Assembly: GCA_945881865.1 (NCBI GenBank)
Contig: CAMCVK010000004.1
Coordinates: forward strand, 124,001 to 188,000
DNA from: Fimbriimonas ginsengisoli Gsoil 348
Lineage (GTDB): Bacteria > Armatimonadota > Fimbriimonadia > Fimbriimonadales > Fimbriimonadaceae
Direction: 5' to 3'
DNA length: 64,000 nucleotides
In this document: piece by piece, positions 1 to 64,000 of the stretch
How the letters are laid out: each line of letters starts with the position of its first letter
Position numbering within the stretch: the first letter of the stretch is position 1
Program-made: the position numbers and the translations under genes
Notes under the pieces: model-generated
Seen by the model: the letters and a program-made list of their open reading frames with translations, nothing else
Told to the model about the DNA's origin: nothing
Database searches by the model: none

Positions 1-108
1 TAGAGCGAAGTACCGCATACGCCCGGCGGAAGATCAGCCAAACCGCCGCCTGAACTTTTTCATACTTCCCCCCGTTCTGCAAACTAAGGTAGGGTTGCGG
101 GAACCGCG

Positions 109-1464
109 ATGAAAGCAAAGTTTGTTCTTTTGGGCTGCGCGGGCAGCATCGTTTTGTGCCTGGGAACGTGCGGTATTGGCACGTTCATCTTTACTAAGCA
201 GGCCGGCGATGGCTTCATCAGGGAGATTGCGCAGGCGAAGAAAGACGGCTTGCCTACCACGGCCGAGGATTTTTCTCCCGCCGTCGACCCCGCGAAGAAC
301 TCCGCGCCAGCCCTCGTCGCGGCGGCGAAGTCGATGCGAGACCAGGTCCGGGACCTTGCTAAAAATGCAAAGGAGCCTCAGAAATCGGTGCTGCAGCTTT
401 CCAACAGAGGATGGAGCCAAACGGTGTCGGCGAATGATTCCATACTTCAGCCGGCCATAGCAAAGCTCAAGCCCACGTTGGACAAAGCCGTTCGAGCCAC
501 CAAGATGCCGGGCTTTCGGTTCGATCGCGACTACACTCGGGGCTTTGATCTGCTGTTTCCTGAGTATGCCGACTTCAAAACTCTAACGCGCTGGCTCTCG
601 GTCCGGGCGATCCTGAGGGCAAATTCTGGCGACGACGCCGGAATGGCTGAGGACCTCACCGCCTTAGCAAAGATTTCGGCCGCTTGTGGCTCAGAAGATT
701 TCCTGATCGGCTTCTTGGTGCAAGTCGCCACGGAGTCCATCACGTTGCAGACAATGGAACAATGCCTCACCGAGGCGAAATGCCGCCCCGGCACGATTCG
801 CGCGGTCCGGCAAGCTCTGAAGACGTTCGCACCGGTTCTCAACATAAAGACCGCACTGCGCGGCGAGTACTACAAATTGTTGGTGAGCATGCAGGAGATC
901 ATCAAACAGCGCGAGCCTGGAACTTTCGATGTATTCACAACTCAGGAAGCGAGAAACTCGCCCAGCGTATGGTCGCGACTCATGGTGAGTCAGGGGATGT
1001 TGGAATCGAATGTGGCCAACCTTCTGCGGGTCACGCGTGAAGCCTATCAAGCGCTCCCGGATGATCCGCTTGATCTTCCGGCCGCGGAAGCCGTGTTCGC
1101 CGCAAACGACAAAAAGCTTGCCGCCGAGGCCAACAACAATCACTATGTTCTCGCCCGGAGCATTTTCCCGGTGCCCACTGAGGCCCCGAAGGTGCTCGTT
1201 CGGTTGGCGCAACGACGCCGTCTGATGGAGGTCCTGCTGGTTAGCCTGGAGGAGCGCAACGGCGCCGGAAAATTCCCCTCCGAGCTGCCCGTCACTGGTG
1301 CCTTGGCGACCGACCTCTTCGGCAGCGGTCCCCTGCGCTACACCCTGAATGCCGGAAAACTGAAAATCTATAGCGTCGGAATGGATGGCGTTGACAACGG
1401 CGGAACTGAGCGGGCCTTCGGCGAGGAAAAGGAATTCGATCTCGTCGTGAGCTTTCCCCGCTAG
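109..1464 (+). CDS. Membrane-anchored protein of unknown function, paralogue 1
   Basis: I do not recognise the family. The 451-residue product begins with one hydrophobic segment (about residues 4-29, with LLGC at 7-10 that only loosely resembles a lipobox) and then a long soluble domain that should face the periplasm. The C-terminal 60 residues hold a Y-S-V-G-x-D-G-x-D-x-G-G motif and end in VSFPR; that motif recurs in many planctomycete/armatimonad-type proteins of unknown role. It is a tandem paralogue of the next gene, with the same length, the same FDRDY.-GF..LFPEYA core and the same tail. Both genes carry GAACTTTTTC about 57 bp before the ATG, so the promoter region was duplicated too. 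The ATG fits the paralogue's start. Function unknown. Confidence 0.85.
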   Translation: MKAKFVLLGCAGSIVLCLGTCGIGTFIFTKQAGDGFIREIAQAKKDGLPTTAEDFSPAVDPAKNSAPALVAAAKSMRDQVRDLAKNAKEPQKSVLQLSNRGWSQTVSANDSILQPAIAKLKPTLDKAVRATKMPGFRFDRDYTRGFDLLFPEYADFKTLTRWLSVRAILRANSGDDAGMAEDLTALAKISAACGSEDFLIGFLVQVATESITLQTMEQCLTEAKCRPGTIRAVRQALKTFAPVLNIKTALRGEYYKLLVSMQEIIKQREPGTFDVFTTQEARNSPSVWSRLMVSQGMLESNVANLLRVTREAYQALPDDPLDLPAAEAVFAANDKKLAAEANNNHYVLARSIFPVPTEAPKVLVRLAQRRRLMEVLLVSLEERNGAGKFPSELPVTGALATDLFGSGPLRYTLNAGKLKIYSVGMDGVDNGGTERAFGEEKEFDLVVSFPR

Positions 1465-1535
1465 CAGAATCTGCATCGAACTTTTTCGCTACTTAATGGC
1501 GTCTAGCAAGCTGGGTTAGGTTTGGGGAAGCCTCG

Positions 1536-2909
1536 ATGAAATCAAAATTTGTCTTACTCGGTTGTGCCGGATTCGTTGTAGTTTGCGCGGGCTTCTGCGG
1601 GCTGGGCACGTTTCTATTTCAGAACCGCGCGACGGATGGGTTCTTCGCCGAGATCGCGCAGGCAAAAGCCGACGGCCTTCCGACCACGCTGGAGGAGTTC
1701 ACCAAGCCGGTTGAGCCCAAGCTCAACGCTGGTCCGGGCCTCCTTGCCGCCGCCGAAACCATTAAGCAACAAGCCAGTGCCTTGACCCGGCCAAAAACTG
1801 GAAGCCGGACGCCAACCTTTGACTTCAACCGAAGCAATTGGGAAGCCGAAATTCCAAAGAACGAGAAGTTCTTCAACGCCGCCATTGCGAGCATGAACCC
1901 CGCACTCGACCGCGCGGTTGCCGCCACGAAAATGCCCGCATTTGGCTTTGACCGCGACTACAACAAAGGGTTCTCGACCCTGTTTCCTGAATACGCTGAG
2001 ATGAAGATGGTGTCGCGTTGGCTCTCGCTGCGCGCGATTCTCCGGGCAAAGGCCGGAAACGAAGCCGGAATGGCCGAGGACCTCCGCGCCATCGCAAGAA
2101 TCTCCGCTTTCTGCGCTACGGATGACATCTTGATTGGGTACCTCGTTCAGGTTTCGGTGGAAGAAATCATGATGAAGGCGGCCTTGCAGTGCCTCTCGCT
2201 TCGAAACGGCAGCCCGGGTTCCATCCGCGCGGTTCGCGACGCGGCTAAGGTGCTGGGCCCCATCCCCAACGTGAAGAATTCGATTCGCGCCGAATACTTC
2301 TTGGCGATGCTCAGCCTGAAGGAGATCATCAACAAGCGCGATCCGAACGAACTCAAGGAGCTGCTGGGATTAGGGCCCGACTCCCCGGCCGCTTCAGAAT
2401 ACGGCGTCCTTAGCAATCTCATGGTGGCGCCGGGCATGCTGGATACAAACGCGAAGAATGCGTTGGAGCAACAGCGCTTGAACTATCTGGCGCTTCCAAC
2501 CGATCCGCTCGATTTGGTGAAGTCGAAATCTGTCTTTAACGCCGCGACCCGGCGGCTTCTTGCCCAGCAAAAGAACCCGCAATACTATTTGGCGAATATG
2601 CTCTCGCCCGTTTTCGAAGGCGCGGCAGAAGCCTTTGTGACGGCCGCGCAAGAGCGGCGACTCCTGGAGGTTCTGCTACTGAGCCTGGAAGGGCGCAACC
2701 GAACCGGCAAGTTCCCGGCGAAGCTGCCAGTCAAAGGTGCGCTGGCTACCGACCTCTTTGACGGTGGCGTGCTTCGATACTCCGCCAAAGCGGGCCGCAT
2801 CACGATCTACAGCGTTGGGCCGGACGGGAACGACAACAATGGCGTTGGGCCGTCGACCTCCCCTGGTGGCGGCGAACACGACATCGTCGTGAGCTTTCCA
2901 ACCGAATAA
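1536..2909 (+). CDS. Membrane-anchored protein of unknown function, paralogue 2
   Basis: This 457-residue product is the tandem duplicate of the gene 71 bp upstream. It has an N-terminal membrane segment (about residues 4-29), shared blocks such as KMPxFxFDRDY (about residues 130-140), FPEYA and RAILRA, and the ending Y-S-V-G-P-D-G-N-D followed by VVSFPTE. The middle has diverged more than the ends. No catalytic motif is visible. The C-terminal motif is shared with pseudopilin-like and planctomycete paralogue families, but I see no prepilin peptidase site, so I do not call it a pilin. The ATG at 1536 aligns exactly with the start of paralogue 1. Confidence 0.85.
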   Translation: MKSKFVLLGCAGFVVVCAGFCGLGTFLFQNRATDGFFAEIAQAKADGLPTTLEEFTKPVEPKLNAGPGLLAAAETIKQQASALTRPKTGSRTPTFDFNRSNWEAEIPKNEKFFNAAIASMNPALDRAVAATKMPAFGFDRDYNKGFSTLFPEYAEMKMVSRWLSLRAILRAKAGNEAGMAEDLRAIARISAFCATDDILIGYLVQVSVEEIMMKAALQCLSLRNGSPGSIRAVRDAAKVLGPIPNVKNSIRAEYFLAMLSLKEIINKRDPNELKELLGLGPDSPAASEYGVLSNLMVAPGMLDTNAKNALEQQRLNYLALPTDPLDLVKSKSVFNAATRRLLAQQKNPQYYLANMLSPVFEGAAEAFVTAAQERRLLEVLLLSLEGRNRTGKFPAKLPVKGALATDLFDGGVLRYSAKAGRITIYSVGPDGNDNNGVGPSTSPGGGEHDIVVSFPTE

Positions 2910-2950
2910 GGCCCGGGGATTCGCGATTCCCGCGATAAACTAGAACGGCT

Positions 2951-3703
2951 GTGAATCCGACCGAGATCCGAAACCTGGAGCGCTACCTGAACGAAGAGCG
3001 CAAAGGGGCGAGTGGCTTCAGCCCTGCGTTGCTGGCCCTGTTGCGGTTCATTCTCGTCGTGGCTTTGCCGGTAGCGATCATCTCCTACATGATCTTCAAC
3101 TTCCACTGGTGGTTCTTCCTTTTCATCGGTGCCGGTCCGGGAATCTACGGAAAATTCGCGCGCAACATGGAGCGAAAGGCGAAAGATGCGGCGTGGTCCC
3201 TTCCGGGTGTTTCTTCGGAGGCGAAGGCCGCCACGAGCGAAGTTCGCGAACTTGCCACGCGTGGAACCCTCAGCAAGCGGATTCACCCCGAGATCGGCCG
3301 CCGCCTCGATGCCTGCGCGAAAGCCGCGATGGACATCCGCCAAATGCTCCAGAGCGAATCGTGGGTCGAACGATCGAAAACGGGCCACTGGAAAGAAGTG
3401 TCTAAGAACGCGATGGTATCGGTGGACGAATCGGTCCATGAAGCCATCGTCGCCTCGATGCCGTTCATCCGGCGCAGCGGGATGCGAAAGGCGGATTTCG
3501 AAGCGATGGTCGCCACCGGCACCGGATATGAGCACGCCGCCGCCGAGCTCGATGCCTGGACGGCGAAGCTTCAGGAGCTCCGTAGTGGACTCGAACAGGC
3601 TGGTGGAGAGCGCTCCGAATCGCGGATCGACCGCACTCTGCGCGAGCTTGGCGACCTCCGCGCCGCCGAGGCCGAGCTCGACGAAAGCCGCCAAACTGCC
3701 TAA
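2951..3703 (+). CDS. Small two-helix membrane protein with coiled-coil tail, unknown function
   Basis: The 250-residue product starts with GTG (a TAAACT hexamer lies at 2936-2941, 9 nt upstream). Residues about 23-60 form two hydrophobic helices separated by a short loop, giving a hairpin with both ends on the same side. The remainder is charged and helical, and the last 50 residues are rich in Glu, Leu and Arg in a coiled-coil-like spacing. I recognise no enzyme motif. It lies between the paralogue pair and the menaquinone genes, and 71 bp separate it from ubiE, so an operon with ubiE is not obvious. Function unknown. Confidence 0.75.
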   Translation: MNPTEIRNLERYLNEERKGASGFSPALLALLRFILVVALPVAIISYMIFNFHWWFFLFIGAGPGIYGKFARNMERKAKDAAWSLPGVSSEAKAATSEVRELATRGTLSKRIHPEIGRRLDACAKAAMDIRQMLQSESWVERSKTGHWKEVSKNAMVSVDESVHEAIVASMPFIRRSGMRKADFEAMVATGTGYEHAAAELDAWTAKLQELRSGLEQAGGERSESRIDRTLRELGDLRAAEAELDESRQTA

Positions 3704-3704
3704 C

Positions 3705-3728
3705 TTTCAGAATTTCCTGAAATTTCAG
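3705..3728. promoter_or_regulatory. Nested inverted repeats upstream of ubiE, candidate operator
   Basis: TTTCAG at 3705-3710 pairs with CTGAAA at 3717-3722, and that CTGAAA is also the left half of a perfect 12-bp palindrome CTGAAATTTCAG (3717-3728). A possible -10 (TATATT, 3751-3756) follows, and the ubiE ATG is at 3775. The site could bind a dimeric repressor or end transcription of the preceding gene; there is no T-run, so I favour an operator. No regulator is identified. Confidence 0.35.
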
Positions 3729-3774
3729 TGATTCTTGCGTTTCCACGCGGTATATTGATTTCGTAGGTGCAGGG

Positions 3775-4497
3775 ATGAAATCGGCAGAGACCCAAGTTTG
3801 GACAAAAGAAGGTGAGGCAAAACGCCAAGCCGTTCGCCAAATGTTTGCCGAGATCGCTCCCTCCTACGATGTTCTCAACGGCCTGATGTCGGGCGCCCAG
3901 CACCACGCTTGGCGCGCCGAAGCCGTCCGGCAAATAGAGCTTCGACCCGGCGACCAGGTTTTGGACCTCTGCTGCGGAACCGGCGACTTCATGATCCCGC
4001 TTCGCAAAGCCGTGGGCCAAGAAGGAACCGTCATCGGCGCTGACTTCTGCCTCCCCATGCTTGCCCAGACGGAACAGCGAACCGGTGCCGCCAACATGGT
4101 GGTTCTGGGCGACGCCTGCCAATTGCCTTTTGCCAGCGAAGCGTTCGACGCCGTCACCGTCGGCTGGGGCATCCGAAACGTCAGCGACATCGACCTCGCG
4201 CACAGGGAAATCGCCCGGGTGTTGCGCCCCGGCGGTCGGTTCGTTTCGCTCGACATGGCGGTGCCGTCGTCGCGAATCCTGCGAGCGCTTTCACGATTTA
4301 CTTTCCACCACGTGGTGCCGATCCTCGGTGCCCTCTTCGGACGCACGCAAGCCTATCGTTACCTCCCCGAGAGTACCGATCGGTTTTGGACCCGAGATCA
4401 ACTCGCCGACTCGATGCGGAGTGCGGGTTTTTCCCAGGTTCGGTACAAAGATCTTCTCCTCGGGAACATATGCCTTCATATCGGACATAAGCCATGA
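3775..4497 (+). CDS. ubiE: Demethylmenaquinone/2-polyprenyl-benzoquinol C-methyltransferase (UbiE/MenG)
   Basis: This is the SAM-dependent methyltransferase that performs the last step of menaquinone synthesis (or a C-methylation in ubiquinone synthesis). The 240-residue length is normal. SAM motif I is V-L-D-L-C-C-G-T-G-D at about residues 62-71; family signatures include the N-terminal F-A-E-I-A-P-S-Y-D-V-L-N-G block (about residues 24-38) and GWGIRNVSD (about 125-133). The ATG follows a GGG two bases upstream. It overlaps the polyprenyl diphosphate synthase gene by 4 bp (ATGA), a pairing that fits supply of the quinone side chain and its final methylation. Menaquinone is the likelier product here, but no other men genes are in the window to prove it. 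Confidence 0.93.
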   Translation: MKSAETQVWTKEGEAKRQAVRQMFAEIAPSYDVLNGLMSGAQHHAWRAEAVRQIELRPGDQVLDLCCGTGDFMIPLRKAVGQEGTVIGADFCLPMLAQTEQRTGAANMVVLGDACQLPFASEAFDAVTVGWGIRNVSDIDLAHREIARVLRPGGRFVSLDMAVPSSRILRALSRFTFHHVVPILGALFGRTQAYRYLPESTDRFWTRDQLADSMRSAGFSQVRYKDLLLGNICLHIGHKP

Positions 4498-5507
4498 CCG
4501 CTGCCGCATTTCAGCTAATCTCCCGAAACCAACTTGACCCGCGCCTCATCGCGCAGGTTTACGAGGAAGTCGTCCAAGTCGAAAAGGAACTCAAGATCCA
4601 GGTCGGCTCCACCGTCGAAGTCGTTGAGCGCGTTGGACGCCTCACCCTCGATGCCGGCGGTAAGCGCCTTCGGCCCGCATTTGTGGCCCTGGCCGCAAAG
4701 TCGATCGGCGTTCCGTTCATCGAGTCGCGACTGGTGTTGCTCGGCGCCTGCATGGAGATGATCCATATGGCGACCTTGGTTCACGACGACGTCATCGACA
4801 ACAGCGCCACCCGACGCGGTCGCCCGACCGCCAGCGCCGAGTTTGGCAACACCGCCGCCATTCTCTCCGGCGACGTTCTGCTTGCCAAAGCGATGGCATT
4901 GCTAGCCCGCGACGGCGATCTGGAAGTGATTCGAACCGTCAGCGAAGCGGTGGTGGAAATGGCCGAAGGCGAGGTTCGCGAGCTGGAAGTTCGCGGCGAC
5001 TTCGACCTGGACGAAGCTTCCCACATCGACATTCTGCGACGCAAGACCGCCAGCTTTATCCAGGCTTGCTGCGAAATTGGTGCCCTCACCGCCGGAGCAA
5101 CTCCCGCCGAGCGAACCGCGCTCCGTAGCTACGGCTACCACGTCGGCATCGCCTTCCAGATCGTAGACGACATTCTCGACTACCGGGGCGACAAGTCGAA
5201 GACCGGCAAGGTCATCGGCACCGACTTCCGAGACGGTCAAGCGACCCTGCCGCTGATCTACCTGCGACCGACGCTAAGCGAGGCGGAATCGAAGATTGCG
5301 CGCAAGCGGTTTGGGAATGCGGCGGGCGACGATGAAATCCGCATGATCTCGGATTGGATGGACAGCCGGGGCGCCTACGCGAAGTCGGAAGCCGCCGCCG
5401 ATGCCCATGTCTTGGCCGCAAAGGAAGCCCTCACCGCACTTCCTACTTCGGTGAGCCGGGATCTACTTGAGACCGTCGGCGACTTCGTGCTCCAGCGAAA
5501 CGGGTAA
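4494..5507 (+). CDS. Polyprenyl diphosphate synthase
   Basis: This is a trans-isoprenyl chain elongation enzyme (heptaprenyl/octaprenyl-type) that makes the side chain for quinones. The 337-residue product has the first Asp-rich motif D-D-V-I-D (about residues 98-102, after LVHDD), the second Asp-rich motif D-D-I-L-D (about 223-227, after FQIV), and G-K-R-L-R-P at about 56-61. It is translationally coupled to ubiE through ATGA. Chain length cannot be read reliably from sequence alone. The following HAD gene begins 2 bp after the stop, so the three genes probably form one transcript. Confidence 0.92.
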   Translation: MTAAAFQLISRNQLDPRLIAQVYEEVVQVEKELKIQVGSTVEVVERVGRLTLDAGGKRLRPAFVALAAKSIGVPFIESRLVLLGACMEMIHMATLVHDDVIDNSATRRGRPTASAEFGNTAAILSGDVLLAKAMALLARDGDLEVIRTVSEAVVEMAEGEVRELEVRGDFDLDEASHIDILRRKTASFIQACCEIGALTAGATPAERTALRSYGYHVGIAFQIVDDILDYRGDKSKTGKVIGTDFRDGQATLPLIYLRPTLSEAESKIARKRFGNAAGDDEIRMISDWMDSRGAYAKSEAAADAHVLAAKEALTALPTSVSRDLLETVGDFVLQRNG

Positions 5508-5509
5508 CC

Positions 5510-6253
5510 GTGGCCGCCTACGCCGCCTACGTCTTTGACCTCGACGGAACCCTTTACCGGGGTTCCGAACCGATTCCCCATGCCGTTTCTGCCGTCGAGC
5601 GGGTGATCGGCGAGGGCGCGAAGGTCGTTTACCTCACGAACAACAGCACCCAGACGCGCGGGAGTTTTGTCGCCAAGCTGGGCAAGATGGGCTTCCCCGT
5701 GACCGAGGAGATGGTTTGGAACTCTTCGCTGGGGGCCGCTCTGTATTGCGCGGCGCAGGGATACAAAACCGCCCACGTTCTGGGCGAGGCGGGATTGAAG
5801 CAAACCCTTTCGGAATACGGCATATCCGAAACCACCGGAACGCCGGATGTCGTCATTGTCGGACTCAACCGCTCGCTGACCTATCAAGATATCGCCGAAG
5901 CAAGCGATTGGGTTCGGGCGGGTGTTCCGTTCGTGGCCACCAACCGAGATGCCACGTTTCCGCTGGAAGGTGGCCGATTCATTCCCGGCGCGGGCAGCGT
6001 GGTTGCCGCCGTGGAAACGGCCGGCGGCGTCACCCCGTTCACCGTCGGCAAGCCAAACCCGTACCTTCTGGAGCTGATTTTGGAAACGAACAGATTGGAC
6101 GCGAGTGAAGTCCTAGTCATCGGAGATCGGATGGATACGGACATCGAGGCGGGCCGGCGGGCCGGATGCTCGACGCTGTTGGTGCTGACCGGGGTGGAGT
6201 CTTTCGCCCCTGACGGTCAGACATCCGCGCCGGATCTTCGGCATCTTGCCTAG
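5510..6253 (+). CDS. HAD-IIA family phosphatase (NagD / phosphoglycolate phosphatase-like)
   Basis: The 247-residue product is a haloacid dehalogenase superfamily phosphatase of subclass IIA. Motif I is F-D-L-D-G-T-L-Y at about residues 9-16 (nucleophile D10, acid D12), motif II is the TNNST run at about 43-47, the motif III Lys is in GKPNP (about 182-186), and motif IV is GDRMDTDI at about 204-211. Such enzymes hydrolyse small phosphorylated metabolites (nucleotides, phosphoglycolate, 4-nitrophenyl phosphate); the natural substrate cannot be deduced. The start is GTG, 2 bp after the polyprenyl synthase stop, implying cotranscription. Confidence 0.85.
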   Translation: MAAYAAYVFDLDGTLYRGSEPIPHAVSAVERVIGEGAKVVYLTNNSTQTRGSFVAKLGKMGFPVTEEMVWNSSLGAALYCAAQGYKTAHVLGEAGLKQTLSEYGISETTGTPDVVIVGLNRSLTYQDIAEASDWVRAGVPFVATNRDATFPLEGGRFIPGAGSVVAAVETAGGVTPFTVGKPNPYLLELILETNRLDASEVLVIGDRMDTDIEAGRRAGCSTLLVLTGVESFAPDGQTSAPDLRHLA

Positions 6254-6297
6254 AGGCGGGTACCCTCTGTGCGCTCGGTAACAGGAAAAGTCCAACT

Positions 6298-6735
6298 TTG
6301 ATCGATATCCACAAGATTCTTGAAAAGATGCCCCACCGCTATCCCATGCTGTTGGTGGACCGCATCATTCGATTCGACCCCGAAAAGTTGTCGGGAACCG
6401 GCATCAAAAACGTCACGATCAACGAGCCGCATTTCACCGGCCATTACCCCGAGAACCCCATCATGCCGGGGGTGCTCATCATTGAAGCCATCGCGCAGGT
6501 CTGCGCGGCGACGATGCTGATGACGGACAAGTACGATGGCACGCTGCCGCTGCTGGCTTCGATCGACGACGTCCGCTTCAAGCGCGTCGTGCAACCCGGC
6601 GACCAACTCGTAATTGACGTCGAGCTGGTATGGATTCGTAGTTCTATCGGACGAATGAAAGGCGTGGCCACCGTAGATGGCGAGATCGCCACGAGTTTGG
6701 AACTGACCTTTAAACTGATTCCGCGCAAAGAATAG
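6298..6735 (+). CDS. fabZ: 3-hydroxyacyl-[acyl-carrier-protein] dehydratase FabZ
   Basis: This hot-dog fold enzyme dehydrates 3-hydroxyacyl-ACP in type II fatty acid synthesis. The 145-residue product shows the family's N-terminal block L-P-H-R-Y-P-M-L-L-V-D-R-like sequence (about residues 10-22) and the catalytic region H-F-x-G-H-Y-P-x-x-P-I-M-P-G-V (about residues 44-58), where the His is catalytic. The general-base Glu lies in the following LIIEAIAQ helix. The start is TTG, giving the usual FabZ N-terminus IDIHKIL. It shares one base with lpxA (TAGTG), so the two are translationally coupled. The fabZ-lpxA pairing is typical of lipid A-making bacteria. Confidence 0.95.
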   Translation: MIDIHKILEKMPHRYPMLLVDRIIRFDPEKLSGTGIKNVTINEPHFTGHYPENPIMPGVLIIEAIAQVCAATMLMTDKYDGTLPLLASIDDVRFKRVVQPGDQLVIDVELVWIRSSIGRMKGVATVDGEIATSLELTFKLIPRKE

Positions 6736-7523
6736 TGGCCCAGATTCATCCGCTGGCATGCGTTGACGCGCGTGCAGAACTTGCCGACGACATTGTCGTT
6801 GGGCCTTTTTGCGTCATCGAGGCGGATGTACAGGTGGGCGTCGGTTGCGTGCTCGAGTCGCACGTGGTTCTGAAGTCAGGCCTTCGGATGGGCGACCGAA
6901 ACCACATTGGCAACGGCGCGGTGCTCGGCTCCGACCCGCAGGACAAAAAGTTCCACGGCGAAAACACGTTCCTCATTATCGGCAACGATAACAACATCCG
7001 CGAGTTCGTAACGATGCACCGTGCCTCGGGCGAAGGTATGGCCACCCGAATCGGTAACGATAACTTTTTGATGGGCTTTTGCCACTTTGGACATAACGTC
7101 ACCGTGGAGGACCACGTGACGATGGCCAACAACGTCGGGCTTGCTGGCCACGTGACCATCGAGTCTTACGTGACGATCGGCGGAATGACCGGCATCCACC
7201 AGTTCTGCCGCGTCGGCAAGTCGGCCATGGTAGGCGCAATGTCCCGCATTAATCGCGACGTCCCGCCTTACATGCTTGTGGAAGGCGAGAGCCAAATGGT
7301 GCACGACATCAACGCCGTCGGCCTACGCCGAATCGGCATTAAGCCAGACGCCCGCCTGGCCCTTCACAAGGCATGCAAATTGCTGTTTAAGAGTCAGCTC
7401 GGCTTGCGAAACGCGATGGAAATCGTGCGGCACGAAGTTCCGGTGACGCCCGAAATCGAGTACCTGCTAGCCTTCGAGGAGCGGCGCTACGGCGGCAAGA
7501 ACGGCCGCGGCGACCAGCGCTAG
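6735..7523 (+). CDS. lpxA: UDP-N-acetylglucosamine acyltransferase LpxA
   Basis: This is the first committed enzyme of lipid A synthesis, a cytoplasmic trimer built on a left-handed parallel beta-helix. The 262-residue length is standard. Hexapeptide repeats run through the first 190 residues. The conserved region around the catalytic His reads C-H-F-G-H-N-V-T-V (about residues 116-124), followed by the family's LAGHV and GGMTGIHQF blocks (about residues 136-160) and V-P-P-Y-M. The start is GTG, overlapping the fabZ stop by one base. Its presence indicates an outer membrane with LPS or a related glycolipid. No lpxC, lpxD or lpxB is nearby in this window. Confidence 0.94.
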   Translation: MAQIHPLACVDARAELADDIVVGPFCVIEADVQVGVGCVLESHVVLKSGLRMGDRNHIGNGAVLGSDPQDKKFHGENTFLIIGNDNNIREFVTMHRASGEGMATRIGNDNFLMGFCHFGHNVTVEDHVTMANNVGLAGHVTIESYVTIGGMTGIHQFCRVGKSAMVGAMSRINRDVPPYMLVEGESQMVHDINAVGLRRIGIKPDARLALHKACKLLFKSQLGLRNAMEIVRHEVPVTPEIEYLLAFEERRYGGKNGRGDQR

Positions 7524-8155
7524 AGCAGTCCCCAGTTCTGCAGGGCCGCCCGCATCTGGCCAGCCGGATCACCAAAAGGATCCACTCGGTGCGCCTGCCA
7601 ACCAAAGCCGATGGCCGAGGCGACATTGTCCGCATTGTCATCAAAAAAGTAGATGCTGCCCCTCTCGGCGGACGTGATTGCCTCAAACTTCGCGAGGATT
7701 TCGTCGCTCGGCTTTGAGCACTCCAGAAGATGCGATGCAAGCTGTGCATCCAGCAGGCCAATTGCCGGGTAAATCGCCGGCTGGGTCAGGGCTTCCCAGT
7801 GCTCGGCGTTCGTATTCGATAGGCAAGCCGTGCGATGCCCGCGTTCCTTAAGCTCCTTAACTAGATCGAATACTCCGGGGTACTCATCGATGAGAATTGC
7901 CCGATGTACGCGCGCGGCTTCGGCGGGAGAACAGCCCAGATAAACCCCCATTTTTGCCAGGTAGCCATCGAAGTCGATTTTGCCATCCTGATACTGTGTG
8001 AGCGGGGTTGTTACGGAAAGACTGAGTTTTGGCTCGGGCGGAAGGATGCCCGGAACACTGGCAACGGCGAGAGCCTCTTGCCACGACTGGCAGATCTTTA
8101 CAAGGACGCCGCCGATATCGAAACATATCATGCTCTCGGAAGGATTACGGTTCAC
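7520..8155 (-). CDS. HAD-IA family hydrolase (YihX-like)
   Basis: The 211-residue product has haloacid dehalogenase motifs: F-D-I-G-G-V at about residues 12-17 (a D-x-G variant as in YihX-type sugar phosphatases), SNTN at about 118-121, a Lys in the CSKPSD segment (about 149-154), and F-F-D-D-N-x-D-N at about 170-177. It should be a small-molecule phosphatase; alpha-glucose-1-phosphate is the YihX substrate, but the substrate here is unknown. The gene is convergent with lpxA, with the two stops overlapping by 4 bp. The start is GTG at 8155; the internal ATG 24 bp downstream, MICFDIGG, is an equally plausible start and keeps the whole fold. Confidence 0.8.
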   Translation of the reverse strand: MNRNPSESMICFDIGGVLVKICQSWQEALAVASVPGILPPEPKLSLSVTTPLTQYQDGKIDFDGYLAKMGVYLGCSPAEAARVHRAILIDEYPGVFDLVKELKERGHRTACLSNTNAEHWEALTQPAIYPAIGLLDAQLASHLLECSKPSDEILAKFEAITSAERGSIYFFDDNADNVASAIGFGWQAHRVDPFGDPAGQMRAALQNWGLL

Positions 8156-8284
8156 AGTTCCGCCTTAAACATACTCGCGATACGTTAAGAATTGCGCACT
8201 AAATCGCGTTCCTGTTGAATTGCGGCAAACGACGTGCCATAGTCTCCTCGTCGCCCCCTGACCGGGTCGAAATCTTGAATTGCC

Positions 8285-8956
8285 TTGCCGAATCACCTCG
8301 CGACTATGCTTCTTCCAGCCATCGTTCTAGCGGTTACCACACAAGGGGCGCAAGCAACTTCGCCCACGATTCCCCTGCTTGCCGAGATCCCGGTCATCTT
8401 GAAGAAAGCCGAAGACGCGTTGGCTCGCGGTGCCCAAAAAGAGGCTCTGACCCAGCTCGATTCGCTAGGGCCAGAAGCAACTTACCGCGTCGCCTTCGCA
8501 CCGGGCAGCCAGTCCGGCGGTCTCGCCTGGGCCCGCAAAATTGCGGTTCGCAGCTTCCTCACGTGGCAGACCCGATTGGGCCAAGAGCTCCGATTCGAGT
8601 GGGTTGAGAAGGGCCCGGCAGAGATCACGCTTCAGTTCATCGGGCGCACGGGCATTCTCCGGTCCGACCAGGTTGGCTTGACCCGATGGAATCGAAAGCC
8701 AAACGAGACGAACCCGCTGCCGTACCGAGCCGAGGTTTTGGTCGCGATCGTGCCGAAGGATGCGGCGCGGGTTGAGCACACGATCCTGCACGAGATTGGC
8801 CACGCGCTTGGACTGGATCATGTTGAGCAGCCGGGCATGTTAATGAGCTCCTTTAACCCCACCATCCCGATCACGGAGCCGACGCTTGCCGAAGTTCAGG
8901 CCGTGCGAGAGTGGCGCGAAAAGGCTCGGGCGTTGCGGGCAAAAGCTATACTCTGA
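8285..8956 (+). CDS. Secreted matrixin-like (M10) zinc metalloprotease
   Basis: The 223-residue product carries the metzincin zinc signature H-E-I-G-H-A-L-G-L-D-H (about residues 164-174), followed by a Met-turn-like M-L-M-S-S (about 179-183), which is the matrixin/M10A pattern. An N-terminal hydrophobic stretch ending in QGAQA (about residues 8-24) is a probable signal peptide, so the enzyme likely acts outside the cytoplasm. The start is TTG at 8285, preceded in frame by a stop nine bases upstream; the ATG at 8306 is the alternative. The product is short for a matrixin and has no recognisable prodomain Cys switch. Its substrate is unknown. Confidence 0.8.
   Translation: MPNHLATMLLPAIVLAVTTQGAQATSPTIPLLAEIPVILKKAEDALARGAQKEALTQLDSLGPEATYRVAFAPGSQSGGLAWARKIAVRSFLTWQTRLGQELRFEWVEKGPAEITLQFIGRTGILRSDQVGLTRWNRKPNETNPLPYRAEVLVAIVPKDAARVEHTILHEIGHALGLDHVEQPGMLMSSFNPTIPITEPTLAEVQAVREWREKARALRAKAIL
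8947..8952 (+). promoter_or_regulatory. -10 element TATACT placed for a leaderless transcript
   Basis: TATACT ends 6 nt before the GTG at 8959, so transcription would begin at or near the start codon. This supports GTG 8959 over the upstream in-frame start at 8911. The element lies in the last codons of the preceding protease gene. Confidence 0.6.
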
Positions 8957-8958
8957 GG

Positions 8959-10782
8959 GTGAAGTTCGCGGATGCGACTGCCGGTCGCGCCGGGGATTTC
9001 CCAGCTCTGCTGGGCGACGGGGCAAACGGAACCTGCATCGTTGAACGAGGATTTACGCGTACGCCGTGCGATCTAGCTAACCTCTTGGCCCCCGAAACCG
9101 TGCGGGCCGTTCATGCAGAATATTTTGCGGCCGGCGCCCATTTCGTAGAAACGAACACTTACCAGGCCAACCGATTTCGGCTGCCGCCGGACTTTTCCAT
9201 CGCCGAAGTGAACCGCGCTGGCGCTCTCCTAGCCCGTGAGGCTGCTCCCTCAGACCGCTGGGTTTTGGGTGCGATTGGACCCGCCGGAAAGCCGATGGAG
9301 CCGTTTGGCCATCTGCCCCAGGCAGATGTGTTTGCTTCCGTGGCCGAGCAAGCCCGCGCGCTTGCCGAGGGCGGCGTCGATGGCTTCATTCTCGAAACGT
9401 TCGTCGATCTGAAGGAGCTTGAGGTGTCCGTCCGGGCGGTCCAAAGCGTTTCCGACCTGCCGATTTTGGCGAGCAAGGCCTTTATCGAAGATGGCGAAAT
9501 GCTGGCCGAGGGCCTGCCCCACCGATGCGCGCAGGAAATGGCGTCGTGGGGAATTGCCGCCGTCGGTGCCAACTGCATCGTTGGGCCGCAACGCATGCTG
9601 GACCTCGTTCGGCAGCTTGCCGAAGCCACGGACCTACCCATCATCGCGATCCCGACGCCGGGCCTGCCGCAGTTGGTGAAGGGGCAAGTCACTTACGACA
9701 CGAACCCGGAGTACTTCGCGCGGGCCGTTTTGCGGCTGGTGGAAGAAGGCGCCCGAGTTATTGGGGGCTGCTGCGGAACGACGCCCGCCCACGTTCGCGC
9801 GCTCCGCACCTTGCTCGATGCATCTCCGATCAAAGTGAGAAAGTCGGCCCGGCAAACCGCCGAACTCAAGGACCGCGCGCCGGTTCCGGTAATGCCGCCC
9901 AGCCCGTTTCGTGAGAAACTCGCCGGGGATAAATTCCTGACCGCCGTCGAAATGGACGTTCCTCGTGGCCTCAGCATCGAAAAGCTGTTGAAAGGCGCCC
10001 AGAAACTAAAGGAAGCCGGGACAGACGTCGTGAACATCTCCGACGGTGCCCGGGCGCGGCTGCGAATGAACCCGACGGCGGTCGCCACCATACTGCAAAA
10101 CCAGGTCGGAATCGAAGTCGTGATGCACTTTGCCTGCCGCGACCGAAACCTGCTGGCGATCCAGAGCGACCTTCTCGGGGCGCATGCCCTTGGCGTCCGG
10201 AATATTCTGGCCGTCACCGGTGACCCCGCCAACATCGGCGACTACCCCAGCGCGACCAGCGTTTTCGATATCGACTCGATCGGGCTCTGCCGCGTCCTTG
10301 CCCGCTTCAACGAGGGCATCGACCTCGCCGGGTATTCGGTCGGCGTTCAGTGCGGCTTCACCATCACCTGCGCTTACAATCCGCTGGCCGCCGACATCGA
10401 CGAAGAGAATGACCGCCTGCGGCGCAAGGTGGAAGCCGGGGCGATGGCGATTTACACGCAACCGGTGTTCGACGTCGCGCATGTGGACCTGTGCGCGCAA
10501 GCCGCCGATCGGCTTGGCGTTCCCGTTTTGGTTGGCGTGCTGCCTTTACGTTCGGCCCGCCACGCCGAGTTCATGCATAACGAGGTTCCGGGAATCGTCA
10601 TTCCGGCAGATCTGCGATCCCGGATCGCCAACGCCGCATCGGATGAAGAAGCCCTCGAAATCGGGATTGCGGAAGCCCAACGCCTTGCCGTTCACGCCCA
10701 ATCCGTCGCGCGCGGCCTGTACTTAATGCCGCCTTTCGGAAGCGCCCAGATGGCGTTGCGCGTGTTGGAAGCCGTTTCCTGA
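8959..10782 (+). CDS. Bifunctional homocysteine S-methyltransferase / methylenetetrahydrofolate reductase
   Basis: This is a fusion of two one-carbon enzymes in 607 residues. Residues about 1-290 form a BHMT/MetH-type homocysteine methyltransferase barrel with its zinc ligands in GANCIVGP (about 202-209) and GGCCGTTPAHV (about 269-279). Residues about 315-605 form an FAD-dependent MTHFR barrel, with F-L-T-A-V-E-M (catalytic-type Glu), VNISDGARARLRMNP and VRNILAVTGDP. The architecture matches Bacillus YitJ-type proteins, which couple 5-methyl-THF formation to methionine synthesis or recycling. The GTG at 8959 is chosen because the barrel starts just after it and because a TATACT hexamer lies 6 nt upstream. 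Confidence 0.92.
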   Translation: MKFADATAGRAGDFPALLGDGANGTCIVERGFTRTPCDLANLLAPETVRAVHAEYFAAGAHFVETNTYQANRFRLPPDFSIAEVNRAGALLAREAAPSDRWVLGAIGPAGKPMEPFGHLPQADVFASVAEQARALAEGGVDGFILETFVDLKELEVSVRAVQSVSDLPILASKAFIEDGEMLAEGLPHRCAQEMASWGIAAVGANCIVGPQRMLDLVRQLAEATDLPIIAIPTPGLPQLVKGQVTYDTNPEYFARAVLRLVEEGARVIGGCCGTTPAHVRALRTLLDASPIKVRKSARQTAELKDRAPVPVMPPSPFREKLAGDKFLTAVEMDVPRGLSIEKLLKGAQKLKEAGTDVVNISDGARARLRMNPTAVATILQNQVGIEVVMHFACRDRNLLAIQSDLLGAHALGVRNILAVTGDPANIGDYPSATSVFDIDSIGLCRVLARFNEGIDLAGYSVGVQCGFTITCAYNPLAADIDEENDRLRRKVEAGAMAIYTQPVFDVAHVDLCAQAADRLGVPVLVGVLPLRSARHAEFMHNEVPGIVIPADLRSRIANAASDEEALEIGIAEAQRLAVHAQSVARGLYLMPPFGSAQMALRVLEAVS

Positions 10783-10826
10783 GGCAGGCCGCGTGGCGAG
10801 CGTGCTGTCGCGCGAAAGTTTGAACC

Positions 10827-10832
10827 TATAAT
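10827..10832 (+). promoter_or_regulatory. -10 element TATAAT placed for a leaderless transcript
   Basis: A consensus TATAAT ends 6 nt before the GTG start at 10839 and no Shine-Dalgarno fits in between. Transcription would start on the initiation codon. Confidence 0.65.
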
Positions 10833-10838
10833 CTAGCC

Positions 10839-12269
10839 GTGGTCTCCGCCCTGGCTCTCGTTCTCTTCCCACCGGCTCCCGTCATTAACGTTGTGACGCC
10901 GGTCGGTGCATTCCCACAGAAACTGGGACGCCACAACCGAGTCGTCGTGTACTTCGGTCGCGGCGACGAAGAACCTAGATTCGGCCCCGACTGGTTCAAC
11001 CCGAAGCCTACGCTCTCGGTACGTCCGTCGGGCGTGAAAGCCGGGCAAACCATTACGCTGACCGAAGCGAACATCACAAGTTTCCCGCGAAAGCTCGCCG
11101 ACATCGAGCCGGGCGAGTACAACGTTCAGGCGGTCGTTGACCTCAACCTGGGGGGCCGGACGATCGGTGCAAGCCCGGGCAACCTGTACTCCAAACCGGT
11201 GCGCATCAATTTTCCTCTGGCGAAGCCGCTTACGTTGCGCTGCAACCAGCGCGTGCCCGAGCCGACCTTCCGCAGCACCCCCCGAACCCAGGAAGTTGCC
11301 GTCGTGAGCTCACTGCTGACCCGCTTCTACGGACGGCGAACGATGCTTCGGGCGGCGGTCAACCTTCCGGGTGCCTACGCGCAGAATATCGGCCCGAAGT
11401 TCCCCGTCATCTACGAAGTGCCGGGCTTTGGTGGGAATCACTACTCTTGGAGCAACAAGAAAACTGCGGCTGATCCTGTTGGCGGCAAGCCGTTCATCCG
11501 GGTCGTGCTAAACCCGGACTGCCCCACCGGTCACTCCGTTTTTGCGGACAGTGCGGTGAACGGTCCCTGGGGAGAGGCCCTCACCACCGAGCTGATCCCG
11601 GCCATCGAACGCCGATTCCGGGCATTGGGCACCCCGCAAGGCCGACTACTGCGCGGGCACAGCAGCGGCGGATGGAGCACGCTTTGGCTTCAGGTGAACT
11701 ACCCGAGCTTCTTCGGCGGGACGTGGAGCACTTCGCCCGATCCGGTCGATTTTCGAGACTTCCAGCGGATGAACATCTACCGGCCAAATGAGAACGCATT
11801 CGTTGACTCCGAAGGCAAGCCGCGACCTTTGGCGCGCCAGGGCGACAGCGTTCTGGTGAACTACCAGCCGTTTAACGACATGGAGCGGCCGATCCGAGGC
11901 GAACAGTTGGGCTCGTTCCACGCCGTTTTCGGCGTCAAGGACAAGAATGGCGACCCGATTCCGCTTTGGAATCCGCTGACCGGCGCGATCGATGCCGCCG
12001 TTGCCGAGCAATGGAAGAAGTACGACATTGGCCTGATCCTGCGGCGAGATTGGCCGAAGCTGGAACGAAGGCTGTCCGGCAAGATCCACGTCTACATGGG
12101 CACGGAGGACACCTTCTACCTGGAGGGCGCGACCCGACTGCTTCAGTCGGACCTACGGCGGATGAAAGCCAAGGCAACGGTGGAGCTTTTCCCCGGCGAC
12201 CACGGTTCGGTGATGACGCCGGAGCTGATTTCTCGCATTGAGCGAGAGATGGCCGCCGCGGTGCCCTAG
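10839..12269 (+). CDS. Secreted esterase of the alpha/beta-hydrolase (esterase D / enterochelin esterase-like) family
   Basis: The 476-residue product has a short hydrophobic N-terminus that may be a signal peptide, an N-terminal beta-rich domain (about residues 20-150), and an alpha/beta-hydrolase domain. The nucleophile elbow reads R-G-H-S-S-G-G-W-S at about residues 269-277. A candidate catalytic His is in GDHGSV near residue 451, and Asp/Glu candidates precede it (YMGTEDTFY region). Relatives include Fes-like enterochelin esterases and feruloyl/acetyl-xylan esterases, so the substrate is open. The GTG start is fixed by the TATAAT hexamer 6 nt upstream. It is followed 24 bp later by ppc but has no metabolic link to it. 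Confidence 0.8.
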   Translation: MVSALALVLFPPAPVINVVTPVGAFPQKLGRHNRVVVYFGRGDEEPRFGPDWFNPKPTLSVRPSGVKAGQTITLTEANITSFPRKLADIEPGEYNVQAVVDLNLGGRTIGASPGNLYSKPVRINFPLAKPLTLRCNQRVPEPTFRSTPRTQEVAVVSSLLTRFYGRRTMLRAAVNLPGAYAQNIGPKFPVIYEVPGFGGNHYSWSNKKTAADPVGGKPFIRVVLNPDCPTGHSVFADSAVNGPWGEALTTELIPAIERRFRALGTPQGRLLRGHSSGGWSTLWLQVNYPSFFGGTWSTSPDPVDFRDFQRMNIYRPNENAFVDSEGKPRPLARQGDSVLVNYQPFNDMERPIRGEQLGSFHAVFGVKDKNGDPIPLWNPLTGAIDAAVAEQWKKYDIGLILRRDWPKLERRLSGKIHVYMGTEDTFYLEGATRLLQSDLRRMKAKATVELFPGDHGSVMTPELISRIEREMAAAVP

Positions 12270-12293
12270 TTCCGGGCTAAAGTAACTGCACCC

Positions 12294-15050
12294 GTGCGCA
12301 GTTTTCTCAATCTTGAACCCGAGGCATTTGGCCTTTCGAGCGAGCTCGCCCGGGACCTTCGAACCTTTGACCGGCTCCTTGGGCGAGTGCTAGAGGAGCA
12401 GGGTCACGCGCACCTGATCGACCTTGGCCGACGGCTCGTGACCGAAAGCGGGGCGAAAGGCGTCGCTCTCGCCGAGGAAGTGCCCGAACTGCGCGACCCG
12501 GCCACCTTGCGAGACCTGGCGCGCGCCTTCACGGTGCTGTTTCAGTTGCTGAACATCGCTGAGCAAAAGGAAATCGTGCGCGTGAACCGCGGTCGCCACG
12601 GAAGCCGACGGGAGTCGATTCCCGAAGCGGTTGCGACCCTTCGGCAGCGAGGAATCCCGGCATCGGACATCCGGTCCGCCCTGGAAACCCTGGAGATCAC
12701 GCCGACCCTCACCGCGCACCCTACCGAAGCAAAGCGCAAAGCGGTGATGGACAAGCTGGTCCAGCTGGCGAACTTGCTGGAAGAAGCGCAGTCGCCGCCC
12801 TCGCTGCGCAACGGGCTCGACCGCATCGCCGAGATTGAGGACGAGCTGAACCGCACCCTGACCACCCTGTGGCAAACCGACGAGATGCGGGCGCAGCGGC
12901 TGACGGTCGAGGAGGAGGTTCGCAACGCGCTTTACTTCTTTGAGCGCACGATTCTGAACGTCGCGCCGTGGCTGCACCGCGACCTGGAAGCCGCCCTCAC
13001 GACCGAGTACCCGGGCGAAACCTGGCACGTGCCGACGCTGTTGCGCTACCGCAGCTGGGTGGGTGGCGACCGCGACGGCAACCCGAGCGTCACACCCGAC
13101 CTCACCGCCGAGGCCCTTCTGCGGCATCGCGAACTCGCCCTGCAGTCCCACCTGGACGCCGTGATTTCGCTGCGCCGCGAGAACACGCAGAGCATTAAGC
13201 TGGTCGCGGTTTCGGACGCCTTCCTCTTTGGGCTTGCCCAAGATGAAGCCGAGCTGGGCATGAACGGAGCCATCCAAAACCCGTTCGTGCCAGACAACTT
13301 TGTGATGGACCGCTACGCGCAGGAGCCGTACGTGCGGAAGCTGTTCTGCATTGAGGCGCGGCTGCGGGCCACCATCGCCGACGCGCCGGGCGGCTATGCC
13401 GGACCGGACCGACTCCTCCAGGACCTGCAACAGATTCAAGCCAGCCTGCTGGAGCACCACGGAGCGGCTCTGGCCGAGAGCGGACCGCTGCCGCATCTAA
13501 TTCGACAGGTCGAGATCTTCGGTTTTCACCTGGCCGCGCTCGACGTTCGGCAGCACAGCGACGAGCACGCCCACGCGCTGGAAGAAATGCTCGCCGTGGC
13601 GGACGCGATTCCCGACGGTCGACTGTATCGGTCGTTGAGCGAGGCTGAGAAGATCGAGTTGCTGTTGCGCGAACTCGACAACCCGAGACCCCTGATCTCG
13701 ATACGTTACGAGGGATCCGAGACGTTTAAGCACGTCTACGGCCTGTTCCCCGTAATCGCCAGGGCGCACCGCGAGTTTGGGCCGGAGTGCATCCAATCGT
13801 ACGTCATCTCGATGACGCACGGAATCAGCGACATCCTTGAGGTGCTGGTGCTCGCCAAAGAGGCGGGGATCGGCGACCAGATCGACGTTTCGCCGCTATT
13901 TGAGACCATCGAAGACTTGGCGCGAATGCCGGATCTTTTGCGCGAGCTACTGGCATTGCCGGCCTACCGGCGACACCTCGCCGCGCGTAACAACCTGCAA
14001 GAGATCATGCTGGGCTACAGCGATAGCAGCAAAGACGGTGGGTTCCTCTCGGCCAACTGGTCGATGCAATCTGCGTTGGCGGCCCTCGCTAAGCTGGAAT
14101 CGGAAAGTGACGTCCACTTTCGGCTGTTTCATGGTCGTGGCGGAACGGTTGGTCGCGGCGGCGGACGTGCGAACCGCGCAATCCTATCTCAACCGGCAGG
14201 CTCCTTTAACGGACGCATTCGCTTTACCGAGCAAGGTGAGGTCATTAGCTTCCGCTACTCATTGCCGCCGATCGCCCACCGCCACTTGGAGCAGATCGTT
14301 GCGGCGACGCTTTTGGCCCGCTTCCCGGTCGACCCGGTTCCTCACGAGGCGACCTATGCCGTCGTGATGGCCGAGCTTGCCGAATCCTCGCAAGCGGCCT
14401 ACCGCGACCTGGTCTACGACAATCCGAACTTCTGGGGCTACTACACCCGCGCGACGCCGATTGAGCACATCGCTTTGCTGCCGATCGCCTCGCGGCCGGT
14501 CTACCGGCCAGGCAACGCGCTGGACGGTTTAGCCTCGCTGCGGGCCATTCCGTGGAACTTTGCTTGGGTTCAAAACCGGGCAACTTTGGTCGGATGGTTC
14601 GGCCTGGGGCGCGCGATTTCGGGCTTCATTGAGCGGCACGGCCCGGCGCAGCTGATCGAAATGGGCGAGCGATGGCCGTTCTTCCGGACCGTGCTTTCGA
14701 ACGCTGAGCTAGAGCTTGCACGTGCCCACATTCCCACGGTTCGTCTCTACGCGGAGCGGGTGAACGACCCCGCCGCGAAGCAGATTGAGACCGAGATTGA
14801 GGACGAGTTTGCCCGCGCGCGGGACGGCGTGCTTGCCATCCGCCGCGCCCGGCAACTGCTGGAAAACTCCCCCGTCGTCGCGAGAACGATCCAGTTTCGG
14901 AACCCGTGCGTGGCGCCGCTGAGCCTTATTCAGGTTCTGCTGATGAACCAAGGCGACACGATTGATGCCGAGGGCCGGGCGGGCGTTTGGCGAGAGGCGA
15001 TGCTACAGAGCATCGCCGGTCTGGCCGCCGCCATGCAAAGCACCGGCTAG
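12294..15050 (+). CDS. ppc: Phosphoenolpyruvate carboxylase
   Basis: PEP carboxylase makes oxaloacetate from PEP and bicarbonate, replenishing the TCA cycle. The 918-residue length is typical. Key motifs are all present: LTAHPTEAKR with the catalytic His (about residues 139-148), GYSDSSKDGGF (about residues 572-582), the glycine loop F-H-G-R-G-G-T-V-G-R-G-G-G (about 609-621), and the RAIPWNFAW block near 750. The start is GTG; a TAAAGT hexamer at 12278-12283 lies 10 nt upstream. The 3' end overlaps the convergent HIT-like gene by 4 bp. Allosteric behaviour cannot be read from the sequence. Confidence 0.95.
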   Translation: MRSFLNLEPEAFGLSSELARDLRTFDRLLGRVLEEQGHAHLIDLGRRLVTESGAKGVALAEEVPELRDPATLRDLARAFTVLFQLLNIAEQKEIVRVNRGRHGSRRESIPEAVATLRQRGIPASDIRSALETLEITPTLTAHPTEAKRKAVMDKLVQLANLLEEAQSPPSLRNGLDRIAEIEDELNRTLTTLWQTDEMRAQRLTVEEEVRNALYFFERTILNVAPWLHRDLEAALTTEYPGETWHVPTLLRYRSWVGGDRDGNPSVTPDLTAEALLRHRELALQSHLDAVISLRRENTQSIKLVAVSDAFLFGLAQDEAELGMNGAIQNPFVPDNFVMDRYAQEPYVRKLFCIEARLRATIADAPGGYAGPDRLLQDLQQIQASLLEHHGAALAESGPLPHLIRQVEIFGFHLAALDVRQHSDEHAHALEEMLAVADAIPDGRLYRSLSEAEKIELLLRELDNPRPLISIRYEGSETFKHVYGLFPVIARAHREFGPECIQSYVISMTHGISDILEVLVLAKEAGIGDQIDVSPLFETIEDLARMPDLLRELLALPAYRRHLAARNNLQEIMLGYSDSSKDGGFLSANWSMQSALAALAKLESESDVHFRLFHGRGGTVGRGGGRANRAILSQPAGSFNGRIRFTEQGEVISFRYSLPPIAHRHLEQIVAATLLARFPVDPVPHEATYAVVMAELAESSQAAYRDLVYDNPNFWGYYTRATPIEHIALLPIASRPVYRPGNALDGLASLRAIPWNFAWVQNRATLVGWFGLGRAISGFIERHGPAQLIEMGERWPFFRTVLSNAELELARAHIPTVRLYAERVNDPAAKQIETEIEDEFARARDGVLAIRRARQLLENSPVVARTIQFRNPCVAPLSLIQVLLMNQGDTIDAEGRAGVWREAMLQSIAGLAAAMQSTG

Positions 15051-15490
15051 AGTTCGCCGAGCGCGTCGCGGATGCGCTCGATGAGATCGGCGTGCCGGTC
15101 GGCGTCAAAGGCGGTCGTCGGGTCGGTGCGGAGATCGACGGGCATGGCGAGCGGCGGCAGGGTTCTTTGCGTCTCCGGTTCGTTCGCGAAGCGGGGCCAC
15201 ACGTGCGCATGCAGGAACGGGTCGAGGTTGCCGTAAATCCCATAGTTCGCGCGCACGGCCCCGGTCGCCAAAATCACCGCATCGCCCAGCGCGGCCATAT
15301 CCATGAGAAACTGGACCCTCGCCTGAAGGCCCAAGTCGTTCAGCTTGCCGACCATCGGCATCGCCAACAGAATGCAGTAGCCTTCAAGAAACTGGTTCTC
15401 CGCCAGCACGGCGTACCCGCTGGGCAGCTGGGCTATCAGTCGCGGCTCTTGGCCACTCTCACATAGGGCGATTCGTTCGGCGGGCGTCAT
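15047..15490 (-). CDS. HIT-like protein with a non-canonical His triad
   Basis: The 147-residue product resembles HIT-family nucleotide hydrolases/transferases (diadenosine polyphosphate hydrolase type) through the block N-L-D-P-F-L-H-A-H-V-W-P-R-F at about residues 95-108. The usual HxHxH triad reads H-A-H-V-W, so the third His is Trp. The family assignment is therefore tentative and the activity uncertain. I chose the ATG at 15490 (MTPAERIALC) because the upstream in-frame extension to 15601 is Arg-rich, overlaps the promoter of the divergent gene at 15574 and is not HIT-like. The gene is convergent with ppc. Confidence 0.65.
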   Translation of the reverse strand: MTPAERIALCESGQEPRLIAQLPSGYAVLAENQFLEGYCILLAMPMVGKLNDLGLQARVQFLMDMAALGDAVILATGAVRANYGIYGNLDPFLHAHVWPRFANEPETQRTLPPLAMPVDLRTDPTTAFDADRHADLIERIRDALGEL

Positions 15491-15573
15491 GCTAACCGCT
15501 AGGCTACCGCCGGGCCGAAGCCGCGAAGCCCTACCGAATAAAGCGGCCCCTGAATAGCGTAACATTCTCCGCC

Positions 15574-16014
15574 ATGAGCCGAAGAGAACACGTTTGGACA
15601 CCGGAAGTCTGCAATTTCGCGTCGCGGTCGCAAAACGCCTACGCGCATGTCGCCCGAAAGATCGGACCGAACTCCAAATTTCACTTTTTGATTTCGACTT
15701 TCTTTCCTGCGGGAGCGGCGGTCACCGCGTGGAACAACGCGCTCGTCGCCGAGGGTCTGGCCGAGATCGTCGACCCGGCAGCCACTACGGCGAGCGGCAG
15801 CACCCGTGGCGCGGACCTCATCGAGAAGGGCAACGAACTGCTGAAAAAGCACCATCTGGACAAGCATCACCTGGCAACGAACGACTTCAAACTGGTCCTC
15901 GGGCTTGTGAAGGAAGGCAAGGACAACCGCCGAGACACGCGAGTTCTCTGCACGAAAGCCCAGCACCGCGTCTTCAAGAAGCTCGGACATCACTTCGTCG
16001 TCGAAGCCGTCTAA
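15574..16014 (+). CDS. Hypothetical 146-residue soluble protein
   Basis: I do not recognise the family. The product is basic, contains several His/Lys clusters (KKHHLDKHHL at about residues 90-99, KLGHHF near 136), and has no membrane segment or signal peptide. TAACAT at 15560-15565 ends 8 nt before the ATG. It is convergent with the large ABC fusion gene, the stops being 3 bp apart. The codon pattern (G/C-rich third positions) looks like its neighbours, supporting it as a real gene rather than a shadow frame. Confidence 0.65.
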   Translation: MSRREHVWTPEVCNFASRSQNAYAHVARKIGPNSKFHFLISTFFPAGAAVTAWNNALVAEGLAEIVDPAATTASGSTRGADLIEKGNELLKKHHLDKHHLATNDFKLVLGLVKEGKDNRRDTRVLCTKAQHRVFKKLGHHFVVEAV

Positions 16015-16017
16015 GCA

Positions 16018-18408
16018 CTACTTCGCCGTCGTGAACCGCATCCGCAGCAAGCTGCGGATCTGGATCAGCGTGAAGCCGACTAGGATGCTGCCCATCACCC
16101 AGGCGGCGGCCGTCGCGTAGCCAAACTTGAGGAACATGAAGGCGTTCTGCCAGACCTCGAGGCCAATGGTGCGCGTGCTATTCAACGGGCCGCCCTGGGT
16201 GAGGACAAACACGTTCTCCATCGCCTTGAACCCGGCGATGAATACGCCGAGCAAATTGATCAGGATCAGCGGCTTCAGGCCCGGCAGGGTGATGAAGCGG
16301 ATCTTTTGCATCCAATTCGCGCCGTCGATGTCGGCAGCCTCGTACCGCTCGGTCGAAATGTTCTTGAGCGCGGCCAAATATAGAATCGAGCCCGCGCCCG
16401 CGCCCGCCCAAATTCCGGGCAACACCACGGAAAACATCGCCAAAGTCGGATTGCCCAGCCAGTCATTCGCGACCGGAACCGGTCCGTGCCCGATCGCCGC
16501 CAGGAACGGATTCACAACTCCGTCGATGATCGGCCGCAGCAGGCTGTTCAGCAATCCGGTCTCGGTCTTATCGTAAAACTGCCGCCAAACCAGGCTCACC
16601 ACGATAGCCGACGTCATGGCCGGCAGGTAGAAAACTGTTCGGAAAAACACCGTGCCGAACGGAATCTCGTTCAGCGCCAACGCCAGGAAGATCGGCAAAA
16701 AGAACCCGATCATCAGCGATAGCGCGACGTAGACGAAACTGTTCCAAAGCGACTGGTAGAAGACCGGCTGGCTGAAAACCCCGATGAAGTTATCGAAGCC
16801 GACCCACTTCGCGTCACCGATGATTTTGTAATCTTGGAAAGCGATAACGAGGCCACGGCCCAGCGGGTAGTACGCCCAGACGAAAATGGTCAGCGCGGCC
16901 GGCGCAAGGCAAAAACCCAGGAAGGTCCAAATGCGGCGGCGGCTAATTCCCGCCGGGAGCCGCTCGACAATCGGATCGGCGAACCGAGCCTTTCGCGCAA
17001 AGCCGACCCCGCAGGCCACCACCCCGATGAAGAGCAGCCCAAAGATTCCGGTTGCCCAACCGCGCCGGGTCGCCATTTGGTCTTCTGGCGTGTAGCCCAG
17101 GAGCTTTTGGTTCATCTCGCGTTCGGTATCGGCGAGGATCGTCGAAACCGGCGTGTTTGGCTCCAACCGGGCACGATCCAACGCTCCATTCAGCACTTCG
17201 TAAATCTGCTGGCAGTTCCGGCCGTACGGCTCGGGATGGCCGGTCGAAAACAGGCTGCGGTTTGCTTCGACGTAAGCCGGATCGACCTGCGAAAGGAAGT
17301 CGGTGTAGCCGAATTTTTCCAGGTAGTACGGGTTCACGAGGTTGCCGATGCCGAGCTCAACGCACTTTTCGGTGTTGATCCGCGCGGCATCGTCGCCTGC
17401 AAAGAACTTGATGAACCGCCAGCAGGCCTCCAGCTTCTTGGGGTCTTTCACCCGCGAGGAGATCGCCCACATTCCGGCATTGATCTCGTTGCTCTTACCG
17501 CGCGGGCCAGAAGGCAGCGCGGCGATGCCGATGACGCTCGGCGAGAGGTCGCTCTGCTGCAGGACTACATCGTTCGTATATCCAAACCACATCGCGGTCT
17601 TGCCGGTGTTGATGTCGTTGCTTAGGTTGGCCGCAACCTGCGCCGCCGGATAACCATCTTTTTGTGGCTGAAGTAATTTTCGGTAGAACTCGATCGCTTC
17701 GCCGGCCTGCGGGCTGTTGATGCGCGCCCGCCAGACTCCGGTCTCGGTCGGCTCGACGACTTCCCCACCGGCTTGGTACAGAAAGTTTTGCCAGGTGTAG
17801 CTGGGGATATTCGAGAACGAGAACCCAAAACGGTTCTTGTTGCTCAGCTTTCGCGCGGTTTCGTAAAACTCATCCCAGGTTCGCGGCGGCTTGCTTGGGT
17901 CCAGTCCGGCCTCCCGAAAAAAGTCCTTTCGGTAGTACAGCGCGACCGCAACCTGGAAAAACGGGATGGCATAGACTTTTTTGTCGTAGCTTTTTAGCAC
18001 CTTCAATACGGTCGGGTTCGCGCGGTCGAGTACGCCCGGGTCCTGTGCGATGAGGTCGGTCATCGGGCGGCAGAAGCCCTGCTCCACGAAGGTGTAGTAC
18101 TGCCGAAAGTTGACGTAAAACACATCCGGCGAGCGGTCGCCCGCCATCGACATGAGGAACATGTTGTCGGCTTGGTCGCCGACGAGATTGAGGCCGCCCG
18201 CGTTCACGACCCGCACGTCCGGGTTCCGGCGGTGAAAGTCCTCGAAGACAGACCGGCGGATGAGCGCGGTCGTGGTGGTGGCTTCTTTGGGCGGAATTCC
18301 ATAGCCCGGCCCCGCCATCATGCGAATCTCGGTCGCCTCGGCCTGCGGTCTTGCCATTGCCGCGACCAGCGCAAGGAAGAGGACCAGAATCAGCCGAAGG
18401 CAAGCCAC
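16018..18408 (-). CDS. ABC transporter solute-binding protein fused to MalF-type permease
   Basis: One 796-residue chain joins two normally separate sugar ABC importer parts. Residues about 1-430 form a family 1 extracellular solute-binding protein (after a signal/anchor segment at about 1-20) with the typical W-x-E-F-Y-E-T-A-R-K-L and G-K-T-A-M-W-F-G blocks. A membrane segment at about 458-478 follows, then a MalF/UgpA-like permease with about six helices (500-796). Its EAA loop reads Y-E-A-A-D-I-D-G-A-N, followed by I-T-L-P-G-L-K-P. I chose the GTG at 18408 over a TTG at 18435 because CATACT lies 7 nt upstream and the resulting signal sequence is clean. No MalG-type permease or ATPase gene is adjacent, so the partner subunits must be elsewhere. 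The substrate is probably an oligosaccharide. Confidence 0.88.
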   Translation of the reverse strand: MACLRLILVLFLALVAAMARPQAEATEIRMMAGPGYGIPPKEATTTTALIRRSVFEDFHRRNPDVRVVNAGGLNLVGDQADNMFLMSMAGDRSPDVFYVNFRQYYTFVEQGFCRPMTDLIAQDPGVLDRANPTVLKVLKSYDKKVYAIPFFQVAVALYYRKDFFREAGLDPSKPPRTWDEFYETARKLSNKNRFGFSFSNIPSYTWQNFLYQAGGEVVEPTETGVWRARINSPQAGEAIEFYRKLLQPQKDGYPAAQVAANLSNDINTGKTAMWFGYTNDVVLQQSDLSPSVIGIAALPSGPRGKSNEINAGMWAISSRVKDPKKLEACWRFIKFFAGDDAARINTEKCVELGIGNLVNPYYLEKFGYTDFLSQVDPAYVEANRSLFSTGHPEPYGRNCQQIYEVLNGALDRARLEPNTPVSTILADTEREMNQKLLGYTPEDQMATRRGWATGIFGLLFIGVVACGVGFARKARFADPIVERLPAGISRRRIWTFLGFCLAPAALTIFVWAYYPLGRGLVIAFQDYKIIGDAKWVGFDNFIGVFSQPVFYQSLWNSFVYVALSLMIGFFLPIFLALALNEIPFGTVFFRTVFYLPAMTSAIVVSLVWRQFYDKTETGLLNSLLRPIIDGVVNPFLAAIGHGPVPVANDWLGNPTLAMFSVVLPGIWAGAGAGSILYLAALKNISTERYEAADIDGANWMQKIRFITLPGLKPLILINLLGVFIAGFKAMENVFVLTQGGPLNSTRTIGLEVWQNAFMFLKFGYATAAAWVMGSILVGFTLIQIRSLLRMRFTTAK

Positions 18409-18415
18409 GGGAATT

Positions 18416-18421
18416 AGTATG
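18416..18421 (-). promoter_or_regulatory. -10 element CATACT for the SBP-permease fusion gene
   Basis: Read on the minus strand, CATACT ends 7 nt before GTG 18408, matching the leaderless layout seen elsewhere in the window and favouring this start over TTG 18435. Confidence 0.45.
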
Positions 18422-18494
18422 GCAACGCTTTCCAAAATCGCCCAAAATTCTCGAAACCGTCAACCAAGTTTTTTTCTGGAGAACAGAATGAGGC

Positions 18495-18523
18495 TTGACA
18501 AGGGCTCCGTTTTGGTATATATT
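18495..18523 (+). promoter_or_regulatory. Near-consensus sigma-70 promoter of recA
   Basis: TTGACA (18495-18500) and TATATT (18518-18523) are separated by exactly 17 bp. The recA ATG is 37 bp beyond the -10, giving a leader of about 30 nt. I see no recognisable LexA box (neither CTG-N10-CAG nor GAAC-N4-GTTC) over the promoter. Confidence 0.85.
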
Positions 18524-18560
18524 CGTCTATGTATTTCCGGTCTGATCGGAGCCAAAGCTG

Positions 18561-19646
<1,086 letters not shown>

Positions 19647-19649
19647 CCC

Positions 19650-20030
19650 GTGTCACAGAGAGAGAAGGCACTGAACCTGCTCGCCAAGCGCGAGCGGTTC
19701 GCCTCGGAACTGCAAGAAGCCCTCGGTGAGGGCAACGAGCCGGTGATCGCCCAGCTTCAACGCGAAAGTTTGCAAAGCGACCTCCGGGCCGCTGAAGCCC
19801 TTTGTCGGCAGCGGGCCGACTATGGGGACGGATACCTGAGGGAAAAGCTGAGGGAGCGCAACGTCGAGCCGGACCTCCTCGAAGACGTCGTGCGGGCGAT
19901 GCCAAGCGAGGCGGAGCGAATGGCACAGATTCCCACCCGGGGCAGGACGGATGCCCAAATGGCGCGTTACTTTGCGAGCCACGGCTTCGAAGAAGAAACG
20001 ATTCTGGCCTGGCTCGAACGGTCACAATAG
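19650..20030 (+). CDS. recX: Regulatory protein RecX
   Basis: RecX modulates RecA filaments. The 126-residue product has the tandem three-helix repeats of the family: A-L-N-L-L-A-x-R-E-R-F-A-S-E-L (about residues 7-21), Y-L-R-E-K-L-R-E-R-N-V near residue 62, and A-R-Y-F-A-S-H-G-F-x-x-x-x-I-L-A-W-L (about residues 105-122). It is slightly shorter than typical RecX (about 150). The start is GTG, 3 bp after recA, and the position right behind recA supports the assignment. The next gene, rny, begins 6 bp after its stop with its own GGAG Shine-Dalgarno. Confidence 0.85.
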   Translation: MSQREKALNLLAKRERFASELQEALGEGNEPVIAQLQRESLQSDLRAAEALCRQRADYGDGYLREKLRERNVEPDLLEDVVRAMPSEAERMAQIPTRGRTDAQMARYFASHGFEEETILAWLERSQ

Positions 20031-20036
20031 GAGTGC

Positions 20037-21563
20037 ATGACGCAGCTCGCCCAAGCAATCGCCGCGGCCGCGGGCACCGGAACGTTCGTCGTCATCGCTC
20101 TGTATCTCGGCCTGATTCGACCGGCACGTGCCGCCGTAGATCAGGAACGCCGGGACCTTAAGGAACGCGCCGACCGCACCCTTAACGACGCCCGCGCCGA
20201 TGCCGAAAGAATTGTCCGGGTGGCAAATGAGGAGATTCGAGAGCGGCAAGCGAACCAAAAACGGGATGAGCTCCGGCTCGAGCAGAAGGAAACCCAGCTC
20301 GAAGAGCGACGCCTCAAGCTGGAATCTCAAGAAGAAGGGCTGCTCAAGGAACAGCGGGCGGCGTTAGAGCGCGAGGAGAGCATTGACCGCCGCTCGCGCG
20401 CCATCGAGGAGGAGATCCAGCGGGTCGCGGGTCTCTCCGCCGCCGAGGCAAAGGGCGTTTACCTGGCGCAGATCGAAGCCGAGTTCCACGAAATCGGAAT
20501 GAAAAAGGCGAAGGAAGCGGAGCTTCGCGCCGTCACCGAAATCGAGCGAAAAGCCAAGAAGGTTGTGCTCGACGTCATTCAACGGTCGGTCGTGGATTAT
20601 GTGACCGAGGCGACGCTCGCCGTCGTCGAGCTCCCCAGCGAAGATATGAAAGGCCGAATCATCGGGCGCGAGGGCCGCAACATCCGGGCGTTTGAACAGG
20701 TCACCGGCGTCGACCTGATCATCGACGAGACGCCGGAAGCCGCCGTCATCTCGTCGTTCGACCCGGTTCGGCGCGAGACCGCACGCCTCACGTTGATGAA
20801 CCTGATGCTGGACGGACGAATCCACCCGGTACGCATCGAAGAGCTTTACGAAAAGGCGCAGACCGAGGTAAGCCGAATGATCCTAGAAGCTGGCGAGCGC
20901 GCGGCCGAACGCGCAAACGTCAGCGGATTGACGGCGAAAACCATCGAGACAATGGGCCGCCTGCGGTTCCGAACCAGCTACGCGCAGAACGTACTTGACC
21001 ACAGCGTCGAAGTCGCACGGCTGGCCGAAAACCTCGCGTTCGAACTCGGCTTGAACGCCGAGCTTGCAAAGCGGGCTGGCCTTCTGCACGACATCGGCAA
21101 GGCACTTGGCCCCGAGTTTGAGGGCCCGCACGCCCTCACCGGCATGGAGTTCCTGCGGACCCAGGGCGAGAAGGATGGGATTCTGCTTGCCGTCGGAGCG
21201 CACCACAACGACATCGAACCGACGAGCGCCGAGGCGGTCCTGGTAATCGTCGCCGACACGATCAGCGCGGCGCGACCGGGTGCCCGGCGCGAGAACCTAG
21301 AGAACTATCTAAAGCGGCTCACCTCGTTAGAGGCCCTTGCCAACGACTTCCCCGGCGTCGAGCGGTCCTACGCGGTGCAGGCCGGCCGCGAGGTTCGCCT
21401 CATCGTGAGACCGGAAGAAATCGACGACCTCGGAGCGTCGCGGCTGGCGAGCGCGGTCGCGCAGCGAATCGAGACAGAAATGGACTATCCGGGCCAAATC
21501 AAGATCACGGTGATTCGCGAACGCCGCGCCGTGAACTACGCTAAGTCGAAGCAAAAGGGATAA
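20037..21563 (+). CDS. rny: Ribonuclease Y
   Basis: This membrane-anchored endoribonuclease initiates mRNA decay. The 508-residue product has an N-terminal membrane helix (about residues 8-28), a long coiled coil (about 35-190), a KH domain with G-R-I-I-G-R-E-G-R-N-I (about 205-215), and an HD domain with L-L-H-D-I-G-K (about 346-352) as metal site. GGAG lies 3 nt upstream of the ATG, so this operon-internal gene uses a Shine-Dalgarno. It sits in recA-recX-rny-ymdB; rny next to ymdB is the Bacillus/Firmicutes-like arrangement. Confidence 0.96.
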   Translation: MTQLAQAIAAAAGTGTFVVIALYLGLIRPARAAVDQERRDLKERADRTLNDARADAERIVRVANEEIRERQANQKRDELRLEQKETQLEERRLKLESQEEGLLKEQRAALEREESIDRRSRAIEEEIQRVAGLSAAEAKGVYLAQIEAEFHEIGMKKAKEAELRAVTEIERKAKKVVLDVIQRSVVDYVTEATLAVVELPSEDMKGRIIGREGRNIRAFEQVTGVDLIIDETPEAAVISSFDPVRRETARLTLMNLMLDGRIHPVRIEELYEKAQTEVSRMILEAGERAAERANVSGLTAKTIETMGRLRFRTSYAQNVLDHSVEVARLAENLAFELGLNAELAKRAGLLHDIGKALGPEFEGPHALTGMEFLRTQGEKDGILLAVGAHHNDIEPTSAEAVLVIVADTISAARPGARRENLENYLKRLTSLEALANDFPGVERSYAVQAGREVRLIVRPEEIDDLGASRLASAVAQRIETEMDYPGQIKITVIRERRAVNYAKSKQKG

Positions 21564-21570
21564 TTCCAGC

Positions 21571-22353
21571 GTGGCCGACTACCGAATTCTCTTCCTGGGC
21601 GACATTGTGGGCGAGCCCGGTCGACGCGCCGTCGAGAATCGGCTACCGCACCTCATGTCCCGCTTGGATCCGTTGTTCGTCATCGCAAACGGCGAGAACG
21701 CGGCTGCCGGTATCGGCATCACCCCAAAGATTGCGGATGAATTTTTTGCGATGGGGATCGATGTGATCACCCTCGGCAACCACGCGTTCAATAAGCGCGA
21801 AATCGGCCCGTACCTAAAAGACAACCCAAACATCATTCGGCCGGGCAACTTCTCGGCTCGACTGCCGGGGAGTGGCCAAACCATTTTCGAACGGAGCGGC
21901 GTTCGGCTCGCGGTCTGGAATCTTTCCGGGCGGGTGGAGATGGATCCGGTTTACGACGACCCGTTCAAGATGGCGGACGATTGGTTAGAGGCCGCCGACA
22001 CCAACCACATCTTTCTGGATTTTCATGCCGAGGCGACCAGCGAGAAGATCGCGATGGGTTACCACGTGTCCGGACGAGCGAGTGCAGTGGTGGGAACCCA
22101 CACCCATGTGACGACCGCCGACGAGGCGATTCTTGATGGCGGCACCGCATACATCACCGATGTTGGCATGTGCGGGCCGCGCAAAAGCATCCTCGGAATG
22201 AACCGTGACCTGATTCTTCGGCGATTTCGCGGAGGCCTTCCCGAGCGTTTTGAAGTGGCAAACGAGTCGGGTGTACTCTGCGGGGTGGTTGTTCGCGTCG
22301 AAAAAACGAGCGGACGCGCGCTGCAAATCGAACGGATTCGTGAAGAGGCGTAG
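21571..22353 (+). CDS. ymdB: YmdB-family metallophosphoesterase
   Basis: The 260-residue product matches the TIGR00282-type calcineurin-like phosphoesterases. Metal-binding blocks are F-L-G-D-I-V-G (about residues 6-12), ANGENAA (about 38-44), G-N-H-A-F (about 69-73) and the His-rich G-T-H-T-H-V-T-T-A-D-E (about 173-183). In Bacillus, YmdB hydrolyses cyclic nucleotides and affects RNase Y-linked RNA levels and development; the adjacency to rny (7 bp gap) suggests a related role. The start is GTG. Confidence 0.92.
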   Translation: MADYRILFLGDIVGEPGRRAVENRLPHLMSRLDPLFVIANGENAAAGIGITPKIADEFFAMGIDVITLGNHAFNKREIGPYLKDNPNIIRPGNFSARLPGSGQTIFERSGVRLAVWNLSGRVEMDPVYDDPFKMADDWLEAADTNHIFLDFHAEATSEKIAMGYHVSGRASAVVGTHTHVTTADEAILDGGTAYITDVGMCGPRKSILGMNRDLILRRFRGGLPERFEVANESGVLCGVVVRVEKTSGRALQIERIREEA

Positions 22354-22394
22354 CCCTCAGACAGATTTGTCGTTAGAATAGAAGTGTTCACCGA

Positions 22395-23417
22395 ATGGAG
22401 AAAATGATGAAGAAGGCCGTGATTGCCGTTCCGTTGCTTGCCTTTGCGGCATTCGCCACCACCCAGGTTGCCGTGGCGCAAGCCCCGGGTGCCGCCGAAG
22501 TAATTTACACTCCGGTGAAAATGATCGCCGACCAAGGACTAACCGTGAAGGGTTGGGGCAGCGGCACGATCTCCGAGTCTGATGATGCGGCCTACGAAGG
22601 TGCCCATTCCATCCGGTTCTCTTCGCGAAACTTTTTCCAGGGCGGAATCATTACGCTCGGCAAGTCGGTGGACCTGGCGAAAGCCTTCACGGACAAGGAC
22701 AACTTGCTGCGGTTGGTTTATCGAACCTCAGACTCTTCGACCGTGATTGGCGGCGGACGCGGCGGCGCAGGTGGAGGCGGTGCATTTGGTGGAGCGGGCG
22801 TTGGCGGCCCTCCTCCAGGAATTCCGGGTGGTGCCGGTCAGGGCGGCTTCGGTGGAGCCGGTATCGGTGGCCCTCCGGCAGCGGCGCGCGGCGGCGCGGC
22901 GGCGGCCACGAAGCTCAAGACGATTCGCGTGATCATCACGACCACCGATGGCAAGAAGTCGGAGACGTATGTTCCCGTGAACACGTCGTCGGGTACCGGC
23001 GAGCGCGGATGGCGCAGCGTGGCGGTTCCTTTGATGGCCATTTCAGGTTTCGAGCGAACCAATAAAATGGTGCAGTCGGTTGCATTCAGCACCGACGTGT
23101 CGGCCGTCGTTTACCTTGGCGACCTCCGGGTGATTAACGATAGTACGCCGGTTCGCGGCGAACCGAACGTGCGCACAATCAACCGAGAGTTGGGCTCAGA
23201 AGTCGTGTTCTCCGCCACCGGTCAGGGTGGCACCAGCGTTCTCAAGTACACCTGGGATTTCGACGATTCGGACGGAGTTGAAGTTGACGCAGAAGGCCAA
23301 GTCGTGAAGCATAAGTTCCGACGACCCGGCACATTCACGATCACCCTAACCATTTCCGATTACTTCGGCTTGAAGGCGCCGTTCAAAACGACGATCAAAG
23401 CCAAAATCAATCCGTAA
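22395..23417 (+). CDS. Secreted PKD-domain protein with Gly-rich insert
   Basis: The 340-residue product has a clear signal peptide (Lys-rich start, hydrophobic core, cleavage near VAVAQA, about residue 29) and a beta-rich N-terminal domain of carbohydrate-binding/galactose-binding type (about 45-250). That domain is interrupted by a Gly/Pro-rich low-complexity stretch at about residues 119-172. A C-terminal PKD-like domain (about 260-340) contains Y-T-W-D-F-D-D and H-K-F-R-R-P-G-T-F. ATG codons at 22395, 22404 and 22407 compete; GGAG at 22398 would suit the later ones. TAGAAT (22374-22379) is a possible -10. The protein is probably periplasmic or cell-surface and its ligand is unknown. Confidence 0.8.
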   Translation: MEKMMKKAVIAVPLLAFAAFATTQVAVAQAPGAAEVIYTPVKMIADQGLTVKGWGSGTISESDDAAYEGAHSIRFSSRNFFQGGIITLGKSVDLAKAFTDKDNLLRLVYRTSDSSTVIGGGRGGAGGGGAFGGAGVGGPPPGIPGGAGQGGFGGAGIGGPPAAARGGAAAATKLKTIRVIITTTDGKKSETYVPVNTSSGTGERGWRSVAVPLMAISGFERTNKMVQSVAFSTDVSAVVYLGDLRVINDSTPVRGEPNVRTINRELGSEVVFSATGQGGTSVLKYTWDFDDSDGVEVDAEGQVVKHKFRRPGTFTITLTISDYFGLKAPFKTTIKAKINP

Positions 23418-23492
23418 GCCAGCCTTTGGCGGTAACCCGGTACGTCTTACAGGGGAATTGCGCACGCATTTCCCCAAAAATTCCGTCGTTCG

Positions 23493-23520
23493 TAGTATTC
23501 TGCGTTTGAACGAACGTTCG
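23493..23520 (+). promoter_or_regulatory. Candidate promoter with CGAACGTTCG palindrome before the LuxR-type gene
   Basis: TAGTAT (23493-23498) is a plausible -10, and a perfect 10-bp palindrome CGAACGTTCG (23511-23520) lies just after the expected start site and 11 bp before the GTG at 23532. Its position suits an operator, possibly autoregulatory. No -35 of quality is visible. Confidence 0.4.
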
Positions 23521-23531
23521 AGAGACTAACC

Positions 23532-24167
23532 GTGAGCAGAAACTACGATTCCGTCATGCGCATTGCGCTCAGCTGTAAAGAGCCTTTGTGGAGCGACGCC
23601 CTCGTCGCCCTCCTCTCCGCAAACCAATCTTGCGAGGTCGTTGCGGTAGAGCTGGACACGCGATCCCTGATCACCGCCGCGAAGGATCAGTACGCGCAGG
23701 CGCTGGTTATCGACAGCACGAAGCTTGACCAGAGCGACTTGCAGTTTCTGCTGGGCGCGCGCGCATTTGGCGACTTCGAAATCATCCTCATCATCCAAGA
23801 GGATGAGATGGAGATGTACCAGGGCATTCCCGTCGACCGAATCGTGACCCGCGCCCAATCGGCAAAGTCGCTTTACGACGCTCTCGGTGCCGTTTCCACC
23901 CCGCTCAAGCTGCGCCGACCACTCGTTCGCGAGGGCCGCAAGCCGTACGGCTCAAAAGAGGACAACGTTCTCAGCCGTCGCGAGTACGAAGTCGCTTTGC
24001 TGGTCGCCAAGGGAATGAGCAACCGACGAATTTCGGTTCAAACCGGCCTGCGCGAGCAGAGCGTGAAGAACCTGGTGAGCGTTGTTATGCGAAAGCTGCA
24101 CTGCGAGAACCGCGTTCAGGTCGCCCTTAAACTGGTCAACGCACCGGTTGCCGAAGTCGAAGATTGA
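23532..24167 (+). CDS. LuxR-type response-regulator-like transcription factor with degenerate receiver
   Basis: The 211-residue product has an N-terminal receiver-like domain (about residues 9-125) and a C-terminal LuxR/GerE helix-turn-helix (about 143-205: L-S-R-R-E-Y-E-V-A-L-L-V-A-K-G-M-S-N-R-R-I then V-K-N-L-V-S-V-V-M-R-K-L). The receiver keeps a candidate Asp in LVIDST (near residue 57). The usual acidic pair after beta-1 is missing (IALSCKE) and no clear Lys is seen after beta-5, so phosphorylation may not control it. No histidine kinase is adjacent. The start is GTG at 23532; ATG at 23565 is an alternative that starts exactly at beta-1. Confidence 0.82.
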   Translation: MSRNYDSVMRIALSCKEPLWSDALVALLSANQSCEVVAVELDTRSLITAAKDQYAQALVIDSTKLDQSDLQFLLGARAFGDFEIILIIQEDEMEMYQGIPVDRIVTRAQSAKSLYDALGAVSTPLKLRRPLVREGRKPYGSKEDNVLSRREYEVALLVAKGMSNRRISVQTGLREQSVKNLVSVVMRKLHCENRVQVALKLVNAPVAEVED

Positions 24168-24212
24168 TCCCACGGGCGATTTAGGCCTGCATGGACTATA
24201 ATCGCCTGGATA

Positions 24213-25040
24213 ATGAAGCAACGGGTTTTGACGGGGCTAGTGCTCGCGACCGTAACTCTCTTGCCCGTTGCTTACGTCGGGATTCTTCCCATCTGCCTCC
24301 TGGCCGTCGTACTGGCATGGCTGGGACACCGAGAGATTAGCGGCCTGCTCACGGGAGAAAAACGGTCCGTGCCGATCGTCGGCACGGCATTGCTCGTTAC
24401 CGCCGCGCTGTTTTTTTGGCTTAACCGCGGCCTGTTGGAGAAGCTGGTGCAGCCGGAGGGCTGGGCCCTTACCTGGGCCGCATTGATTGGCCTGACACCG
24501 CTCGTTTATCACCTACGCGATTGGCCGAAGCCGCTGGTCTTGCAGGCAGAATTTGCCAGCACGGTTTGGCTCACTATTCCCTTGCTCTCTTTAATTTGGC
24601 TGCACCAGCTTCCGGATCAAGTTGGACTTTGGAACCTGGCAAACCCGATGCTTCTTGCCATGGTGCCTGTTTGGGCAGGAGACACCGCCGCCATCGTGAT
24701 CGGAAAGAAGTTTGGGCGCCACCCATTGGCCCTGCAGATCTCGCCCGGAAAAACGTGGGAAGGTAGCATCGCCAATTTTCTTGCGGCTACGTTAGTGGGT
24801 TGGGGTCTCGGTCCGTTGGTGGGGCAGTCTCCCCTGATGGGGCTTCTCTGCGGAATGCTTTGCGGCATTCTGGGCCAGCTTGGAGACCTGTTTGAAAGCT
24901 ATGTGAAGCGCCAGGCTGGAGTGAAGGATAGCGGTGATCTTCTGCCTGGGCACGGCGGAATCATGGATCGACTTGACAGCGTGCTGTTTGCGGCTCCGGT
25001 CATCGCGGTTGCGATCAGCCGATTGGCTGGCAAAATCTGA
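24213..25040 (+). CDS. cdsA: Phosphatidate cytidylyltransferase CdsA
   Basis: This integral membrane enzyme makes CDP-diacylglycerol for phospholipid synthesis. The 275-residue product has about eight hydrophobic helices and the family signature near the C-terminus: S-P-x-K-T-W-E-G (about residues 177-184) and K-D-S-G-D-L-L-P-G-H-G-G-I-M-D-R-x-D-S (about residues 236-254). A TATAAT hexamer at 24197-24202 lies 10 nt before the ATG. It has its own promoter and is followed by the parS site and valS. Confidence 0.93.
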   Translation: MKQRVLTGLVLATVTLLPVAYVGILPICLLAVVLAWLGHREISGLLTGEKRSVPIVGTALLVTAALFFWLNRGLLEKLVQPEGWALTWAALIGLTPLVYHLRDWPKPLVLQAEFASTVWLTIPLLSLIWLHQLPDQVGLWNLANPMLLAMVPVWAGDTAAIVIGKKFGRHPLALQISPGKTWEGSIANFLAATLVGWGLGPLVGQSPLMGLLCGMLCGILGQLGDLFESYVKRQAGVKDSGDLLPGHGGIMDRLDSVLFAAPVIAVAISRLAGKI

Positions 25041-25054
25041 CGGCCGCAGGGAAT

Positions 25055-25070
25055 TGTTTCACGTGAAACA
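25055..25070. other. parS: parS centromere-like site (ParB binding)
   Basis: TGTTTCACGTGAAACA is a perfect 16-bp palindrome and an exact match to the widely conserved chromosomal parS consensus (TGTTNCACGTGAAACA). It lies in the short gap between cdsA and valS. ParB nucleates here and spreads to load SMC and segregate the origin region. Chromosomal parS sites usually cluster around oriC, so it also hints at the location of the origin. No parA or parB gene is in the window. Confidence 0.93.
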
Positions 25071-25078
25071 TGCCTCGG

Positions 25079-25108
25079 TACACTAACTGCACTCCCGGAC
25101 TTGGAGTG
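25079..25108 (+). promoter_or_regulatory. valS promoter -10 and hairpin covering the Shine-Dalgarno
   Basis: TACACT (25079-25084) is a candidate -10. CACTCC (25090-25095) pairs with GGAGTG (25103-25108) around a 7-nt loop, and the GGAG in the right arm is the best Shine-Dalgarno for the ATG at 25110 or 25116. In the folded state the ribosome site would be masked. I see no T-box signature. Confidence 0.4.
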
Positions 25109-25109
25109 T

Positions 25110-27770
25110 ATGCCCATGGAAACCACCTCGAACAACTTCGAAATGCCAACCCGTTATGACGCGACCGCCAGCGAAACCAAATGGTATCAATGCTGGGAGG
25201 AAGCCGGGTTGTTCCAGCCCGATGCCGACCCTTCGAAAGAGGCGTTCTGCATCACGATTCCGCCGCCAAACATCACCGGAAGCCTCCACATGGGGCACGC
25301 CCTGTGCTATCCACTGCAAGACATGATCGGCCGGTTTGAGCGGCTGCGCGGACGATCGGTGCTCATCCTCCCCGGGCAGGACCACGCTGGAATCGCCACG
25401 CAATCTGTTGTAAGCAAGCAGCTTCGCGAGCAAGGAATCCATCCGGCCGAGCTCGGCCGAGAAGGCTTTAACGACAAGGTTTGGGAGTGGCGCGAGAAGT
25501 CTGGCTCCATGATCCTGGAAGGTTTTCGCGCCCTCGGTTGCGCCTTCGACTGGTCGCGGAGCCGGTTTACGCTGGATGAGGACTACGCAAACAGCGTTCT
25601 CGAGGTCTTCATCGACTGGTTTGAGCGTGGCCTCATCTTTCGCGGCAAGCGCGTTGTGAACTGGGACCCGACGCTGCGAACCAACGTCTCCGATATCGAG
25701 ACCGAGCGCAAGGTCACAAAGGGCCACCTCTTCCACGTCCGCTACCCCTTCGCCGACGGATCGGGGTTCGTCGTGATTGCCACCACACGGCCCGAGACGA
25801 TGCTCGCGGACGTTGCGGTTGCGGTCCACCCAAGCGACGCCCGATACCACGGGAAGGTTGGCAAGGAGATTCGCCTCCCTTTGGTGAACCGGCTAATCCC
25901 GCTTGTCGCCGACATCTATCCCGATCCCGAGTTCGGAACCGGCGCGGTGAAGATTACGCCTGCGCACGATGCAAACGACTACGGCGTAGGAGTGCGGCAC
26001 GGGCTCTCCATGCCGGTGATCTTTGATGAGACCGCGAAGGTGACGCTGGCCGACATTGCCCGCGAGGAGCTATCGGACTTCGTGCGTTCCCTCGACGGAG
26101 CCGACCGCAACGCCGCCCGAAAGTTGATCGTTGACGAACTGGAAGCGCAGGGCTTCATCGAGAAGATTGAGGATCACGAAATCGCGGTGGTGATCAGCGA
26201 CCGGTCGAAAGACGTCATCGAGCCGCTGCTCAGCGAGCAGTGGTTCTGCGATCAGCCCAAGCTCGCCGCGCCCGTTATCGAGGCGGTAAAGGCCGGAGAA
26301 ATAAAGTTCACGCCGGCAAGGTACGAGCGGATTTTCCTCGCCTGGATGGAAAACGTTCATGAGTGGACGCTGAGCCGGCAGCTCTGGTGGGGTCATCGCA
26401 TCCCGATCTACTACGACGCCAACGAGAAGCCGTATGCCGCCCTCAGCTGGGAAGATGCGCAGGCAAAGGCAGGCGAGGTTCCCATTGTGCGGCAAGACGA
26501 AGACGTGCTCGACACCTGGTTCTCCAGCGGTCTTTGGCCATTCGCAACGCTTGGTTGGCCAAACGAGACCGCCGATCTGGCGCGCTACTATCCGACGAAC
26601 ACGCTCATCACGGACCGGAACATCATCAACCTCTGGGTTGCGCGGATGCTGATGATGGGCTTTGACCGGATGGGTGCAAAACCGTTTACCAACGTGCTGA
26701 TCCACGCCACCGTGCTCACCAAGGACGGTCGCCGAATGAGTAAATCACTTGGCACCGGCGTGGACCCCATGACCGTGATCAGCACCCTTGGGGCCGACGT
26801 GCTTCGTTGGACGCTCCTCAGCCAAACCGGCGACAACCAGGACGTTCGGTATAGCGAGGAAAAGAACGAAGAGGCCCGGAACTTCGGCAACAAGATCTGG
26901 AACGCCACGCGCTTTATCCTGATGAACGTTGAGGAGCCGCCGTTGCCGCCCACCGAGCTGAACCCCGTCGACGAATGGCTGCTCGCGCGGCTGGAGCGCG
27001 CGGAGAAGGAAATCGAAGAAGCTTACGCTGCCTTCGATGTTCAACTTGCCTGCCAAAAGCTGTACCGATTCTTCTGGAATGACCTTTGCGACTGGTACAT
27101 CGAGGTATCGAAGGTGCGGCTGGCCGACATCACCACCCGGGAAGTGCCGCAATGGGTCTTGCTCACCGCCATCGAGTCGTTCCTGACGATGCTGCATCCG
27201 GTGATGCCGCATCTCACCGAGGAGCTGTATTCGCACCTTCCGCTGCAAAACAAGGTTCCGCTGCTCATGGGCTCGTCTTGGCCGCGAACTTCCACCGGTC
27301 TGGTTAACCCTGAGACAGAGGCAAGTGTCGAGCGAACTTTCGAGATCGTGCGGGCGGCGCGCGCGCTACGGGCGACCATCAACCTCCCGGCAATCCGTAG
27401 GGTTCCGGTGCTGTACGTTGAGGGTGACCTAAACGACGGAATCGGGATCATCATGTCTCAAGCCTGGTTCGAAGAGATTCGATTCGGCAAGCCGACCGAG
27501 GCACACATCACCGCAACCGTCGCGGGGGTAGACCTCCACCTGCCGGTCGAGGGTCTTGTCGACAACGAAAAAGAAATGGCCCGACTGGATCGCGAACTCG
27601 CAAAAGCTCGCGAGGACGCCGCGAAACTCACCGCCCGATTGGGGAACCCGCAGTTCACCGAAAAGGCGAAGCCGGAGGTCATTCAGCGCGACCAGGCGGC
27701 GCTTCTGGAACTGTCGGAGAAAGTTCTGCGATTGGAAGAGCGACGGCGAACCTTCGAGGAAAACGCCTAG
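25110..27770 (+). CDS. valS: Valyl-tRNA synthetase
   Basis: This class I aminoacyl-tRNA synthetase charges tRNA-Val. The 886-residue product has the HIGH motif within P-P-P-N-I-T-G-S-L-H-M-G-H-A (about residues 51-64), a CP1 editing domain (about 190-350) with T-T-R-P-E-T-M, the KMSKS equivalent G-R-R-M-S-K-S-L-G (about 541-549), an anticodon-binding domain, and the C-terminal coiled-coil arm (about 820-886) typical of ValS. In-frame ATGs at 25110 and 25116 compete, and both place GGAG upstream; a further TTG lies at 25101. The 3' end overlaps the convergent competence gene by 4 bp. Confidence 0.96.
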   Translation: MPMETTSNNFEMPTRYDATASETKWYQCWEEAGLFQPDADPSKEAFCITIPPPNITGSLHMGHALCYPLQDMIGRFERLRGRSVLILPGQDHAGIATQSVVSKQLREQGIHPAELGREGFNDKVWEWREKSGSMILEGFRALGCAFDWSRSRFTLDEDYANSVLEVFIDWFERGLIFRGKRVVNWDPTLRTNVSDIETERKVTKGHLFHVRYPFADGSGFVVIATTRPETMLADVAVAVHPSDARYHGKVGKEIRLPLVNRLIPLVADIYPDPEFGTGAVKITPAHDANDYGVGVRHGLSMPVIFDETAKVTLADIAREELSDFVRSLDGADRNAARKLIVDELEAQGFIEKIEDHEIAVVISDRSKDVIEPLLSEQWFCDQPKLAAPVIEAVKAGEIKFTPARYERIFLAWMENVHEWTLSRQLWWGHRIPIYYDANEKPYAALSWEDAQAKAGEVPIVRQDEDVLDTWFSSGLWPFATLGWPNETADLARYYPTNTLITDRNIINLWVARMLMMGFDRMGAKPFTNVLIHATVLTKDGRRMSKSLGTGVDPMTVISTLGADVLRWTLLSQTGDNQDVRYSEEKNEEARNFGNKIWNATRFILMNVEEPPLPPTELNPVDEWLLARLERAEKEIEEAYAAFDVQLACQKLYRFFWNDLCDWYIEVSKVRLADITTREVPQWVLLTAIESFLTMLHPVMPHLTEELYSHLPLQNKVPLLMGSSWPRTSTGLVNPETEASVERTFEIVRAARALRATINLPAIRRVPVLYVEGDLNDGIGIIMSQAWFEEIRFGKPTEAHITATVAGVDLHLPVEGLVDNEKEMARLDRELAKAREDAAKLTARLGNPQFTEKAKPEVIQRDQAALLELSEKVLRLEERRRTFEENA

Positions 27771-28597
27771 TCGCCCTTCGTCAGGCGGCCGGTGTCGAAG
27801 TCGTAGATCAGGTCGCCGTCCGTGTCGGTGCGAAATGCCCGGATGCCCGCATCCTCGAGACGCTGAAGCGTTTCGGGGTGCGGGTGCCGGTAGCTGTTCT
27901 CCCGGCCACAGGAGATGATCCCCGCTCGCGCCTGGATTGCGGCCAAAAACTGGGCAGAACTGCTCGACTTCGAGCCGTGATGGCCAACCTTCAGGATGTC
28001 GGAGCGCCATCCGGTTACGGCGATCAGCTCCGCTTCCCGGTCGCCGCTCAAGTCGCCTGTAATCACCAAAGAACCTTTCGAACCAGCGACCCGGGTACAC
28101 ACCGAGCCATCGTTATCCGGAGTAGCAGCCGAAACCGAAGGGCACCAAATATCAAAGCGCAAGCCGCCAAAGTCGAACGCGCCGCTGGTGAGCCATTGCA
28201 CATCTTTTGGTTGAGCTTTCCAAGATTGAATCCATGCGACCATCTGGTCGTTCCCTTCGAATCCTGAGGAGGCCACCAGCTTCGCGCTGGGATACCGTGC
28301 CAGGACGGCACCGGTTCCGCCCACGTGGTCGCCGTCAGGATGCGTGAGAATGATCCGCTCGACGCGGTTGATTCCGTACTTGCGAAGCTTCGGCACCACG
28401 AGTCGCTCACCGGCGTCATCGCGCGCGCGTTTCGGTCCGGTGTCAATCAAGATGGCCGTGTCGCCGCTTTGAATCACGGTGCAGTCGCCCTGCCCGACGG
28501 CCAGAAAGATCGCGCGGCGAATCGCCGGACGGGGCCAAAAACCCCAGGCAAGGAGCAACAGGCAAACGATCGCTGCCGTCAAGAGCCTATGCTTCAC
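27767..28597 (-). CDS. ComEC/Rec2-type metallo-beta-lactamase protein (detached C-terminal domain)
   Basis: The 276-residue product has one N-terminal membrane helix (about residues 5-21) and a metallo-beta-lactamase fold with V-G-Q-G-D-C (about 34-39), I-D-T-G (about 51-54), T-H-P-D-G-D-H-V-G-G (about 84-93) and a later K-V-G-H-H-G-S-K-S-S. These are the motifs of the C-terminal domain of ComEC, which in most naturally competent bacteria is fused to the DNA channel. Here it is a separate gene whose GTG start lies 11 bp inside the 3' end of the channel gene, so translation is coupled. It may process incoming DNA strands, but that role in ComEC is itself inferred. Confidence 0.85.
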   Translation of the reverse strand: MKHRLLTAAIVCLLLLAWGFWPRPAIRRAIFLAVGQGDCTVIQSGDTAILIDTGPKRARDDAGERLVVPKLRKYGINRVERIILTHPDGDHVGGTGAVLARYPSAKLVASSGFEGNDQMVAWIQSWKAQPKDVQWLTSGAFDFGGLRFDIWCPSVSAATPDNDGSVCTRVAGSKGSLVITGDLSGDREAELIAVTGWRSDILKVGHHGSKSSSSAQFLAAIQARAGIISCGRENSYRHPHPETLQRLEDAGIRAFRTDTDGDLIYDFDTGRLTKGD

Positions 28598-29996
28598 GCT
28601 TCACCGGCCTCCAGAACCACAAAATTGCACCGTAGTAGATGAACAGTAGATAACCAGAAAATGCTGGCACGGGGAACTGCAGCCGGGGATCAGAGCCGAG
28701 CGATGTCGTAACCCACTCGATCCACCGAAGCGGATTCACGAGAAGCCAAGGTGCCGCCCAAGCGGACACGCCGGGAAACACTGAACCGATCGCAGCGAGC
28801 CCGAGACCAGCAAAGAACAACACCGTGATCGCGCTGGCGATCAGCAAGTTTGCCAGCAACGCCAGACCGGGCACGAAGCCAAAGTAGTAGGCGGTCAGCG
28901 GCGATGAAGCCCAGAAGCCGATCCAAGACGAGCGGAGGAGGTTCTTCCACGGCAGGTCAGTTTCGCCAATCCCGCCAAATAGCCCAAGAAACAGCATTAC
29001 GATGAAGGAAAGCTGCGCTCCGATCTGGAAGATCGCGTTGGGCTGCCAAAGCAAAATGACGATGCCCGCGATGCACCACGACGATAGGAAGTCGCGCTCC
29101 CGGCGATAGAAGAACGCCCCGTACGCAACAAGGAACATGATTGCGGCCCGAACCACCGCCACGCTGGCACCCGCGACCAGCGTGTACAGAATCAAAACCG
29201 CCGCGATCAATCCGAACCGAAACCCACGCGGAACCGGGAGACGCCGAACGAGCAACGCGATGATCGAGGCGAAGGCGGTGACCTGCATTCCCGAGGCCGC
29301 GACCACATGAAAAGTGCCGGTCGCCCGCAACGACTCTGCGGTTTTCTCAGGCAGAAGATCCTGGGAGCCGAGCACGAGCGCATTCATAAAATTAGCTGGC
29401 TCTCTCGGAAGCCAGGCGTTCATCCGACCGCTAAACATGAGGGACGCACTTTTAGCCGTCCGGGCCAACCAAGTGCCCTCTCCAACAACGGCAACCCGGT
29501 CCGGCACGACCCGGCCAGAAACGCCTTGCACCCGAAAGTTCATCTCAGTTTCGGGTCGCAACGGTCGAACCACACCTCCAAATTGCAGCCGATCGCCAAC
29601 GATCAGGCGATCCGCAACTGGCCCATGCGAAAGAAAAACCCGATAGCCCATCGAGCTCGACTTTGCGTTGAAGGTAACGCCGTCTGGCCTGACCCTAGGA
29701 ACCGACACGACTTCCACGACCTCCCGCCGGTAGGAAGAAGCCTCCAGACGAGGTGCCAACTGCGGGGTAAGCACGGCCCCAAGCAAAAAAGACAGCCCGA
29801 GAGAAACGCGAAACCGGCGGTCATTGACAAACCACAACCCAGCCAGAAGAAAGAATATATGGCCCGGATGTTGCCGCAGCGTGAGCCCGACCACCAGCCC
29901 AAACAGGACGGCCACCGCCGGCCGCGCGGCTAGCTGCTGCTTAAGACTCGTCCAGCCGAGTTGGTCGCTGCCTTCTTCGTTCTTCGGCAATCTCAC
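28587..29996 (-). CDS. comEC: ComEC/Rec2 competence channel protein lacking the metallo-beta-lactamase domain
   Basis: This polytopic protein should carry single-stranded DNA across the inner membrane during transformation. The 469-residue product has N-terminal helices (about 25-75), an OB-fold-like soluble part (about 95-185), and the competence domain with about eight helices (220-465) bearing the signature H-V-V-A-A-S-G-M-Q-V (about 229-238) and V-V-R-A-A-I-M. It ends before the usual nuclease-like domain, which the next gene encodes. The GTG start makes it overlap the dciA-like gene by 56 bp; a start further inside is possible. No other competence genes are in the window. Confidence 0.85.
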   Translation of the reverse strand: MRLPKNEEGSDQLGWTSLKQQLAARPAVAVLFGLVVGLTLRQHPGHIFFLLAGLWFVNDRRFRVSLGLSFLLGAVLTPQLAPRLEASSYRREVVEVVSVPRVRPDGVTFNAKSSSMGYRVFLSHGPVADRLIVGDRLQFGGVVRPLRPETEMNFRVQGVSGRVVPDRVAVVGEGTWLARTAKSASLMFSGRMNAWLPREPANFMNALVLGSQDLLPEKTAESLRATGTFHVVAASGMQVTAFASIIALLVRRLPVPRGFRFGLIAAVLILYTLVAGASVAVVRAAIMFLVAYGAFFYRRERDFLSSWCIAGIVILLWQPNAIFQIGAQLSFIVMLFLGLFGGIGETDLPWKNLLRSSWIGFWASSPLTAYYFGFVPGLALLANLLIASAITVLFFAGLGLAAIGSVFPGVSAWAAPWLLVNPLRWIEWVTTSLGSDPRLQFPVPAFSGYLLFIYYGAILWFWRPVKREA

Positions 29997-30363
29997 GGAT
30001 GCTGCGACTATAGTCCATTCCAGATGGCGGTGTCACCGGTTTCGGTACCGGAGGTTGAAAGAACTTCCCATCTTCTTCCGGCCGAACGCTAAACCGCACG
30101 TCACGGAAGAGGTCGTCTTCGCCAGAGTGCCGCCGCAAGATCGCCAAAATACGTTCTTTTTGCATTCGCAATTCTTGATGCCAAACGCCGCTTTGGACGG
30201 TAACGTAGAGCACACCGTCGTCGTAACGGTCCGGCATGCACTTCTTGGCCAAAACGTCCCCGACGAGAGAATTCCAGGCGCGCATGGTTAGCCTGGCCCG
30301 GGCCGTTCGCAAAACATCCCGTTGGCCAACCACTTGGTCCACCATATCGCCGACCCGTCTCAT
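29941..30363 (-). CDS. DUF721 / DciA-like protein
   Basis: DciA-family proteins help load the replicative helicase in bacteria that lack DnaC or DnaI. The 140-residue product has the DUF721 core (about residues 1-85: W-N-S-L-V-G, then L-Y-V-T-V-Q-S-G-V-W-H-Q-E-L), followed by a charged, Arg-rich and probably disordered tail. The ATG at 30363 overlaps the recF stop (ATGA), a better start than the upstream in-frame codon at 30447. recF followed by a DUF721 gene is the arrangement seen next to dnaA-dnaN in many bacteria. It is short but normal for the family. Confidence 0.8.
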   Translation of the reverse strand: MRRVGDMVDQVVGQRDVLRTARARLTMRAWNSLVGDVLAKKCMPDRYDDGVLYVTVQSGVWHQELRMQKERILAILRRHSGEDDLFRDVRFSVRPEEDGKFFQPPVPKPVTPPSGMDYSRSIREIAEERRRQRPTRLDES

Positions 30364-31487
30364 TCCACGTGAATCGTACCGGCATCTACCGAGAAAACCC
30401 GGCTTGCTTTCAAGATCTTCTCGCCGGCTGCCGAAGCCTCGGTGCACGTCAAAATCGCCTGCCGCGCATAGGCAATCACGACTTCAACCAAGTGGGCCCG
30501 CCGGTGCTCATCCAGGTCGCTCAGGATGTCATCCAGTAAGAGAACCGGTGCCGCCCCCAAAACCTCGCGTGCGGCCAACAGAGAGGCAACCTTGATGGCA
30601 ATGACGGCGGTTCGTTGCTGCCCCTGCGAGCCAAACTGACGGGCCGTGCGGCCAGATATCTCCACGCCCAAATCATCGCGGTGCGGTCCCACCCCGGTTC
30701 CTCCACGTGCGGTGTCGGTCGGTCGGCTTTGAACCAGGAGATCAGCCAACTCCCCCTCGTCGTTCCGCTCCACAAAAAGCGACAGCTCTTCGCCGGGTGC
30801 CATCTGGCGGTGGACCTCCTGCGCCACCGGCCGCAACCGGTCGAGGTGCTCATTGCGGAATTGCCGCATTGCGGTGCCGTGCTGAGCGATCTGGACCTCC
30901 CACGGCTCGAACACCTCCCCGGGCACGAATTGCTCACGAGAGAGCCGCAGAAGCGAATTTCTTTGCTCCACGGCCCGCTTGTAAACGGAAAGATGCCGGA
31001 GGTAGGCCGGATAAAGTGCCGAAAGCTCAAGGTCGAGAAACAGCCGGCGGTCGCTGGGTTCCCCCCGAACGATCGCCATATCTTCGGCGCTCATGCAAAC
31101 GCACGGCAGCCGGCCAATTAGGTCGGCGGCTCGAGGCAGCCCCAGCCCGTTGATCGCGGAGCGCTTCCGGGCGTGCCGGTCCAACACCACCGAGAGTTGG
31201 GTCGCCCCTTCGCGCAGGGTTCCCAAAACGGTTGCCTGTTCGGTGCCTTCCAAAATCGCCTCGGCGTCTTTACGTCCACGCAACAGCCGGGTGGTTGCCA
31301 GCAGGTAAATCGCCTCAAGGAAATTCGTCTTGCCCTGAGCATTGGCACCGGCAAACACGTTAAATCCTGGCGACAAGACAACCTTCTGCTCCGCGTAGTT
31401 TCGGTAGTTCCGCAAGGCAACTTCCTCCAGCACGAAGACCTCCCTGGAACCCTGTTCGATCACAAAGGGTTCAGAGTTTTCCAGCAT
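30360..31487 (-). CDS. recF: DNA replication and repair protein RecF
   Basis: RecF is an SMC-like ATPase that directs RecOR to gaps. The 375-residue product has the N-terminal L-R-N-Y-R-N-Y block (about residues 25-31), Walker A G-A-N-A-Q-G-K-T-N (about 48-56), the ABC signature region S-Q-G-Q-Q-R-T (about 289-295), and Walker B V-L-L-L-D-D-I-L-S-D-L-D (about residues 319-330). AGGA lies upstream of the ATG. dnaN and dnaA, its usual neighbours, are absent; instead the gene faces the 260-bp AT-rich gap with DnaA-box-like motifs. Confidence 0.95.
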   Translation of the reverse strand: MLENSEPFVIEQGSREVFVLEEVALRNYRNYAEQKVVLSPGFNVFAGANAQGKTNFLEAIYLLATTRLLRGRKDAEAILEGTEQATVLGTLREGATQLSVVLDRHARKRSAINGLGLPRAADLIGRLPCVCMSAEDMAIVRGEPSDRRLFLDLELSALYPAYLRHLSVYKRAVEQRNSLLRLSREQFVPGEVFEPWEVQIAQHGTAMRQFRNEHLDRLRPVAQEVHRQMAPGEELSLFVERNDEGELADLLVQSRPTDTARGGTGVGPHRDDLGVEISGRTARQFGSQGQQRTAVIAIKVASLLAAREVLGAAPVLLLDDILSDLDEHRRAHLVEVVIAYARQAILTCTEASAAGEKILKASRVFSVDAGTIHVE

Positions 31488-31747
31488 GGTTTCCTATAAG
31501 AGCAGACAATGAATACTTATCTAGATTTATTATGATGGCGGGGATAACTTGGCCTGCGCGGTCACAAAGCGAAGCATATTTATCGGTTTAAGCCACTAAA
31601 CCTGAAACGAACTCACCGTTTCGGCCCGTGGAAAACTCGGGAATAAGCGATGATTTCTTCCACAATCGGTGCCTGGTTTTCCCGCCGGAAAAGTTAGCCC
31701 ATCTTTTCCGTTTTTTCTCCACAGAGTTTTCCACGCGTTCTGCACGT
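31488..31747. other. oriC: Candidate replication origin (oriC): AT-rich gap with DnaA-box-like motifs
   Basis: This 260-bp gap is among the longest in the window. It holds an AT-rich block (about 31493-31537) and five 9-mers close to the DnaA box TTATCCACA: TTCTCCACA at 31715-31723 (8 of 9), TCTTCCACA at 31656-31664 (7 of 9), TTTTCCACG at 31727-31735 (7 of 9), its inverted copy at 31627-31635 (7 of 9), and TTATCCCCG on the minus strand at 31539-31547 (7 of 9). A 12-bp GAGTTTTCCACG occurs exactly in both orientations (31724-31735 and the complement of 31627-31638). recF-dciA lies beside it and a perfect parS 6.4 kb away. It could instead be only the recF promoter region. Confidence 0.5.
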
Positions 31748-32494
31748 CTACAGCAGGCCGTTCTGGCGGCCATATTTCATGACGGCGGCCTCGGCCAGAT
31801 AGATAGGATGCATGTTCGGAAGGATCGGAATGTTCCGCCTTTCGGCGATGGGAAGGAAGACCTCCCGGGTGAGCCGCTGTTGCACCGTGCCTGAAAGCTC
31901 GGGGAATCGGTCCGCGAACCGACGAAGGGCAAAATACTCCTCCGTCGTCATTCCCTTCAGGTCGCCGATTTGGGACTCTAGCGGGTGGATGCCGGCGGTG
32001 TGGGGCGTAATCGAGATTGATCCGGTTGGCATCTTTTCGCTGCAAACCACCGTTCCGGCGATGAGATCACCCACCCGCTGGGAACGAGGATTCGTGAACA
32101 TGGCACCGATTCCCACCAAATAGGTCCCCGGCAAAAGATCCGCCGGTCGCATGAGATTTCGCGAGAACGCTGCGAGAAAGGTGATGGGCGTTCCGTCGGC
32201 CATCCTAACCCGCAACCCGGTGGCTTTCTTGCCGATGGTTTGTCCGTTCCAAAAGCCCTCCAAGAGAATGAAGTAGAGGAACGGGAAAAACGTCGCGAAC
32301 ATCGCAGACAAGCCGGACGCAATGGCGCCGCCGATGACGCTGCTTGCGAGGAAAGTGCCAATTGCAGTACCGACGATGCTCGCGACGATAATCCCGATGT
32401 CGATGAGATGTGCGCCGGCGCGTGCCCCCAATCCGGCTAACCGGAAGGTGAGGATGGATTTTTCCGGCGTGAGAATCGCCAGGTCCTGTTGCAC
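31748..32494 (-). CDS. RDD family membrane protein
   Basis: The 248-residue product has the RDD domain with about three to four membrane helices (about residues 33-155). It shows the typical entry L-A-G-L-G-A-R-A-G-A-H-L-I-D (about 18-31, an R-x-x-x-x-x-I-D variant), F-W-N-G-Q-T-I-G-K (about 80-88) and a later R-N-L-M-R-P-A-D-L-L-P (about 111-121). The C-terminal 90 residues are soluble and unknown. Its biochemical role is unclear; RDD proteins are linked to transport or ion exchange in some bacteria. The GTG at 32494 is chosen because TACACT lies 6 nt upstream and RDD proteins usually begin just before such a D-L-A-I-x-T-P-E segment. It is divergent from the DUF58 gene. Confidence 0.85.
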   Translation of the reverse strand: MQQDLAILTPEKSILTFRLAGLGARAGAHLIDIGIIVASIVGTAIGTFLASSVIGGAIASGLSAMFATFFPFLYFILLEGFWNGQTIGKKATGLRVRMADGTPITFLAAFSRNLMRPADLLPGTYLVGIGAMFTNPRSQRVGDLIAGTVVCSEKMPTGSISITPHTAGIHPLESQIGDLKGMTTEEYFALRRFADRFPELSGTVQQRLTREVFLPIAERRNIPILPNMHPIYLAEAAVMKYGRQNGLL

Positions 32495-32500
32495 AGCTAA

Positions 32501-32506
32501 AGTGTA
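32501..32506 (-). promoter_or_regulatory. -10 element TACACT placed for a leaderless RDD transcript
   Basis: On the minus strand TACACT ends 6 nt before GTG 32494. This decides the start of the RDD gene against an upstream in-frame ATG at 32566. Confidence 0.55.
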
Positions 32507-32577
32507 ACCGAGTTCCGACGGGGGTAAGGCCTGGGCCCAAATTGTTCGGCCAGATTCGATTATCATGCCGTAGAGAG

Positions 32578-33885
32578 ATGGTTTTTACGCGCCGGTTCCT
32601 TTGGTTCTTGCTAGCGGGCATACCGATTGCCGGTATCGCCGCGCTGCTTGGCGCGCCGGCCGTTGCCGTTGCCTATAACGTCCTGCTTTTTGCGGCGGCC
32701 TACATTACTTTTCGTCTCATGCCCCGGCTCGACGGCCTAACCGTCACCCGCAAGTTCGATCCCTTGCTTTCGGTTCGCGCCGATAACAAGGTCCGGCTGA
32801 TTTTGAACAACGAAGGCGCCGAACCGATTCGCGGGATTGTTCGCGATGAACCACCGGAGTTCTTCCCCACCTCTAACAAGCCGTTCCCATTCCTATTGCA
32901 ATCCGAAGAGCCGCTGGAATTTCAGTACACGGTCACGCCCCAAGAACGCGGCCTGCACCAGTTTCGAGGCACGTTTTTACGGTTGGATTGCCCATTTGGG
33001 CTGGTCACCCGGGACGTATTTTTGGCGAACGAAGAGCCAGTTCGCGTTTATCCAAACCTTCTTGCGCTGCGCGAGTTTGATCTCCTGAAGCAGCAGGGAC
33101 GCCTGCGGGAAATCGGAATCCGCCGAACGCGCAACCGTGGCATCGGCATGGAATTTGAATCGCTGCGCGACTATGGCGACGGCGACGACTTCCGTAAGAT
33201 CGACCACAAGGCCAGCGCGCGCCGCGGAAAGCTCGTGGTTCGGCAGTACGAAACCGAGCGCAACCAGGTGGTGATGATCACCATCGACATCGGTCGGCAC
33301 ATGCTGGCCGAGGTGAACGGCGTCCGCAAGCTCGACTACGTGCTGGATTCGCTACTCATGCTCACCAACGCGGCGGCGATGGCGGGCGACCTGGTGGGCC
33401 TACTCGTGTATAGCGACCAAGTTCGTCGGTACCTTCCGCCGCGCAAGGGCCGCGCGCAGGTTGGGGCCATCATTGAGGCCTGCCACGACCTCGTCTCCGA
33501 GCCGGTCGAATCGGACCCGGTGGCCGCGTTCTCGTACCTCGCCACCCGGTGGAAGCGGCGCTCCTTGCTGGTTTCGTTCACGGACTATGAGGATCCGGAC
33601 CGGGCGAAGGAACTGCTGTCGGCGTACGTTCCGCTGGCGCGGCGACACTTGGCGCTCATTGCCCGCGTACTGGACCCACGGCTTGCGGAAGTGACGGAGA
33701 AGACGATTGAGACTCCGCAGGACATGTTTGCCGTAACGGCGGCGGGAATCCTCTCGGAGGACCGGCAGAAGGCAACCATGTTGATGACGTCGGCGGGCAT
33801 CCAAAACCTGGAATCGGAACCACAAGACCTCGCCGCGAGCCTCGTCACGTTTTACTTCCGCGTGAAAGAACGCGCCTTGTTATAG
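32578..33885 (+). CDS. DUF58 domain-containing protein
   Basis: The 435-residue product has two N-terminal membrane helices (about residues 4-48), a beta-rich segment (50-160), and the DUF58 region with F-E-S-L-R-D-Y-G-D-G-D-D-F-R-K-I-D-H-K-A (about residues 194-213). A vWA-like domain follows (from about residue 235, M-I-T-I-D-I-G-R). Such proteins usually accompany MoxR AAA+ ATPases and vWA proteins in envelope or stress modules. None is adjacent here, which is unusual. The ATG at 32578 follows a GAGAG run directly; the frame opens further upstream, but that part overlaps the divergent promoter. Confidence 0.87.
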   Translation: MVFTRRFLWFLLAGIPIAGIAALLGAPAVAVAYNVLLFAAAYITFRLMPRLDGLTVTRKFDPLLSVRADNKVRLILNNEGAEPIRGIVRDEPPEFFPTSNKPFPFLLQSEEPLEFQYTVTPQERGLHQFRGTFLRLDCPFGLVTRDVFLANEEPVRVYPNLLALREFDLLKQQGRLREIGIRRTRNRGIGMEFESLRDYGDGDDFRKIDHKASARRGKLVVRQYETERNQVVMITIDIGRHMLAEVNGVRKLDYVLDSLLMLTNAAAMAGDLVGLLVYSDQVRRYLPPRKGRAQVGAIIEACHDLVSEPVESDPVAAFSYLATRWKRRSLLVSFTDYEDPDRAKELLSAYVPLARRHLALIARVLDPRLAEVTEKTIETPQDMFAVTAAGILSEDRQKATMLMTSAGIQNLESEPQDLAASLVTFYFRVKERALL

Positions 33886-33902
33886 TTTGTAAAAATAAAA
33901 AG

Positions 33903-33933
33903 CCTCTCCCTTTCGCCCTGCGAGAGGGAGAGG
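33903..33933. repeat. Strong hairpin repeat 1 (CCTCTCCC type)
   Basis: CCTCTCCC and GGGAGAGG arms form a near-perfect stem of about 14 bp with a 3-nt loop, 18 bp after the DUF58 stop. Similar hairpins follow the next three genes. No U-run follows on the plus strand, while an A-run on the left would give a U-run for minus-strand RNA, so terminator function may be bidirectional or weak. Confidence 0.65.
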
Positions 33934-33987
33934 TTGGAGAGGGAGAGTTTGCTAAATCCAGCTCGGAGTATTCGGACCCCCCGCACA

Positions 33988-34053
33988 CTGACCCCTCGTC
34001 TGTGAAACGAAAGAGTGGGTTGAAATTAGCAACAGCATTTCCCTGTCGCTCGA
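33988..34053 (+). repeat. 66-bp duplicated upstream element, copy 1
   Basis: This 66-bp block upstream of the first tandem paralogue recurs at 37719-37784 before the third paralogue with a single mismatch. The sequence on both sides is less conserved. It probably carries promoter or regulatory information that was duplicated with the gene. Confidence 0.85.
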
Positions 34054-34106
34054 TTAGAGGGAAAGAAGAAAAGATTCCAGGCTAGTTTTTGGCCGTCGAT
34101 TCGTTG

Positions 34107-34112
34107 TAGTCT
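34107..34112 (+). promoter_or_regulatory. -10 element TAGTCT placed for a leaderless transcript
   Basis: TAGTCT ends 7 nt before the ATG at 34120. The matching position before paralogue 3 carries TAGCGT at the same distance. Confidence 0.4.
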
Positions 34113-34119
34113 CGTCGTA

Positions 34120-35799
34120 ATGTTTTTTAGATCTGTTCTGACTGCCTTTGTTGCATTGGCGGCCTCGGTTTCTCTAGCCGGACCGCTTCGCCTAGCCACG
34201 AACTTCTTCATGCCTGCCGGGCGAACAAACCCGGTCATCCTCGATGCCAAAGCCGATGCTAGCGGCAACCTCGTAACCGCCGCACAAGCGGACTTCGGCT
34301 CCGGAAAGCAGATCGTCATTACGAAGTTCACCGCCGCCGGAGTGCGACGTTGGTCCAGCACCATCAACACGCCGGTGCCGGTCAGCGCGCCCGGCCAGGT
34401 CGCGGGCAAGTTCCAAATCATGCTGGACGGCTCGGGCAACACGTACGTTCTCTCGCCGCGCGCCGGCAATCCAGACTATCCTGGCTCAAGCGATGATCTC
34501 CTCCTGCGCAAGATTAACGACGGCGGCGCCACGGCCGGCTACCTATCTTTGGTTCGCAACCTTGCCGACAGATCGGGCAAAGTTTTTAGCGTTAAAGCAG
34601 GGCAGATGCAGGCTACGCGAACAAACCTGACCGATCTAGGACTTGTGGTTACCGCGGTAGGCACGGACGGCTTGTCGAGTGCTTTCTTGCTTCGTCTTGA
34701 TGGCAGCGTCTCCGGCTCAAGCTTGAACGTAACAGGGTTTACGTCTATCGACGGCAACATTCAAGACGACGGCAGATACAAGTATACGTATAACTACGCC
34801 GCTGTCGGCTTGACTCCGGGAGGTACGCCCGCTGCGCCACGGATGCGTCTTGTTGTGAGTCAAGAGTCACAGCTGGAATCCTACTTCGAGTCCTACGGTT
34901 ACAGAAATTCGTGGGTGTATTGCTTTGAAGTCGATGTGGACTCTTGGACTACAATTGTTTCAGAAGACGGAAATAGCACGTTCCTCGGAGAACGTCATGG
35001 ATTTCAAGCGGAGGGGCTCGGGTCTTCTGAAGATCAAGAATTGTGTCTCGTACGAGATTCCGGCGGTACTGGCTATATCGCTTGGTTGGGATCCCTATTC
35101 GAGAACCGGGAGCTCTTTACAACGTCTTCCGTGCCCTACTCGGCAACCCGGGTCGGGAGTGACTGGCTGGTTTACGGAGAGCAGGGCGGTGAGTACCTCT
35201 TGAAGTACCCCGCCTCGAACTCTGATCCGTTGGGGCTCTACTTCATCTCACCAGAGATAAGTTACGCGGGTTCGAGCCTTGTTTCTGCTCGTGGCCGCGC
35301 TTATCTTGCCGGTGGCCCCACGGTTGGCGGTGTTCAAGGGATGTATAGTTCCTTTAGCTCGGAAGGTGAGTTGGTGTACTCGGCCGGCCAGAATCAGCCG
35401 TTCACGGTAACGACATCATTCGTTGTTCCTGCGGCAAATAACCGTTTCTGGACGATCGGCAAGACGTCGGCAGGGCTGCAGTCCGTGGTCTTGTGGCGTG
35501 AACCGGACTACTTTGTTGGAATTTCCACTGGGTATGCGTTCGCTGCCGAAAGCACGGTTACGCTGAAAGCTCACCTCAGCACTCCGGCTCCTGCCGGTGG
35601 CTACACGTTCAACGTCTCCGTGAGCTCAAATCTGCAAAATGCGCCACGCACGGTTACGGTCCCGGCGGGCGCCTCGTCGGCAACGTTCACCGTCAAGGTA
35701 AAGAGCACGGCAACGGCCGGTTCGGCGACAGTTGTCGCACGTACCAACGCCACGTACGACATCAACACCGCCCACACGGCGACGTTTAGCATTCGCTAA
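34120..35799 (+). CDS. Secreted beta-rich protein, tandem paralogue A
   Basis: I do not recognise a named family. The 559-residue product has a signal peptide (cleavage near residue 20, after VSLAG). Two SBBP-like beta-propeller motifs follow at about residues 42-85 (D-A-S-G-N-L-V, ending with V-R-R-W) and about 100-145 (D-G-S-G-N-T-Y-V-L). A central region (about 150-385) is unlike its paralogues, and a conserved C-terminal part (about 388-559) contains G-R-A-Y-L-A-G-G-P-T-V and an Ig-like or Calx-beta-like tail ending TFSIR. No membrane anchor or sorting signal is visible, so it is probably periplasmic or released. It is the first of three tandem copies and has the 66-bp duplicated upstream element. 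Confidence 0.85.
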   Translation: MFFRSVLTAFVALAASVSLAGPLRLATNFFMPAGRTNPVILDAKADASGNLVTAAQADFGSGKQIVITKFTAAGVRRWSSTINTPVPVSAPGQVAGKFQIMLDGSGNTYVLSPRAGNPDYPGSSDDLLLRKINDGGATAGYLSLVRNLADRSGKVFSVKAGQMQATRTNLTDLGLVVTAVGTDGLSSAFLLRLDGSVSGSSLNVTGFTSIDGNIQDDGRYKYTYNYAAVGLTPGGTPAAPRMRLVVSQESQLESYFESYGYRNSWVYCFEVDVDSWTTIVSEDGNSTFLGERHGFQAEGLGSSEDQELCLVRDSGGTGYIAWLGSLFENRELFTTSSVPYSATRVGSDWLVYGEQGGEYLLKYPASNSDPLGLYFISPEISYAGSSLVSARGRAYLAGGPTVGGVQGMYSSFSSEGELVYSAGQNQPFTVTTSFVVPAANNRFWTIGKTSAGLQSVVLWREPDYFVGISTGYAFAAESTVTLKAHLSTPAPAGGYTFNVSVSSNLQNAPRTVTVPAGASSATFTVKVKSTATAGSATVVARTNATYDINTAHTATFSIR

Positions 35800-35811
35800 A
35801 ATCGGAAAGCT

Positions 35812-35836
35812 CTTCCCTTTCACTTGTGAGAGGGAA
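35812..35836. repeat. Strong hairpin repeat 2
   Basis: CTTCCCTTTCAC pairs with GTGAGAGGGAAG (one G-T wobble) around a 1-3 nt loop, 12 bp after the stop of paralogue A. It is nearly identical to the hairpin after paralogue B. It probably helps end or stabilise the transcript. Confidence 0.65.
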
Positions 35837-35911
35837 GGGTCGGGTTGGGAGCGCCTTACCAATTTCGACGCAGTCTTGACAGCCGTAGTGTGATTTATAC
35901 ATCATTGATGG

Positions 35912-37624
35912 GTGATCTCTCACAGACTCATCCTTTCTTCGATAGTTGCCCTTGCTGCTTCTATCTCCATCGCCGGACCAGTCCGGTTAGCTACCAGCTT
36001 TTTCATTTCGGCCGGACGAACAAATCCAGTCATTCTTGATGCGAAAGCCGACGCCAGCGGCAATTTGGTGACGGCCGCACAGGTGGACGCAACCGGTGGC
36101 GGAAAACAGATCGTCATTACCAAGTTCACGGCGGCAGGCGTGCGTCGGTGGTCGAGCACGATCAACACGCCGGTTCCGGTGACTTCGCCCGGCCAAGTTG
36201 CGGGCAAGTTCCAAATTATGCTGGACGGCGTCGGAAATACTTACGTGCTGTCTCCCCGAGCCGGCAATCCCGTGATCGCAGACACCACGCAAGATATCCT
36301 CATCCGCAAGCTCAGCGACACCGGGGCCACCGTGGGCTACCTGTCGCTGGTTAGCTACCTGTTCGACCTTACCGGCGATAAGTTTGACGTTTCAAATACG
36401 CAAATGCAGAGCCTTCCTAGCGGACCGGAAGTCGTCGTTGCTTGTACCGCAACCTCCCTTGGTAACCGAGAAACGCTGACATACGCCTTCCTGCTCCGAG
36501 GCGGAGTCAGCGGAACGGCGATCAGCGTGGATGGGGTTCAGTCTATAGCGGGCTTTTACTTTGATTTCGGAGACGGTTCGTTCCACTACACGACCTTTTC
36601 CGCTGCGGGCCTGCTCCCCGGCCAAGTTTCCGCCGACGGTCCGCAGATGCGGCTATTTCTCCAGAGAGAGAGAGCTTACGGCTCCTATCCCGATATCTTT
36701 CGAGAGACGGGTTTTCAAGCTTACAACACAAGAATTACACCTTCGAGTTTCGATCTTGTGGGCGGCAATTGGCGCCCACTTTTTGAGAGTCAGCTCGCAC
36801 CCGATGCGCTGGGCTTCGAAGCCGAGGGTGTCGCATCGGTGGCGGATGAGGGTGTGCTCATGAGCAAAAATGCGAACCTTTCCCGCTATATCAGCCGAGG
36901 CGACGACGATTTGGTGCACAGTTTCGTTGAAGTTCCTTCCACCGTGCCCCACACGGCAACCCGGGTCGGAGATAACTGGCTGGTCTACGGCCATTGGTCA
37001 GGGGGTGAGTATCTTCTGCAATATCCGTCCGTTGGCGACCTAAGGGTAGCGCACACGATAGCCTCCCAAGGGATGGGCGCCCCTTACTACGTTGGCAACA
37101 GTCTGACGTCGTCGCGAGGCCGGGCGTACCTTGCCGGTGGCCCGACGGTTGGCGCTGTTCAAGGGATGTTTAGTTCCTTTAGCTCGGAAGGTGAGTTGGT
37201 GTACTCGGCGGGCCTGAATCAGCCTTTCACACTCGAGACTTCGTTCGTGGTTCCGGCGGCGAACAACCGCTGCTGGACGGTAGGTAAAACCTCGACCGGT
37301 CTGCAAGCCGTGATCCTGTGGAAAGAGCCCGATTACTTTGTGGGCATCTCTGCGGACTATATCGTCCTCCGAGGAAACACGGTTTCGGTAAAGGCCCACC
37401 TGAACACTCCGGCCCCGGCCGGCGGCTATACGTTCCCGGTTTCGGTGACGTCGAAGCTGCAGAACGCTCCCTCCAGCGTCACGATCGCCGAAGGCGAAAC
37501 TTCGGCAACGTTCACCGTCAAGGTGAGGAACAACGCGACGCCGGGCCTAGCGACGGTCACCACTCGAACCAATGCGACCTACGACGTAAACACCGCCCAC
37601 ACGGCGACGTTTAGCATTCGCTAA
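35912..37624 (+). CDS. Secreted beta-rich protein, tandem paralogue B
   Basis: The 570-residue product shares the signal peptide pattern, the two D-x-x-G-N propeller-like motifs (about residues 43-90 and 104-150), and the C-terminal block from G-R-A-Y-L-A-G-G to the terminal TFSIR with paralogues A and C. Its centre (about 155-395) differs in sequence and is slightly longer. The GTG at 35912 is supported by codon-by-codon alignment of the signal peptide with paralogue A. An ATG at 35908 is out of frame although TATACA sits 6 nt before it. The upstream gap is short and lacks the 66-bp element, so this copy may be read through from A or expressed differently. Confidence 0.82.
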   Translation: MISHRLILSSIVALAASISIAGPVRLATSFFISAGRTNPVILDAKADASGNLVTAAQVDATGGGKQIVITKFTAAGVRRWSSTINTPVPVTSPGQVAGKFQIMLDGVGNTYVLSPRAGNPVIADTTQDILIRKLSDTGATVGYLSLVSYLFDLTGDKFDVSNTQMQSLPSGPEVVVACTATSLGNRETLTYAFLLRGGVSGTAISVDGVQSIAGFYFDFGDGSFHYTTFSAAGLLPGQVSADGPQMRLFLQRERAYGSYPDIFRETGFQAYNTRITPSSFDLVGGNWRPLFESQLAPDALGFEAEGVASVADEGVLMSKNANLSRYISRGDDDLVHSFVEVPSTVPHTATRVGDNWLVYGHWSGGEYLLQYPSVGDLRVAHTIASQGMGAPYYVGNSLTSSRGRAYLAGGPTVGAVQGMFSSFSSEGELVYSAGLNQPFTLETSFVVPAANNRCWTVGKTSTGLQAVILWKEPDYFVGISADYIVLRGNTVSVKAHLNTPAPAGGYTFPVSVTSKLQNAPSSVTIAEGETSATFTVKVRNNATPGLATVTTRTNATYDVNTAHTATFSIR

Positions 37625-37634
37625 AATCCAAAAG

Positions 37635-37664
37635 CCCTTCCCTTTCACTTGTGAGAGGGAAGGG
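37635..37664. repeat. Strong hairpin repeat 3
   Basis: CCCTTCCC and GGGAAGGG arms with the same inner sequence as the hairpin at 35812-35836 lie 10 bp after the stop of paralogue B. The intergenic hairpin was evidently duplicated with the genes. Confidence 0.65.
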
Positions 37665-37718
37665 TTGGGTTGGGAGAGTCTGCTAAACCAAGCTCGGAGT
37701 AGTCGTACTCCCCGCAGA

Positions 37719-37784
37719 CTGACCCCTCGTCTGTGAAACGAAAGAGTGGGATGAAATTAGCAACAGCATTTCCCTGTCGCTCGA
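37719..37784 (+). repeat. 66-bp duplicated upstream element, copy 2
   Basis: This block matches 33988-34053 at 65 of 66 positions. A short perfect hairpin GGAGTA-GTCG-TACTCC precedes it (about 37696-37711), while copy 1 has a decayed version. Confidence 0.85.
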
Positions 37785-37835
37785 CGAGAGAGATGCTAAG
37801 AACACTCGGACTAGTTTTTGACGGTCGATTTGCAG

Positions 37836-37841
37836 TAGCGT
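37836..37841 (+). promoter_or_regulatory. -10-like element TAGCGT before paralogue C
   Basis: TAGCGT ends 7 nt before the ATG at 37849, the same spacing as in paralogue A. It fits TANNNT but is a weak hexamer on its own. Confidence 0.3.
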
Positions 37842-37848
37842 AGAAGCG

Positions 37849-39528
37849 ATGCGTTTTAGATCCGTTCTGACTGCCTTGGTTGCCCTGGCAGCCTCCATTT
37901 CCATTGCCGGGCCGGTTCGTTTAGCCACGAGCTTCTTCATTCCCGCCGGACGAACGAACCCAGAGATTCTGGACGCCAAAACCGATGCCACCGGCAGCCT
38001 GGTCATGGCATCGCAGGCGGACAACATCGGTGGCGGAAAGCACATCATCATTACGAAATTCAACGCGGCGGGAGTGCGACGGTGGTCAAGAGCGATCAAC
38101 GCACCGGTCCCGGTGACCGCGCCGGGCCAAGTTGCTGGCAAGTTCCAAATCATGCTGGATGGCGCGGGAAATACCTTCGTTCTCTCGCCCCGCGCCGGCA
38201 ATCCGGACTATCCCGGCACGACGGAAGACCTTGTAATCCGCAAGATCGATGACAGCGGCACCACGGTCGGCAGCCTGTCTCTGGTTCACATCCTTAGGGT
38301 TTTTACCAGCCAAGTCTATGACGTCCTAGACGGTCAAATGCAGATGACCCGAAGAAACTCAACCGACTTCGGAATCGCCGTGACCTTAAGGAATGCGAGC
38401 GGTTTGTTAGGCGTGGCCTTGATGTCCTCCTCCGGTATCGTCAACAGCTCCTTTATATCGGTAACCGATGTGAGAGAGAAACTTGGGGGTGGCTTTTCAG
38501 CTGGGGACTTTAGGGCGACTTTTAACTACAAATTGGTGGGCCTCACTCAGACTGGCACGCCGGCCGATCCTAGGATGCAAGTGGCGATGGACTTCCGATA
38601 TTCCCAGAACCAGCCTTTCCTAAGGTATGCAAATTTGCAGACGTATGCCGCTAACGTCGTACCTGGTTCTACCAGCCTAACTTTTGTCAGCGAGGCAACT
38701 CGTAACGAGTTTGACGCCCGAGCCGAAGGGCTGGGTACTTCTGAGACCCAGAACTTGGTGGTCAGCCGGGAGCCCCTCGGTGGTGGCTATGCCATGCGGT
38801 TGGGGACTGTTTCGTACGAAGTGAATACTCCGGCTTCTTCCGTGCCCCTGACGGCAACCCGGCTAGGGAACGATTGGTTGGTCTATGGCCAGAGCACGGT
38901 GGGAGCCGGTGAGTTCCTATTGAAGTATTCGACCGATGGTGGCGTATCTTCCGGTGCTTACACGATCTCGGATGCGGCAGCCGCGCCCTACTACTCGGGT
39001 GCAAGCCTTGTTGCTTCTCGTGGCCGCGCCTATCTGGCGGGAGGCCCGACGGTTGCGGGCGTGCAGGGACTGTACAGCGCGTTTAGCAGCACCGGCGAAA
39101 AGCTTTACTCGGCCGGAATGACCCAGCCGTTTACGGTGTCGACTTCGTTCGTGATCCCGGCGCCGAACAATCGGTTCTGGACGGTGGGCAAGACCTCGAC
39201 CGGGTTCCAAGCCGTTACGTTGTGGAACGAACCGGAGTACTTCGTCGACCTTTCCGCGCCGTCTTCAGCCGCCCCGGGAAGCACCGTAACCGTGAAAGCG
39301 CAGCTACTCACTCCGGCTCCGGTCGGTGGCTATACGTTCCCGGTTCGGGTCAGCTACCGGCTGCAAGATGCGCCGGCAACGGTCACCGTCCCGGCTGGCG
39401 AGACTTCTGCGACCTTCACCGTTACGGTGAGGAGCACCGCAACCGCCGGTCCTGCGAGCATCACCGCGCAAACGAACACCACCCTGGACATCGACGCCGC
39501 CCACACCGCGAAGCTGAACATCAACTAA
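37849..39528 (+). CDS. Secreted beta-rich protein, tandem paralogue C
   Basis: The 559-residue product is the third tandem copy. The signal peptide, the first 145 residues and the last 170 residues align closely with A and B, including G-R-A-Y-L-A-G-G-P-T-V near residue 391 and the Ig-like tail that here ends KLNIN. The central 230 residues are again divergent. Conserved flanks with a variable core look like a family under diversification or one that accepts new centres by recombination. The ligand or role is unknown. The upstream region matches that of A, so C seems to derive from an A-like unit including its promoter. Confidence 0.85.
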   Translation: MRFRSVLTALVALAASISIAGPVRLATSFFIPAGRTNPEILDAKTDATGSLVMASQADNIGGGKHIIITKFNAAGVRRWSRAINAPVPVTAPGQVAGKFQIMLDGAGNTFVLSPRAGNPDYPGTTEDLVIRKIDDSGTTVGSLSLVHILRVFTSQVYDVLDGQMQMTRRNSTDFGIAVTLRNASGLLGVALMSSSGIVNSSFISVTDVREKLGGGFSAGDFRATFNYKLVGLTQTGTPADPRMQVAMDFRYSQNQPFLRYANLQTYAANVVPGSTSLTFVSEATRNEFDARAEGLGTSETQNLVVSREPLGGGYAMRLGTVSYEVNTPASSVPLTATRLGNDWLVYGQSTVGAGEFLLKYSTDGGVSSGAYTISDAAAAPYYSGASLVASRGRAYLAGGPTVAGVQGLYSAFSSTGEKLYSAGMTQPFTVSTSFVIPAPNNRFWTVGKTSTGFQAVTLWNEPEYFVDLSAPSSAAPGSTVTVKAQLLTPAPVGGYTFPVRVSYRLQDAPATVTVPAGETSATFTVTVRSTATAGPASITAQTNTTLDIDAAHTAKLNIN

Positions 39529-39536
39529 GTTCCAAA

Positions 39537-39571
39537 AATCCCCTCCTTTCGCTCGGCGGGATGAGGGGATT
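39537..39571. terminator. Hairpin between convergent genes, probable terminator
   Basis: AATCCCCTC (39537-39545) pairs with GAGGGGATT (39563-39571) between the stops of paralogue C and the minus-strand HAAS gene. An A-run on the left gives a U-run for minus-strand transcripts, so it best fits termination of the HAAS operon and may act both ways. Confidence 0.55.
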
Positions 39572-39594
39572 AGGGTTGGAGAGGCGCGAGCGAT

Positions 39595-40545
39595 TTAACC
39601 AACTTGCCGCCGGAATCGCGTTTTCTCCAGCCGGTCGAAGGCCGCCGCCAGCGCAAGGAAGAGACCGTTCCACGCCGAAACTATAGCTAACAAGAAAACG
39701 AGGGCCGATCCGCCGGTGCGGACCACATTTTCGGCGATAAAGGCGAAATTGTCCGATTTCTGCCGGGCCGGCTGCTCCTCCTTCATCGGTAGGGTTTGCG
39801 CAAACGCTTCGCCGTGCGCCGCCCAGGCGCGCTTGGCGGTTTTTGCATCCATCGATTTAAGCGTTGGCTCGCCGGAAACAACCCACGACATCGGCCAAGG
39901 GACCAACGGCAAGTAGGATTGCGTTCTGAATTCAAAGGGCGACGGACCCTGAGTCAATGGCGGCGCGCCCTGCCGCCAGGCCAAAACTGCCGCCCGATCT
40001 CGAACCAACGCGTTTTCGCTCTGCCGGATCATCTGGGCTTCGCCGCCCGACGCCCGAAAAGCCTGCGCCTGCCCTAGGACGGCAAAAAGCGAAACTGCCA
40101 AAACCGCGACCACCGCACCCGCAATCCAGCCCAGCAGCGGCCGAACCAGCCACCGTCGGGTCTGCCATGTTCGCCACCCGATCCCGCCGACGATGGCCGC
40201 CGAGCACCACAACATGACGTCTGGCAATGCCAAAGTCACGCCGAACGAGATGAATCCGTAAGCGAAAACGAGGCCAAACAGGAGAACCATGCCGAGCGCA
40301 GGTTCATCTTGACGGCCGGAATCTCGGTATTGGCGGGCGAGGTCGCGGGCGACTAGCCGAACGGGGCCGAGGTCGAGAATGGCACGTCGGTCAGCTACGG
40401 CGGGCTTCTCGCCGAGCTCCACATAGGCCGAATGCGCCGCCAGCAGGTGGCCCTCAAGCTCCCTGATGCAGTCGCTCGCAAACTCGTCGGACGTCTTTTT
40501 TGTTAGGTGCTGTTTTAGCTGGGCTAAATACTCGGCCGAGTTCAT
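39595..40545 (-). CDS. HAAS-domain membrane protein (PadR partner)
   Basis: The 316-residue product begins with a HAAS/DUF1700-like helical domain (about residues 1-75: L-A-Q-L-K-Q-H-L-T, then a helix with I-R-E-L-E-G-H-L, and L-G-P-V-R-L-V-A-R-D-L). About four to five membrane helices follow (two pairs at about 85-165 and one near 290-310) with a periplasmic segment between. PadR-HAAS pairs regulate envelope functions in many bacteria; the HAAS protein is usually the effector or sensor. The ATG at 40545 overlaps the PadR stop (ATGA), so the two are translationally coupled; the longer in-frame opening is only the PadR gene read in another frame. Confidence 0.82.
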   Translation of the reverse strand: MNSAEYLAQLKQHLTKKTSDEFASDCIRELEGHLLAAHSAYVELGEKPAVADRRAILDLGPVRLVARDLARQYRDSGRQDEPALGMVLLFGLVFAYGFISFGVTLALPDVMLWCSAAIVGGIGWRTWQTRRWLVRPLLGWIAGAVVAVLAVSLFAVLGQAQAFRASGGEAQMIRQSENALVRDRAAVLAWRQGAPPLTQGPSPFEFRTQSYLPLVPWPMSWVVSGEPTLKSMDAKTAKRAWAAHGEAFAQTLPMKEEQPARQKSDNFAFIAENVVRTGGSALVFLLAIVSAWNGLFLALAAAFDRLEKTRFRRQVG

Positions 40546-40877
40546 GATTTCGCCTCCGTGGTGGCGTCGGAGCGAAGCAGTCGGCTCACGCTGGCGGCAA
40601 AGTCGCTCCAGCGTAGCGAACGGTCGGCGAGCTCGGCCCGCCCGGCCTCGGTGATGGCGTAGATGCGGCGGCGCGATTCCGGGTCGCCGTTCTCCCACTC
40701 GGCGGTCACCCATTCGGCGGCCTCCAGGGCATACAAAACGGGGTACAGCTGCCCTTCGCTAAGGCGGAGCTTGCCGCCGCTTTTCTCGCGCACCGCCTTC
40801 ACCACGGCATATCCGTGGGCGGGCCGGTCGGCCAAAATCGCCAGCACGATCGCCTTCGTGTCGCTCTGAAGTCTCAC
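40542..40877 (-). CDS. PadR family transcriptional regulator
   Basis: This winged-helix repressor has 111 residues. It shows the family pattern I-L-A-D-R-P-A-H-G-Y-A-V (about 13-24), L-R-L-S-E-G-Q-L-Y-P-V-L-Y-A-L-E (about 36-51) and R-R-I-Y-A-I-T-E-A-G (about 71-80), and lacks a long C-terminal dimerisation domain (PadR-s2 type). The GTG at 40877 is chosen because TATAGT lies exactly 6 nt upstream. It probably autoregulates and controls the coupled HAAS gene. It is divergent from the MNT gene. Confidence 0.88.
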   Translation of the reverse strand: MRLQSDTKAIVLAILADRPAHGYAVVKAVREKSGGKLRLSEGQLYPVLYALEAAEWVTAEWENGDPESRRRIYAITEAGRAELADRSLRWSDFAASVSRLLRSDATTEAKS

Positions 40878-40883
40878 CCTTCC

Positions 40884-40889
40884 ACTATA
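40884..40889 (-). promoter_or_regulatory. -10 element TATAGT placed for a leaderless PadR transcript
   Basis: On the minus strand TATAGT is followed by GGAAGG and then the GTG at 40877. The purine run touches the start codon, too close to act as a normal Shine-Dalgarno. Confidence 0.55.
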
Positions 40890-40957
40890 ACACAATGCAT
40901 CGGCATAAGAGGTAAGCGTGGCGGCTCTTTTTCGCGTAGTATCTTGTTAACGACACC

Positions 40958-41248
40958 ATGAATCGCGATGACGTGCTAAGGATTCTGGCCGAGCAAAAGC
41001 CGCAGTGGGTCGCCCGGTACGGCCTGACAAAGCTTGGCATCTTTGGGTCGGTCGCCCGCAACGAAGCCCGGCCCGGTAGCGACGACGATGTCGTGACCCA
41101 GACGCCGGTTACGGATATCTTTCAACTGGTTGCGCTGCGAGAGGAAATGATTTCTCTATTGGGTGCGGAGGTGGACCTCGTAACCGACCACGCCCACCTG
41201 CGTGCTTACTTTATGGACCGACTCCAGCGAGAAGCCGTTTATGTCTAG
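40958..41248 (+). CDS. MNT-type minimal nucleotidyltransferase (antitoxin-like)
   Basis: The 96-residue product has the nucleotidyltransferase signature G-S-V-A-R-N-E-A-R-P-G-S-D-D-D (about residues 30-44; the usual GSxARG has Asn for Gly, and the S-D-x-D metal ligands are kept) and a C-terminal E-V-D-L-V-T. Members of the MntA family neutralise HEPN RNase toxins by AMPylation. The downstream HEPN gene here is only a fragment, overlapping by position with the end of this gene. Whether this enzyme is still active or an orphan remnant is unclear. Confidence 0.8.
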   Translation: MNRDDVLRILAEQKPQWVARYGLTKLGIFGSVARNEARPGSDDDVVTQTPVTDIFQLVALREEMISLLGAEVDLVTDHAHLRAYFMDRLQREAVYV

Positions 41249-41252
41249 CTCG

Positions 41253-41399
41253 ATGAATGACGCGGATGTGCCAATCTGTGCAGAAATGCTCGACCAAATG
41301 ATCGTGGCGGCCGAAACGATAGACAACCTGGAAAGAAGCGCGATGGCGTCACGCTATGCATCCAAGAACGCTGTATCGACTGAGATCTGTGGCAGCTAA
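41253..41399 (+). pseudogene. Truncated HEPN (DUF86-like) toxin remnant
   Basis: The frame starts M-N-D-A-D and reads M-L-D-Q-M-I-V-A-A-E-T-I, which resembles the first helix of DUF86/HEPN toxins, and it stops after 48 codons. A full partner is over 100 residues and contains R-x4-6-H, which is missing. The position directly after the MNT gene is where the toxin normally lies. I infer a decayed toxin, though a short novel protein cannot be excluded. Confidence 0.45.
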
Positions 41400-41408
41400 C
41401 AAGCAGCC

Positions 41409-42107
41409 TCAGGGTTTCTTCAGTTCGCGGTACTTTGCGCAGAGGCGGACGTTATTGAGTTCGATCTCGCTCATTTTGGTCTCGATCTGAGCCATAGAAA
41501 GGTTGTTCGGTTGGTACCAAGCCCGCTTAGCCATTTCCGTGCGAAGCTCCTGTGCCTTGAAGCGGTAGCCGTGCCGAGCGTAGCTCTCATTGATCGCATA
41601 GCGCAGTACGGCGTAGCTGGAGTTGGCAGCCTCCCCTTCCGAAACGACTCGCTCAAACATTTGCGGATAGCGGTATTCCCCTGTGCTGGCAACCAGTCCG
41701 ACACCTGCGGCTGCGGTTGATGCATCCGGGGCCGGCGATGGCACGGACGGGGACGCCTTTGGCGGCTCAGGAGAAGCAGCCGGACTGTCTTCATCGGGCG
41801 CGGTCGAAGTTACGTCCGCCGACGAGTAGGTGTCGGGTACTTCCGCAACGGGTTCGGCGGCACGACTCGATTCCTCCACCCTCTGCGTCAGGATCCGGTC
41901 CTCTTCCTCTTGCAGTTTTTGCGCATAGAGTTGCTGCTCGCGTTCCGCGGCTTCCCTTGCTTGGTCGGCTCTTAGTTGGCCGATTTTGTTGTTGGCGAAG
42001 CCAATGGCAACCGCAACCATGGCGAGAATCATGCACCACTTGAAGCCTGCAGCCAGTAGCCTAGCGTTGGCATCCGGCTCTGGTCCGTTCCGTTCCTCTA
42101 CACTCAT
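41409..42107 (-). CDS. YARHG-domain membrane protein
   Basis: The 232-residue product has one membrane helix (about residues 23-43), a charged coiled-coil-like stretch (46-85), a Pro/Ser/Ala-rich linker (about 85-140), and a C-terminal YARHG domain: L-R-Y-A-I-N-E-S-Y-A-R-H-G-Y-R-F (about 168-183) then W-Y-Q-P-N-N (about 199-204). YARHG domains occur in extracellular or periplasmic parts of many bacterial proteins and have no assigned activity. The ATG overlaps the stop of the upstream membrane gene (ATGA), so the two form an operon and probably a complex. Confidence 0.82.
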   Translation of the reverse strand: MSVEERNGPEPDANARLLAAGFKWCMILAMVAVAIGFANNKIGQLRADQAREAAEREQQLYAQKLQEEEDRILTQRVEESSRAAEPVAEVPDTYSSADVTSTAPDEDSPAASPEPPKASPSVPSPAPDASTAAAGVGLVASTGEYRYPQMFERVVSEGEAANSSYAVLRYAINESYARHGYRFKAQELRTEMAKRAWYQPNNLSMAQIETKMSEIELNNVRLCAKYRELKKP

Positions 42108-42673
42108 TGAAAGACCTCAGACCGTGTGGCCATTTTTAGCGTGGAGGTTGCTGTGTCGGCAAAGCCGGAAAGCAGCGCAGCAATGATATAGCTTGACACT
42201 AAGCAGACCACCGACAGCACCGCGAAAAGCACAAGTAGAGCGAGTGCCGCAATCGCTTGAGGGGTCGGTCGTAGATTTCCAGCAAGAAACAGCATTGCAC
42301 CAATAACGCCAGTTAGGAGATCAAGGGCAGAAAGTTCTCCGAATGCCCGGACCACTCTCGCACCAACCTTCAACACAGTGTAAGTCCCGTCAGAGGACAT
42401 CTGCTGCACTTGACGGCTTCGGACGTGAGAAATTCTTAAAATGATGACGGCAACGGCCACCGCAAAGAGGATGGCCAACAGCATCCCTAGGTACGTCAGA
42501 AAGTCCGCTTTCACGGTAAACAGCCCGAAAAATAACACACCGGCCGCCAGTAAACGGCTGAGCGCCGAGAGCGTGCATACGGCTCGGATCAGACCTGCAC
42601 CCGCCTGAATAAGATAATCCCCGTTATCAAGACTCTGGAGAATGCGATCCACATAATTGATAAACCCAAGCAT
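42104..42673 (-). CDS. Four-helix membrane protein of unknown function
   Basis: The 189-residue product has four hydrophobic helices in two pairs (about residues 35-55, 60-82, 113-133 and 140-168) with a polar loop between. No motif is recognised. TACTAT at 42681-42686 on the minus strand ends 7 nt before the ATG, a leaderless-type promoter. It is coupled to the YARHG gene, suggesting a joint envelope role. Confidence 0.7.
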   Translation of the reverse strand: MLGFINYVDRILQSLDNGDYLIQAGAGLIRAVCTLSALSRLLAAGVLFFGLFTVKADFLTYLGMLLAILFAVAVAVIILRISHVRSRQVQQMSSDGTYTVLKVGARVVRAFGELSALDLLTGVIGAMLFLAGNLRPTPQAIAALALLVLFAVLSVVCLVSSYIIAALLSGFADTATSTLKMATRSEVFQ

Positions 42674-42680
42674 AGGGTGG

Positions 42681-42686
42681 ATAGTA
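42681..42686 (-). promoter_or_regulatory. -10 element TACTAT placed for a leaderless transcript
   Basis: On the minus strand TACTAT ends 7 nt before the ATG at 42673. It would drive the membrane protein-YARHG operon. Confidence 0.5.
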
Positions 42687-42770
42687 CAACATAAGTAGGC
42701 AAAGTTCGTACTTAAAATCGCGGGGAGCGACGATCGACTCCTGGCTCCTGCTCTCGAGAACTTGACAGCG

Positions 42771-42796
42771 GCCCGAAAGGAGGGGAGTACAGAGTC
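42771..42796 (+). repeat. 26-bp imperfect direct repeat flanking the fasciclin gene, copy 1
   Basis: This 26-mer matches 43398-43423 at 23 positions in the same orientation. The pair brackets the fasciclin gene and its terminator. Confidence 0.6.
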
Positions 42797-42816
42797 TAGC
42801 TCTGCAGCGGCGACGC

Positions 42817-42856
42817 AAAAAAGCCCCGCTGCGGCCGCTACGGCCAGAGCGGGGCT
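42817..42856 (-). terminator. Rho-independent terminator of the fasciclin gene
   Basis: On the minus strand the inverted arms AGCCCCGCT/AGCGGGGCT (42848-42856 and 42822-42830), with an inner GC-rich loop, are followed by a run of six T. It lies 15 bp beyond the stop of the minus-strand fasciclin gene. Confidence 0.9.
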
Positions 42857-42871
42857 CGGTGCTCGCTAGCC

Positions 42872-43273
42872 TTAGGCCGGCATCAGAACGGTGTCGATCA
42901 CGTGGATCATGCCGTTCGAAGCTTCGATGTCTGCGGTGACGACCATCGCGTCGTTGATCTTAACGCCGTCCATAGCGCTAACCATTACGTTGCTTCCCTG
43001 TACGGTCATTGCTTCGCTCATCGTCATCACGTCAGCGGCCATTACCTTTCCGGCAACAACATGGTAAGTGAGGATAGCCGTCAGCTTCTCCTTGTCAGCA
43101 AGTACTGCCGCGAGGGTCTCGGCAGGAATCTTGGCAAATGCGTCGTCCGTCGGGGCGAAGACGGTGAACGGGCCGGGACCGCTCAGGGTCTCGACGAGGT
43201 CGGCTGCGGTGAGGGCGGTGACGAGGGTTTTGAATGAGCCGGATGCGACGGCGATTTCAACAATGTTTTGCAT
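42872..43273 (-). CDS. Fasciclin (FAS1) domain protein
   Basis: The 133-residue product is a single FAS1 domain: the H1-type block [13 protein letters not shown] (about residues 35-47), Y-H-V-V-A-G-K (about 72-78) and V-I-D-T-V-L-M (about 125-131). FAS1 domains mediate adhesion or bind small ligands. The ATG at 43273 gives the usual start of such small bacterial proteins (M-x-N-I-V-E-I-A). No signal peptide is seen, and the in-frame extension to 43363 does not provide one. The gene has its own terminator and is bracketed by 26-bp direct repeats, hinting at insertion as a cassette. Confidence 0.92.
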
Positions 43274-43397
43274 TTTTCGAAGTTCCTGAACGTTTTGAAG
43301 GAAAATTCCTCCTTTCCTTCTTACGCGCATCGCGCCGGGATCGTTTTGCCTCAGGAAAAACAAAGCGTTTGTTCGTGAGATTCAAGACAGCGATTCT

Positions 43398-43423
43398 GCC
43401 CGGAAGGAGGGGAGCTCAGAGTG
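43398..43423 (+). repeat. 26-bp imperfect direct repeat flanking the fasciclin gene, copy 2
   Basis: This is the partner of 42771-42796. It spans the stop codon of the minus-strand helicase gene. Confidence 0.6.
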
Positions 43424-45644
43424 AATCGATCAGCCGCTGGAGGTTCTGCACCGTCAACGGTTTGTCGATCGGCTCGTTGCCGCTTTCGCAGCGGGGGGAG
43501 AGCAGGCAGGCCGGGCAGCCATCGCGGCAGGGGCAAGACGTCGCGAGCTCCAAAGCCGCGCGAACGATCTCCGGCCAAGCCGCATAGACCGCCTCGGCGA
43601 GGCCGACCCCGCCCGGTACCCGGTCGTAGATCGCGACCCCCGGCCGACCCGTTTCCGGACCGTAGGCATACCAAGTCGAGCCGAGATCGCCCCGGTCGCA
43701 CCCGGCAAACCACGGCGCAACCGCCATCAGCGCGTGCTCGGCCCCGTGCACTCCGCCAATCTGCGCCGCCATATCATCATCCAGCGAAAGAGCAGGAAAA
43801 TCACAACGCACGCCATACGTATCGAACGTTTGCACGGGGAGATCGAGGTCAACCATGTCGTAAACCTGCTCGCCATCCAGGGCTTTGCGGCGGTAGCCAA
43901 TCACCTGATCCGACACGGTGCACGAAACCAAACGACGGCCATCGCGAGAGTCCAGCGTTTGGCGGTCGGTCAGGCTGCTTTCCATCACCGGCTGCGTGTA
44001 GTAAGGGACCTCGGTCGGCTCCAGGTTTGCCCGGTTTGCGGCGAGGTCGAGCTCGCGCACCAGGAACGTCTGGCCGCGATGCAGGTACACCGCGCCGGGA
44101 TGGGCAGACGAAAGGGCCCGCTGAAACTCCATGCTGCCCAGCTCTTCGGCGCCGGTCATCAGCCGAATCGTGGCGCCGCCGCCGTTGCGCAGGTTCACAT
44201 TAAGGGCAGGAGAATCCACCCCGGCGTAGGCAAACTGCCCGCCAAAAAACCGCAGGTAGCCCGCCGCTTCCAGGCGTTCGGCGGCGGCCAAGGCCCCGGG
44301 CGAGTAGTGAATCAGCTCGCTGGGCGCAAGCGGACGCTCATGCGCGGCGCACTTCAGGTGCTCACTGAGGATCGTCGGGTTGTCGGGCTGGATGACGGCG
44401 CGCTCGCTGGTACGTCCAAATAGCCGGTCCGGGTTGCGAAGCAGGAACTGCTCCAGCGGGTCGGCGGCGGCCACCATAATCGCCAGCCCGGCGCGGCTGC
44501 CTCGTCCGGCACGCCCGGCTTGTTGCCAAAAACTTGCCTGGCTGCCCGGGTAGCCGTTCATGACAACGGCGTCGAGCCCGCCAACATCTACGCCCAGCTC
44601 CATCGCGCTGGTTGCGCTCAGGCCGCGCAGCTCGCCCCGGAAGAAGCTCTGCTCGATGTTGCGTCGCTCCTTCACGGTGTATCCGGCGCGGTAGCTCTCC
44701 ATCGTGGCCGGGTCGATGCCGACCTCCTCCAACCTTCGGCGCGTCGCCTTGAGCACGAGTTCGGCCGAGACCCGCGTTCGGCTGAAAGCAAGGGTTCGTT
44801 GGTTAGCCTGAACGAGGCTGACGACGATCTCCGATGTGGTGGCGTTGGTGCCAAGCGGAGTGCCGTCGCTTCGGCGCGGCGGAGACCAAAGAATGTAGGT
44901 GCGGCGGCCGCGCGGGCTTCCGTCGTCGTTGACAATCGTCGCCTCCCGCCCGGTTAAGAGGCGGAAGTGCTCGGCCGGATTGCCGGTGGTGGCGCTGCAG
45001 GCGATGATCTGCGGGTTCGATCGGTACGCCTCGCACTGCCTTAGGAGGCGCCGAAGGACATTGCCGACGTGAGATCCGAAGATCCCCCGGTAAACGTGGA
45101 CCTCGTCGATGACGATGAGCCGGAGCGACTTTAGGAATCGCGCCCAGTTTTGGTGGCCGGGCAGAATCCCAACGTGCAGCATGTCGGGGTTGGTGAACAC
45201 CACCTGCGCACTACGGCGGATCGCGGCGCGCTGCGATTGCGGGGTGTCGCCGTCGTAAACCCCCGCGCTTAGTGAGGTTCCCGCCAGGCTGCGGAGCCGC
45301 TCCAATTGGTCCTGCGCCAGGGCTTTGGTGGGGAAAAGGTATAGGGCGCGGGCCATGGGTTCGGCGTGAGCCAGTTGCAGGGTGGGAACGACGTAGGCAA
45401 GGCTCTTGCCGGAGCTTGTGCCGGTCGTCACGAGGACGTCCTCGCGGCGTTGCCAAGCCGAAATCGCCTCGGCCTGGTGCGAGAATAGGCTTTCAAAACC
45501 GGCGGCGGCTAGCCGCGCCAGCACGGCTGGATGCAGCCCTTCCGGCGTTTCTGCATACCGCCCCTCCCGGACTTCTTCCTCATGGAGGTAGGCGATTTGC
45601 TCGGCAAAGCGTTCCCAGTTGGGCGGATTACTCGCTTCGGCCAC
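43416..45644 (-). CDS. MrfA/YprA-type DEAD/DEAH-box helicase with DUF1998 zinc domain
   Basis: The 742-residue product is a superfamily 2 helicase. Walker A reads T-T-G-T-S-S-G-K-S (about residues 74-82), motif II is D-E-V-H (about 173-176), motif III is S-A-T-T (about 213-216), and motif VI lies within Q-Q-A-G-R-A-G-R (about 386-393). The C-terminal DUF1998 region ends with a four-Cys cluster, C-P-C-R-D-G-C-P-A-C followed by a fifth Cys (about residues 701-718). Bacillus MrfA, of this family, repairs mitomycin C-type DNA damage with an exonuclease partner; no such partner is adjacent. The start codon lies 17 bp inside tatC, so translation is probably coupled. Confidence 0.88.
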   Translation of the reverse strand: MAEASNPPNWERFAEQIAYLHEEEVREGRYAETPEGLHPAVLARLAAAGFESLFSHQAEAISAWQRREDVLVTTGTSSGKSLAYVVPTLQLAHAEPMARALYLFPTKALAQDQLERLRSLAGTSLSAGVYDGDTPQSQRAAIRRSAQVVFTNPDMLHVGILPGHQNWARFLKSLRLIVIDEVHVYRGIFGSHVGNVLRRLLRQCEAYRSNPQIIACSATTGNPAEHFRLLTGREATIVNDDGSPRGRRTYILWSPPRRSDGTPLGTNATTSEIVVSLVQANQRTLAFSRTRVSAELVLKATRRRLEEVGIDPATMESYRAGYTVKERRNIEQSFFRGELRGLSATSAMELGVDVGGLDAVVMNGYPGSQASFWQQAGRAGRGSRAGLAIMVAAADPLEQFLLRNPDRLFGRTSERAVIQPDNPTILSEHLKCAAHERPLAPSELIHYSPGALAAAERLEAAGYLRFFGGQFAYAGVDSPALNVNLRNGGGATIRLMTGAEELGSMEFQRALSSAHPGAVYLHRGQTFLVRELDLAANRANLEPTEVPYYTQPVMESSLTDRQTLDSRDGRRLVSCTVSDQVIGYRRKALDGEQVYDMVDLDLPVQTFDTYGVRCDFPALSLDDDMAAQIGGVHGAEHALMAVAPWFAGCDRGDLGSTWYAYGPETGRPGVAIYDRVPGGVGLAEAVYAAWPEIVRAALELATSCPCRDGCPACLLSPRCESGNEPIDKPLTVQNLQRLIDSL

Positions 45645-46545
45645 GCCGGTTCATCGCTTCCTCGTCGGTCGCCTCGGGTTGGATGGGTTCGTCATCTTCC
45701 GGTGTCGGTTCGATCACATAGGCGGCCTCCTCGGCAGCGGCCAGTCGCTCCTTCTTCCGTTGGGTGAGGCGAACGAAGTACACGCTGAGGAGGAACAGAA
45801 TGACCATCGGAATGGCCATCATCAGCATCGAAAAGGCGTCGTTGCTCGGCGTGATGATGGCTGCCGCAACAAAGATGACCGTGGCTGCCTGGCGCCAGTA
45901 TTGCACCAAGACTTCGGCCGAAAGCAGTCCGACGGCACCCAGCGCATACACCACCAGCGGGAGCTGGAAGCCGATGCCAAACGCCAGCATCATCTTCAGG
46001 ATGAAGTAGATCATCGAGCCGGCGGTCTGCGTGATGTCGATTCCAGGGAAGGAGTCGCTGAACGAAACGAACCAGGAGATCGCGCTAGGGATGATCAGCC
46101 AGCAGAATCCGGCACCCAGGGCAAATAGGAAGAGGCTCAGCGGCGCTAGCCTTTTCACGGGGAGCTGTTCGTTTTGTTTGAGAGCCGGCGCGACAAAGCC
46201 CCAGACTTCGTTAACAAGGAAAGGAAAAACGATGACCAGGCCAATCGTGAGCGACAGCCGAAACTTCAGCATGAAGAGGTCGGTGACGTTCAGCACGACC
46301 TCGATGTATTTGGTGCCTTTCGGGAGGTTGGGAACGATGGCCCGGTCGATCACCTGGGTCATGTACTCATACAGGTAAGGGAAAAGCACCCAGCCAATCA
46401 CCCAGCCGACCACCAAGTACACGACCGCGCGAATGATTCGGTCGCGCAGCTCTTCGAGATGTTCGACGAGGGTTAGGCGAAACTCATCCGGATCGCCGGT
46501 GTAGTCGCGCTTCGTTTTGACTTTTCGGCCGGGCAGGATTGGCAT
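45628..46545 (-). CDS. tatC: Sec-independent protein translocase TatC
   Basis: TatC is the receptor of the twin-arginine export system. The 305-residue product has six membrane helices, the N-terminal H-L-E-E-L-R-D-R-I (about residues 29-37), F-V-A-P-A-L-K-Q-N-E (about 126-135) with the conserved Glu, and a long charged C-terminal tail (about 265-305). It is somewhat longer than the usual 250 because of that tail and an N-terminal extension. AAAGGA precedes the ATG. No tatA/tatB gene is nearby. The coupling to the helicase gene is positional only. Confidence 0.94.
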   Translation of the reverse strand: MPILPGRKVKTKRDYTGDPDEFRLTLVEHLEELRDRIIRAVVYLVVGWVIGWVLFPYLYEYMTQVIDRAIVPNLPKGTKYIEVVLNVTDLFMLKFRLSLTIGLVIVFPFLVNEVWGFVAPALKQNEQLPVKRLAPLSLFLFALGAGFCWLIIPSAISWFVSFSDSFPGIDITQTAGSMIYFILKMMLAFGIGFQLPLVVYALGAVGLLSAEVLVQYWRQAATVIFVAAAIITPSNDAFSMLMMAIPMVILFLLSVYFVRLTQRKKERLAAAEEAAYVIEPTPEDDEPIQPEATDEEAMNRRGRSE

Positions 46546-46586
46546 TTCCTTTCAGTCAGAGTACCGCCGACGGCTTGGTCGGGCGT

Positions 46587-46624
46587 AAAAAAAGCCACGG
46601 CAGGAAGCAAGTTCCAACCGTGGC
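46587..46624 (-). terminator. Rho-independent terminator
   Basis: On the minus strand GCCACGG and CCGTGGC (46618-46624 with 46594-46600) form a stem followed by seven T residues. It lies 17 bp after the stop of the Gly-rich secreted protein gene and before tatC. Confidence 0.88.
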
Positions 46625-46641
46625 GGTTCGAAAGCCGTGGG

Positions 46642-48240
46642 TCAGCGCTCGAGGGTGAAGATTCGCAGGCTTCGGATTCGGATGAAGGAAGCTTCGGCTG
46701 CGACAGGTGCGCCTTGTCGGCCACCAAATCCAGCTCCCGCAGCCGGTCCGCCCGAAGGGCCACCAAAGCGACCGAGCTTCGTATTGCCCGGGATCTCTTG
46801 GCGAAGCTGGATGTCCGGCGTGAACGACTTGTCGCTACCGCCGCCCGCTGCGCCACCGAATCCGCCCGGTCGACTAGCCGGACCGAATCCAGCCGGAGGG
46901 CCACCGGGGCCGCCAGGACCACGGCCACCAGGGCCACCAGGGCCAAATCCACCCGGAGCGGCTCCGGCACCAGGTGCCGCCGATCCGCCGCCGATTCCGC
47001 CACCAAAGCCAAATCCGGCAAGGTCAGCTCCGGCCGCCTTCACGTCCACGGTTTCTTCGCGAACGACCTTCGTCACTCGCTTGCTGTCGAGGTCGAACCA
47101 GACGGTCTCGTTGACGCTTACTTTGAAGTCGTTCTTGAATCCGGCGCCTGCTTTCGCAAGCTTGCTAGCCTCGAGCGAGTTGTCGGCGACTTCGATGACG
47201 TTGCGGAACTTCACGCAAGGTCGGTTTCGCTCCCACTCCAGGCCAAGGAACTCGCCTCGGGCCGGGATGGTTCGAACGACGCTCGTCACGTCGTTCAGCT
47301 TCTCAAGGTCGAGGAAGCCGGTCTGGAAGCTGGATGACCAGGAGTCGCCCGGTCGAACGCGCTTCTCAGGAAGCGTCGGAAGCGGGAACGATCCGTAGAG
47401 ATCGAGTCGGTTTGCTTCGCCGGTGGTTCCTTCGAAGGTGATGTACGGCGGGATGGATCCCCACTTTTGGATTCCGGTGTCGGAAACCTTCATGTAGATG
47501 GGAGCCATTTCGTAGTCGTAATACCGCTTGGCTTCGGACGATCCGGTCGTCGTGAGGTCGGCGTAGTCCTTGCCTCGGTTCGGCAACGGCTGCATGCGAA
47601 GGAGCGACTGAACAAAGGTCTGACCCTTGATCACAACCGGCTCAACCGACTGGACGGCGTAGAGCATGCGAATGGTTTCGCCTTCCTGCGGGAACTCTGC
47701 TGCCTTGCCGCCTAGCTTGTTCTGGCTCTCGGTGATGGCGGAGAGCACGGATCGCTGCTCAATTCGGTAGATCAGTTCTTCGCCAGGGGTGAAGTTGTAG
47801 CGGAGTCGCGCGCCACCGGCGGGGAGCTTGATGCCAGCCTTTCGGTCGATCGTGATTTTGACCGAGGAGCTGTCCACTCGTCGCGGCTGGTCTCCGGCTT
47901 CGGCAAAAAGAACCGCTTCGAGCGTAGTGGTTTCGCCCGGCTTGGTGTCCGAAATTCCTCGGCCCTTAACGTCAAGTACGTATTCGAAGTAACCGCGGCC
48001 GACGTTCTTTCCGGCCTTATTCTTCGGCTGCACAAAACCAGGTCGGGTCGCGTCAATCAGCTTGCCGTCGAGAAAAATTCCGACGTACCCGGATGCCGGG
48101 ATGCTGGATGCCGGGAATCGGATCTGGATCTTCTCCTTAATCCTCTCGCCGTCGAACGGTCGCATGAGGTTGAATGGCGCCTGGGCCATAACCGCCCCCG
48201 AAACCGTCAACAAGGCTACGCTACCAATCCATCGCTTCAT
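46642..48240 (-). CDS. Secreted protein with Gly/Pro-rich C-terminal region, unknown function
   Basis: The 532-residue product has a signal peptide (M-K-R-W start, cleavage near V-M-A-Q, about residue 19), a beta-rich N-terminal domain (about 20-130), and a middle domain (about 130-400) with several D-W/D-S-W and Y-blocks. A low-complexity Gly/Pro stretch of about 80 residues (near 415-495) and a short basic end follow. The middle part resembles DUF6263-like outer-surface proteins only vaguely. The ATG at 48240 is chosen because the longer in-frame opening lacks a signal sequence and runs into the divergent promoter; AAGGAA precedes it. It is transcribed alone and ends in a strong terminator. 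Confidence 0.8.
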   Translation of the reverse strand: MKRWIGSVALLTVSGAVMAQAPFNLMRPFDGERIKEKIQIRFPASSIPASGYVGIFLDGKLIDATRPGFVQPKNKAGKNVGRGYFEYVLDVKGRGISDTKPGETTTLEAVLFAEAGDQPRRVDSSSVKITIDRKAGIKLPAGGARLRYNFTPGEELIYRIEQRSVLSAITESQNKLGGKAAEFPQEGETIRMLYAVQSVEPVVIKGQTFVQSLLRMQPLPNRGKDYADLTTTGSSEAKRYYDYEMAPIYMKVSDTGIQKWGSIPPYITFEGTTGEANRLDLYGSFPLPTLPEKRVRPGDSWSSSFQTGFLDLEKLNDVTSVVRTIPARGEFLGLEWERNRPCVKFRNVIEVADNSLEASKLAKAGAGFKNDFKVSVNETVWFDLDSKRVTKVVREETVDVKAAGADLAGFGFGGGIGGGSAAPGAGAAPGGFGPGGPGGRGPGGPGGPPAGFGPASRPGGFGGAAGGGSDKSFTPDIQLRQEIPGNTKLGRFGGPSGGPAAGAGFGGRQGAPVAAEASFIRIRSLRIFTLER

Positions 48241-48370
48241 TAGAAATTCCTTACCTCGTACGTTCGCGGGAGTGAACCCGCATGAGACGCTTTGCCTCAC
48301 CTTGTAAGACGTGATTTCTTCTCTTGATGTCACAAAAAAACCTGCATCGTTCCGGGTCTCTCATTCGTTG

Positions 48371-48376
48371 CATAAT
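48371..48376 (+). promoter_or_regulatory. -10 element CATAAT placed for a leaderless helicase transcript
   Basis: CATAAT ends 6 nt before the ATG at 48383. It supports this start against an in-frame codon at 48311. Confidence 0.55.
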
Positions 48377-48382
48377 AGACTC

Positions 48383-50701
48383 ATGTCCACCGGTTTTACT
48401 GCCGACGAACCGAAAATGCCCTCCGTTGAACGGGCACCATCGGCCAGAACCGACGGTGATGAAAATTTTGCGACCGGCGCGTTGGATCTCGCCGGCCTGA
48501 ACCCGGAACAGCGCGAGGCCGTGGTGCATCCGGGTGGGCCGATGCTCGTTTTCGCTGGGGCCGGTTCCGGCAAAACCCGCGTGATCACCTATCGCATTGC
48601 CCGGCTCATTTACGAGGGCGTGCCTCCGGCCCGGATTTTGGCCGTGACCTTTACGAACAAGGCGGCGCGCGAGCTTCGGGAGCGGGTCGAACACCTGATG
48701 GGCTACACCGATCGCGGGATGTGGATCGGGACGTTCCACTCGCTGTGCAGCCGCCTGCTCCGCATCGACGGAAAGGCCATTGGCCTCGACCCCAACTTCG
48801 TGATCTACGACGACGGAGATCAATTGGCGATCATCCGGGACATCCTCAAGCAGATGAACATCGACGACAAGTCGATTCAGCCCCGGGCGGTTCTCTCCGA
48901 AATTTCAAACGCAAAGGAAAAGCTTCATTCGCCAGAACGGTACACGGACCGAGCGGCGAGCTACTTCGAAAAAATTGTCGCCCAGATTTTTCCGAAGTAC
49001 AACCAGCGGCTGGCCAAGGCCAACGCGTTGGATTTCGACGACATTCTAGGCTACGCAAACCGATTGCTGGAGCAGCGCCAAGATATTCGCGAAAAGTACC
49101 AGGAGCGATTTCTGCATGTGCTGGTGGATGAGTATCAGGACGTAAACTTTGCCCAGTACAACCTGGTGCACCTTCTCGCCGGAAAGCACCGCAATATCGT
49201 CGTCGTTGGCGACGATGATCAGAGCATTTATGCTTGGCGCGGGGCCGACGTCGCGCTGATTTTGCGATTCGGCAGCGATTATCCAGACGCGAAAATCATC
49301 AAGCTGGAGAGAAACTACCGGTCCACGAAAACAATTTTGGCGGCCGCCAACGCGGTGATTTCGCGCAATCGGTCGCGTGCCAGCAAAGAGCTTTGGACGG
49401 AGAACGAGCAAGGGAAGTCGATCTCGTTGATGCAAGCGGGAACCGAACAGGATGAGGGACGGCTCGTCGCCGAACGGATCCAAACCGAGGTCAATCGCGC
49501 CACCCGCAAGTTCCGCGATTTTGCGGTTCTGTACCGAACCAACGCCCAAAGCCGCATCCTGGAAGAAGCGTTTCTGTCGGCCCGGATCCCCCATGTGCTG
49601 GTGGGCGGCCAGCGGTTCTACGAGCGAAAGGAAATCAAGGACATGCTGGCGTACCTTCGATTGACGCACAACCCACAGGATGAGGCCGCCTTTAACCGCT
49701 GCATCAACACACCAACGCGCGGAATCGGCGCGACTGCCCTAGCGAAGATCGCGGAAACCGCCACCCGGCGGGGCGTCTCGCTTTCGGAAGCCGCGAGCGA
49801 CCAAGAGCTTCAGAACAGCCTGACGAAGAAAACGGCCTCTTCTCTGCGCAGCTTCCTGGGCGGGCTGGAAGATGCCCGAAACGTCGCACAGGGCGGGTCG
49901 ATTACGGAAACGTTGCGCGGCCTAATGACTTCCAGCGGGATGATCGACGCGCTGAAGGCCGAAGGAAGCCAAGACTCGATCGCGCGGCTTGAGAACCTCC
50001 AGGAAATGCTGAACGTGACGGCCGAATATGACGCGACGGCCGACGAACCTTCGTTGGGTGCGTTTCTCGAAGGAGTTTCGCTTGTGGCGGATGTCGATGC
50101 CCTGACGGGCGAGAATGGCGACGCGGTGACGCTGATGACTCTTCACAGCGCAAAGGGGCTCGAGTTTCCGGTCGTGTTCTTGGCCGGGCTTGAGGAAGGA
50201 ATTTTCCCGCATGCTCGCTCGTTGGCGTCCGATAAAGAATTGGAAGAAGAGCGTCGGCTGGCCTACGTCGGCATGACCCGTGCCCGCGAAGAACTTCACC
50301 TGCTGCACGCCCACCGTCGGTCCACCTACGGCACGCCGAACTTCAATCCTCGCTCGCGCTTTCTGGATGAGGTCCCGGCCGAACTGCTCAGCGCGGAAGG
50401 CGAGTACGCCTATGCGCCAGGTGGCCGCAGCGGGAACCTAGGCTACGAGCGAGGCGGAAGTTATCAATCCGGGCAACGGGCCACCCCGAGCGTGATGGCG
50501 GAACCAGAGCAGAAAAAGAAAGCGCCTGACTGGAAGCCACCGTTTACGGTCGGGCAGGCAGTGATCCACCAAAAATTCGGTCGCGGTGTCGTGGTGGCCT
50601 GCATGCCGGTGCGCGATGATGTCGAAGTCACCGTTGCGTTTCCGGGAGACCTTGGGGTGAAGAAACTTGCGCAGCGATTCGCTAAATTAGAGGCGGTGTG
50701 A
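48383..50701 (+). CDS. pcrA: UvrD/PcrA-type DNA helicase
   Basis: This superfamily 1A 3'-5' helicase acts in repair and replication restart. The 772-residue product has the Q-motif L-N-P-E-Q-R-E-A-V (about 39-47), Walker A A-G-A-G-S-G-K-T-R (about 57-65), motif II L-V-D-E-Y-Q-D (about 248-254), motif III G-D-D-D-Q-S-I-Y-A-W-R-G-A (about 276-288), and motif VI Y-V-G-M-T-R-A-R-E-E (about 629-638). A 32-residue polar extension precedes the core, and a PcrA-type C-terminal tail (P-F-T-V-G-Q-A-V-I-H-Q-K-F-G-R-G) ends the protein. The tail favours PcrA over Rep. The ATG is fixed by CATAAT 6 nt upstream. Confidence 0.93.
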   Translation: MSTGFTADEPKMPSVERAPSARTDGDENFATGALDLAGLNPEQREAVVHPGGPMLVFAGAGSGKTRVITYRIARLIYEGVPPARILAVTFTNKAARELRERVEHLMGYTDRGMWIGTFHSLCSRLLRIDGKAIGLDPNFVIYDDGDQLAIIRDILKQMNIDDKSIQPRAVLSEISNAKEKLHSPERYTDRAASYFEKIVAQIFPKYNQRLAKANALDFDDILGYANRLLEQRQDIREKYQERFLHVLVDEYQDVNFAQYNLVHLLAGKHRNIVVVGDDDQSIYAWRGADVALILRFGSDYPDAKIIKLERNYRSTKTILAAANAVISRNRSRASKELWTENEQGKSISLMQAGTEQDEGRLVAERIQTEVNRATRKFRDFAVLYRTNAQSRILEEAFLSARIPHVLVGGQRFYERKEIKDMLAYLRLTHNPQDEAAFNRCINTPTRGIGATALAKIAETATRRGVSLSEAASDQELQNSLTKKTASSLRSFLGGLEDARNVAQGGSITETLRGLMTSSGMIDALKAEGSQDSIARLENLQEMLNVTAEYDATADEPSLGAFLEGVSLVADVDALTGENGDAVTLMTLHSAKGLEFPVVFLAGLEEGIFPHARSLASDKELEEERRLAYVGMTRAREELHLLHAHRRSTYGTPNFNPRSRFLDEVPAELLSAEGEYAYAPGGRSGNLGYERGGSYQSGQRATPSVMAEPEQKKKAPDWKPPFTVGQAVIHQKFGRGVVVACMPVRDDVEVTVAFPGDLGVKKLAQRFAKLEAV

Positions 50702-51294
50702 AGCGATTTCTTCTTCTCGGAGTGCTGGCGTTGGCCGGCTGCCAGGGTGCGTCAACCGCGCCGATGCCGCTTGCAAAAGGCGCGCGGTGGAACTACGCGG
50801 TTTTCGCACCGCCGCAGCGCTACTTTGATGAGCTGAAGGTCGGCAATGCAATTAGCGTCGCCGGAACGAGCGGCTTCGAAGTTTCCAGCAACATGGGCGT
50901 TGGCCGGCTTGGGTGGAAGAACGGAATTCTTTACGCGTCGCAGACCGCTAACGCTCGGTTCGAGCCCGCCCTGCCGCTCTACACGCCGACGGTCCGGCCT
51001 AAGGCGGAACCTGGGGAAAGCGAGCCGGACGAAAATTATCGGGGAACGCTGTCGGCGGGAGGCGAAGCCATTCGGGTCACCGGACGCGTGTTTCGTGAAG
51101 AAAAGCTTCAGGCAGTGAGTGCGAACGGAGTGGAGTACAAAGCCATCCTTTGCGAAGCCGCTTTGGTAGGCGGTGGGCGCCGCTTCAACCTGAAAACCTG
51201 GTTCGTCAAAGGCATCGGTATCGTTCAGCAAGAGCAACGCGTGAACGGACGGCTCCTCGTTCAGCTTCAATTGTTGCCCCGGCAGCGTCGCTAA
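50698..51294 (+). CDS. Putative lipoprotein of unknown function
   Basis: The 198-residue product has a lipoprotein signal peptide: K-R at positions 2-3, a hydrophobic core and the lipobox L-A-G-C with Cys 15. The rest is a soluble beta-rich domain with no recognised motif. The GTG start overlaps the helicase stop (GTGA), so the genes are coupled although functionally unrelated. It is convergent with the GNAT gene, stops overlapping by 4 bp. Confidence 0.78.
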   Translation: MKRFLLLGVLALAGCQGASTAPMPLAKGARWNYAVFAPPQRYFDELKVGNAISVAGTSGFEVSSNMGVGRLGWKNGILYASQTANARFEPALPLYTPTVRPKAEPGESEPDENYRGTLSAGGEAIRVTGRVFREEKLQAVSANGVEYKAILCEAALVGGGRRFNLKTWFVKGIGIVQQEQRVNGRLLVQLQLLPRQRR

Positions 51295-51740
51295 AGCTCG
51301 ATTCGGCAGGTACGCCAGTCGGGCATCACGCGCGCACCCATCGATTCGTAGAAGTCAATGGCGTTTTGGTTCCAATCGAGAACCGACCAATCCACGCGCT
51401 TGCACCCGCCTTCTCGGGCTAGCTCGATGATGTGATTCAACAGAAGCTTCCCGATGCCCTGGCCGCGAACCTCGGGTGCCACGTACAGGTCTTCAAGGTA
51501 AAGCCCCTTCCGGGTGAGAAAGGTCGAATAGTTATAGAAATAGATCGCGTAGCCCACGGTCTGGCCGTCGCTCACGGCCACGACCGCATGGCACACCGGT
51601 TTTTCGGAGAAGAGAGATTGATGCAGCTCTTCCTCCGAACCCTTCACTTGGTCCCGAAGCTTTTCGAACTCCGCCAAGTCCAGAATCATGCGCCAGATCG
51701 TGGAGACATCGGCTGGCTCCGCCGGACGAATCGAGGTCAT
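51291..51740 (-). CDS. GNAT family N-acetyltransferase
   Basis: The 149-residue product is a single GNAT domain. It starts I-R-P-A-E-P-A-D (about residues 4-11), has the acetyl-CoA loop E-D-L-Y-V-A-P-E-V-R-G-Q-G-I-G-K-L-L-L (about 82-100), and later V-L-D-W-N-Q-N-A-I-D-F-Y. This pattern resembles diamine (spermidine/spermine-type) N-acetyltransferases, but the substrate is unproven. The start codon overlaps the pheA stop by one base, so it is the second gene of a pheA operon. Confidence 0.85.
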   Translation of the reverse strand: MTSIRPAEPADVSTIWRMILDLAEFEKLRDQVKGSEEELHQSLFSEKPVCHAVVAVSDGQTVGYAIYFYNYSTFLTRKGLYLEDLYVAPEVRGQGIGKLLLNHIIELAREGGCKRVDWSVLDWNQNAIDFYESMGARVMPDWRTCRIEL

Positions 51741-52837
51741 CAGCCTTGTCCGAAGTTATCCTGCCGCGGATAGCTTCCCAGAATCGTGGTTTCGAGGGCG
51801 AGTAGCTTCAGCGCATCCAGCGCTCCTTGAAGGCCCTCGTCTTCGAAATGTCCATCGCAGTCGGTGTAGAACATGTACTCAAAGGTCGCGCGCTGGGCGG
51901 GGCGGCTCTCGATGAGCGTGAGGTTGACGCCGTTCGCTTCGAACGCGCTAAGGGCCTTCACCAATTCGCCGGGCCGGTTGCGAACGTTGAACATCACGCT
52001 GGTTTTGTCCTGCCCGGTGCGGGCGGGCTGGTTGTAACCGAGCACGATGAACCGGGTGCGGTTCGCGGGATTGTCCTCAATGTGCTCGACGAGCACCGGA
52101 ATGCCCACCGTTTCTGCGGCAAGTCGGTTTGCGATCGCCGCCCCAAACGGGTCGTTTATCGCCCGCTCGGCGGCCTTCGCGGTTGGCACTACCTCCACGA
52201 TCTGGGCCTTCGGCAAGTTCAGCTTTAGCCAGTGGCGGCACTGGGACGATGGCTGCGGGCCTGCGTAAACGCGCTCGATCGCATCGAGCATGGGTGCGGT
52301 CGAGACGAGGTGATGATGAACCGGAATGTACGTCTCGGCGCAAATGCGCACGTTCGTCTGCGGAAACTGGTCCAGCGTCTCGGGCACGATTCCGGCGATG
52401 GAGTTTTCGACCGGCACCACACCGTAATCAACGTTGCCGCGCTCAACTGCCTGAAACACATCCGGAATGGTTTCCTTCGGCGAAAAGTCGGAACTCGAAC
52501 CAAAAGTTTGCAGGGCGGCCACGTGCGTGAACGTTCCCGGCGGGCCCCAATAGGCACAGCTCAACGGCTTCTCTGCCGCCCGTGCCGCGCTGATGATTTC
52601 TCGAAAAACGGCGATGAGCTGCCGGGTTTGCATCGGCCCCGGGTTCATTTCCGCCAACGACTGGTAAATCGAGCGCTCGCGCTCCGGGGTGAAGAACGGC
52701 CGTCCATCCCGCCCCTTCACGCGCCCAACCTCTTGCGCCAGCTCAACCCGACGGGAGAGAAGGCGAACCAGGTCCGCGTCAATGGAGTCTATGTCCTTGC
52801 GGATTGCCGAGAGGTCACGGTTCGGAGTATCTGGCAT
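51740..52837 (-). CDS. pheA: Bifunctional chorismate mutase / prephenate dehydratase (P-protein)
   Basis: This enzyme makes phenylpyruvate for phenylalanine synthesis. In 365 residues it has an AroQ-type chorismate mutase helix domain (about 8-90, with R-x3-D-x2-D at the start and R-V-E-L-A-x2-V-x2-V-K), a prephenate dehydratase domain (about 95-270: A-Y-W-G-P-P-G-T-F-T, G-V-V-P-V-E-N-S-I-A-G), and a C-terminal ACT domain (about 282-360) with the Phe-binding-type E-S-R-P motif (about 315-318). ACT presence implies feedback control by phenylalanine. CATAAT on the minus strand lies 10 nt before the ATG. Confidence 0.95.
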   Translation of the reverse strand: MPDTPNRDLSAIRKDIDSIDADLVRLLSRRVELAQEVGRVKGRDGRPFFTPERERSIYQSLAEMNPGPMQTRQLIAVFREIISAARAAEKPLSCAYWGPPGTFTHVAALQTFGSSSDFSPKETIPDVFQAVERGNVDYGVVPVENSIAGIVPETLDQFPQTNVRICAETYIPVHHHLVSTAPMLDAIERVYAGPQPSSQCRHWLKLNLPKAQIVEVVPTAKAAERAINDPFGAAIANRLAAETVGIPVLVEHIEDNPANRTRFIVLGYNQPARTGQDKTSVMFNVRNRPGELVKALSAFEANGVNLTLIESRPAQRATFEYMFYTDCDGHFEDEGLQGALDALKLLALETTILGSYPRQDNFGQG

Positions 52838-52927
52838 CGAAGGAATGATTATGAGACCTTCGACCTTTACCGCGCAAAACGGAGCGATGCCAAAAAAATG
52901 GACGGGCTAAACTAACGGGTACCTACT

Positions 52928-53836
52928 TTGGACGACATCACTCGTCAATTCACCGCTCTGCGTAGTCTGCCGGCGCAGGAAATTTTCGTCAGCCTGTTTG
53001 ACGTTGGCTTAGTCGCGTATCTCATCTACCGGTTGTTGATGCTTGTTCGCGGCACTCGCGCCTGGCGAATCTTCATCGGAATCGTCGCCTTCATTTTCTT
53101 GCTGTTCCTCAGCGACCGATTGAACCTCAACACATTGCACTGGATCCTGGAAAAAGCCACGATTCTCGGGCCGGTTGCGCTCGTCATTTTGTTCTTGCCG
53201 GAACTGCGACAGGCGATCGAGGGCATCGGAAAGATCACGCCGTTGCAAATTTTGGAGTTTGCGCCTCCGGCGGCGAGCATCGAAGCGCGAACGGTGGAGG
53301 AAATTACGAATGCCGTGACCTCGCTGGCACAACAAAGCGTGGGCGCGCTCATCGTGATCGAAAAAACCGCGAAGCTCGATGAGATCGTTGCGAACGGCGT
53401 GCCGCTCAACGCGCAGGTTTCTTCGCCGCTTCTGGGAAGCATTTTCTACGGGGAGAATCCGCTACACGACGGGGCGGTCATTCTTCGCGCCGATAAAATT
53501 CTGGCGGCCGCGTGCCGCTTGCCGCTCAGCGAGTCGGTAACCCTCGATCCGAACGTGCACATGCGTCATCGGGCGGCGGTTGGAGTTACCGAAGTCACCG
53601 ACGCATTTGTGATCGTGGTTTCCGAAGAACGCGGCTCGATCAGCATTGCCAGCGACGGCGTCCTCACGCGGCTGGAATCGCCGCAAGCGCTTCGGGAGTT
53701 CCTTAACCGCGAGCTTCGCAAAATGGCCGAGACGACGCCGCAAAGAAAGTCGTCCCGGCTCGGTCACCGTGATCGGTCAAAGAACGGCACGCCGCCGGAA
53801 GACAAGAAGGCGCCAGAAGTGGGAGCTAAGCGATGA
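52928..53836 (+). CDS. cdaA: Diadenylate cyclase CdaA
   Basis: CdaA is the membrane-bound synthase of the second messenger c-di-AMP. The 302-residue product has three N-terminal membrane helices (about residues 20-95) and a DAC domain with the D-G-A motif (about 180-182, within L-H-D-G-A-V-I) and the R-H-R motif (about 213-215, within M-R-H-R-A-A-V-G). A charged C-terminal tail follows. The start is TTG; TAAACT at 52908-52913 is a possible -10. It overlaps the YbbR gene by 4 bp (ATGA), the common cdaA-cdaR arrangement (glmM, often third, is absent). Confidence 0.95.
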   Translation: MDDITRQFTALRSLPAQEIFVSLFDVGLVAYLIYRLLMLVRGTRAWRIFIGIVAFIFLLFLSDRLNLNTLHWILEKATILGPVALVILFLPELRQAIEGIGKITPLQILEFAPPAASIEARTVEEITNAVTSLAQQSVGALIVIEKTAKLDEIVANGVPLNAQVSSPLLGSIFYGENPLHDGAVILRADKILAAACRLPLSESVTLDPNVHMRHRAAVGVTEVTDAFVIVVSEERGSISIASDGVLTRLESPQALREFLNRELRKMAETTPQRKSSRLGHRDRSKNGTPPEDKKAPEVGAKR

Positions 53837-54888
53837 AACGAGCAATCCACATTCCGTTCCTCATTTCGTCAATTCTGCTTTCGATCATGCTCTGGGTCGT
53901 CGTCTCCGCGCAGAACAGCTTGGTGAAGCCGCTCTCGCTCGACATTCAGCTTCAGAGCCTGGATACGGAGAAGTTCTTCGTTCGCAACGCCGACCGGGTT
54001 CTTCCGGTTCTTGCGAGAGGCACGGTTCGTGAGATGGACCTGCTGCAGATGGAAACGATGTTCGCCGCGGTGGACCTTCAACGGGCGAAGCCCGGGAAGG
54101 GTTTCTATCCCATCCGAATCTATCCGGACCGCCTTCGTGCCTTGCTGGTAGACCTGCCGCAACGCGTGCCGGTCGAGATCGAGGCCATCTCGGAGAAGGA
54201 GATCGCCGTGACGGTGGAGGTGAAGGGCAAGCTCCCCGATGGCGGCACGGTTCTGGATGAAGCGGTCTCCGATCCGGACACGATCAGGATACGGGGCCCG
54301 AAATCCGAAATTGATCGGATTACAAAAGTGAAGGCGGTGCTGGACCTCAACAACGTTTCATCGAACCGAACGGGTCCTTACGAAGAAGACGTATTTGCCT
54401 ACACCAGCGATGATTCGCGGTTGGAAAACGTGCAGGTAATCCCTTTCAAGGTGAACATAACCGCGTTGCTCATGGCGGCGCCCGTCGAAAAAGCCGGGTT
54501 TGTGCAGGTTCGTTTCAGCGGTCAGCCGGCACCCGGATTTCAAGTGGTCGGCTACGACGTCGAGCCGCCCCAGGTGAACCAACTCGGGGGAAGCCGGGCC
54601 ATCGCAAAGGCGAACCAGATCTACACGAGCCCCGTTAGCCTGGAGGGCCTAAGTAGCGACACAACGGTGGAGGTGTCGCTGGCGGCCCCGCCTGGCATCC
54701 GCCTGAATCCAAAGGTGGTGAGGGTCCGGGTTCGAATTGTGCCGGCGTCCTTGCCGAACGAGCCAAGCCGCAACGGCGCAAATCCCGATCCCGCCACGAC
54801 CTCGGGTAGCAACTTGCCCGGTACGGAACCGGCTACCACGGGCGGAAATCGGCCGATCATTTCGCCGCCACCTAGGGTCGGCGGATGA
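53833..54888 (+). CDS. cdaR: YbbR-repeat regulator of diadenylate cyclase (CdaR-like)
   Basis: The 351-residue product has one N-terminal membrane helix (about residues 8-28) and an extracytoplasmic region with about three YbbR repeats. Each contains a P-V-x-V/I-x-x-like edge; examples are near 105-118 and V-R-I-R-G-P-K-S-E-I (about 155-164). A Pro/Thr/Gly-rich tail (about 300-351) ends the protein. CdaR modulates CdaA activity in Firmicutes. It is coupled to cdaA upstream and to a GNAT gene downstream, both by ATGA overlaps. Confidence 0.9.
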   Translation: MKRAIHIPFLISSILLSIMLWVVVSAQNSLVKPLSLDIQLQSLDTEKFFVRNADRVLPVLARGTVREMDLLQMETMFAAVDLQRAKPGKGFYPIRIYPDRLRALLVDLPQRVPVEIEAISEKEIAVTVEVKGKLPDGGTVLDEAVSDPDTIRIRGPKSEIDRITKVKAVLDLNNVSSNRTGPYEEDVFAYTSDDSRLENVQVIPFKVNITALLMAAPVEKAGFVQVRFSGQPAPGFQVVGYDVEPPQVNQLGGSRAIAKANQIYTSPVSLEGLSSDTTVEVSLAAPPGIRLNPKVVRVRVRIVPASLPNEPSRNGANPDPATTSGSNLPGTEPATTGGNRPIISPPPRVGG

Positions 54889-55661
54889 ACGCCATTCGCC
54901 CGATTCGGCAGGACGAGGCCGACGACTTTTTGGAGTTGCTCAGCGGCACGTTTGGGCTCGATGTGGACCGCTCGTCTCGGTTTTTTTACGAAGAGCCGTT
55001 TTTTGACCTGAAGCGAAAGTGGGCTCTGTTCGAGGGCCGAAAGATGATCAGCATCCTCACCGTGACTCCGCTCACGTTTGGTTGGGGCAAGGCGATCGGC
55101 ATTGCAGGCGTCGCCACCCGGACCGACCGGCGGGAAGAAGGCTTGGCTTCTCAACTGTTGCGGCATGTTCTTCGCGAGGCCACGCGGGCCGGAGAAGGCC
55201 CGGCACTCCTCTTCGCCGTGAACACGAAAGTCTACGAGAAAGTCGGATTCGAGGCCATCGACCAGGTGATTCGCGCTCCCATCGAGTCGCTTCAGGGCGA
55301 AGAAAGCGCCCCGACGATGTTAGAAAACTCGGAAGTGCGCGCGATTTACGACCGCTGGGCGGCCGCGCACCCCGACCGGTTGCGACGCGACGACCTTCGC
55401 TGGCGTTACTGGAAGTGGCATATGCGCACTTGCACCCCTTTTCGGTCCGGCTACGTTTGCGCCGAGCCAGGGCTGTTGCGCGAGGCCATTTTTTCCCCAA
55501 CCATCGCCCCACTGCCGCTGATGGAAGGTACGGAATGGCTTGGAACCACCCGAATGGCGGATGAACTCGGCTTCATGTTCTCCCGCGCGACCCTCGAAAT
55601 GACCCTGATGGGGTACCAGTTCCCATCGGTACCGCAACTTTTTCTCACCGACCAGTTCTAA
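54885..55661 (+). CDS. GNAT family N-acetyltransferase, long form
   Basis: The 258-residue product has a GNAT domain at about residues 1-130: I-R-P-I-R-Q-D-E-A (about 4-12), then the acetyl-CoA loop region V-A-T-R-T-D-R-R-E-E-G-L-A-S-Q-L-L (about 76-92) and Y-E-K-V-G-F (about 117-122). A C-terminal half without a recognised motif follows; Eis-type acetyltransferases have similar long C-terminal parts. It is coupled to the c-di-AMP operon (ATGA overlap with cdaR), but I see no direct reason to place it in c-di-AMP metabolism. Confidence 0.8.
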   Translation: MNAIRPIRQDEADDFLELLSGTFGLDVDRSSRFFYEEPFFDLKRKWALFEGRKMISILTVTPLTFGWGKAIGIAGVATRTDRREEGLASQLLRHVLREATRAGEGPALLFAVNTKVYEKVGFEAIDQVIRAPIESLQGEESAPTMLENSEVRAIYDRWAAAHPDRLRRDDLRWRYWKWHMRTCTPFRSGYVCAEPGLLREAIFSPTIAPLPLMEGTEWLGTTRMADELGFMFSRATLEMTLMGYQFPSVPQLFLTDQF

Positions 55662-55663
55662 CC

Positions 55664-56041
55664 ATGAAAACCCTGAAAGATTTTGTTGATACCGCGCTCG
55701 GCTCCGTGCGGGAGATTTCCCCGGAGACGACGGTCTCGCTCCTCGGCCACGGCGATTACGTGCTGCTGGACGTTCGCGAGCCGGATGAATTCGCTCTCGG
55801 TCACCTTCCCGGAGCGATCAACGTTCCGCGGGGGTTTCTTGAGGTAAAAGCCGACCTCACCCACCCCAAGCGGGCGGAATTCCTGGAAGACCGAAACCAG
55901 AAAATCATTTGCTACTGCGGCGGCGGGCATCGAAGTGCGCTGGCGGCAGACACCTTGCGCCAGATGGGATTTGAGGATCCTCTGACCATGGCAGAGGGCT
56001 GGACCGGCTGGACCGCGCGCGGCCTCCCCACCGAACTGTAA
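55664..56041 (+). CDS. Rhodanese-like sulfurtransferase domain protein
   Basis: The 125-residue single-domain product shows L-L-D-V-R-E-P-D-E-F-A-L-G-H-L-P-G-A-I-N (about 30-49) and the active-site loop C-Y-C-G-G-G-H-R-S-A (about residues 85-94; the Cys of C-G-G-G-H-R is the likely persulfide carrier). It probably transfers sulfane sulfur or acts in redox control. It begins 2 bp after the GNAT stop and is the last gene of the cdaA operon before a new promoter. Confidence 0.88.
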   Translation: MKTLKDFVDTALGSVREISPETTVSLLGHGDYVLLDVREPDEFALGHLPGAINVPRGFLEVKADLTHPKRAEFLEDRNQKIICYCGGGHRSALAADTLRQMGFEDPLTMAEGWTGWTARGLPTEL

Positions 56042-56129
56042 AGCTGCGTATGTTCGGATGAACCTGTGTTATATTGAGCCGTCAACCTCCCACCGCTGCG
56101 GGGTTTGCGCAATGTTTTGAGAAGCGAAG

Positions 56130-57620
56130 ATGGGGCTGTTCAACAAGTACGATCGCGGCGGGTTTTTTGACGAAATGTTCGACGCGTCGGGCCCGCGGAA
56201 GCACTATAAAAACGTCTTTCGCGCCCTCGACAGCATGTCGCCCGAGCAGTTTCAAGCGCGGCGCGAACTTGCCGAGCTGACGCTCATTAACCAAGGCATC
56301 ACGTTCACCGTCTACGGCGACGCCGCCGGTACCGAAAAATCTTTCCCGGTCGACCTGCTGCCGAGAATCATTCCGGCCGACGAGTGGTCGCAAATCGAGC
56401 GCGGTCTGATCCAGCGCGTCCAAGCTCTTAACCTTTTTCTGCAAGACGTTTACCAAGATCAGCGAATCCTCAACGATGGCGTGATTCCCCGGGAGCTGAT
56501 TGTCGGGGCACCAAGCTTTCGGCGCAGCTTTGTTGGGGCAAGCGTTCCCGGTGGCGTCTACATTCACGTGTGCGGCACCGACCTCATTCGGGACGGCGAC
56601 GGAACCTACTGCGTGCTGGAGGATAACTGCCGAACCCCGAGCGGCGTCAGCTACATGCTGGAGAACCGGCTGATTCTTACCCGCGTGCTGCCGAACCTCT
56701 TCCGCGAGAACGCCGTGCGACCGATTGAGGACTATGCCTTTCATCTGCTGGAGGCATTGCGAAGCTTCGCTCCCCCGGGCCGCGATGAGCCCAACGTCGT
56801 CCTGCTGACCCCCGGCGTCCACAATAGCGCCTACTTCGAGCACGCGTTCTTGGCCCAGCAAATGGGCATCGAACTCGTAGAGGGACGCGACCTATTTGTT
56901 GACGACAACCTCGTATTTGTGAAGACTACGAAGGGCCGAAAGCGGGTCGATGTCGTCTATCGAAGGATCGATGACGACTATCTGGATCCGCTCGTTTTCC
57001 GTCCGCACAGCATGCTCGGCGTCACCGGAATCGTGAACGCTTACCGAACCGGAAACGTCGCCCTGGCGAACGGAATCGGCACCGGAATCGCCGACGACAA
57101 GGCCGTCTACCCGTACGTGCCCGAGATGATTCGTTACTATCTGAACCAGGAGCCGATTCTGGCGCAGGTTCAAACCTTCATGGGTTGGCGGCAAGACGAC
57201 CTTCGCTACATGCTGGAGCACGCTTCGGAGCTGGTCTTCAAAGCGACGAACGAGAGCGGCGGCTACGGCATGCTGATGGGTCCGCAGGCCAGCAAATCGG
57301 AGATCGACGACTACCTAGAAAAGGTGAAGGCCGACCCGCGAGGCTACATCGCGCAACCGCTCATTTCGCTGTCGCGGTCGCCGTGCTTTGTGGAGAACGG
57401 CTTCGAAGGGCGGCACGTTGACCTCAGGCCGTATATCGTTTGCGGGCGCGACAAGGTGACGATTGTTCCCGGCGGTCTCACTCGCGTGGCGCTCCAAAAG
57501 GGCTCCTACGTGGTGAACAGCAGCCAGGGCGGCGGAAGCAAAGACACGTGGGTGCTTACCGATCGCGCAAGCACGATGCACCAAGAGATGAACGGCATGT
57601 CGCAAACCATGTCGATGTAG
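56130..57620 (+). CDS. Circularly permuted ATP-grasp family protein (DUF404/DUF407 type)
   Basis: The 496-residue product matches the circularly permuted ATP-grasp type 2 family: the N-terminal F-F-D-E-M-F-D (about residues 11-17), Q-G-I-T-F-T-V-Y-G-D (about 54-63), E-D-N-C-R-T-P-S-G-V-S-Y-M-L-E-N-R (about 166-182), and the Gly-rich ATP segment with K-A-T-N-E-S-G-G-Y-G-M (about 371-381). Homologues are usually next to an alpha-E protein and a transglutaminase-like protease and are thought to form peptide or amide bonds. Those partners are missing here. TATATT at 56070-56075 may be its -10. Confidence 0.9.
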   Translation: MGLFNKYDRGGFFDEMFDASGPRKHYKNVFRALDSMSPEQFQARRELAELTLINQGITFTVYGDAAGTEKSFPVDLLPRIIPADEWSQIERGLIQRVQALNLFLQDVYQDQRILNDGVIPRELIVGAPSFRRSFVGASVPGGVYIHVCGTDLIRDGDGTYCVLEDNCRTPSGVSYMLENRLILTRVLPNLFRENAVRPIEDYAFHLLEALRSFAPPGRDEPNVVLLTPGVHNSAYFEHAFLAQQMGIELVEGRDLFVDDNLVFVKTTKGRKRVDVVYRRIDDDYLDPLVFRPHSMLGVTGIVNAYRTGNVALANGIGTGIADDKAVYPYVPEMIRYYLNQEPILAQVQTFMGWRQDDLRYMLEHASELVFKATNESGGYGMLMGPQASKSEIDDYLEKVKADPRGYIAQPLISLSRSPCFVENGFEGRHVDLRPYIVCGRDKVTIVPGGLTRVALQKGSYVVNSSQGGGSKDTWVLTDRASTMHQEMNGMSQTMSM

Positions 57621-57653
57621 CTTTTCTTAACACGGGCGCAGCGCGAGACCGGT

Positions 57654-57659
57654 TACGAT
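57654..57659 (+). promoter_or_regulatory. -10 element TACGAT placed for a leaderless transcript
   Basis: TACGAT ends 6 nt before the GTG at 57666. Confidence 0.45.
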
Positions 57660-57665
57660 GGTTGC

Positions 57666-60179
57666 GTGGGGAATCTTCGTCGAGCCGCGCAGTGGGGTCT
57701 TGTTTTAGGTGTTTGCGGGTTAACCGCTTCGGCGTTTTATGCGGCGAACCGCGTGAACCTGGGTAAGCAGTCGGACGGCAGCTACCTCGTGAGCACCGGT
57801 CAGCGCGTGGAGGCCGGCGCGATCCGCTTCCGTGGCCGTCCGGCCGACTTGGCCGTCTCTCCGGTGGATTCCGCCTTGGTCGCGGTGCTTAGCAAGGGCG
57901 AGGTTTTCTTGATTCGCGGTGCGGCAATTGTGGAGGGGTCTTCCGTGAAACTTGGCGCAAGCCCGGCGTTTCATGGCCTATCTTGGACACCTAATGGCAA
58001 GCAACTCATCGCCTCGACCGAAGCCGGATACCTCCAGCGATTTGGTTTCGCCGACGATCGCCTGACGGTCGCCGACCAGATCAAACTCGAAGAAAAAGGC
58101 AACCCGCAACCCGGCGGAAGCTGCATCACGAGAGACGGCAAGACGCTCTTTGTGACCGGCGCCTCCACCAAATCGGTATACGAAGTGTCGCTGGCCGATG
58201 CAAAAGTTCGACGACGGCTATCGGTCGAGAACGTTCCCTACGGCGTGAAGTTAACGGAGGACGAGAAGGGATTGGTCGTCTCGAACTGGGCGGGCCGGGT
58301 GCCAACTGCCGCCGAAGTCAAAACGAAAGACCGAACCGCAAACGGCGGCGGCCAACCGGTTTTAGTGGATAAGCGTGGCGTCGCGAATTCGGGCACGGTG
58401 TCGCTGGTAGATCTGGCTTCCGGCGGGACAGTTTCCCTCGCGGTTGGTCGGCATCCGACGGCGATCCTTACGGAAGGAAACGTGGCTTGGGTGGCGAACT
58501 CGGTCGGCGACAGCATCTCCGAAATCGACCTCGTTGCCAAGAAGGTCAAACGGACGATTCCGATTCGGTGGAACAACATGCGCGTCATCGGCGCGATGCC
58601 CAACGCGCTGGCCAAACGGGGCGACACGCTCTACGCGGCCAACGGCGGCGACAACGCGATCTGCGAGATCGACCTCAAACGAGGGCGAGTGCGCGGCTTT
58701 CGGCCGGTCGGCTACTTCCCCATCAGCCTCGTGTTGCGCGGGAACGAAGCCGTGGTGCTGAACTCGAAGGGGAACGGCTCGGTCGCCAACACCGCCTACG
58801 GTCGCGTCGGCAACGCCCACGACTTTGAAGGCACGGTCAGCCTCGTCGACCTTACAAAGGACCTCGCCGAGGAAACGAAGAAGGTCAGCGAAAACAACCG
58901 CTGGGGAGCCGACAAGGCCAAGCCGAACCTCGCGGTTTACAACGGCGCGATCAAGCACGTGCTGTACATCATCAAGGAAAACCGAACCTACGACGAAGTG
59001 TTCGGCGACCTTCCGCAGGGGAACGGCGATCCGAAGCTTTGCAGCCTGGGCGAGAAAGTCGCCCCGAACCATCGGGCGATCGCGCAGCAATTCACCCTGT
59101 TTGACAATGGCTACGTGACCGGCACGAACAGCGCGGACGGCCACCAGTGGAGCACCCAGGGTTTGGCGAACGACTACCTGGAGCGATTCTATGTGGGTTA
59201 CAGCCGGTCCTATCCGGACGACGGCGACGACGCGATGGCGCTCTCCGCGGCCGGCGGACTCTGGGATGCGGCCGTGAAGAAAGGAAAGACCGTACGTGTC
59301 TATGGGGAGCTATGCGACAACGAATTGTCAAAGTTCTCGCCGAGAAACCCTAAAGATTGGTTCGAGCTCTGGGAAGATCGAAAGTCGGGTCGAAACGAGT
59401 TCAAGCTGACGACGGGCACGACCATCGCCGGCCTACGCCCGTACATCAACCCGAATGTCCACTACTGGCCACTCACCCAAAGCGACCAGCATCGCGCGGA
59501 TATCTTCATTGATGAGTACACAAAGTTCTCCAAAGCGAACAAAGTGCCGAACCTCATGATCCTCTCCCTGCCGTGCGACCACGGCGAGGGAATGGACCCG
59601 GCCTTCCCGACGCCGCGCGCGATGATCGCCGACAACGACCTCGCGCTGGGCCGCGTGGTTGAGGCAATCAGCCGCTCGCCGCAATGGAAGAACACCGCTA
59701 TTTTCGTCATCGAGGACGACGCCCAGAGCGGCCCCGATCACGTGGACGGCCACCGAACCGTCTTCATGGCGATTAGCCCGTACAACAAGATGGGCGCGGT
59801 CGATTCGAAGGTCTACACGACGCTGAGCATGCTGCGTAGCATCGGTTTGATGCTCGGCCTGGACCCGATGAATCGCTTCGACGCCCTGGCCCAACCGATG
59901 GACGGCTGCTTCACCGATACGCCGAACCTGGCGACGTACAAGACGCGCCCGAACAACATTCCGCTGGACGAACCGAATCCGGGTCGCAAGGTTCCCATCG
60001 AAAAGCTGAGTGCATCCGACCGCTACTGGACCGAGAAGAGCCTTTCGCTCGACTGGTCAGACGTGGATGACGCCGATCCGTACTGGCTTAACCGCATCAA
60101 CTGGTACTCATTCCACGGCAACAGTCGACCGTATCCGGCGCGTCCGGGCGAGAAACCTGGCGTCGTCGACGAGGACTGA
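57666..60179 (+). CDS. Bifunctional YncE-like beta-propeller / alkaline phosphatase-family phosphoesterase
   Basis: The 837-residue product begins with a signal anchor (about residues 9-27). Residues about 45-420 form a YVTN/YncE-type beta-propeller (repeats such as D-G-K-T-L-F-V-T-G-A, V-S-L-V-D-L-A and I-C-E-I-D-L-K). Residues about 430-800 form a phosphoesterase/phospholipase C-like domain with H-V-L-Y-I-I-K-E-N-R-T-Y-D-E-V-F-G (about 431-447), C-D-H-G-E-G-M near residue 638, and a metal-binding-type E-D-D-A-Q-S-G-P-D-H-V-D (about 685-696). This fusion is a known architecture, and the substrate is unknown (phosphoesters or phospholipids). The protein should be periplasmic. The GTG start is supported by TACGAT 6 nt upstream. 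Confidence 0.87.
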   Translation: MGNLRRAAQWGLVLGVCGLTASAFYAANRVNLGKQSDGSYLVSTGQRVEAGAIRFRGRPADLAVSPVDSALVAVLSKGEVFLIRGAAIVEGSSVKLGASPAFHGLSWTPNGKQLIASTEAGYLQRFGFADDRLTVADQIKLEEKGNPQPGGSCITRDGKTLFVTGASTKSVYEVSLADAKVRRRLSVENVPYGVKLTEDEKGLVVSNWAGRVPTAAEVKTKDRTANGGGQPVLVDKRGVANSGTVSLVDLASGGTVSLAVGRHPTAILTEGNVAWVANSVGDSISEIDLVAKKVKRTIPIRWNNMRVIGAMPNALAKRGDTLYAANGGDNAICEIDLKRGRVRGFRPVGYFPISLVLRGNEAVVLNSKGNGSVANTAYGRVGNAHDFEGTVSLVDLTKDLAEETKKVSENNRWGADKAKPNLAVYNGAIKHVLYIIKENRTYDEVFGDLPQGNGDPKLCSLGEKVAPNHRAIAQQFTLFDNGYVTGTNSADGHQWSTQGLANDYLERFYVGYSRSYPDDGDDAMALSAAGGLWDAAVKKGKTVRVYGELCDNELSKFSPRNPKDWFELWEDRKSGRNEFKLTTGTTIAGLRPYINPNVHYWPLTQSDQHRADIFIDEYTKFSKANKVPNLMILSLPCDHGEGMDPAFPTPRAMIADNDLALGRVVEAISRSPQWKNTAIFVIEDDAQSGPDHVDGHRTVFMAISPYNKMGAVDSKVYTTLSMLRSIGLMLGLDPMNRFDALAQPMDGCFTDTPNLATYKTRPNNIPLDEPNPGRKVPIEKLSASDRYWTEKSLSLDWSDVDDADPYWLNRINWYSFHGNSRPYPARPGEKPGVVDED

Positions 60180-60275
60180 GGCAGGGCTCCGGGGCGGACC
60201 TGAACCGCCCCCGAACCGCCTTTGGCCGTCGGGCGTCTTATCTGTTGCATGCCGGAATTTCTTGCCGCCCGCCAG

Positions 60276-60281
60276 TACACT
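60276..60281 (+). promoter_or_regulatory. -10 element TACACT placed for a leaderless transcript
   Basis: TACACT ends 6 nt before GTG 60288, deciding that start over in-frame codons at 60222 and 60249 that would give no proper signal peptide. Confidence 0.6.
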
Positions 60282-60287
60282 TCGCCC

Positions 60288-62981
60288 GTGCTGCGAACCG
60301 TCTCCCTTCTTGGCCTTGCTTGCTTTGCCCTCGTGGCGCACGGGCAAACCGGGCGACTCCGGGTTGAGCTCGGCACGTTGCAGACCCGACAGGCGGTTGA
60401 CCCGAAGATTTCCAACGCCGCGATGGCGTTTCACCAGCGCGTTGCCCGCCTGACGGAGAAGAACCGCGCGAAAGTGAAGTCGAAAGAGATGGGCTTCGCC
60501 TATCCGGTCCGCGTTGAGGTCACGCGTAACGGCGAGCCAGCCCCGACCGGCGGCCCCACGAAGCGGTTTGGCGACATCACGTTGCAGTTCGAAACTTCGG
60601 GCGCGGCCTCCTTCACTCCGGCCTACCGCCAGCTTCTGGAGGACACCTACGCGACGGCGAAACCGACCATGGACGCGCTTTTTGGCCGCGCACTCCTCGG
60701 CGGCACCGTCCGCGTCCGCAACTTTGACATCGAGATTCCGGATCGCAATGCCGTTGCCGGTGGGATTTACCTTCCGAACAACGGAAGCGGCCAACGCGAG
60801 ATCCGGTTCCCGGTTTACAGCAACCGCGAGGCGGCGGCGGTCAACTTCATCCACACGCTTCTGCTGGCCTACCAAGGCGACACGCCCTACCGCTACGATG
60901 CTTTCCAAGAGGGATTGGTCCGCGCCGTCGTCGCGCAGGTCGTCCGAACGCCCGCCGCCGTAACCGGGTTGGTTCCTGACTCCATCGAGCAGGTGCTTGC
61001 CAACACCTACGAGGTCGGCGGCTTTTACGATTGGTATAACCAGCGGGCTCTGGGAGGTGATCTTTTCATCGCACCGAACCTGCTGAACGAGCCGCTTCCG
61101 GCGGGCGGCAGCTACGGCGGCCTATACCTCCTCCGGTATCGCATGGCCGGTGCTGCCTGGCAAAAGGTTTTGGTCGAGTATCCCGCCTTTGCCCTTGAAC
61201 TTAACGCGCGGCTAGCCGCCGACCCCACGCTCGGCGCGAGCGTACCGCGACTTATCACCGCCGGCCAGAATATTCTCAACACCCAGCGTCCGACCGGTCC
61301 AACTCTGGAGGGCCGAACCTTCGCGGATTGGTTCCGTCGGCAGGCGGTTCTCGAAACGAAAGACACCGCTGGACCGAAGCTGCTGGTTCAGCCCACGCCG
61401 ATCACGAGCGGCCTGGCCGGAGTCGATTTTGGCGTGTTCAACATCGAATTGACCTACTTCAGCAAGGCCATCAACGGGAACGAAACGCTGCTCACCGGCA
61501 CCTGCTTCCCGATTTTTTGGTCGACCGACTTTGCGACCCGGTTTAGCCCGAGCGTGCAGGACGATCGAATCGACATCGCGGGCGCGTACGGAAGCGTCGG
61601 CCCGAACTTCCCGAATGACCTTGGCGGCGTGCCCTACCGCGTGAATGTCGACCTGCCGGTCGGCGGCGAAGTTGCCCGGGCGTTTCTTCCGGCGGGGGCC
61701 ATTGCAACGGGCTCCGTGCCGACCCCGAACGACTTCTTTGGAACCGTGGTTGGCGCAACCGCCCCTGCCGGAGGACAACTGAAAGTCCGGCTGAGCCTTT
61801 CGGGAACCGTGCTCGCGGAGCCAACCGTGCAAAACGGGGCCTTCGGAGCCCGAATCAACAACGACGCGTTCCTGAGGAGCCGCGCGCTGGTTGCGACAGT
61901 CATCTCCGTTAGCGGATCGACCGAGACCATATTGTTCTCGCGGGCCGTCAACAAGGGCCCGGGTGAACTTGCGCTGGACCTGCGGGTTGGCGCCGAGAGC
62001 AACTATTCCGTCTTGGTTCCGGCCGGACTCGCGGCCGTTGGAGTTCCGCTGGAACCATTCTCGGCAGACCTTCCAACGGTGTTTAACGAACCGGCGGCGT
62101 CGCTGCTGGCAGCCCGCTACAGCTCTACGCGCGGCGGCTTCGACTTTTATCCCGACTTCGCCAACCTCGGCGCGGGGACGGCTGCCTTCACGAGATTCGA
62201 CACCGCGCGAACGATCTCGGTGGACGGCGCGCGGGCGGTCGTTCCCACCTCGGTGGCCCTGCGGCCGGGCTGGAACCAGATCACGACACCGCTCTCGACG
62301 GAAGTCACCACCGGCCAAGTTCGCGTGGTCGCCGGGGCAGACTTCCCGCAATTGTGGTCGGATGCCGTTGGCGTTAGCGTGGGAGCCGAGATTTTTGAGT
62401 TTGTCCCGGGAGCAAATAACCCCACGTCCGGCGTTCCGGAGACGGGCAGCTTTGTTGCCGCAACGATCTTCCGCCCGGGCAAGTCGGTTTACGTGCGATG
62501 CCTCTCCTCTGACGGCGCGACGCTCCTGTTCATTCCGGCACCATCCACCGGAAGCAACCCGCGCCCGCTGGGCTGGCAAATGACGGCAAAGATTCAGCCC
62601 GGCAATGGCGGCCGAGAACGCGCGGAGGCCATCTTCGGCACGGCGCCAAACGCGACCCGAAGCTTTGACCGGAAGACGGACTCCGGCCTTCCCCCGATGA
62701 TGGGCGGGCTGCAGGCAACCGTCGTCGGCGACGTGGTCTATCACCGCGAGTTTCGACCGGCTAAGAGCAAGGATTCCTACGTGGTGCGGTTCGAAAACCT
62801 TCGGCCCGGTCAAACTTACACCGTGACTTTGGAGCAGGACGGAAAGTACGCCGACACGGTGAGTTGGTTTGACCCATACCGAAAGCGAATCACCCGCCTG
62901 GGCCGCCGCGCCGCCTTTGCCTTCACCGCCGAGGCAGCACGACAGTGGTTCCGAGTAGATGTCGCCGGGGTGCAGAAATGA
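60288..62981 (+). CDS. Large secreted protein, unknown function, peptidase-like N-terminal half
   Basis: The 897-residue product has a signal peptide (cleavage after V-A-H-G-Q, about residue 20). Residues about 60-350 look like a degenerate gluzincin-type peptidase fold. A helix F-I-H-T-L-L-L-A-Y-Q-G (about 186-196) occupies the place of HExxH-A-x-Q-G, and a later F-Q-E-G-L-V-R-A (about 205-212) resembles the xxEGLA helix, but the metal-binding pair is lost. Residues about 350-780 are beta-rich, and a C-terminal pre-peptidase-type domain (about 800-897) contains D-S-Y-V-V-R-F and Y-T-V-T-L. No named family is recognised. It is coupled to the next lipoprotein gene (ATGA). Confidence 0.75.
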   Translation: MLRTVSLLGLACFALVAHGQTGRLRVELGTLQTRQAVDPKISNAAMAFHQRVARLTEKNRAKVKSKEMGFAYPVRVEVTRNGEPAPTGGPTKRFGDITLQFETSGAASFTPAYRQLLEDTYATAKPTMDALFGRALLGGTVRVRNFDIEIPDRNAVAGGIYLPNNGSGQREIRFPVYSNREAAAVNFIHTLLLAYQGDTPYRYDAFQEGLVRAVVAQVVRTPAAVTGLVPDSIEQVLANTYEVGGFYDWYNQRALGGDLFIAPNLLNEPLPAGGSYGGLYLLRYRMAGAAWQKVLVEYPAFALELNARLAADPTLGASVPRLITAGQNILNTQRPTGPTLEGRTFADWFRRQAVLETKDTAGPKLLVQPTPITSGLAGVDFGVFNIELTYFSKAINGNETLLTGTCFPIFWSTDFATRFSPSVQDDRIDIAGAYGSVGPNFPNDLGGVPYRVNVDLPVGGEVARAFLPAGAIATGSVPTPNDFFGTVVGATAPAGGQLKVRLSLSGTVLAEPTVQNGAFGARINNDAFLRSRALVATVISVSGSTETILFSRAVNKGPGELALDLRVGAESNYSVLVPAGLAAVGVPLEPFSADLPTVFNEPAASLLAARYSSTRGGFDFYPDFANLGAGTAAFTRFDTARTISVDGARAVVPTSVALRPGWNQITTPLSTEVTTGQVRVVAGADFPQLWSDAVGVSVGAEIFEFVPGANNPTSGVPETGSFVAATIFRPGKSVYVRCLSSDGATLLFIPAPSTGSNPRPLGWQMTAKIQPGNGGRERAEAIFGTAPNATRSFDRKTDSGLPPMMGGLQATVVGDVVYHREFRPAKSKDSYVVRFENLRPGQTYTVTLEQDGKYADTVSWFDPYRKRITRLGRRAAFAFTAEAARQWFRVDVAGVQK

Positions 62982-63847
62982 GAAAGCTGGCAATCGCTCT
63001 CCTCGGCCTGCTTGCGATTTCCTGCGGCGGAGGGGGCGGCGGCGGCGGATCTTCCACCAACGTGACGCTCTCCGGCCGCGTCCTTAGCGTGGTGACGACG
63101 GGCGTCCTTGCCCCGGTTCCACGCGTGGCGGTGGGTACCACCGGCGTTGCGGTCGATGCGGCCGACGGCTCCTTCTTGATTTCGGTGCCAAGCTCCACAT
63201 CCGGCGTTTTCGTGCAGTCGTTCACTGACGGCATTCAAAACGCGACGTTTAGTTTTCCGGCCGCCACCGCCGACGTGGACTTGGGCGACCTCTGGCTCGG
63301 GCCGGAGAAAATCAATCTGAGAGGAACCGTGCGGAACGCCGCCACCAACGCCGTCATCCCGAACGCCGTCGTTTCGTTTGGCGGGCAAACCGGAACCACG
63401 AACGCGGCCGGGCAGTTCTCGCTTCCGGAAGTCGCCTATTCGTCGATCTCGCAGGCCGGATTCTGGGGCATCATCGGATCCGTCCGCGCCACCGGCTTCT
63501 TCGCTAATTCGTTCTCGGCAAGCGGCGTCACGGCCGTAACCGGCGTCGTCACCGTTGGCGACGTCCTCGTAGTGCCGTCGGGAGATTCGACCCCGCCGGG
63601 AATTCCCTACAACATCTACGGGCGCGTTTTGCCGACCGCGAGCGGTGCCGCCGCAACAGTGACGCTTTCGAGGGCCGGGACGCCGGTTCGAACCTACACC
63701 ACCGGCGGAGACGGTCGTTTCTATTTCTGGGTGGGTTCCGGTGCCTACAGCATTCGGGCGACGAAGGGCGCCCTGGCCAGCCCCGCGACGCCGGTCACCT
63801 TAGCCCAATCCAATCAGGTTGTTCAGCGCGATGTCACCCTCGAATAG
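62978..63847 (+). CDS. Lipoprotein with carboxypeptidase-regulatory-like repeats
   Basis: The 289-residue product has a lipobox L-A-I-S-C (Cys 16) followed by a run of eight glycines, then about three Ig-like CarboxypepD_reg-type repeats. The repeats are near residues 28-110 (V-T-L-S-G-R-V-L), 112-200 (N-L-R-G-T-V-R-N-A-A-T-N-A-V-I-P-N-A-V-V) and 212-289 (Y-N-I-Y-G-R-V-L). It is probably an outer-membrane-attached surface protein. The ATG overlaps the stop of the 897-residue protein, so the two are cotranslated and may act together. Its 3' end overlaps the next gene by 17 bp. Confidence 0.85.
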   Translation: MRKLAIALLGLLAISCGGGGGGGGSSTNVTLSGRVLSVVTTGVLAPVPRVAVGTTGVAVDAADGSFLISVPSSTSGVFVQSFTDGIQNATFSFPAATADVDLGDLWLGPEKINLRGTVRNAATNAVIPNAVVSFGGQTGTTNAAGQFSLPEVAYSSISQAGFWGIIGSVRATGFFANSFSASGVTAVTGVVTVGDVLVVPSGDSTPPGIPYNIYGRVLPTASGAAATVTLSRAGTPVRTYTTGGDGRFYFWVGSGAYSIRATKGALASPATPVTLAQSNQVVQRDVTLE

Positions 63848-64000
63848 CCTAGTATTCGCGGACCCGCGAAAGGTTTGGTTCCGGCGCATCGCCGCGACCG
63901 TCGTGGCGATTGCCAGCCTCGCCGTTTTGGGCAAGTTTGTGACCGAAACCTTGCAAATCGATCCGTTCGCCCGGGTCCGTCCACGTACGGTGCCCGGCGT
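63831..64000 (+). CDS. N-terminus of a membrane protein, truncated by the window edge
   Basis: An ATG at 63831 opens a frame that runs to the end of the window (56 codons). After a short polar start it has a basic-hydrophobic segment (V-W-F-R-R-I-A-A then about 18 hydrophobic residues, about residues 16-40), a signal anchor. Such starts are typical of large fused glycosyltransferase/polysaccharide deacetylase proteins of the envelope, but the visible part proves only a membrane anchor. It overlaps the preceding lipoprotein gene by 17 bp. Confidence 0.6.
   Translation, partial: MSPSNSLVFADPRKVWFRRIAATVVAIASLAVLGKFVTETLQIDPFARVRPRTVPG

Follow-up and report, generated by a model that had tools for sequence, protein, structure and literature searches.

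The window analysed here is a stretch of 64,000 nucleotides, C4:124001-188000 in a 3.23-Mb assembly of 26 contigs (G000). Its chromosome is that of a Fimbriimonas-like member of the Armatimonadota, and the best relatives of its RecF are annotated as Armatimonadetes or Fimbriimonadaceae, at 58-59%. The feature under study is an intergenic gap (155,488-155,747 on contig C4) directly upstream of recF, whose start side adjoins it. From left to right, the locus comprises parS (25055), valS (+), a metallo-beta-lactamase gene (-), comEC (-), dciA (-), recF (-), the gap, a gene for an RDD-family membrane protein (-) and a DUF58 gene (+) (Table 1). A sequence-only reading had proposed this gap as a candidate oriC abutting recF-dciA, with a perfect parS 6.4 kb away and neither dnaA nor dnaN at the locus. 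The annotation bears out all three points: recF and dciA follow the gap on the minus strand, the parS is at 25055, and dnaA and dnaN, both absent from the 64-kb window, are found on contig C7. The same reading had the genes diverging from the gap, minus to the left and plus to the right. This holds for the left side, but on the right only from the second gene (DUF58) onwards, since the immediate neighbour, RDD, is itself a minus-strand gene. Neither an Rfam scan nor a tRNA scan of the whole window gave a match.

Table 1. Features of the recF-RDD intergenic gap and its surroundings (window coordinates; fractions in brackets are matches to the DnaA box TTATCCACA)
Feature	Position	Strand	Remarks
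Perfect parS 16-mer TGTTTCACGTGAAACA	25055-25070	.	6.4 kb from the gap
dciA (replicative-helicase operator family)	29941-30447	-	Pfam DciA, E=2.6e-19
recF, 375 aa	30360-31487	-	Pfam SMC_N (RecF/RecN/SMC N-terminal domain), E=2.5e-14
Candidate oriC, RDD-recF intergenic gap	31488-31747 (260 bp)	- (recF direction)	Box cluster, profile match, parS linkage
Doubtful box TTATCTAGA (7/9)	31517-31525	+	Inside the AT-rich block
AT-rich triplet run CATCATAATAAA, weak candidate DnaA-trio/unwinding element	31526-31537	-	Permissive NAN rule only, 1-bp spacer
DnaA-box-like TTATCCCCG (7/9)	31539-31547	-	Closest box to the AT-rich block
Tandem forward pair TTATTCCCG (6/9) and TTTTCCACG (7/9)	31627-31646	-	11 bp start to start
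DnaA-box-like TCTTCCACA (7/9)	31656-31664	+	
DnaA-box-like TTCTCCACA (8/9)	31715-31723	+	Best match
DnaA-box-like TTTTCCACG (7/9)	31727-31735	+	Reverse orientation relative to recF; within inverted-repeat arm 31724-31735
RDD-family membrane protein	31748-32566	-	Pfam RDD, E=9.3e-18; conserved other flank
DUF58 gene	32542-33885	+	First plus-strand gene right of the gap

The gap holds six 9-mers that match TTATCCACA in at least 7 of 9 positions (at most two mismatches). The earlier count of five was thus one too low, while its best match of 8/9, TTCTCCACA, stands; the exact TTATCCACA box is absent from the window's own gap. An intergenic cluster of DnaA boxes above chance is expected of an oriC, and dinucleotide shuffles of the gap contain a mean of 0.67 boxes, with none of 2000 reaching five. 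Among all 260-bp windows of contigs C4 and C7 (410 kb), the gap is also the densest in boxes with up to two mismatches, which together with the shuffles rules out a chance origin of the boxes. The 12-bp exact inverted repeat that had been noticed around one box is present (31627-31638 / 31724-31735). With regard to base composition, the AT-rich block described previously peaks at 80% AT over 20 bp (31508-31527), but the gap as a whole reaches only 54%.

Related genomes were used to ask how far this arrangement extends. Twelve recF loci were the first found in Armatimonadota records; in the ten that were read, recF is preceded by a stretch rich in both boxes and AT. In the class, 91 of 101 recF-positive genomes yielded upstream DNA, and 90 of them were counted, G014 being too short. 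Family f1 (73 genomes) averages 1.11 boxes at up to one mismatch within 350 bp upstream of recF, versus 0.07 in shuffled sequences. In family f3, no box is found over the same 350 bp in 9 of 11 genomes, and six of its members (G101, G098, G102, G106, G107 and G112) have no box at up to one mismatch in the upstream DNA fetched; this lack of boxes suggests that the origin of family f3 lies elsewhere or uses a different box. Another f3 genome, G110, carries 11 matches at up to one mismatch upstream of recF (C5:56814-59464), mostly exact copies of TTATCCACA and several of them about 11-12 bp apart, a striking array in a family of the order other than f1.

The layout was analysed in 56 gaps of family f1 that measure 150-420 bp and have an RDD stop recognisable by pattern; gaps outside this rule (for example G035, 597 bp, and G094, 494 bp) and genomes lacking the RDD-stop pattern were left out. 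The order RDD-gap-recF, present in all those kept, is family-wide, a conservation of position and layout that is expected of an oriC, and an MKYGR-type RDD C-terminus borders the gap in all 56 genomes. Read in the recF direction, the alignment consensus runs from reverse boxes (tGgGGAaa, tGtGGA) to a pair of tandem forward boxes (tTTtCCaC...gTTTTCCACa). After a TTTGA-TTCAAA element there is one more forward box, GTTtTCCaC, separated by about 12 bp from TAATAAtAA.aATAA. In the window, the box at 31727-31735 sits in the conserved reverse-box block, and the pair at 31627-31646 is the counterpart of the tandem pair. When 410 kb of G000 DNA was searched with a profile built from the other 55 gaps, its own gap scored E=1.3e-10 and the next distinct place E=2.3. 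In f1 gaps such as those of G018, G019, G026 and G036, a conserved non-DnaA element, TTTGAACCT / AGGTTCAAA, also stands in the stretch from the tandem boxes to the last box. The string TTGAACC occurs at 24 sites in 22 of the 56 gaps, compared with 4.4 sites in shuffles, and the element is degenerate in the window, at about 31590-31606. It is possibly the site of an origin factor.

The end of this consensus resembles the basal unwinding system (BUS) described in PMC8287927, where the rule is given as a DnaA box with up to two mismatches, a spacer of up to 16 bp and at least three DnaA-trios. Adding at least two TAR trios to this rule, strict modules were counted on the recF strand of 31 of the 56 gaps and on the opposite strand of one, with 0.2 in shuffles. 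The spacer measures 12-14 bp in 26 of the 31 and has a mode of 13 bp, which is also the modal spacer in PMC8287927. The remaining 25 gaps fail the strict rule, including that of the window, in which strict trio scans found no module. There, the permissive NAN rule is satisfied by TTATCCCCG-C-CATCATAATAAA, which includes no TAR trio, and by one match on the opposite strand. The trios of the relatives are of the TAATAA type and follow after about 13 bp, whereas the run in the window follows after 1 bp.

A nearby parS is typical of origins where ParABS exists, and the copy 6.4 kb from the gap is the sole one at up to one mismatch in the 3.23-Mb assembly; ParB is present once in this genome, encoded on another contig than parS. 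Across the class, 44 of the 113 genomes carry the perfect 16-mer, at 53 sites in total. Where it lies on the recF contig (35 sites, 31 genomes), all 35 sites are 1.7-18 kb from recF, 21 of them at 5.06-5.35 kb; in many relatives the spacing to recF equals that of the window. Other contigs hold twelve sites (8 genomes), and six (5 genomes) are in genomes without a recF hit. In another class of the phylum, a 6.7-Mb genome (G183) carries 112 perfect copies, most matching genomes having 1-5.

The initiator gene is found far from this neighbourhood. The genome has a single dnaA (C7:77871-78350, minus strand, in an ORF of 462 aa) and a single dnaN (C7:14301-15008), about 63 kb apart, so that the gap, on C4, is not of the dnaA-dnaN-recF origin type, which has these two genes adjacent. 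This dnaA (C7, about 78 kb) is at a local maximum of the cumulative GC skew of its contig, beside an ORF that resembles a thiamine pyrophosphokinase gene. Both recF and dnaA gave hits in 97 of the 113 class genomes searched and, where they share a contig (n=25), they are separated by 84 kb to 1.93 Mb. Outside the class, 11 of 35 hand-picked genomes of the phylum have both genes on one contig, 1.8-4.8 kb apart in nine and about 0.95 Mb apart in two. With dnaA near recF in nine of these 11 informative genomes and a class minimum of 84 kb, the canonical dnaA-recF cluster exists in the phylum and is broken in this class. The sequence-only reading had suggested that a relocated dnaA-dnaN would make the locus a rearranged origin. 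The genes are indeed separated, but for dnaA this is a class-wide state and not a local rearrangement (dnaN was located in the genome under study only), and a recent rearrangement confined to this genome is ruled out by the class-wide split of dnaA and recF.

One rival reading, that of the published F. ginsengisoli genome paper, places the origin at dnaA or in the interval from there to dnaN and takes the recF locus for no more than a region that bears parS. A box cluster beside dnaA denser than that of the gap had been named beforehand as the finding that would tell against the gap; in G000, no such cluster exists and no box is found upstream of dnaA. Upstream regions of dnaA were checked at 33 loci, of which 27 were counted and six left out for short flanks, and the 17 f1 loci have a mean of 0.47 boxes in the 750 bp near the dnaA start. 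Furthermore, parS and dnaA lie 109-884 kb apart at the 14 parS sites with dnaA on the same contig.

GC skew, although weak and jagged across much of the class and uninformative within the 64-kb window alone, also bears on this choice. On contig C4, the cumulative minimum falls at 164,901, 9 kb from the gap, so the skew check proposed with the candidate did not place it elsewhere. The arms measure -0.012 and +0.013 over 75 kb, with a block-permutation p of 0.0027 that does not allow for autocorrelation. At dnaA on C7, the skew of G000 has the sign opposite to that of an origin. Seven single-contig genomes were sampled as 20-kb stretches and not as whole chromosomes, with G063 and G088 left out. 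recF lies inside the best-split interval in four of the seven (G018, G001, G091 and G056), and near it but outside in G073. The best split of G015, at 2.62-2.66 Mb, adjoins dnaA (2.6613 Mb), and that of G101 fits neither gene. The best-resolved skew is that of G091, where 200 contiguous kb show a flat trough at about 1.862-1.897 Mb, whose lowest point, at 1.8656 Mb, is 21.7 kb from the gap (recF start at 1.8873 Mb). One 20-kb stretch of G101 (G101:C1:657800-677799) has a skew of +0.21, far beyond all other sampled stretches, and is possibly a long one-strand gene or a repeat.

For an origin at dnaA there remain the G015 split and a published prediction. In PMC4072686, on F. ginsengisoli Gsoil 348, base 1 is set at dnaA and the origin is predicted at 5.13 Mb, near dnaA, from a jagged, archaea-like GC skew. 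Set against these are the scarcity of boxes upstream of dnaA, the wrong-sign skew there in G000, the distance to parS and the fact that none of the seven best-split intervals contains dnaA, although that of G015 adjoins it. Given the few boxes and the wrong-sign skew in G000, an origin at dnaA was rejected, and we regard it as very improbable. All lines of evidence point to recF except the skew in two genomes.

The parS and skew data define a neighbourhood, narrowing the origin only to about 5-50 kb, and it is the box and trio evidence that singles out the gap. The gap might accordingly be read as a DnaA-regulated promoter region of recF-dciA, its boxes being regulatory and oriC lying elsewhere in the same origin-proximal neighbourhood. 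DnaA boxes are common in promoters, and the window's own gap is without a strict trio module. Notwithstanding, the relatives keep a tandem pair and box-13 bp-trio modules, which is the layout of an unwinding site and not of a promoter, and the box number of the gap is unequalled among the 260-bp windows of C4 and C7 (410 kb). A promoter region of this kind therefore seems improbable, if somewhat less so than an origin at dnaA.

The RDD-recF gap thus very probably serves as oriC in this Fimbriimonas-like chromosome and in its family, a reading drawn from sequence comparison. The candidate put forward from the letters of the window gains from the box and trio layout of orthologous gaps, the class-wide linkage of parS and recF, the skew switches at recF in most, though not all, of the sampled chromosomes and the lack of a box cluster at dnaA. 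Initiation, DnaA binding, unwinding and helicase loading at the gap are predicted functions. DnaA, encoded far off, would bind an array made of a reverse-oriented group on the RDD side, a forward tandem pair and a single forward box towards recF. From this last box, a DnaA filament may grow onto the AT-rich triplet run beside recF (the DnaA-trios), where the duplex would open. DciA, whose gene comes directly after recF, would probably assist in the loading of the replicative helicase that follows. Replication would proceed in both directions, and the nearby parS would let ParABS, with ParB supplied from another contig, segregate the new origins.

The element is of a known kind, and its arrangement is new. 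As described in PMC8287927, the Bacillus subtilis-type oriC with a BUS shares with the gaps of the relatives its forward boxes, a spacer mode of 13 bp and TAATAA/TAG-type trios on one strand by an AT-rich block. Unlike that type, the locus described here has no dnaA or dnaN, its box consensus drifts to TTTTCCAC, the tandem pair is separated from the last box by an extra motif (TTTGAACCT), and no more than a degenerate trio run is present in the window. Origins that do not lie beside dnaA are also found in E. coli, with oriC at mnmG-mioC, and in cyanobacteria, with oriC near dnaN. The uncoupling of the origin from the initiator gene is common to these systems, while the family-wide neighbours kept here are recF-dciA and, on the other side, RDD.

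The prediction in PMC4072686 is the only published one for a Fimbriimonas origin found in the literature searched, and concerns the same genus-level group. The paper places recF at 1,929 kb and remarks that the usual oriC genes are scattered. An origin at recF (1.93 Mb) agrees with such scattering and predicts a different start, and the published position at 5.13 Mb is probably misplaced. The genome taken as that of F. ginsengisoli Gsoil 348 (G018) has the tandem box pair; since it shows no perfect parS and no strict trio module, we infer its origin at recF from orthology and a weak skew.

A tentative, rather unlikely extension of this reading is that the Fimbriimonadaceae have permanently uncoupled their origin from dnaA/dnaN while keeping recF-dciA, and that the conserved non-DnaA element (TTTGAACCT / AGGTTCAAA) might bind an initiation regulator that replaces the feedback usual with dnaA at the origin. 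For a bacterial family that has been little studied, the locus provides a probable origin together with candidate unwinding elements and a nearby parS; assemblies of this family should be neither started nor interpreted at dnaA. With dnaA beside recF in other classes and gone from it in this one, the phylum offers a natural experiment on the effect of having the initiator gene hundreds of kilobases from the origin.

Follow-up and report, generated by a model that had tools for sequence, protein, structure and literature searches.

What do three neighbouring genes encode whose products are closely alike at both ends and differ in between, and how did their centres come to differ? The question is raised by a locus in the 64,000-nucleotide stretch of DNA analysed here (the window). 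The original prediction, made without database searches, described three tandem secreted paralogues of no named family, with a beta-propeller-like frame and an Ig-like C-terminus, and supposed that their centres had been diversified by duplication and recombination. We compared these genes with their relatives in the same genome and beyond, modelled their products, and weighed the possible reasons for the pattern.

Three tandem paralogues with conserved ends

An ORF check located the three genes, here termed A1, A2 and A3, where they had been predicted (Table 1). A2 and A3 showed 58–59% overall identity to A1. By inspection, each protein of the trio begins with a typical signal peptide with an A-x-A-like site before AGP, which supports the predicted secretion. 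The pattern of conserved ends and a divergent centre was confirmed by alignments and region-wise identities, whereas the length of 200–240 residues given for the centre was slightly too long, since about 178–190 residues were measured. The conserved flanks of the divergent part are about 150 residues on one side and 180–220 residues on the other.

Table 1 Features of the A1–A3 locus, in window positions.
Feature	Position	Strand	Basis
REP-like palindrome upstream of A1	33899..33955	+	repeat searches
A1 upstream region, 84% identical to that of A3 (window 37672-37838)	33940..34110	+	sequence comparison
Paralogue A1, 559 aa: signal peptide, eight-bladed propeller, Ig-like domain	34120..35799	+	ORF, AlphaFold, alignments
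A1 signal peptide, residues 1-21, ending in ASVSLA before GP	34120..34182	+	inspection; helix 2-15 in model
A1 conserved velcro strand and blades 1-2, residues 22-150	34183..34569	+	model, region identities
A1 divergent sector, blades 3-5, residues 151-335, long hairpins at 220-254	34570..35124	+	model, identities
A1 blades 6-8, residues 336-464	35125..35511	+	model, region identities
Probable gene-conversion tract A1/A2, conserved blade 7	35311..35383 (A2 side: window 37136-37208)	+	codon run, DNA comparison
A1 C-terminal Ig-like domain, residues 465-559	35512..35796	+	model; module common in genus
REP-like palindrome between A1 and A2	35806..35861	+	repeat searches
Paralogue A2, 570 aa, GTG start	35912..37624	+	ORF, alignment
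A2 divergent sector, residues about 153-342	36368..36937	+	alignment, region lengths
REP-like palindrome between A2 and A3	37631..37686	+	repeat searches
Paralogue A3, 559 aa	37849..39528	+	ORF, alignment
A3 divergent sector, residues about 152-329	38302..38835	+	alignment, region lengths
Diverged REP-like palindrome downstream of A3	39535..39591	+	repeat searches

Family members in the genome and beyond

Sequence searches of the contigs of the genome (3.23 Mb, 26 contigs, 98% complete), on which the copy counts are based, showed that the trio represents 3 of 16 family copies, 13 intact and 3 interrupted. The predicted expansion by duplication is supported. Group A comprises seven intact genes, of which six (including the trio) lie on contig C4 and the seventh on C6, as well as a broken-frame copy on C17. 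The six genes of group B stand head to tail (C15:20.4–31.8 kb), the first having an in-frame TAA, and group C consists of one intact gene on C10 and one TGA-interrupted copy at C4:198.9–200.7 kb. Interrupted copies were used for annotation only, with no frame repaired. The interrupted reading frames lie at 5205-6923 of locus L054, 2881-4695 of L050 and about 5333 to 7126 of L047. Groups A and B form separate clades (support 99–100).

No full-length relative was found in 19 congeners or in about 300 further genomes of the phylum. A 13-sequence profile of the propeller part matched no other genome of the genus; against 251 phylum-level and 113 order-level genomes, it gave three weak local matches in all. 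One of these matches was the propeller of a subtilisin-like protease, another proved on inspection to be a stop-interrupted stretch of 66 codons within a locus of type IV pilus/type II secretion genes, and the third lies at locus L097. With a single-sequence query, 40 relatives were matched through the C-terminal domain only. Zero relatives were detected in public genome contigs and viral contigs, searched with a single sequence or family patterns, or in plasmids, collections from which entries closely related to this genome may be missing, and a PDB sequence search with the family returned chance-level matches only. In the data at hand, the family is restricted to one species. The absence of a named family was also upheld, as there was no Pfam or NCBIfam match over the curated cut-off and no match in PHROGs.

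A predicted eight-bladed propeller followed by an Ig-like domain

The AlphaFold models were made from the 13-sequence alignment only. The A1 model (pLDDT 84.9, pTM 0.83) consists of eight four-stranded blades, the last closed by the velcro strand 23–30, and a seven-stranded Ig-like domain after the propeller. Its strand order and its Z scores to solved propellers identify an eight-bladed beta-propeller: VIA-align gave Z 24–28 over 305–342 residues to BamB, Cdc4, Fbw7, YxaL and the designed eight-bladed Tako8 and Cake8. The model of a group B member with about 21% identity has the same architecture, down to the short helix that follows blade 2 (pTM 0.80; Z 22–27 to propellers; centre of low confidence). 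The models of A1 and of this protein, together with the fold matches, bore out the predicted propeller frame and Ig-like C-terminus. In the A1 model, the strands of blade 4 are unusually long (220–236 and 239–254), which suggests a projecting hairpin. A viral structure search with the model found generic propellers only.

Blade 1 shows a GN...KF..AG...WS pattern that is familiar from SBBP-type beta-propeller repeats, and the best weak match of the family elsewhere is the C-terminal propeller of the subtilisin-like protease. However, no Pfam repeat model reached its cut-off. Among solved structures, YxaL (PDB 7dxn) is a secreted eight-bladed propeller of the same fold class as A1 (Z 24.6, rmsd 3.7, 316 residues aligned), but the identity is 9% and the match indicates no C-terminal Ig-like domain in YxaL. 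YxaL of Bacillus velezensis is conserved across a Bacillus species complex (PMC6483160), whereas the present family has expanded in one species. BamB, a lipoprotein that belongs to the BAM complex, is likewise an exported bacterial eight-bladed propeller (Z about 25; 11–14% identity to A1). By inspection, the signal peptide of A1 is of the ordinary type with no evident lipobox; A1 also carries the Ig-like domain and is multi-copy. The architecture is of a known kind; the family is new and undescribed, with nothing categorically new about it.

The last 95 residues belong to an Ig-like module that is highly abundant in the genus, where homologous copies were matched at E values down to 1e-11. 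Elsewhere in the genus, the module forms tandem repeats within proteins, in open frames of up to 3,121 codons, whereas in the present family it occurs once, after the propeller. An Ig-like repeat of about 85 residues (PAPAGG...VPAG..SATFTV) was observed in large proteins of the genus at L021, L024 and many other loci. Pfam contained no model for the module at the thresholds used. The proposal that the conserved C-terminus is a common secretion signal was not sustained, because this module recurs internally, in tandem, in other, large proteins of the genus. A C-terminal sorting-domain secretion substrate was likewise rejected, the domain not being restricted to C-termini. The Ig-like domain may act as a spacer or attachment module.

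Variation is concentrated in one sector of the propeller

Mean identities among the seven intact group A proteins were 0.72, 0.69, 0.34, 0.22, 0.31, 0.53, 0.66 and 0.73 for blades 1 to 8, and 0.69 for the Ig-like domain; that of residues 22–150 was about 0.7, against 0.22–0.34 for residues 151–335. The corresponding values in group B were 0.55, 0.54, 0.28, 0.19, 0.24, 0.20, 0.46 and 0.68, and 0.46 for the Ig-like domain. The divergent centre corresponds to blades 3–5 in group A and blades 3–6 in group B, and the conserved frame to blades 1, 2, 7 and 8 with the Ig-like domain, blade 6 being less conserved. The smoothed identity profiles of the two groups were correlated with a rho of 0.82, compared with a circular-shift maximum of 0.74. 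Because A and B are separate clades, the same-sector pattern arose or was kept twice, and its independent recurrence in group B indicates that the divergent centre is more than chance. Hydropathy in the centre was kept beyond identity (z -13.5 on divergent columns), indicating that the fold is maintained there. Acidic residues account for 11.3% of the centre and 7.0% of the rest of the propeller, the enrichment being found in 13 of 13 proteins; an enrichment of Tyr/Trp in the centre was tested and was absent. GC and GC3 are lower in the centre.

Synonymous divergence is high everywhere (pS 0.54–0.76), and the conserved ends are therefore not recent copies. Omega was 0.14–0.32 in blades 1, 2, 6, 7 and 8 and the Ig-like domain; these conserved ends (omega 0.1–0.3 overall) are under purifying selection. 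In the centre, dN was 0.7–1.1 compared with 0.17–0.39 in the ends (4–5 times), and omega, obtained only in pairs with measurable dS and with synonymous sites near saturation, was 0.38–0.61. Positive selection is unsupported, as no pairwise omega exceeded 1, and a centre omega of 0.4–0.6 fits diversifying selection and relaxed constraint alike.

We favour, with a probability of about 0.5, the view that these genes encode secreted binding proteins in which an eight-bladed propeller and an Ig-like domain provide a constant frame for one variable sector. The proteins would leave the cytoplasm through the signal peptide and act in the extracellular space or in association with the surface, where they might bind glycans, polymers or proteins. 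Blades 3–5, with their long hairpins and more acidic residues, would have diverged fast after duplication while the fold was kept, and the face that they form would give each copy its own specificity.

The main rival is relaxed constraint, according to which these are redundant secreted structural proteins whose blades 3–5 drift while keeping the fold, the other blades and the Ig-like domain being held by a common interaction. This explanation is plausible, if somewhat doubtful. It agrees with a centre omega below 1, with the disruption of 3 of the 16 copies, with the retention of hydropathy but not identity in the centre and with the lower GC3 there; the variable sector may be no more than the region of the propeller in which change is tolerated. 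It accounts less readily for a sector whose sharp limits follow the blades and which reappears in two clades, and for the distinct acidic composition of this sector in every one of the 13 proteins. Extracellular propeller-fold enzymes of the lyase or sialidase kind, their substrate range varied by blades 3–5, were also considered, as the top Foldseek matches include CylK, a bacterial sialidase and PL24 lyases. However, the TM-scores were only 0.35–0.45 with large rmsd, and the best Z matches are non-enzymatic eight-bladed propellers. Moreover, few polar positions are invariant across all 13 proteins (R24, R76, R114 and D126), and the propeller contains no invariant His, Glu or Tyr. An enzymatic role is quite improbable.

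Recombination and the origin of the divergent centre

The trees of the N-terminal and central parts were mutually compatible (AU p 0.24–0.33), whereas the tree of the C-terminal half conflicted with both (AU p 0.0007–0.026). In blade 7, 12 consecutive polymorphic codons are identical in A1 and A2, which is one of the runs found to be significant within the C-terminal part (p 0.0005, in a test that models rate variation only partly), and about 73 bases there are almost identical, forming the clearest tract common to neighbours. Recombination acts on the conserved C-terminal half, probably as gene conversion. The centre aligns, keeps its hydropathy pattern and has the same genealogy as the N-terminal part; it therefore changed in place rather than being exchanged as a cassette. 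The originally proposed diversification of the centre through recombination was accordingly not borne out.

Cassette diversification, in which recombination brings new centres between conserved ends, might be read from the conserved ends around a divergent centre, the lower GC of the centre and some gene conversion within the family, but it is highly improbable, and cassette exchange is largely excluded, by the agreement of the central with the N-terminal genealogy where the C-terminal half conflicts, by homology and retained hydropathy along the centres, and by codon runs common to paralogues inside the centre of at most 4 codons. A diversity-generating retroelement was rejected as the source of diversity, because reverse transcriptase (PF00078) had no match in the 98% complete genome while control genomes were positive.

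Palindromes and other features around the genes

Group A genes are flanked by palindromes, CCCTTCCCTTTCACTTGTGAGAGGGAAGGG with the tail TTGGGTTGGGAGAG and variants, often in alternating pairs. REP-like palindromes were also found in alternating clusters at L051, L052, L053 and L054. With a 14-bp stem and alternating clusters, they correspond to REP/BIME elements, that is, short intergenic palindromes in many copies and alternating orientation. All six genome copies of one variant lie beside A1, A2, A4 and A6, and five of the six copies of a second variant beside A5–A8 (reversed controls zero in both cases). With a covariance model, 47 matches reached E 0.01 or better when the two strands were counted together; the model was trained on copies beside A genes, and the counts lean that way. 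Further palindromes were detected by this model at other places in the genome, and congeners without the family contained other subtypes. The palindromes are a REP-like repeat enriched at, not exclusive to, group A genes, and they may have helped the duplication of these genes.

A DUF559-like gene is enclosed by two like palindromes in each of two congeners (L089 2468-2845 and L090 2423-2800), forming a possible mobile unit. A joint movement of DUF559 genes and palindromes was considered but rejected here, as no such palindrome was found within 1.5 kb of the DUF559 genes examined in this genome. TTGACA boxes, each with a -10-like box that ends 4–9 bases before the start codon (5–9 bases in the four group A genes), were observed for A2 (window about 35875-35911), A4 (L051), A6 (L052), A7 (L053) and B6 (L047), a spacing which suggests nearly leaderless transcripts. 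The upstream neighbour of A4 encodes a PEP-CTERM-like protein ending in PEPASMIALGFGAMAMLRRRKK (L051 7745-8590, minus strand).

Implications

Beyond binding in general, the family might form a recognition repertoire of one species, directed at self/non-self, a partner, a predator or phage, with three contiguous blades as a fast-evolving binding face; gene conversion would then help to keep the constant frame uniform. We regard this extension as speculative and rather unlikely.

The Ig-like repeat carried by these proteins is an unmodelled module that abounds in the genus. One scaffold has expanded twice independently with variation in the same sector each time, which amounts to a replicated natural experiment. 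If this sector sets specificity, the family shows how a propeller can combine a constant frame with a variable face.
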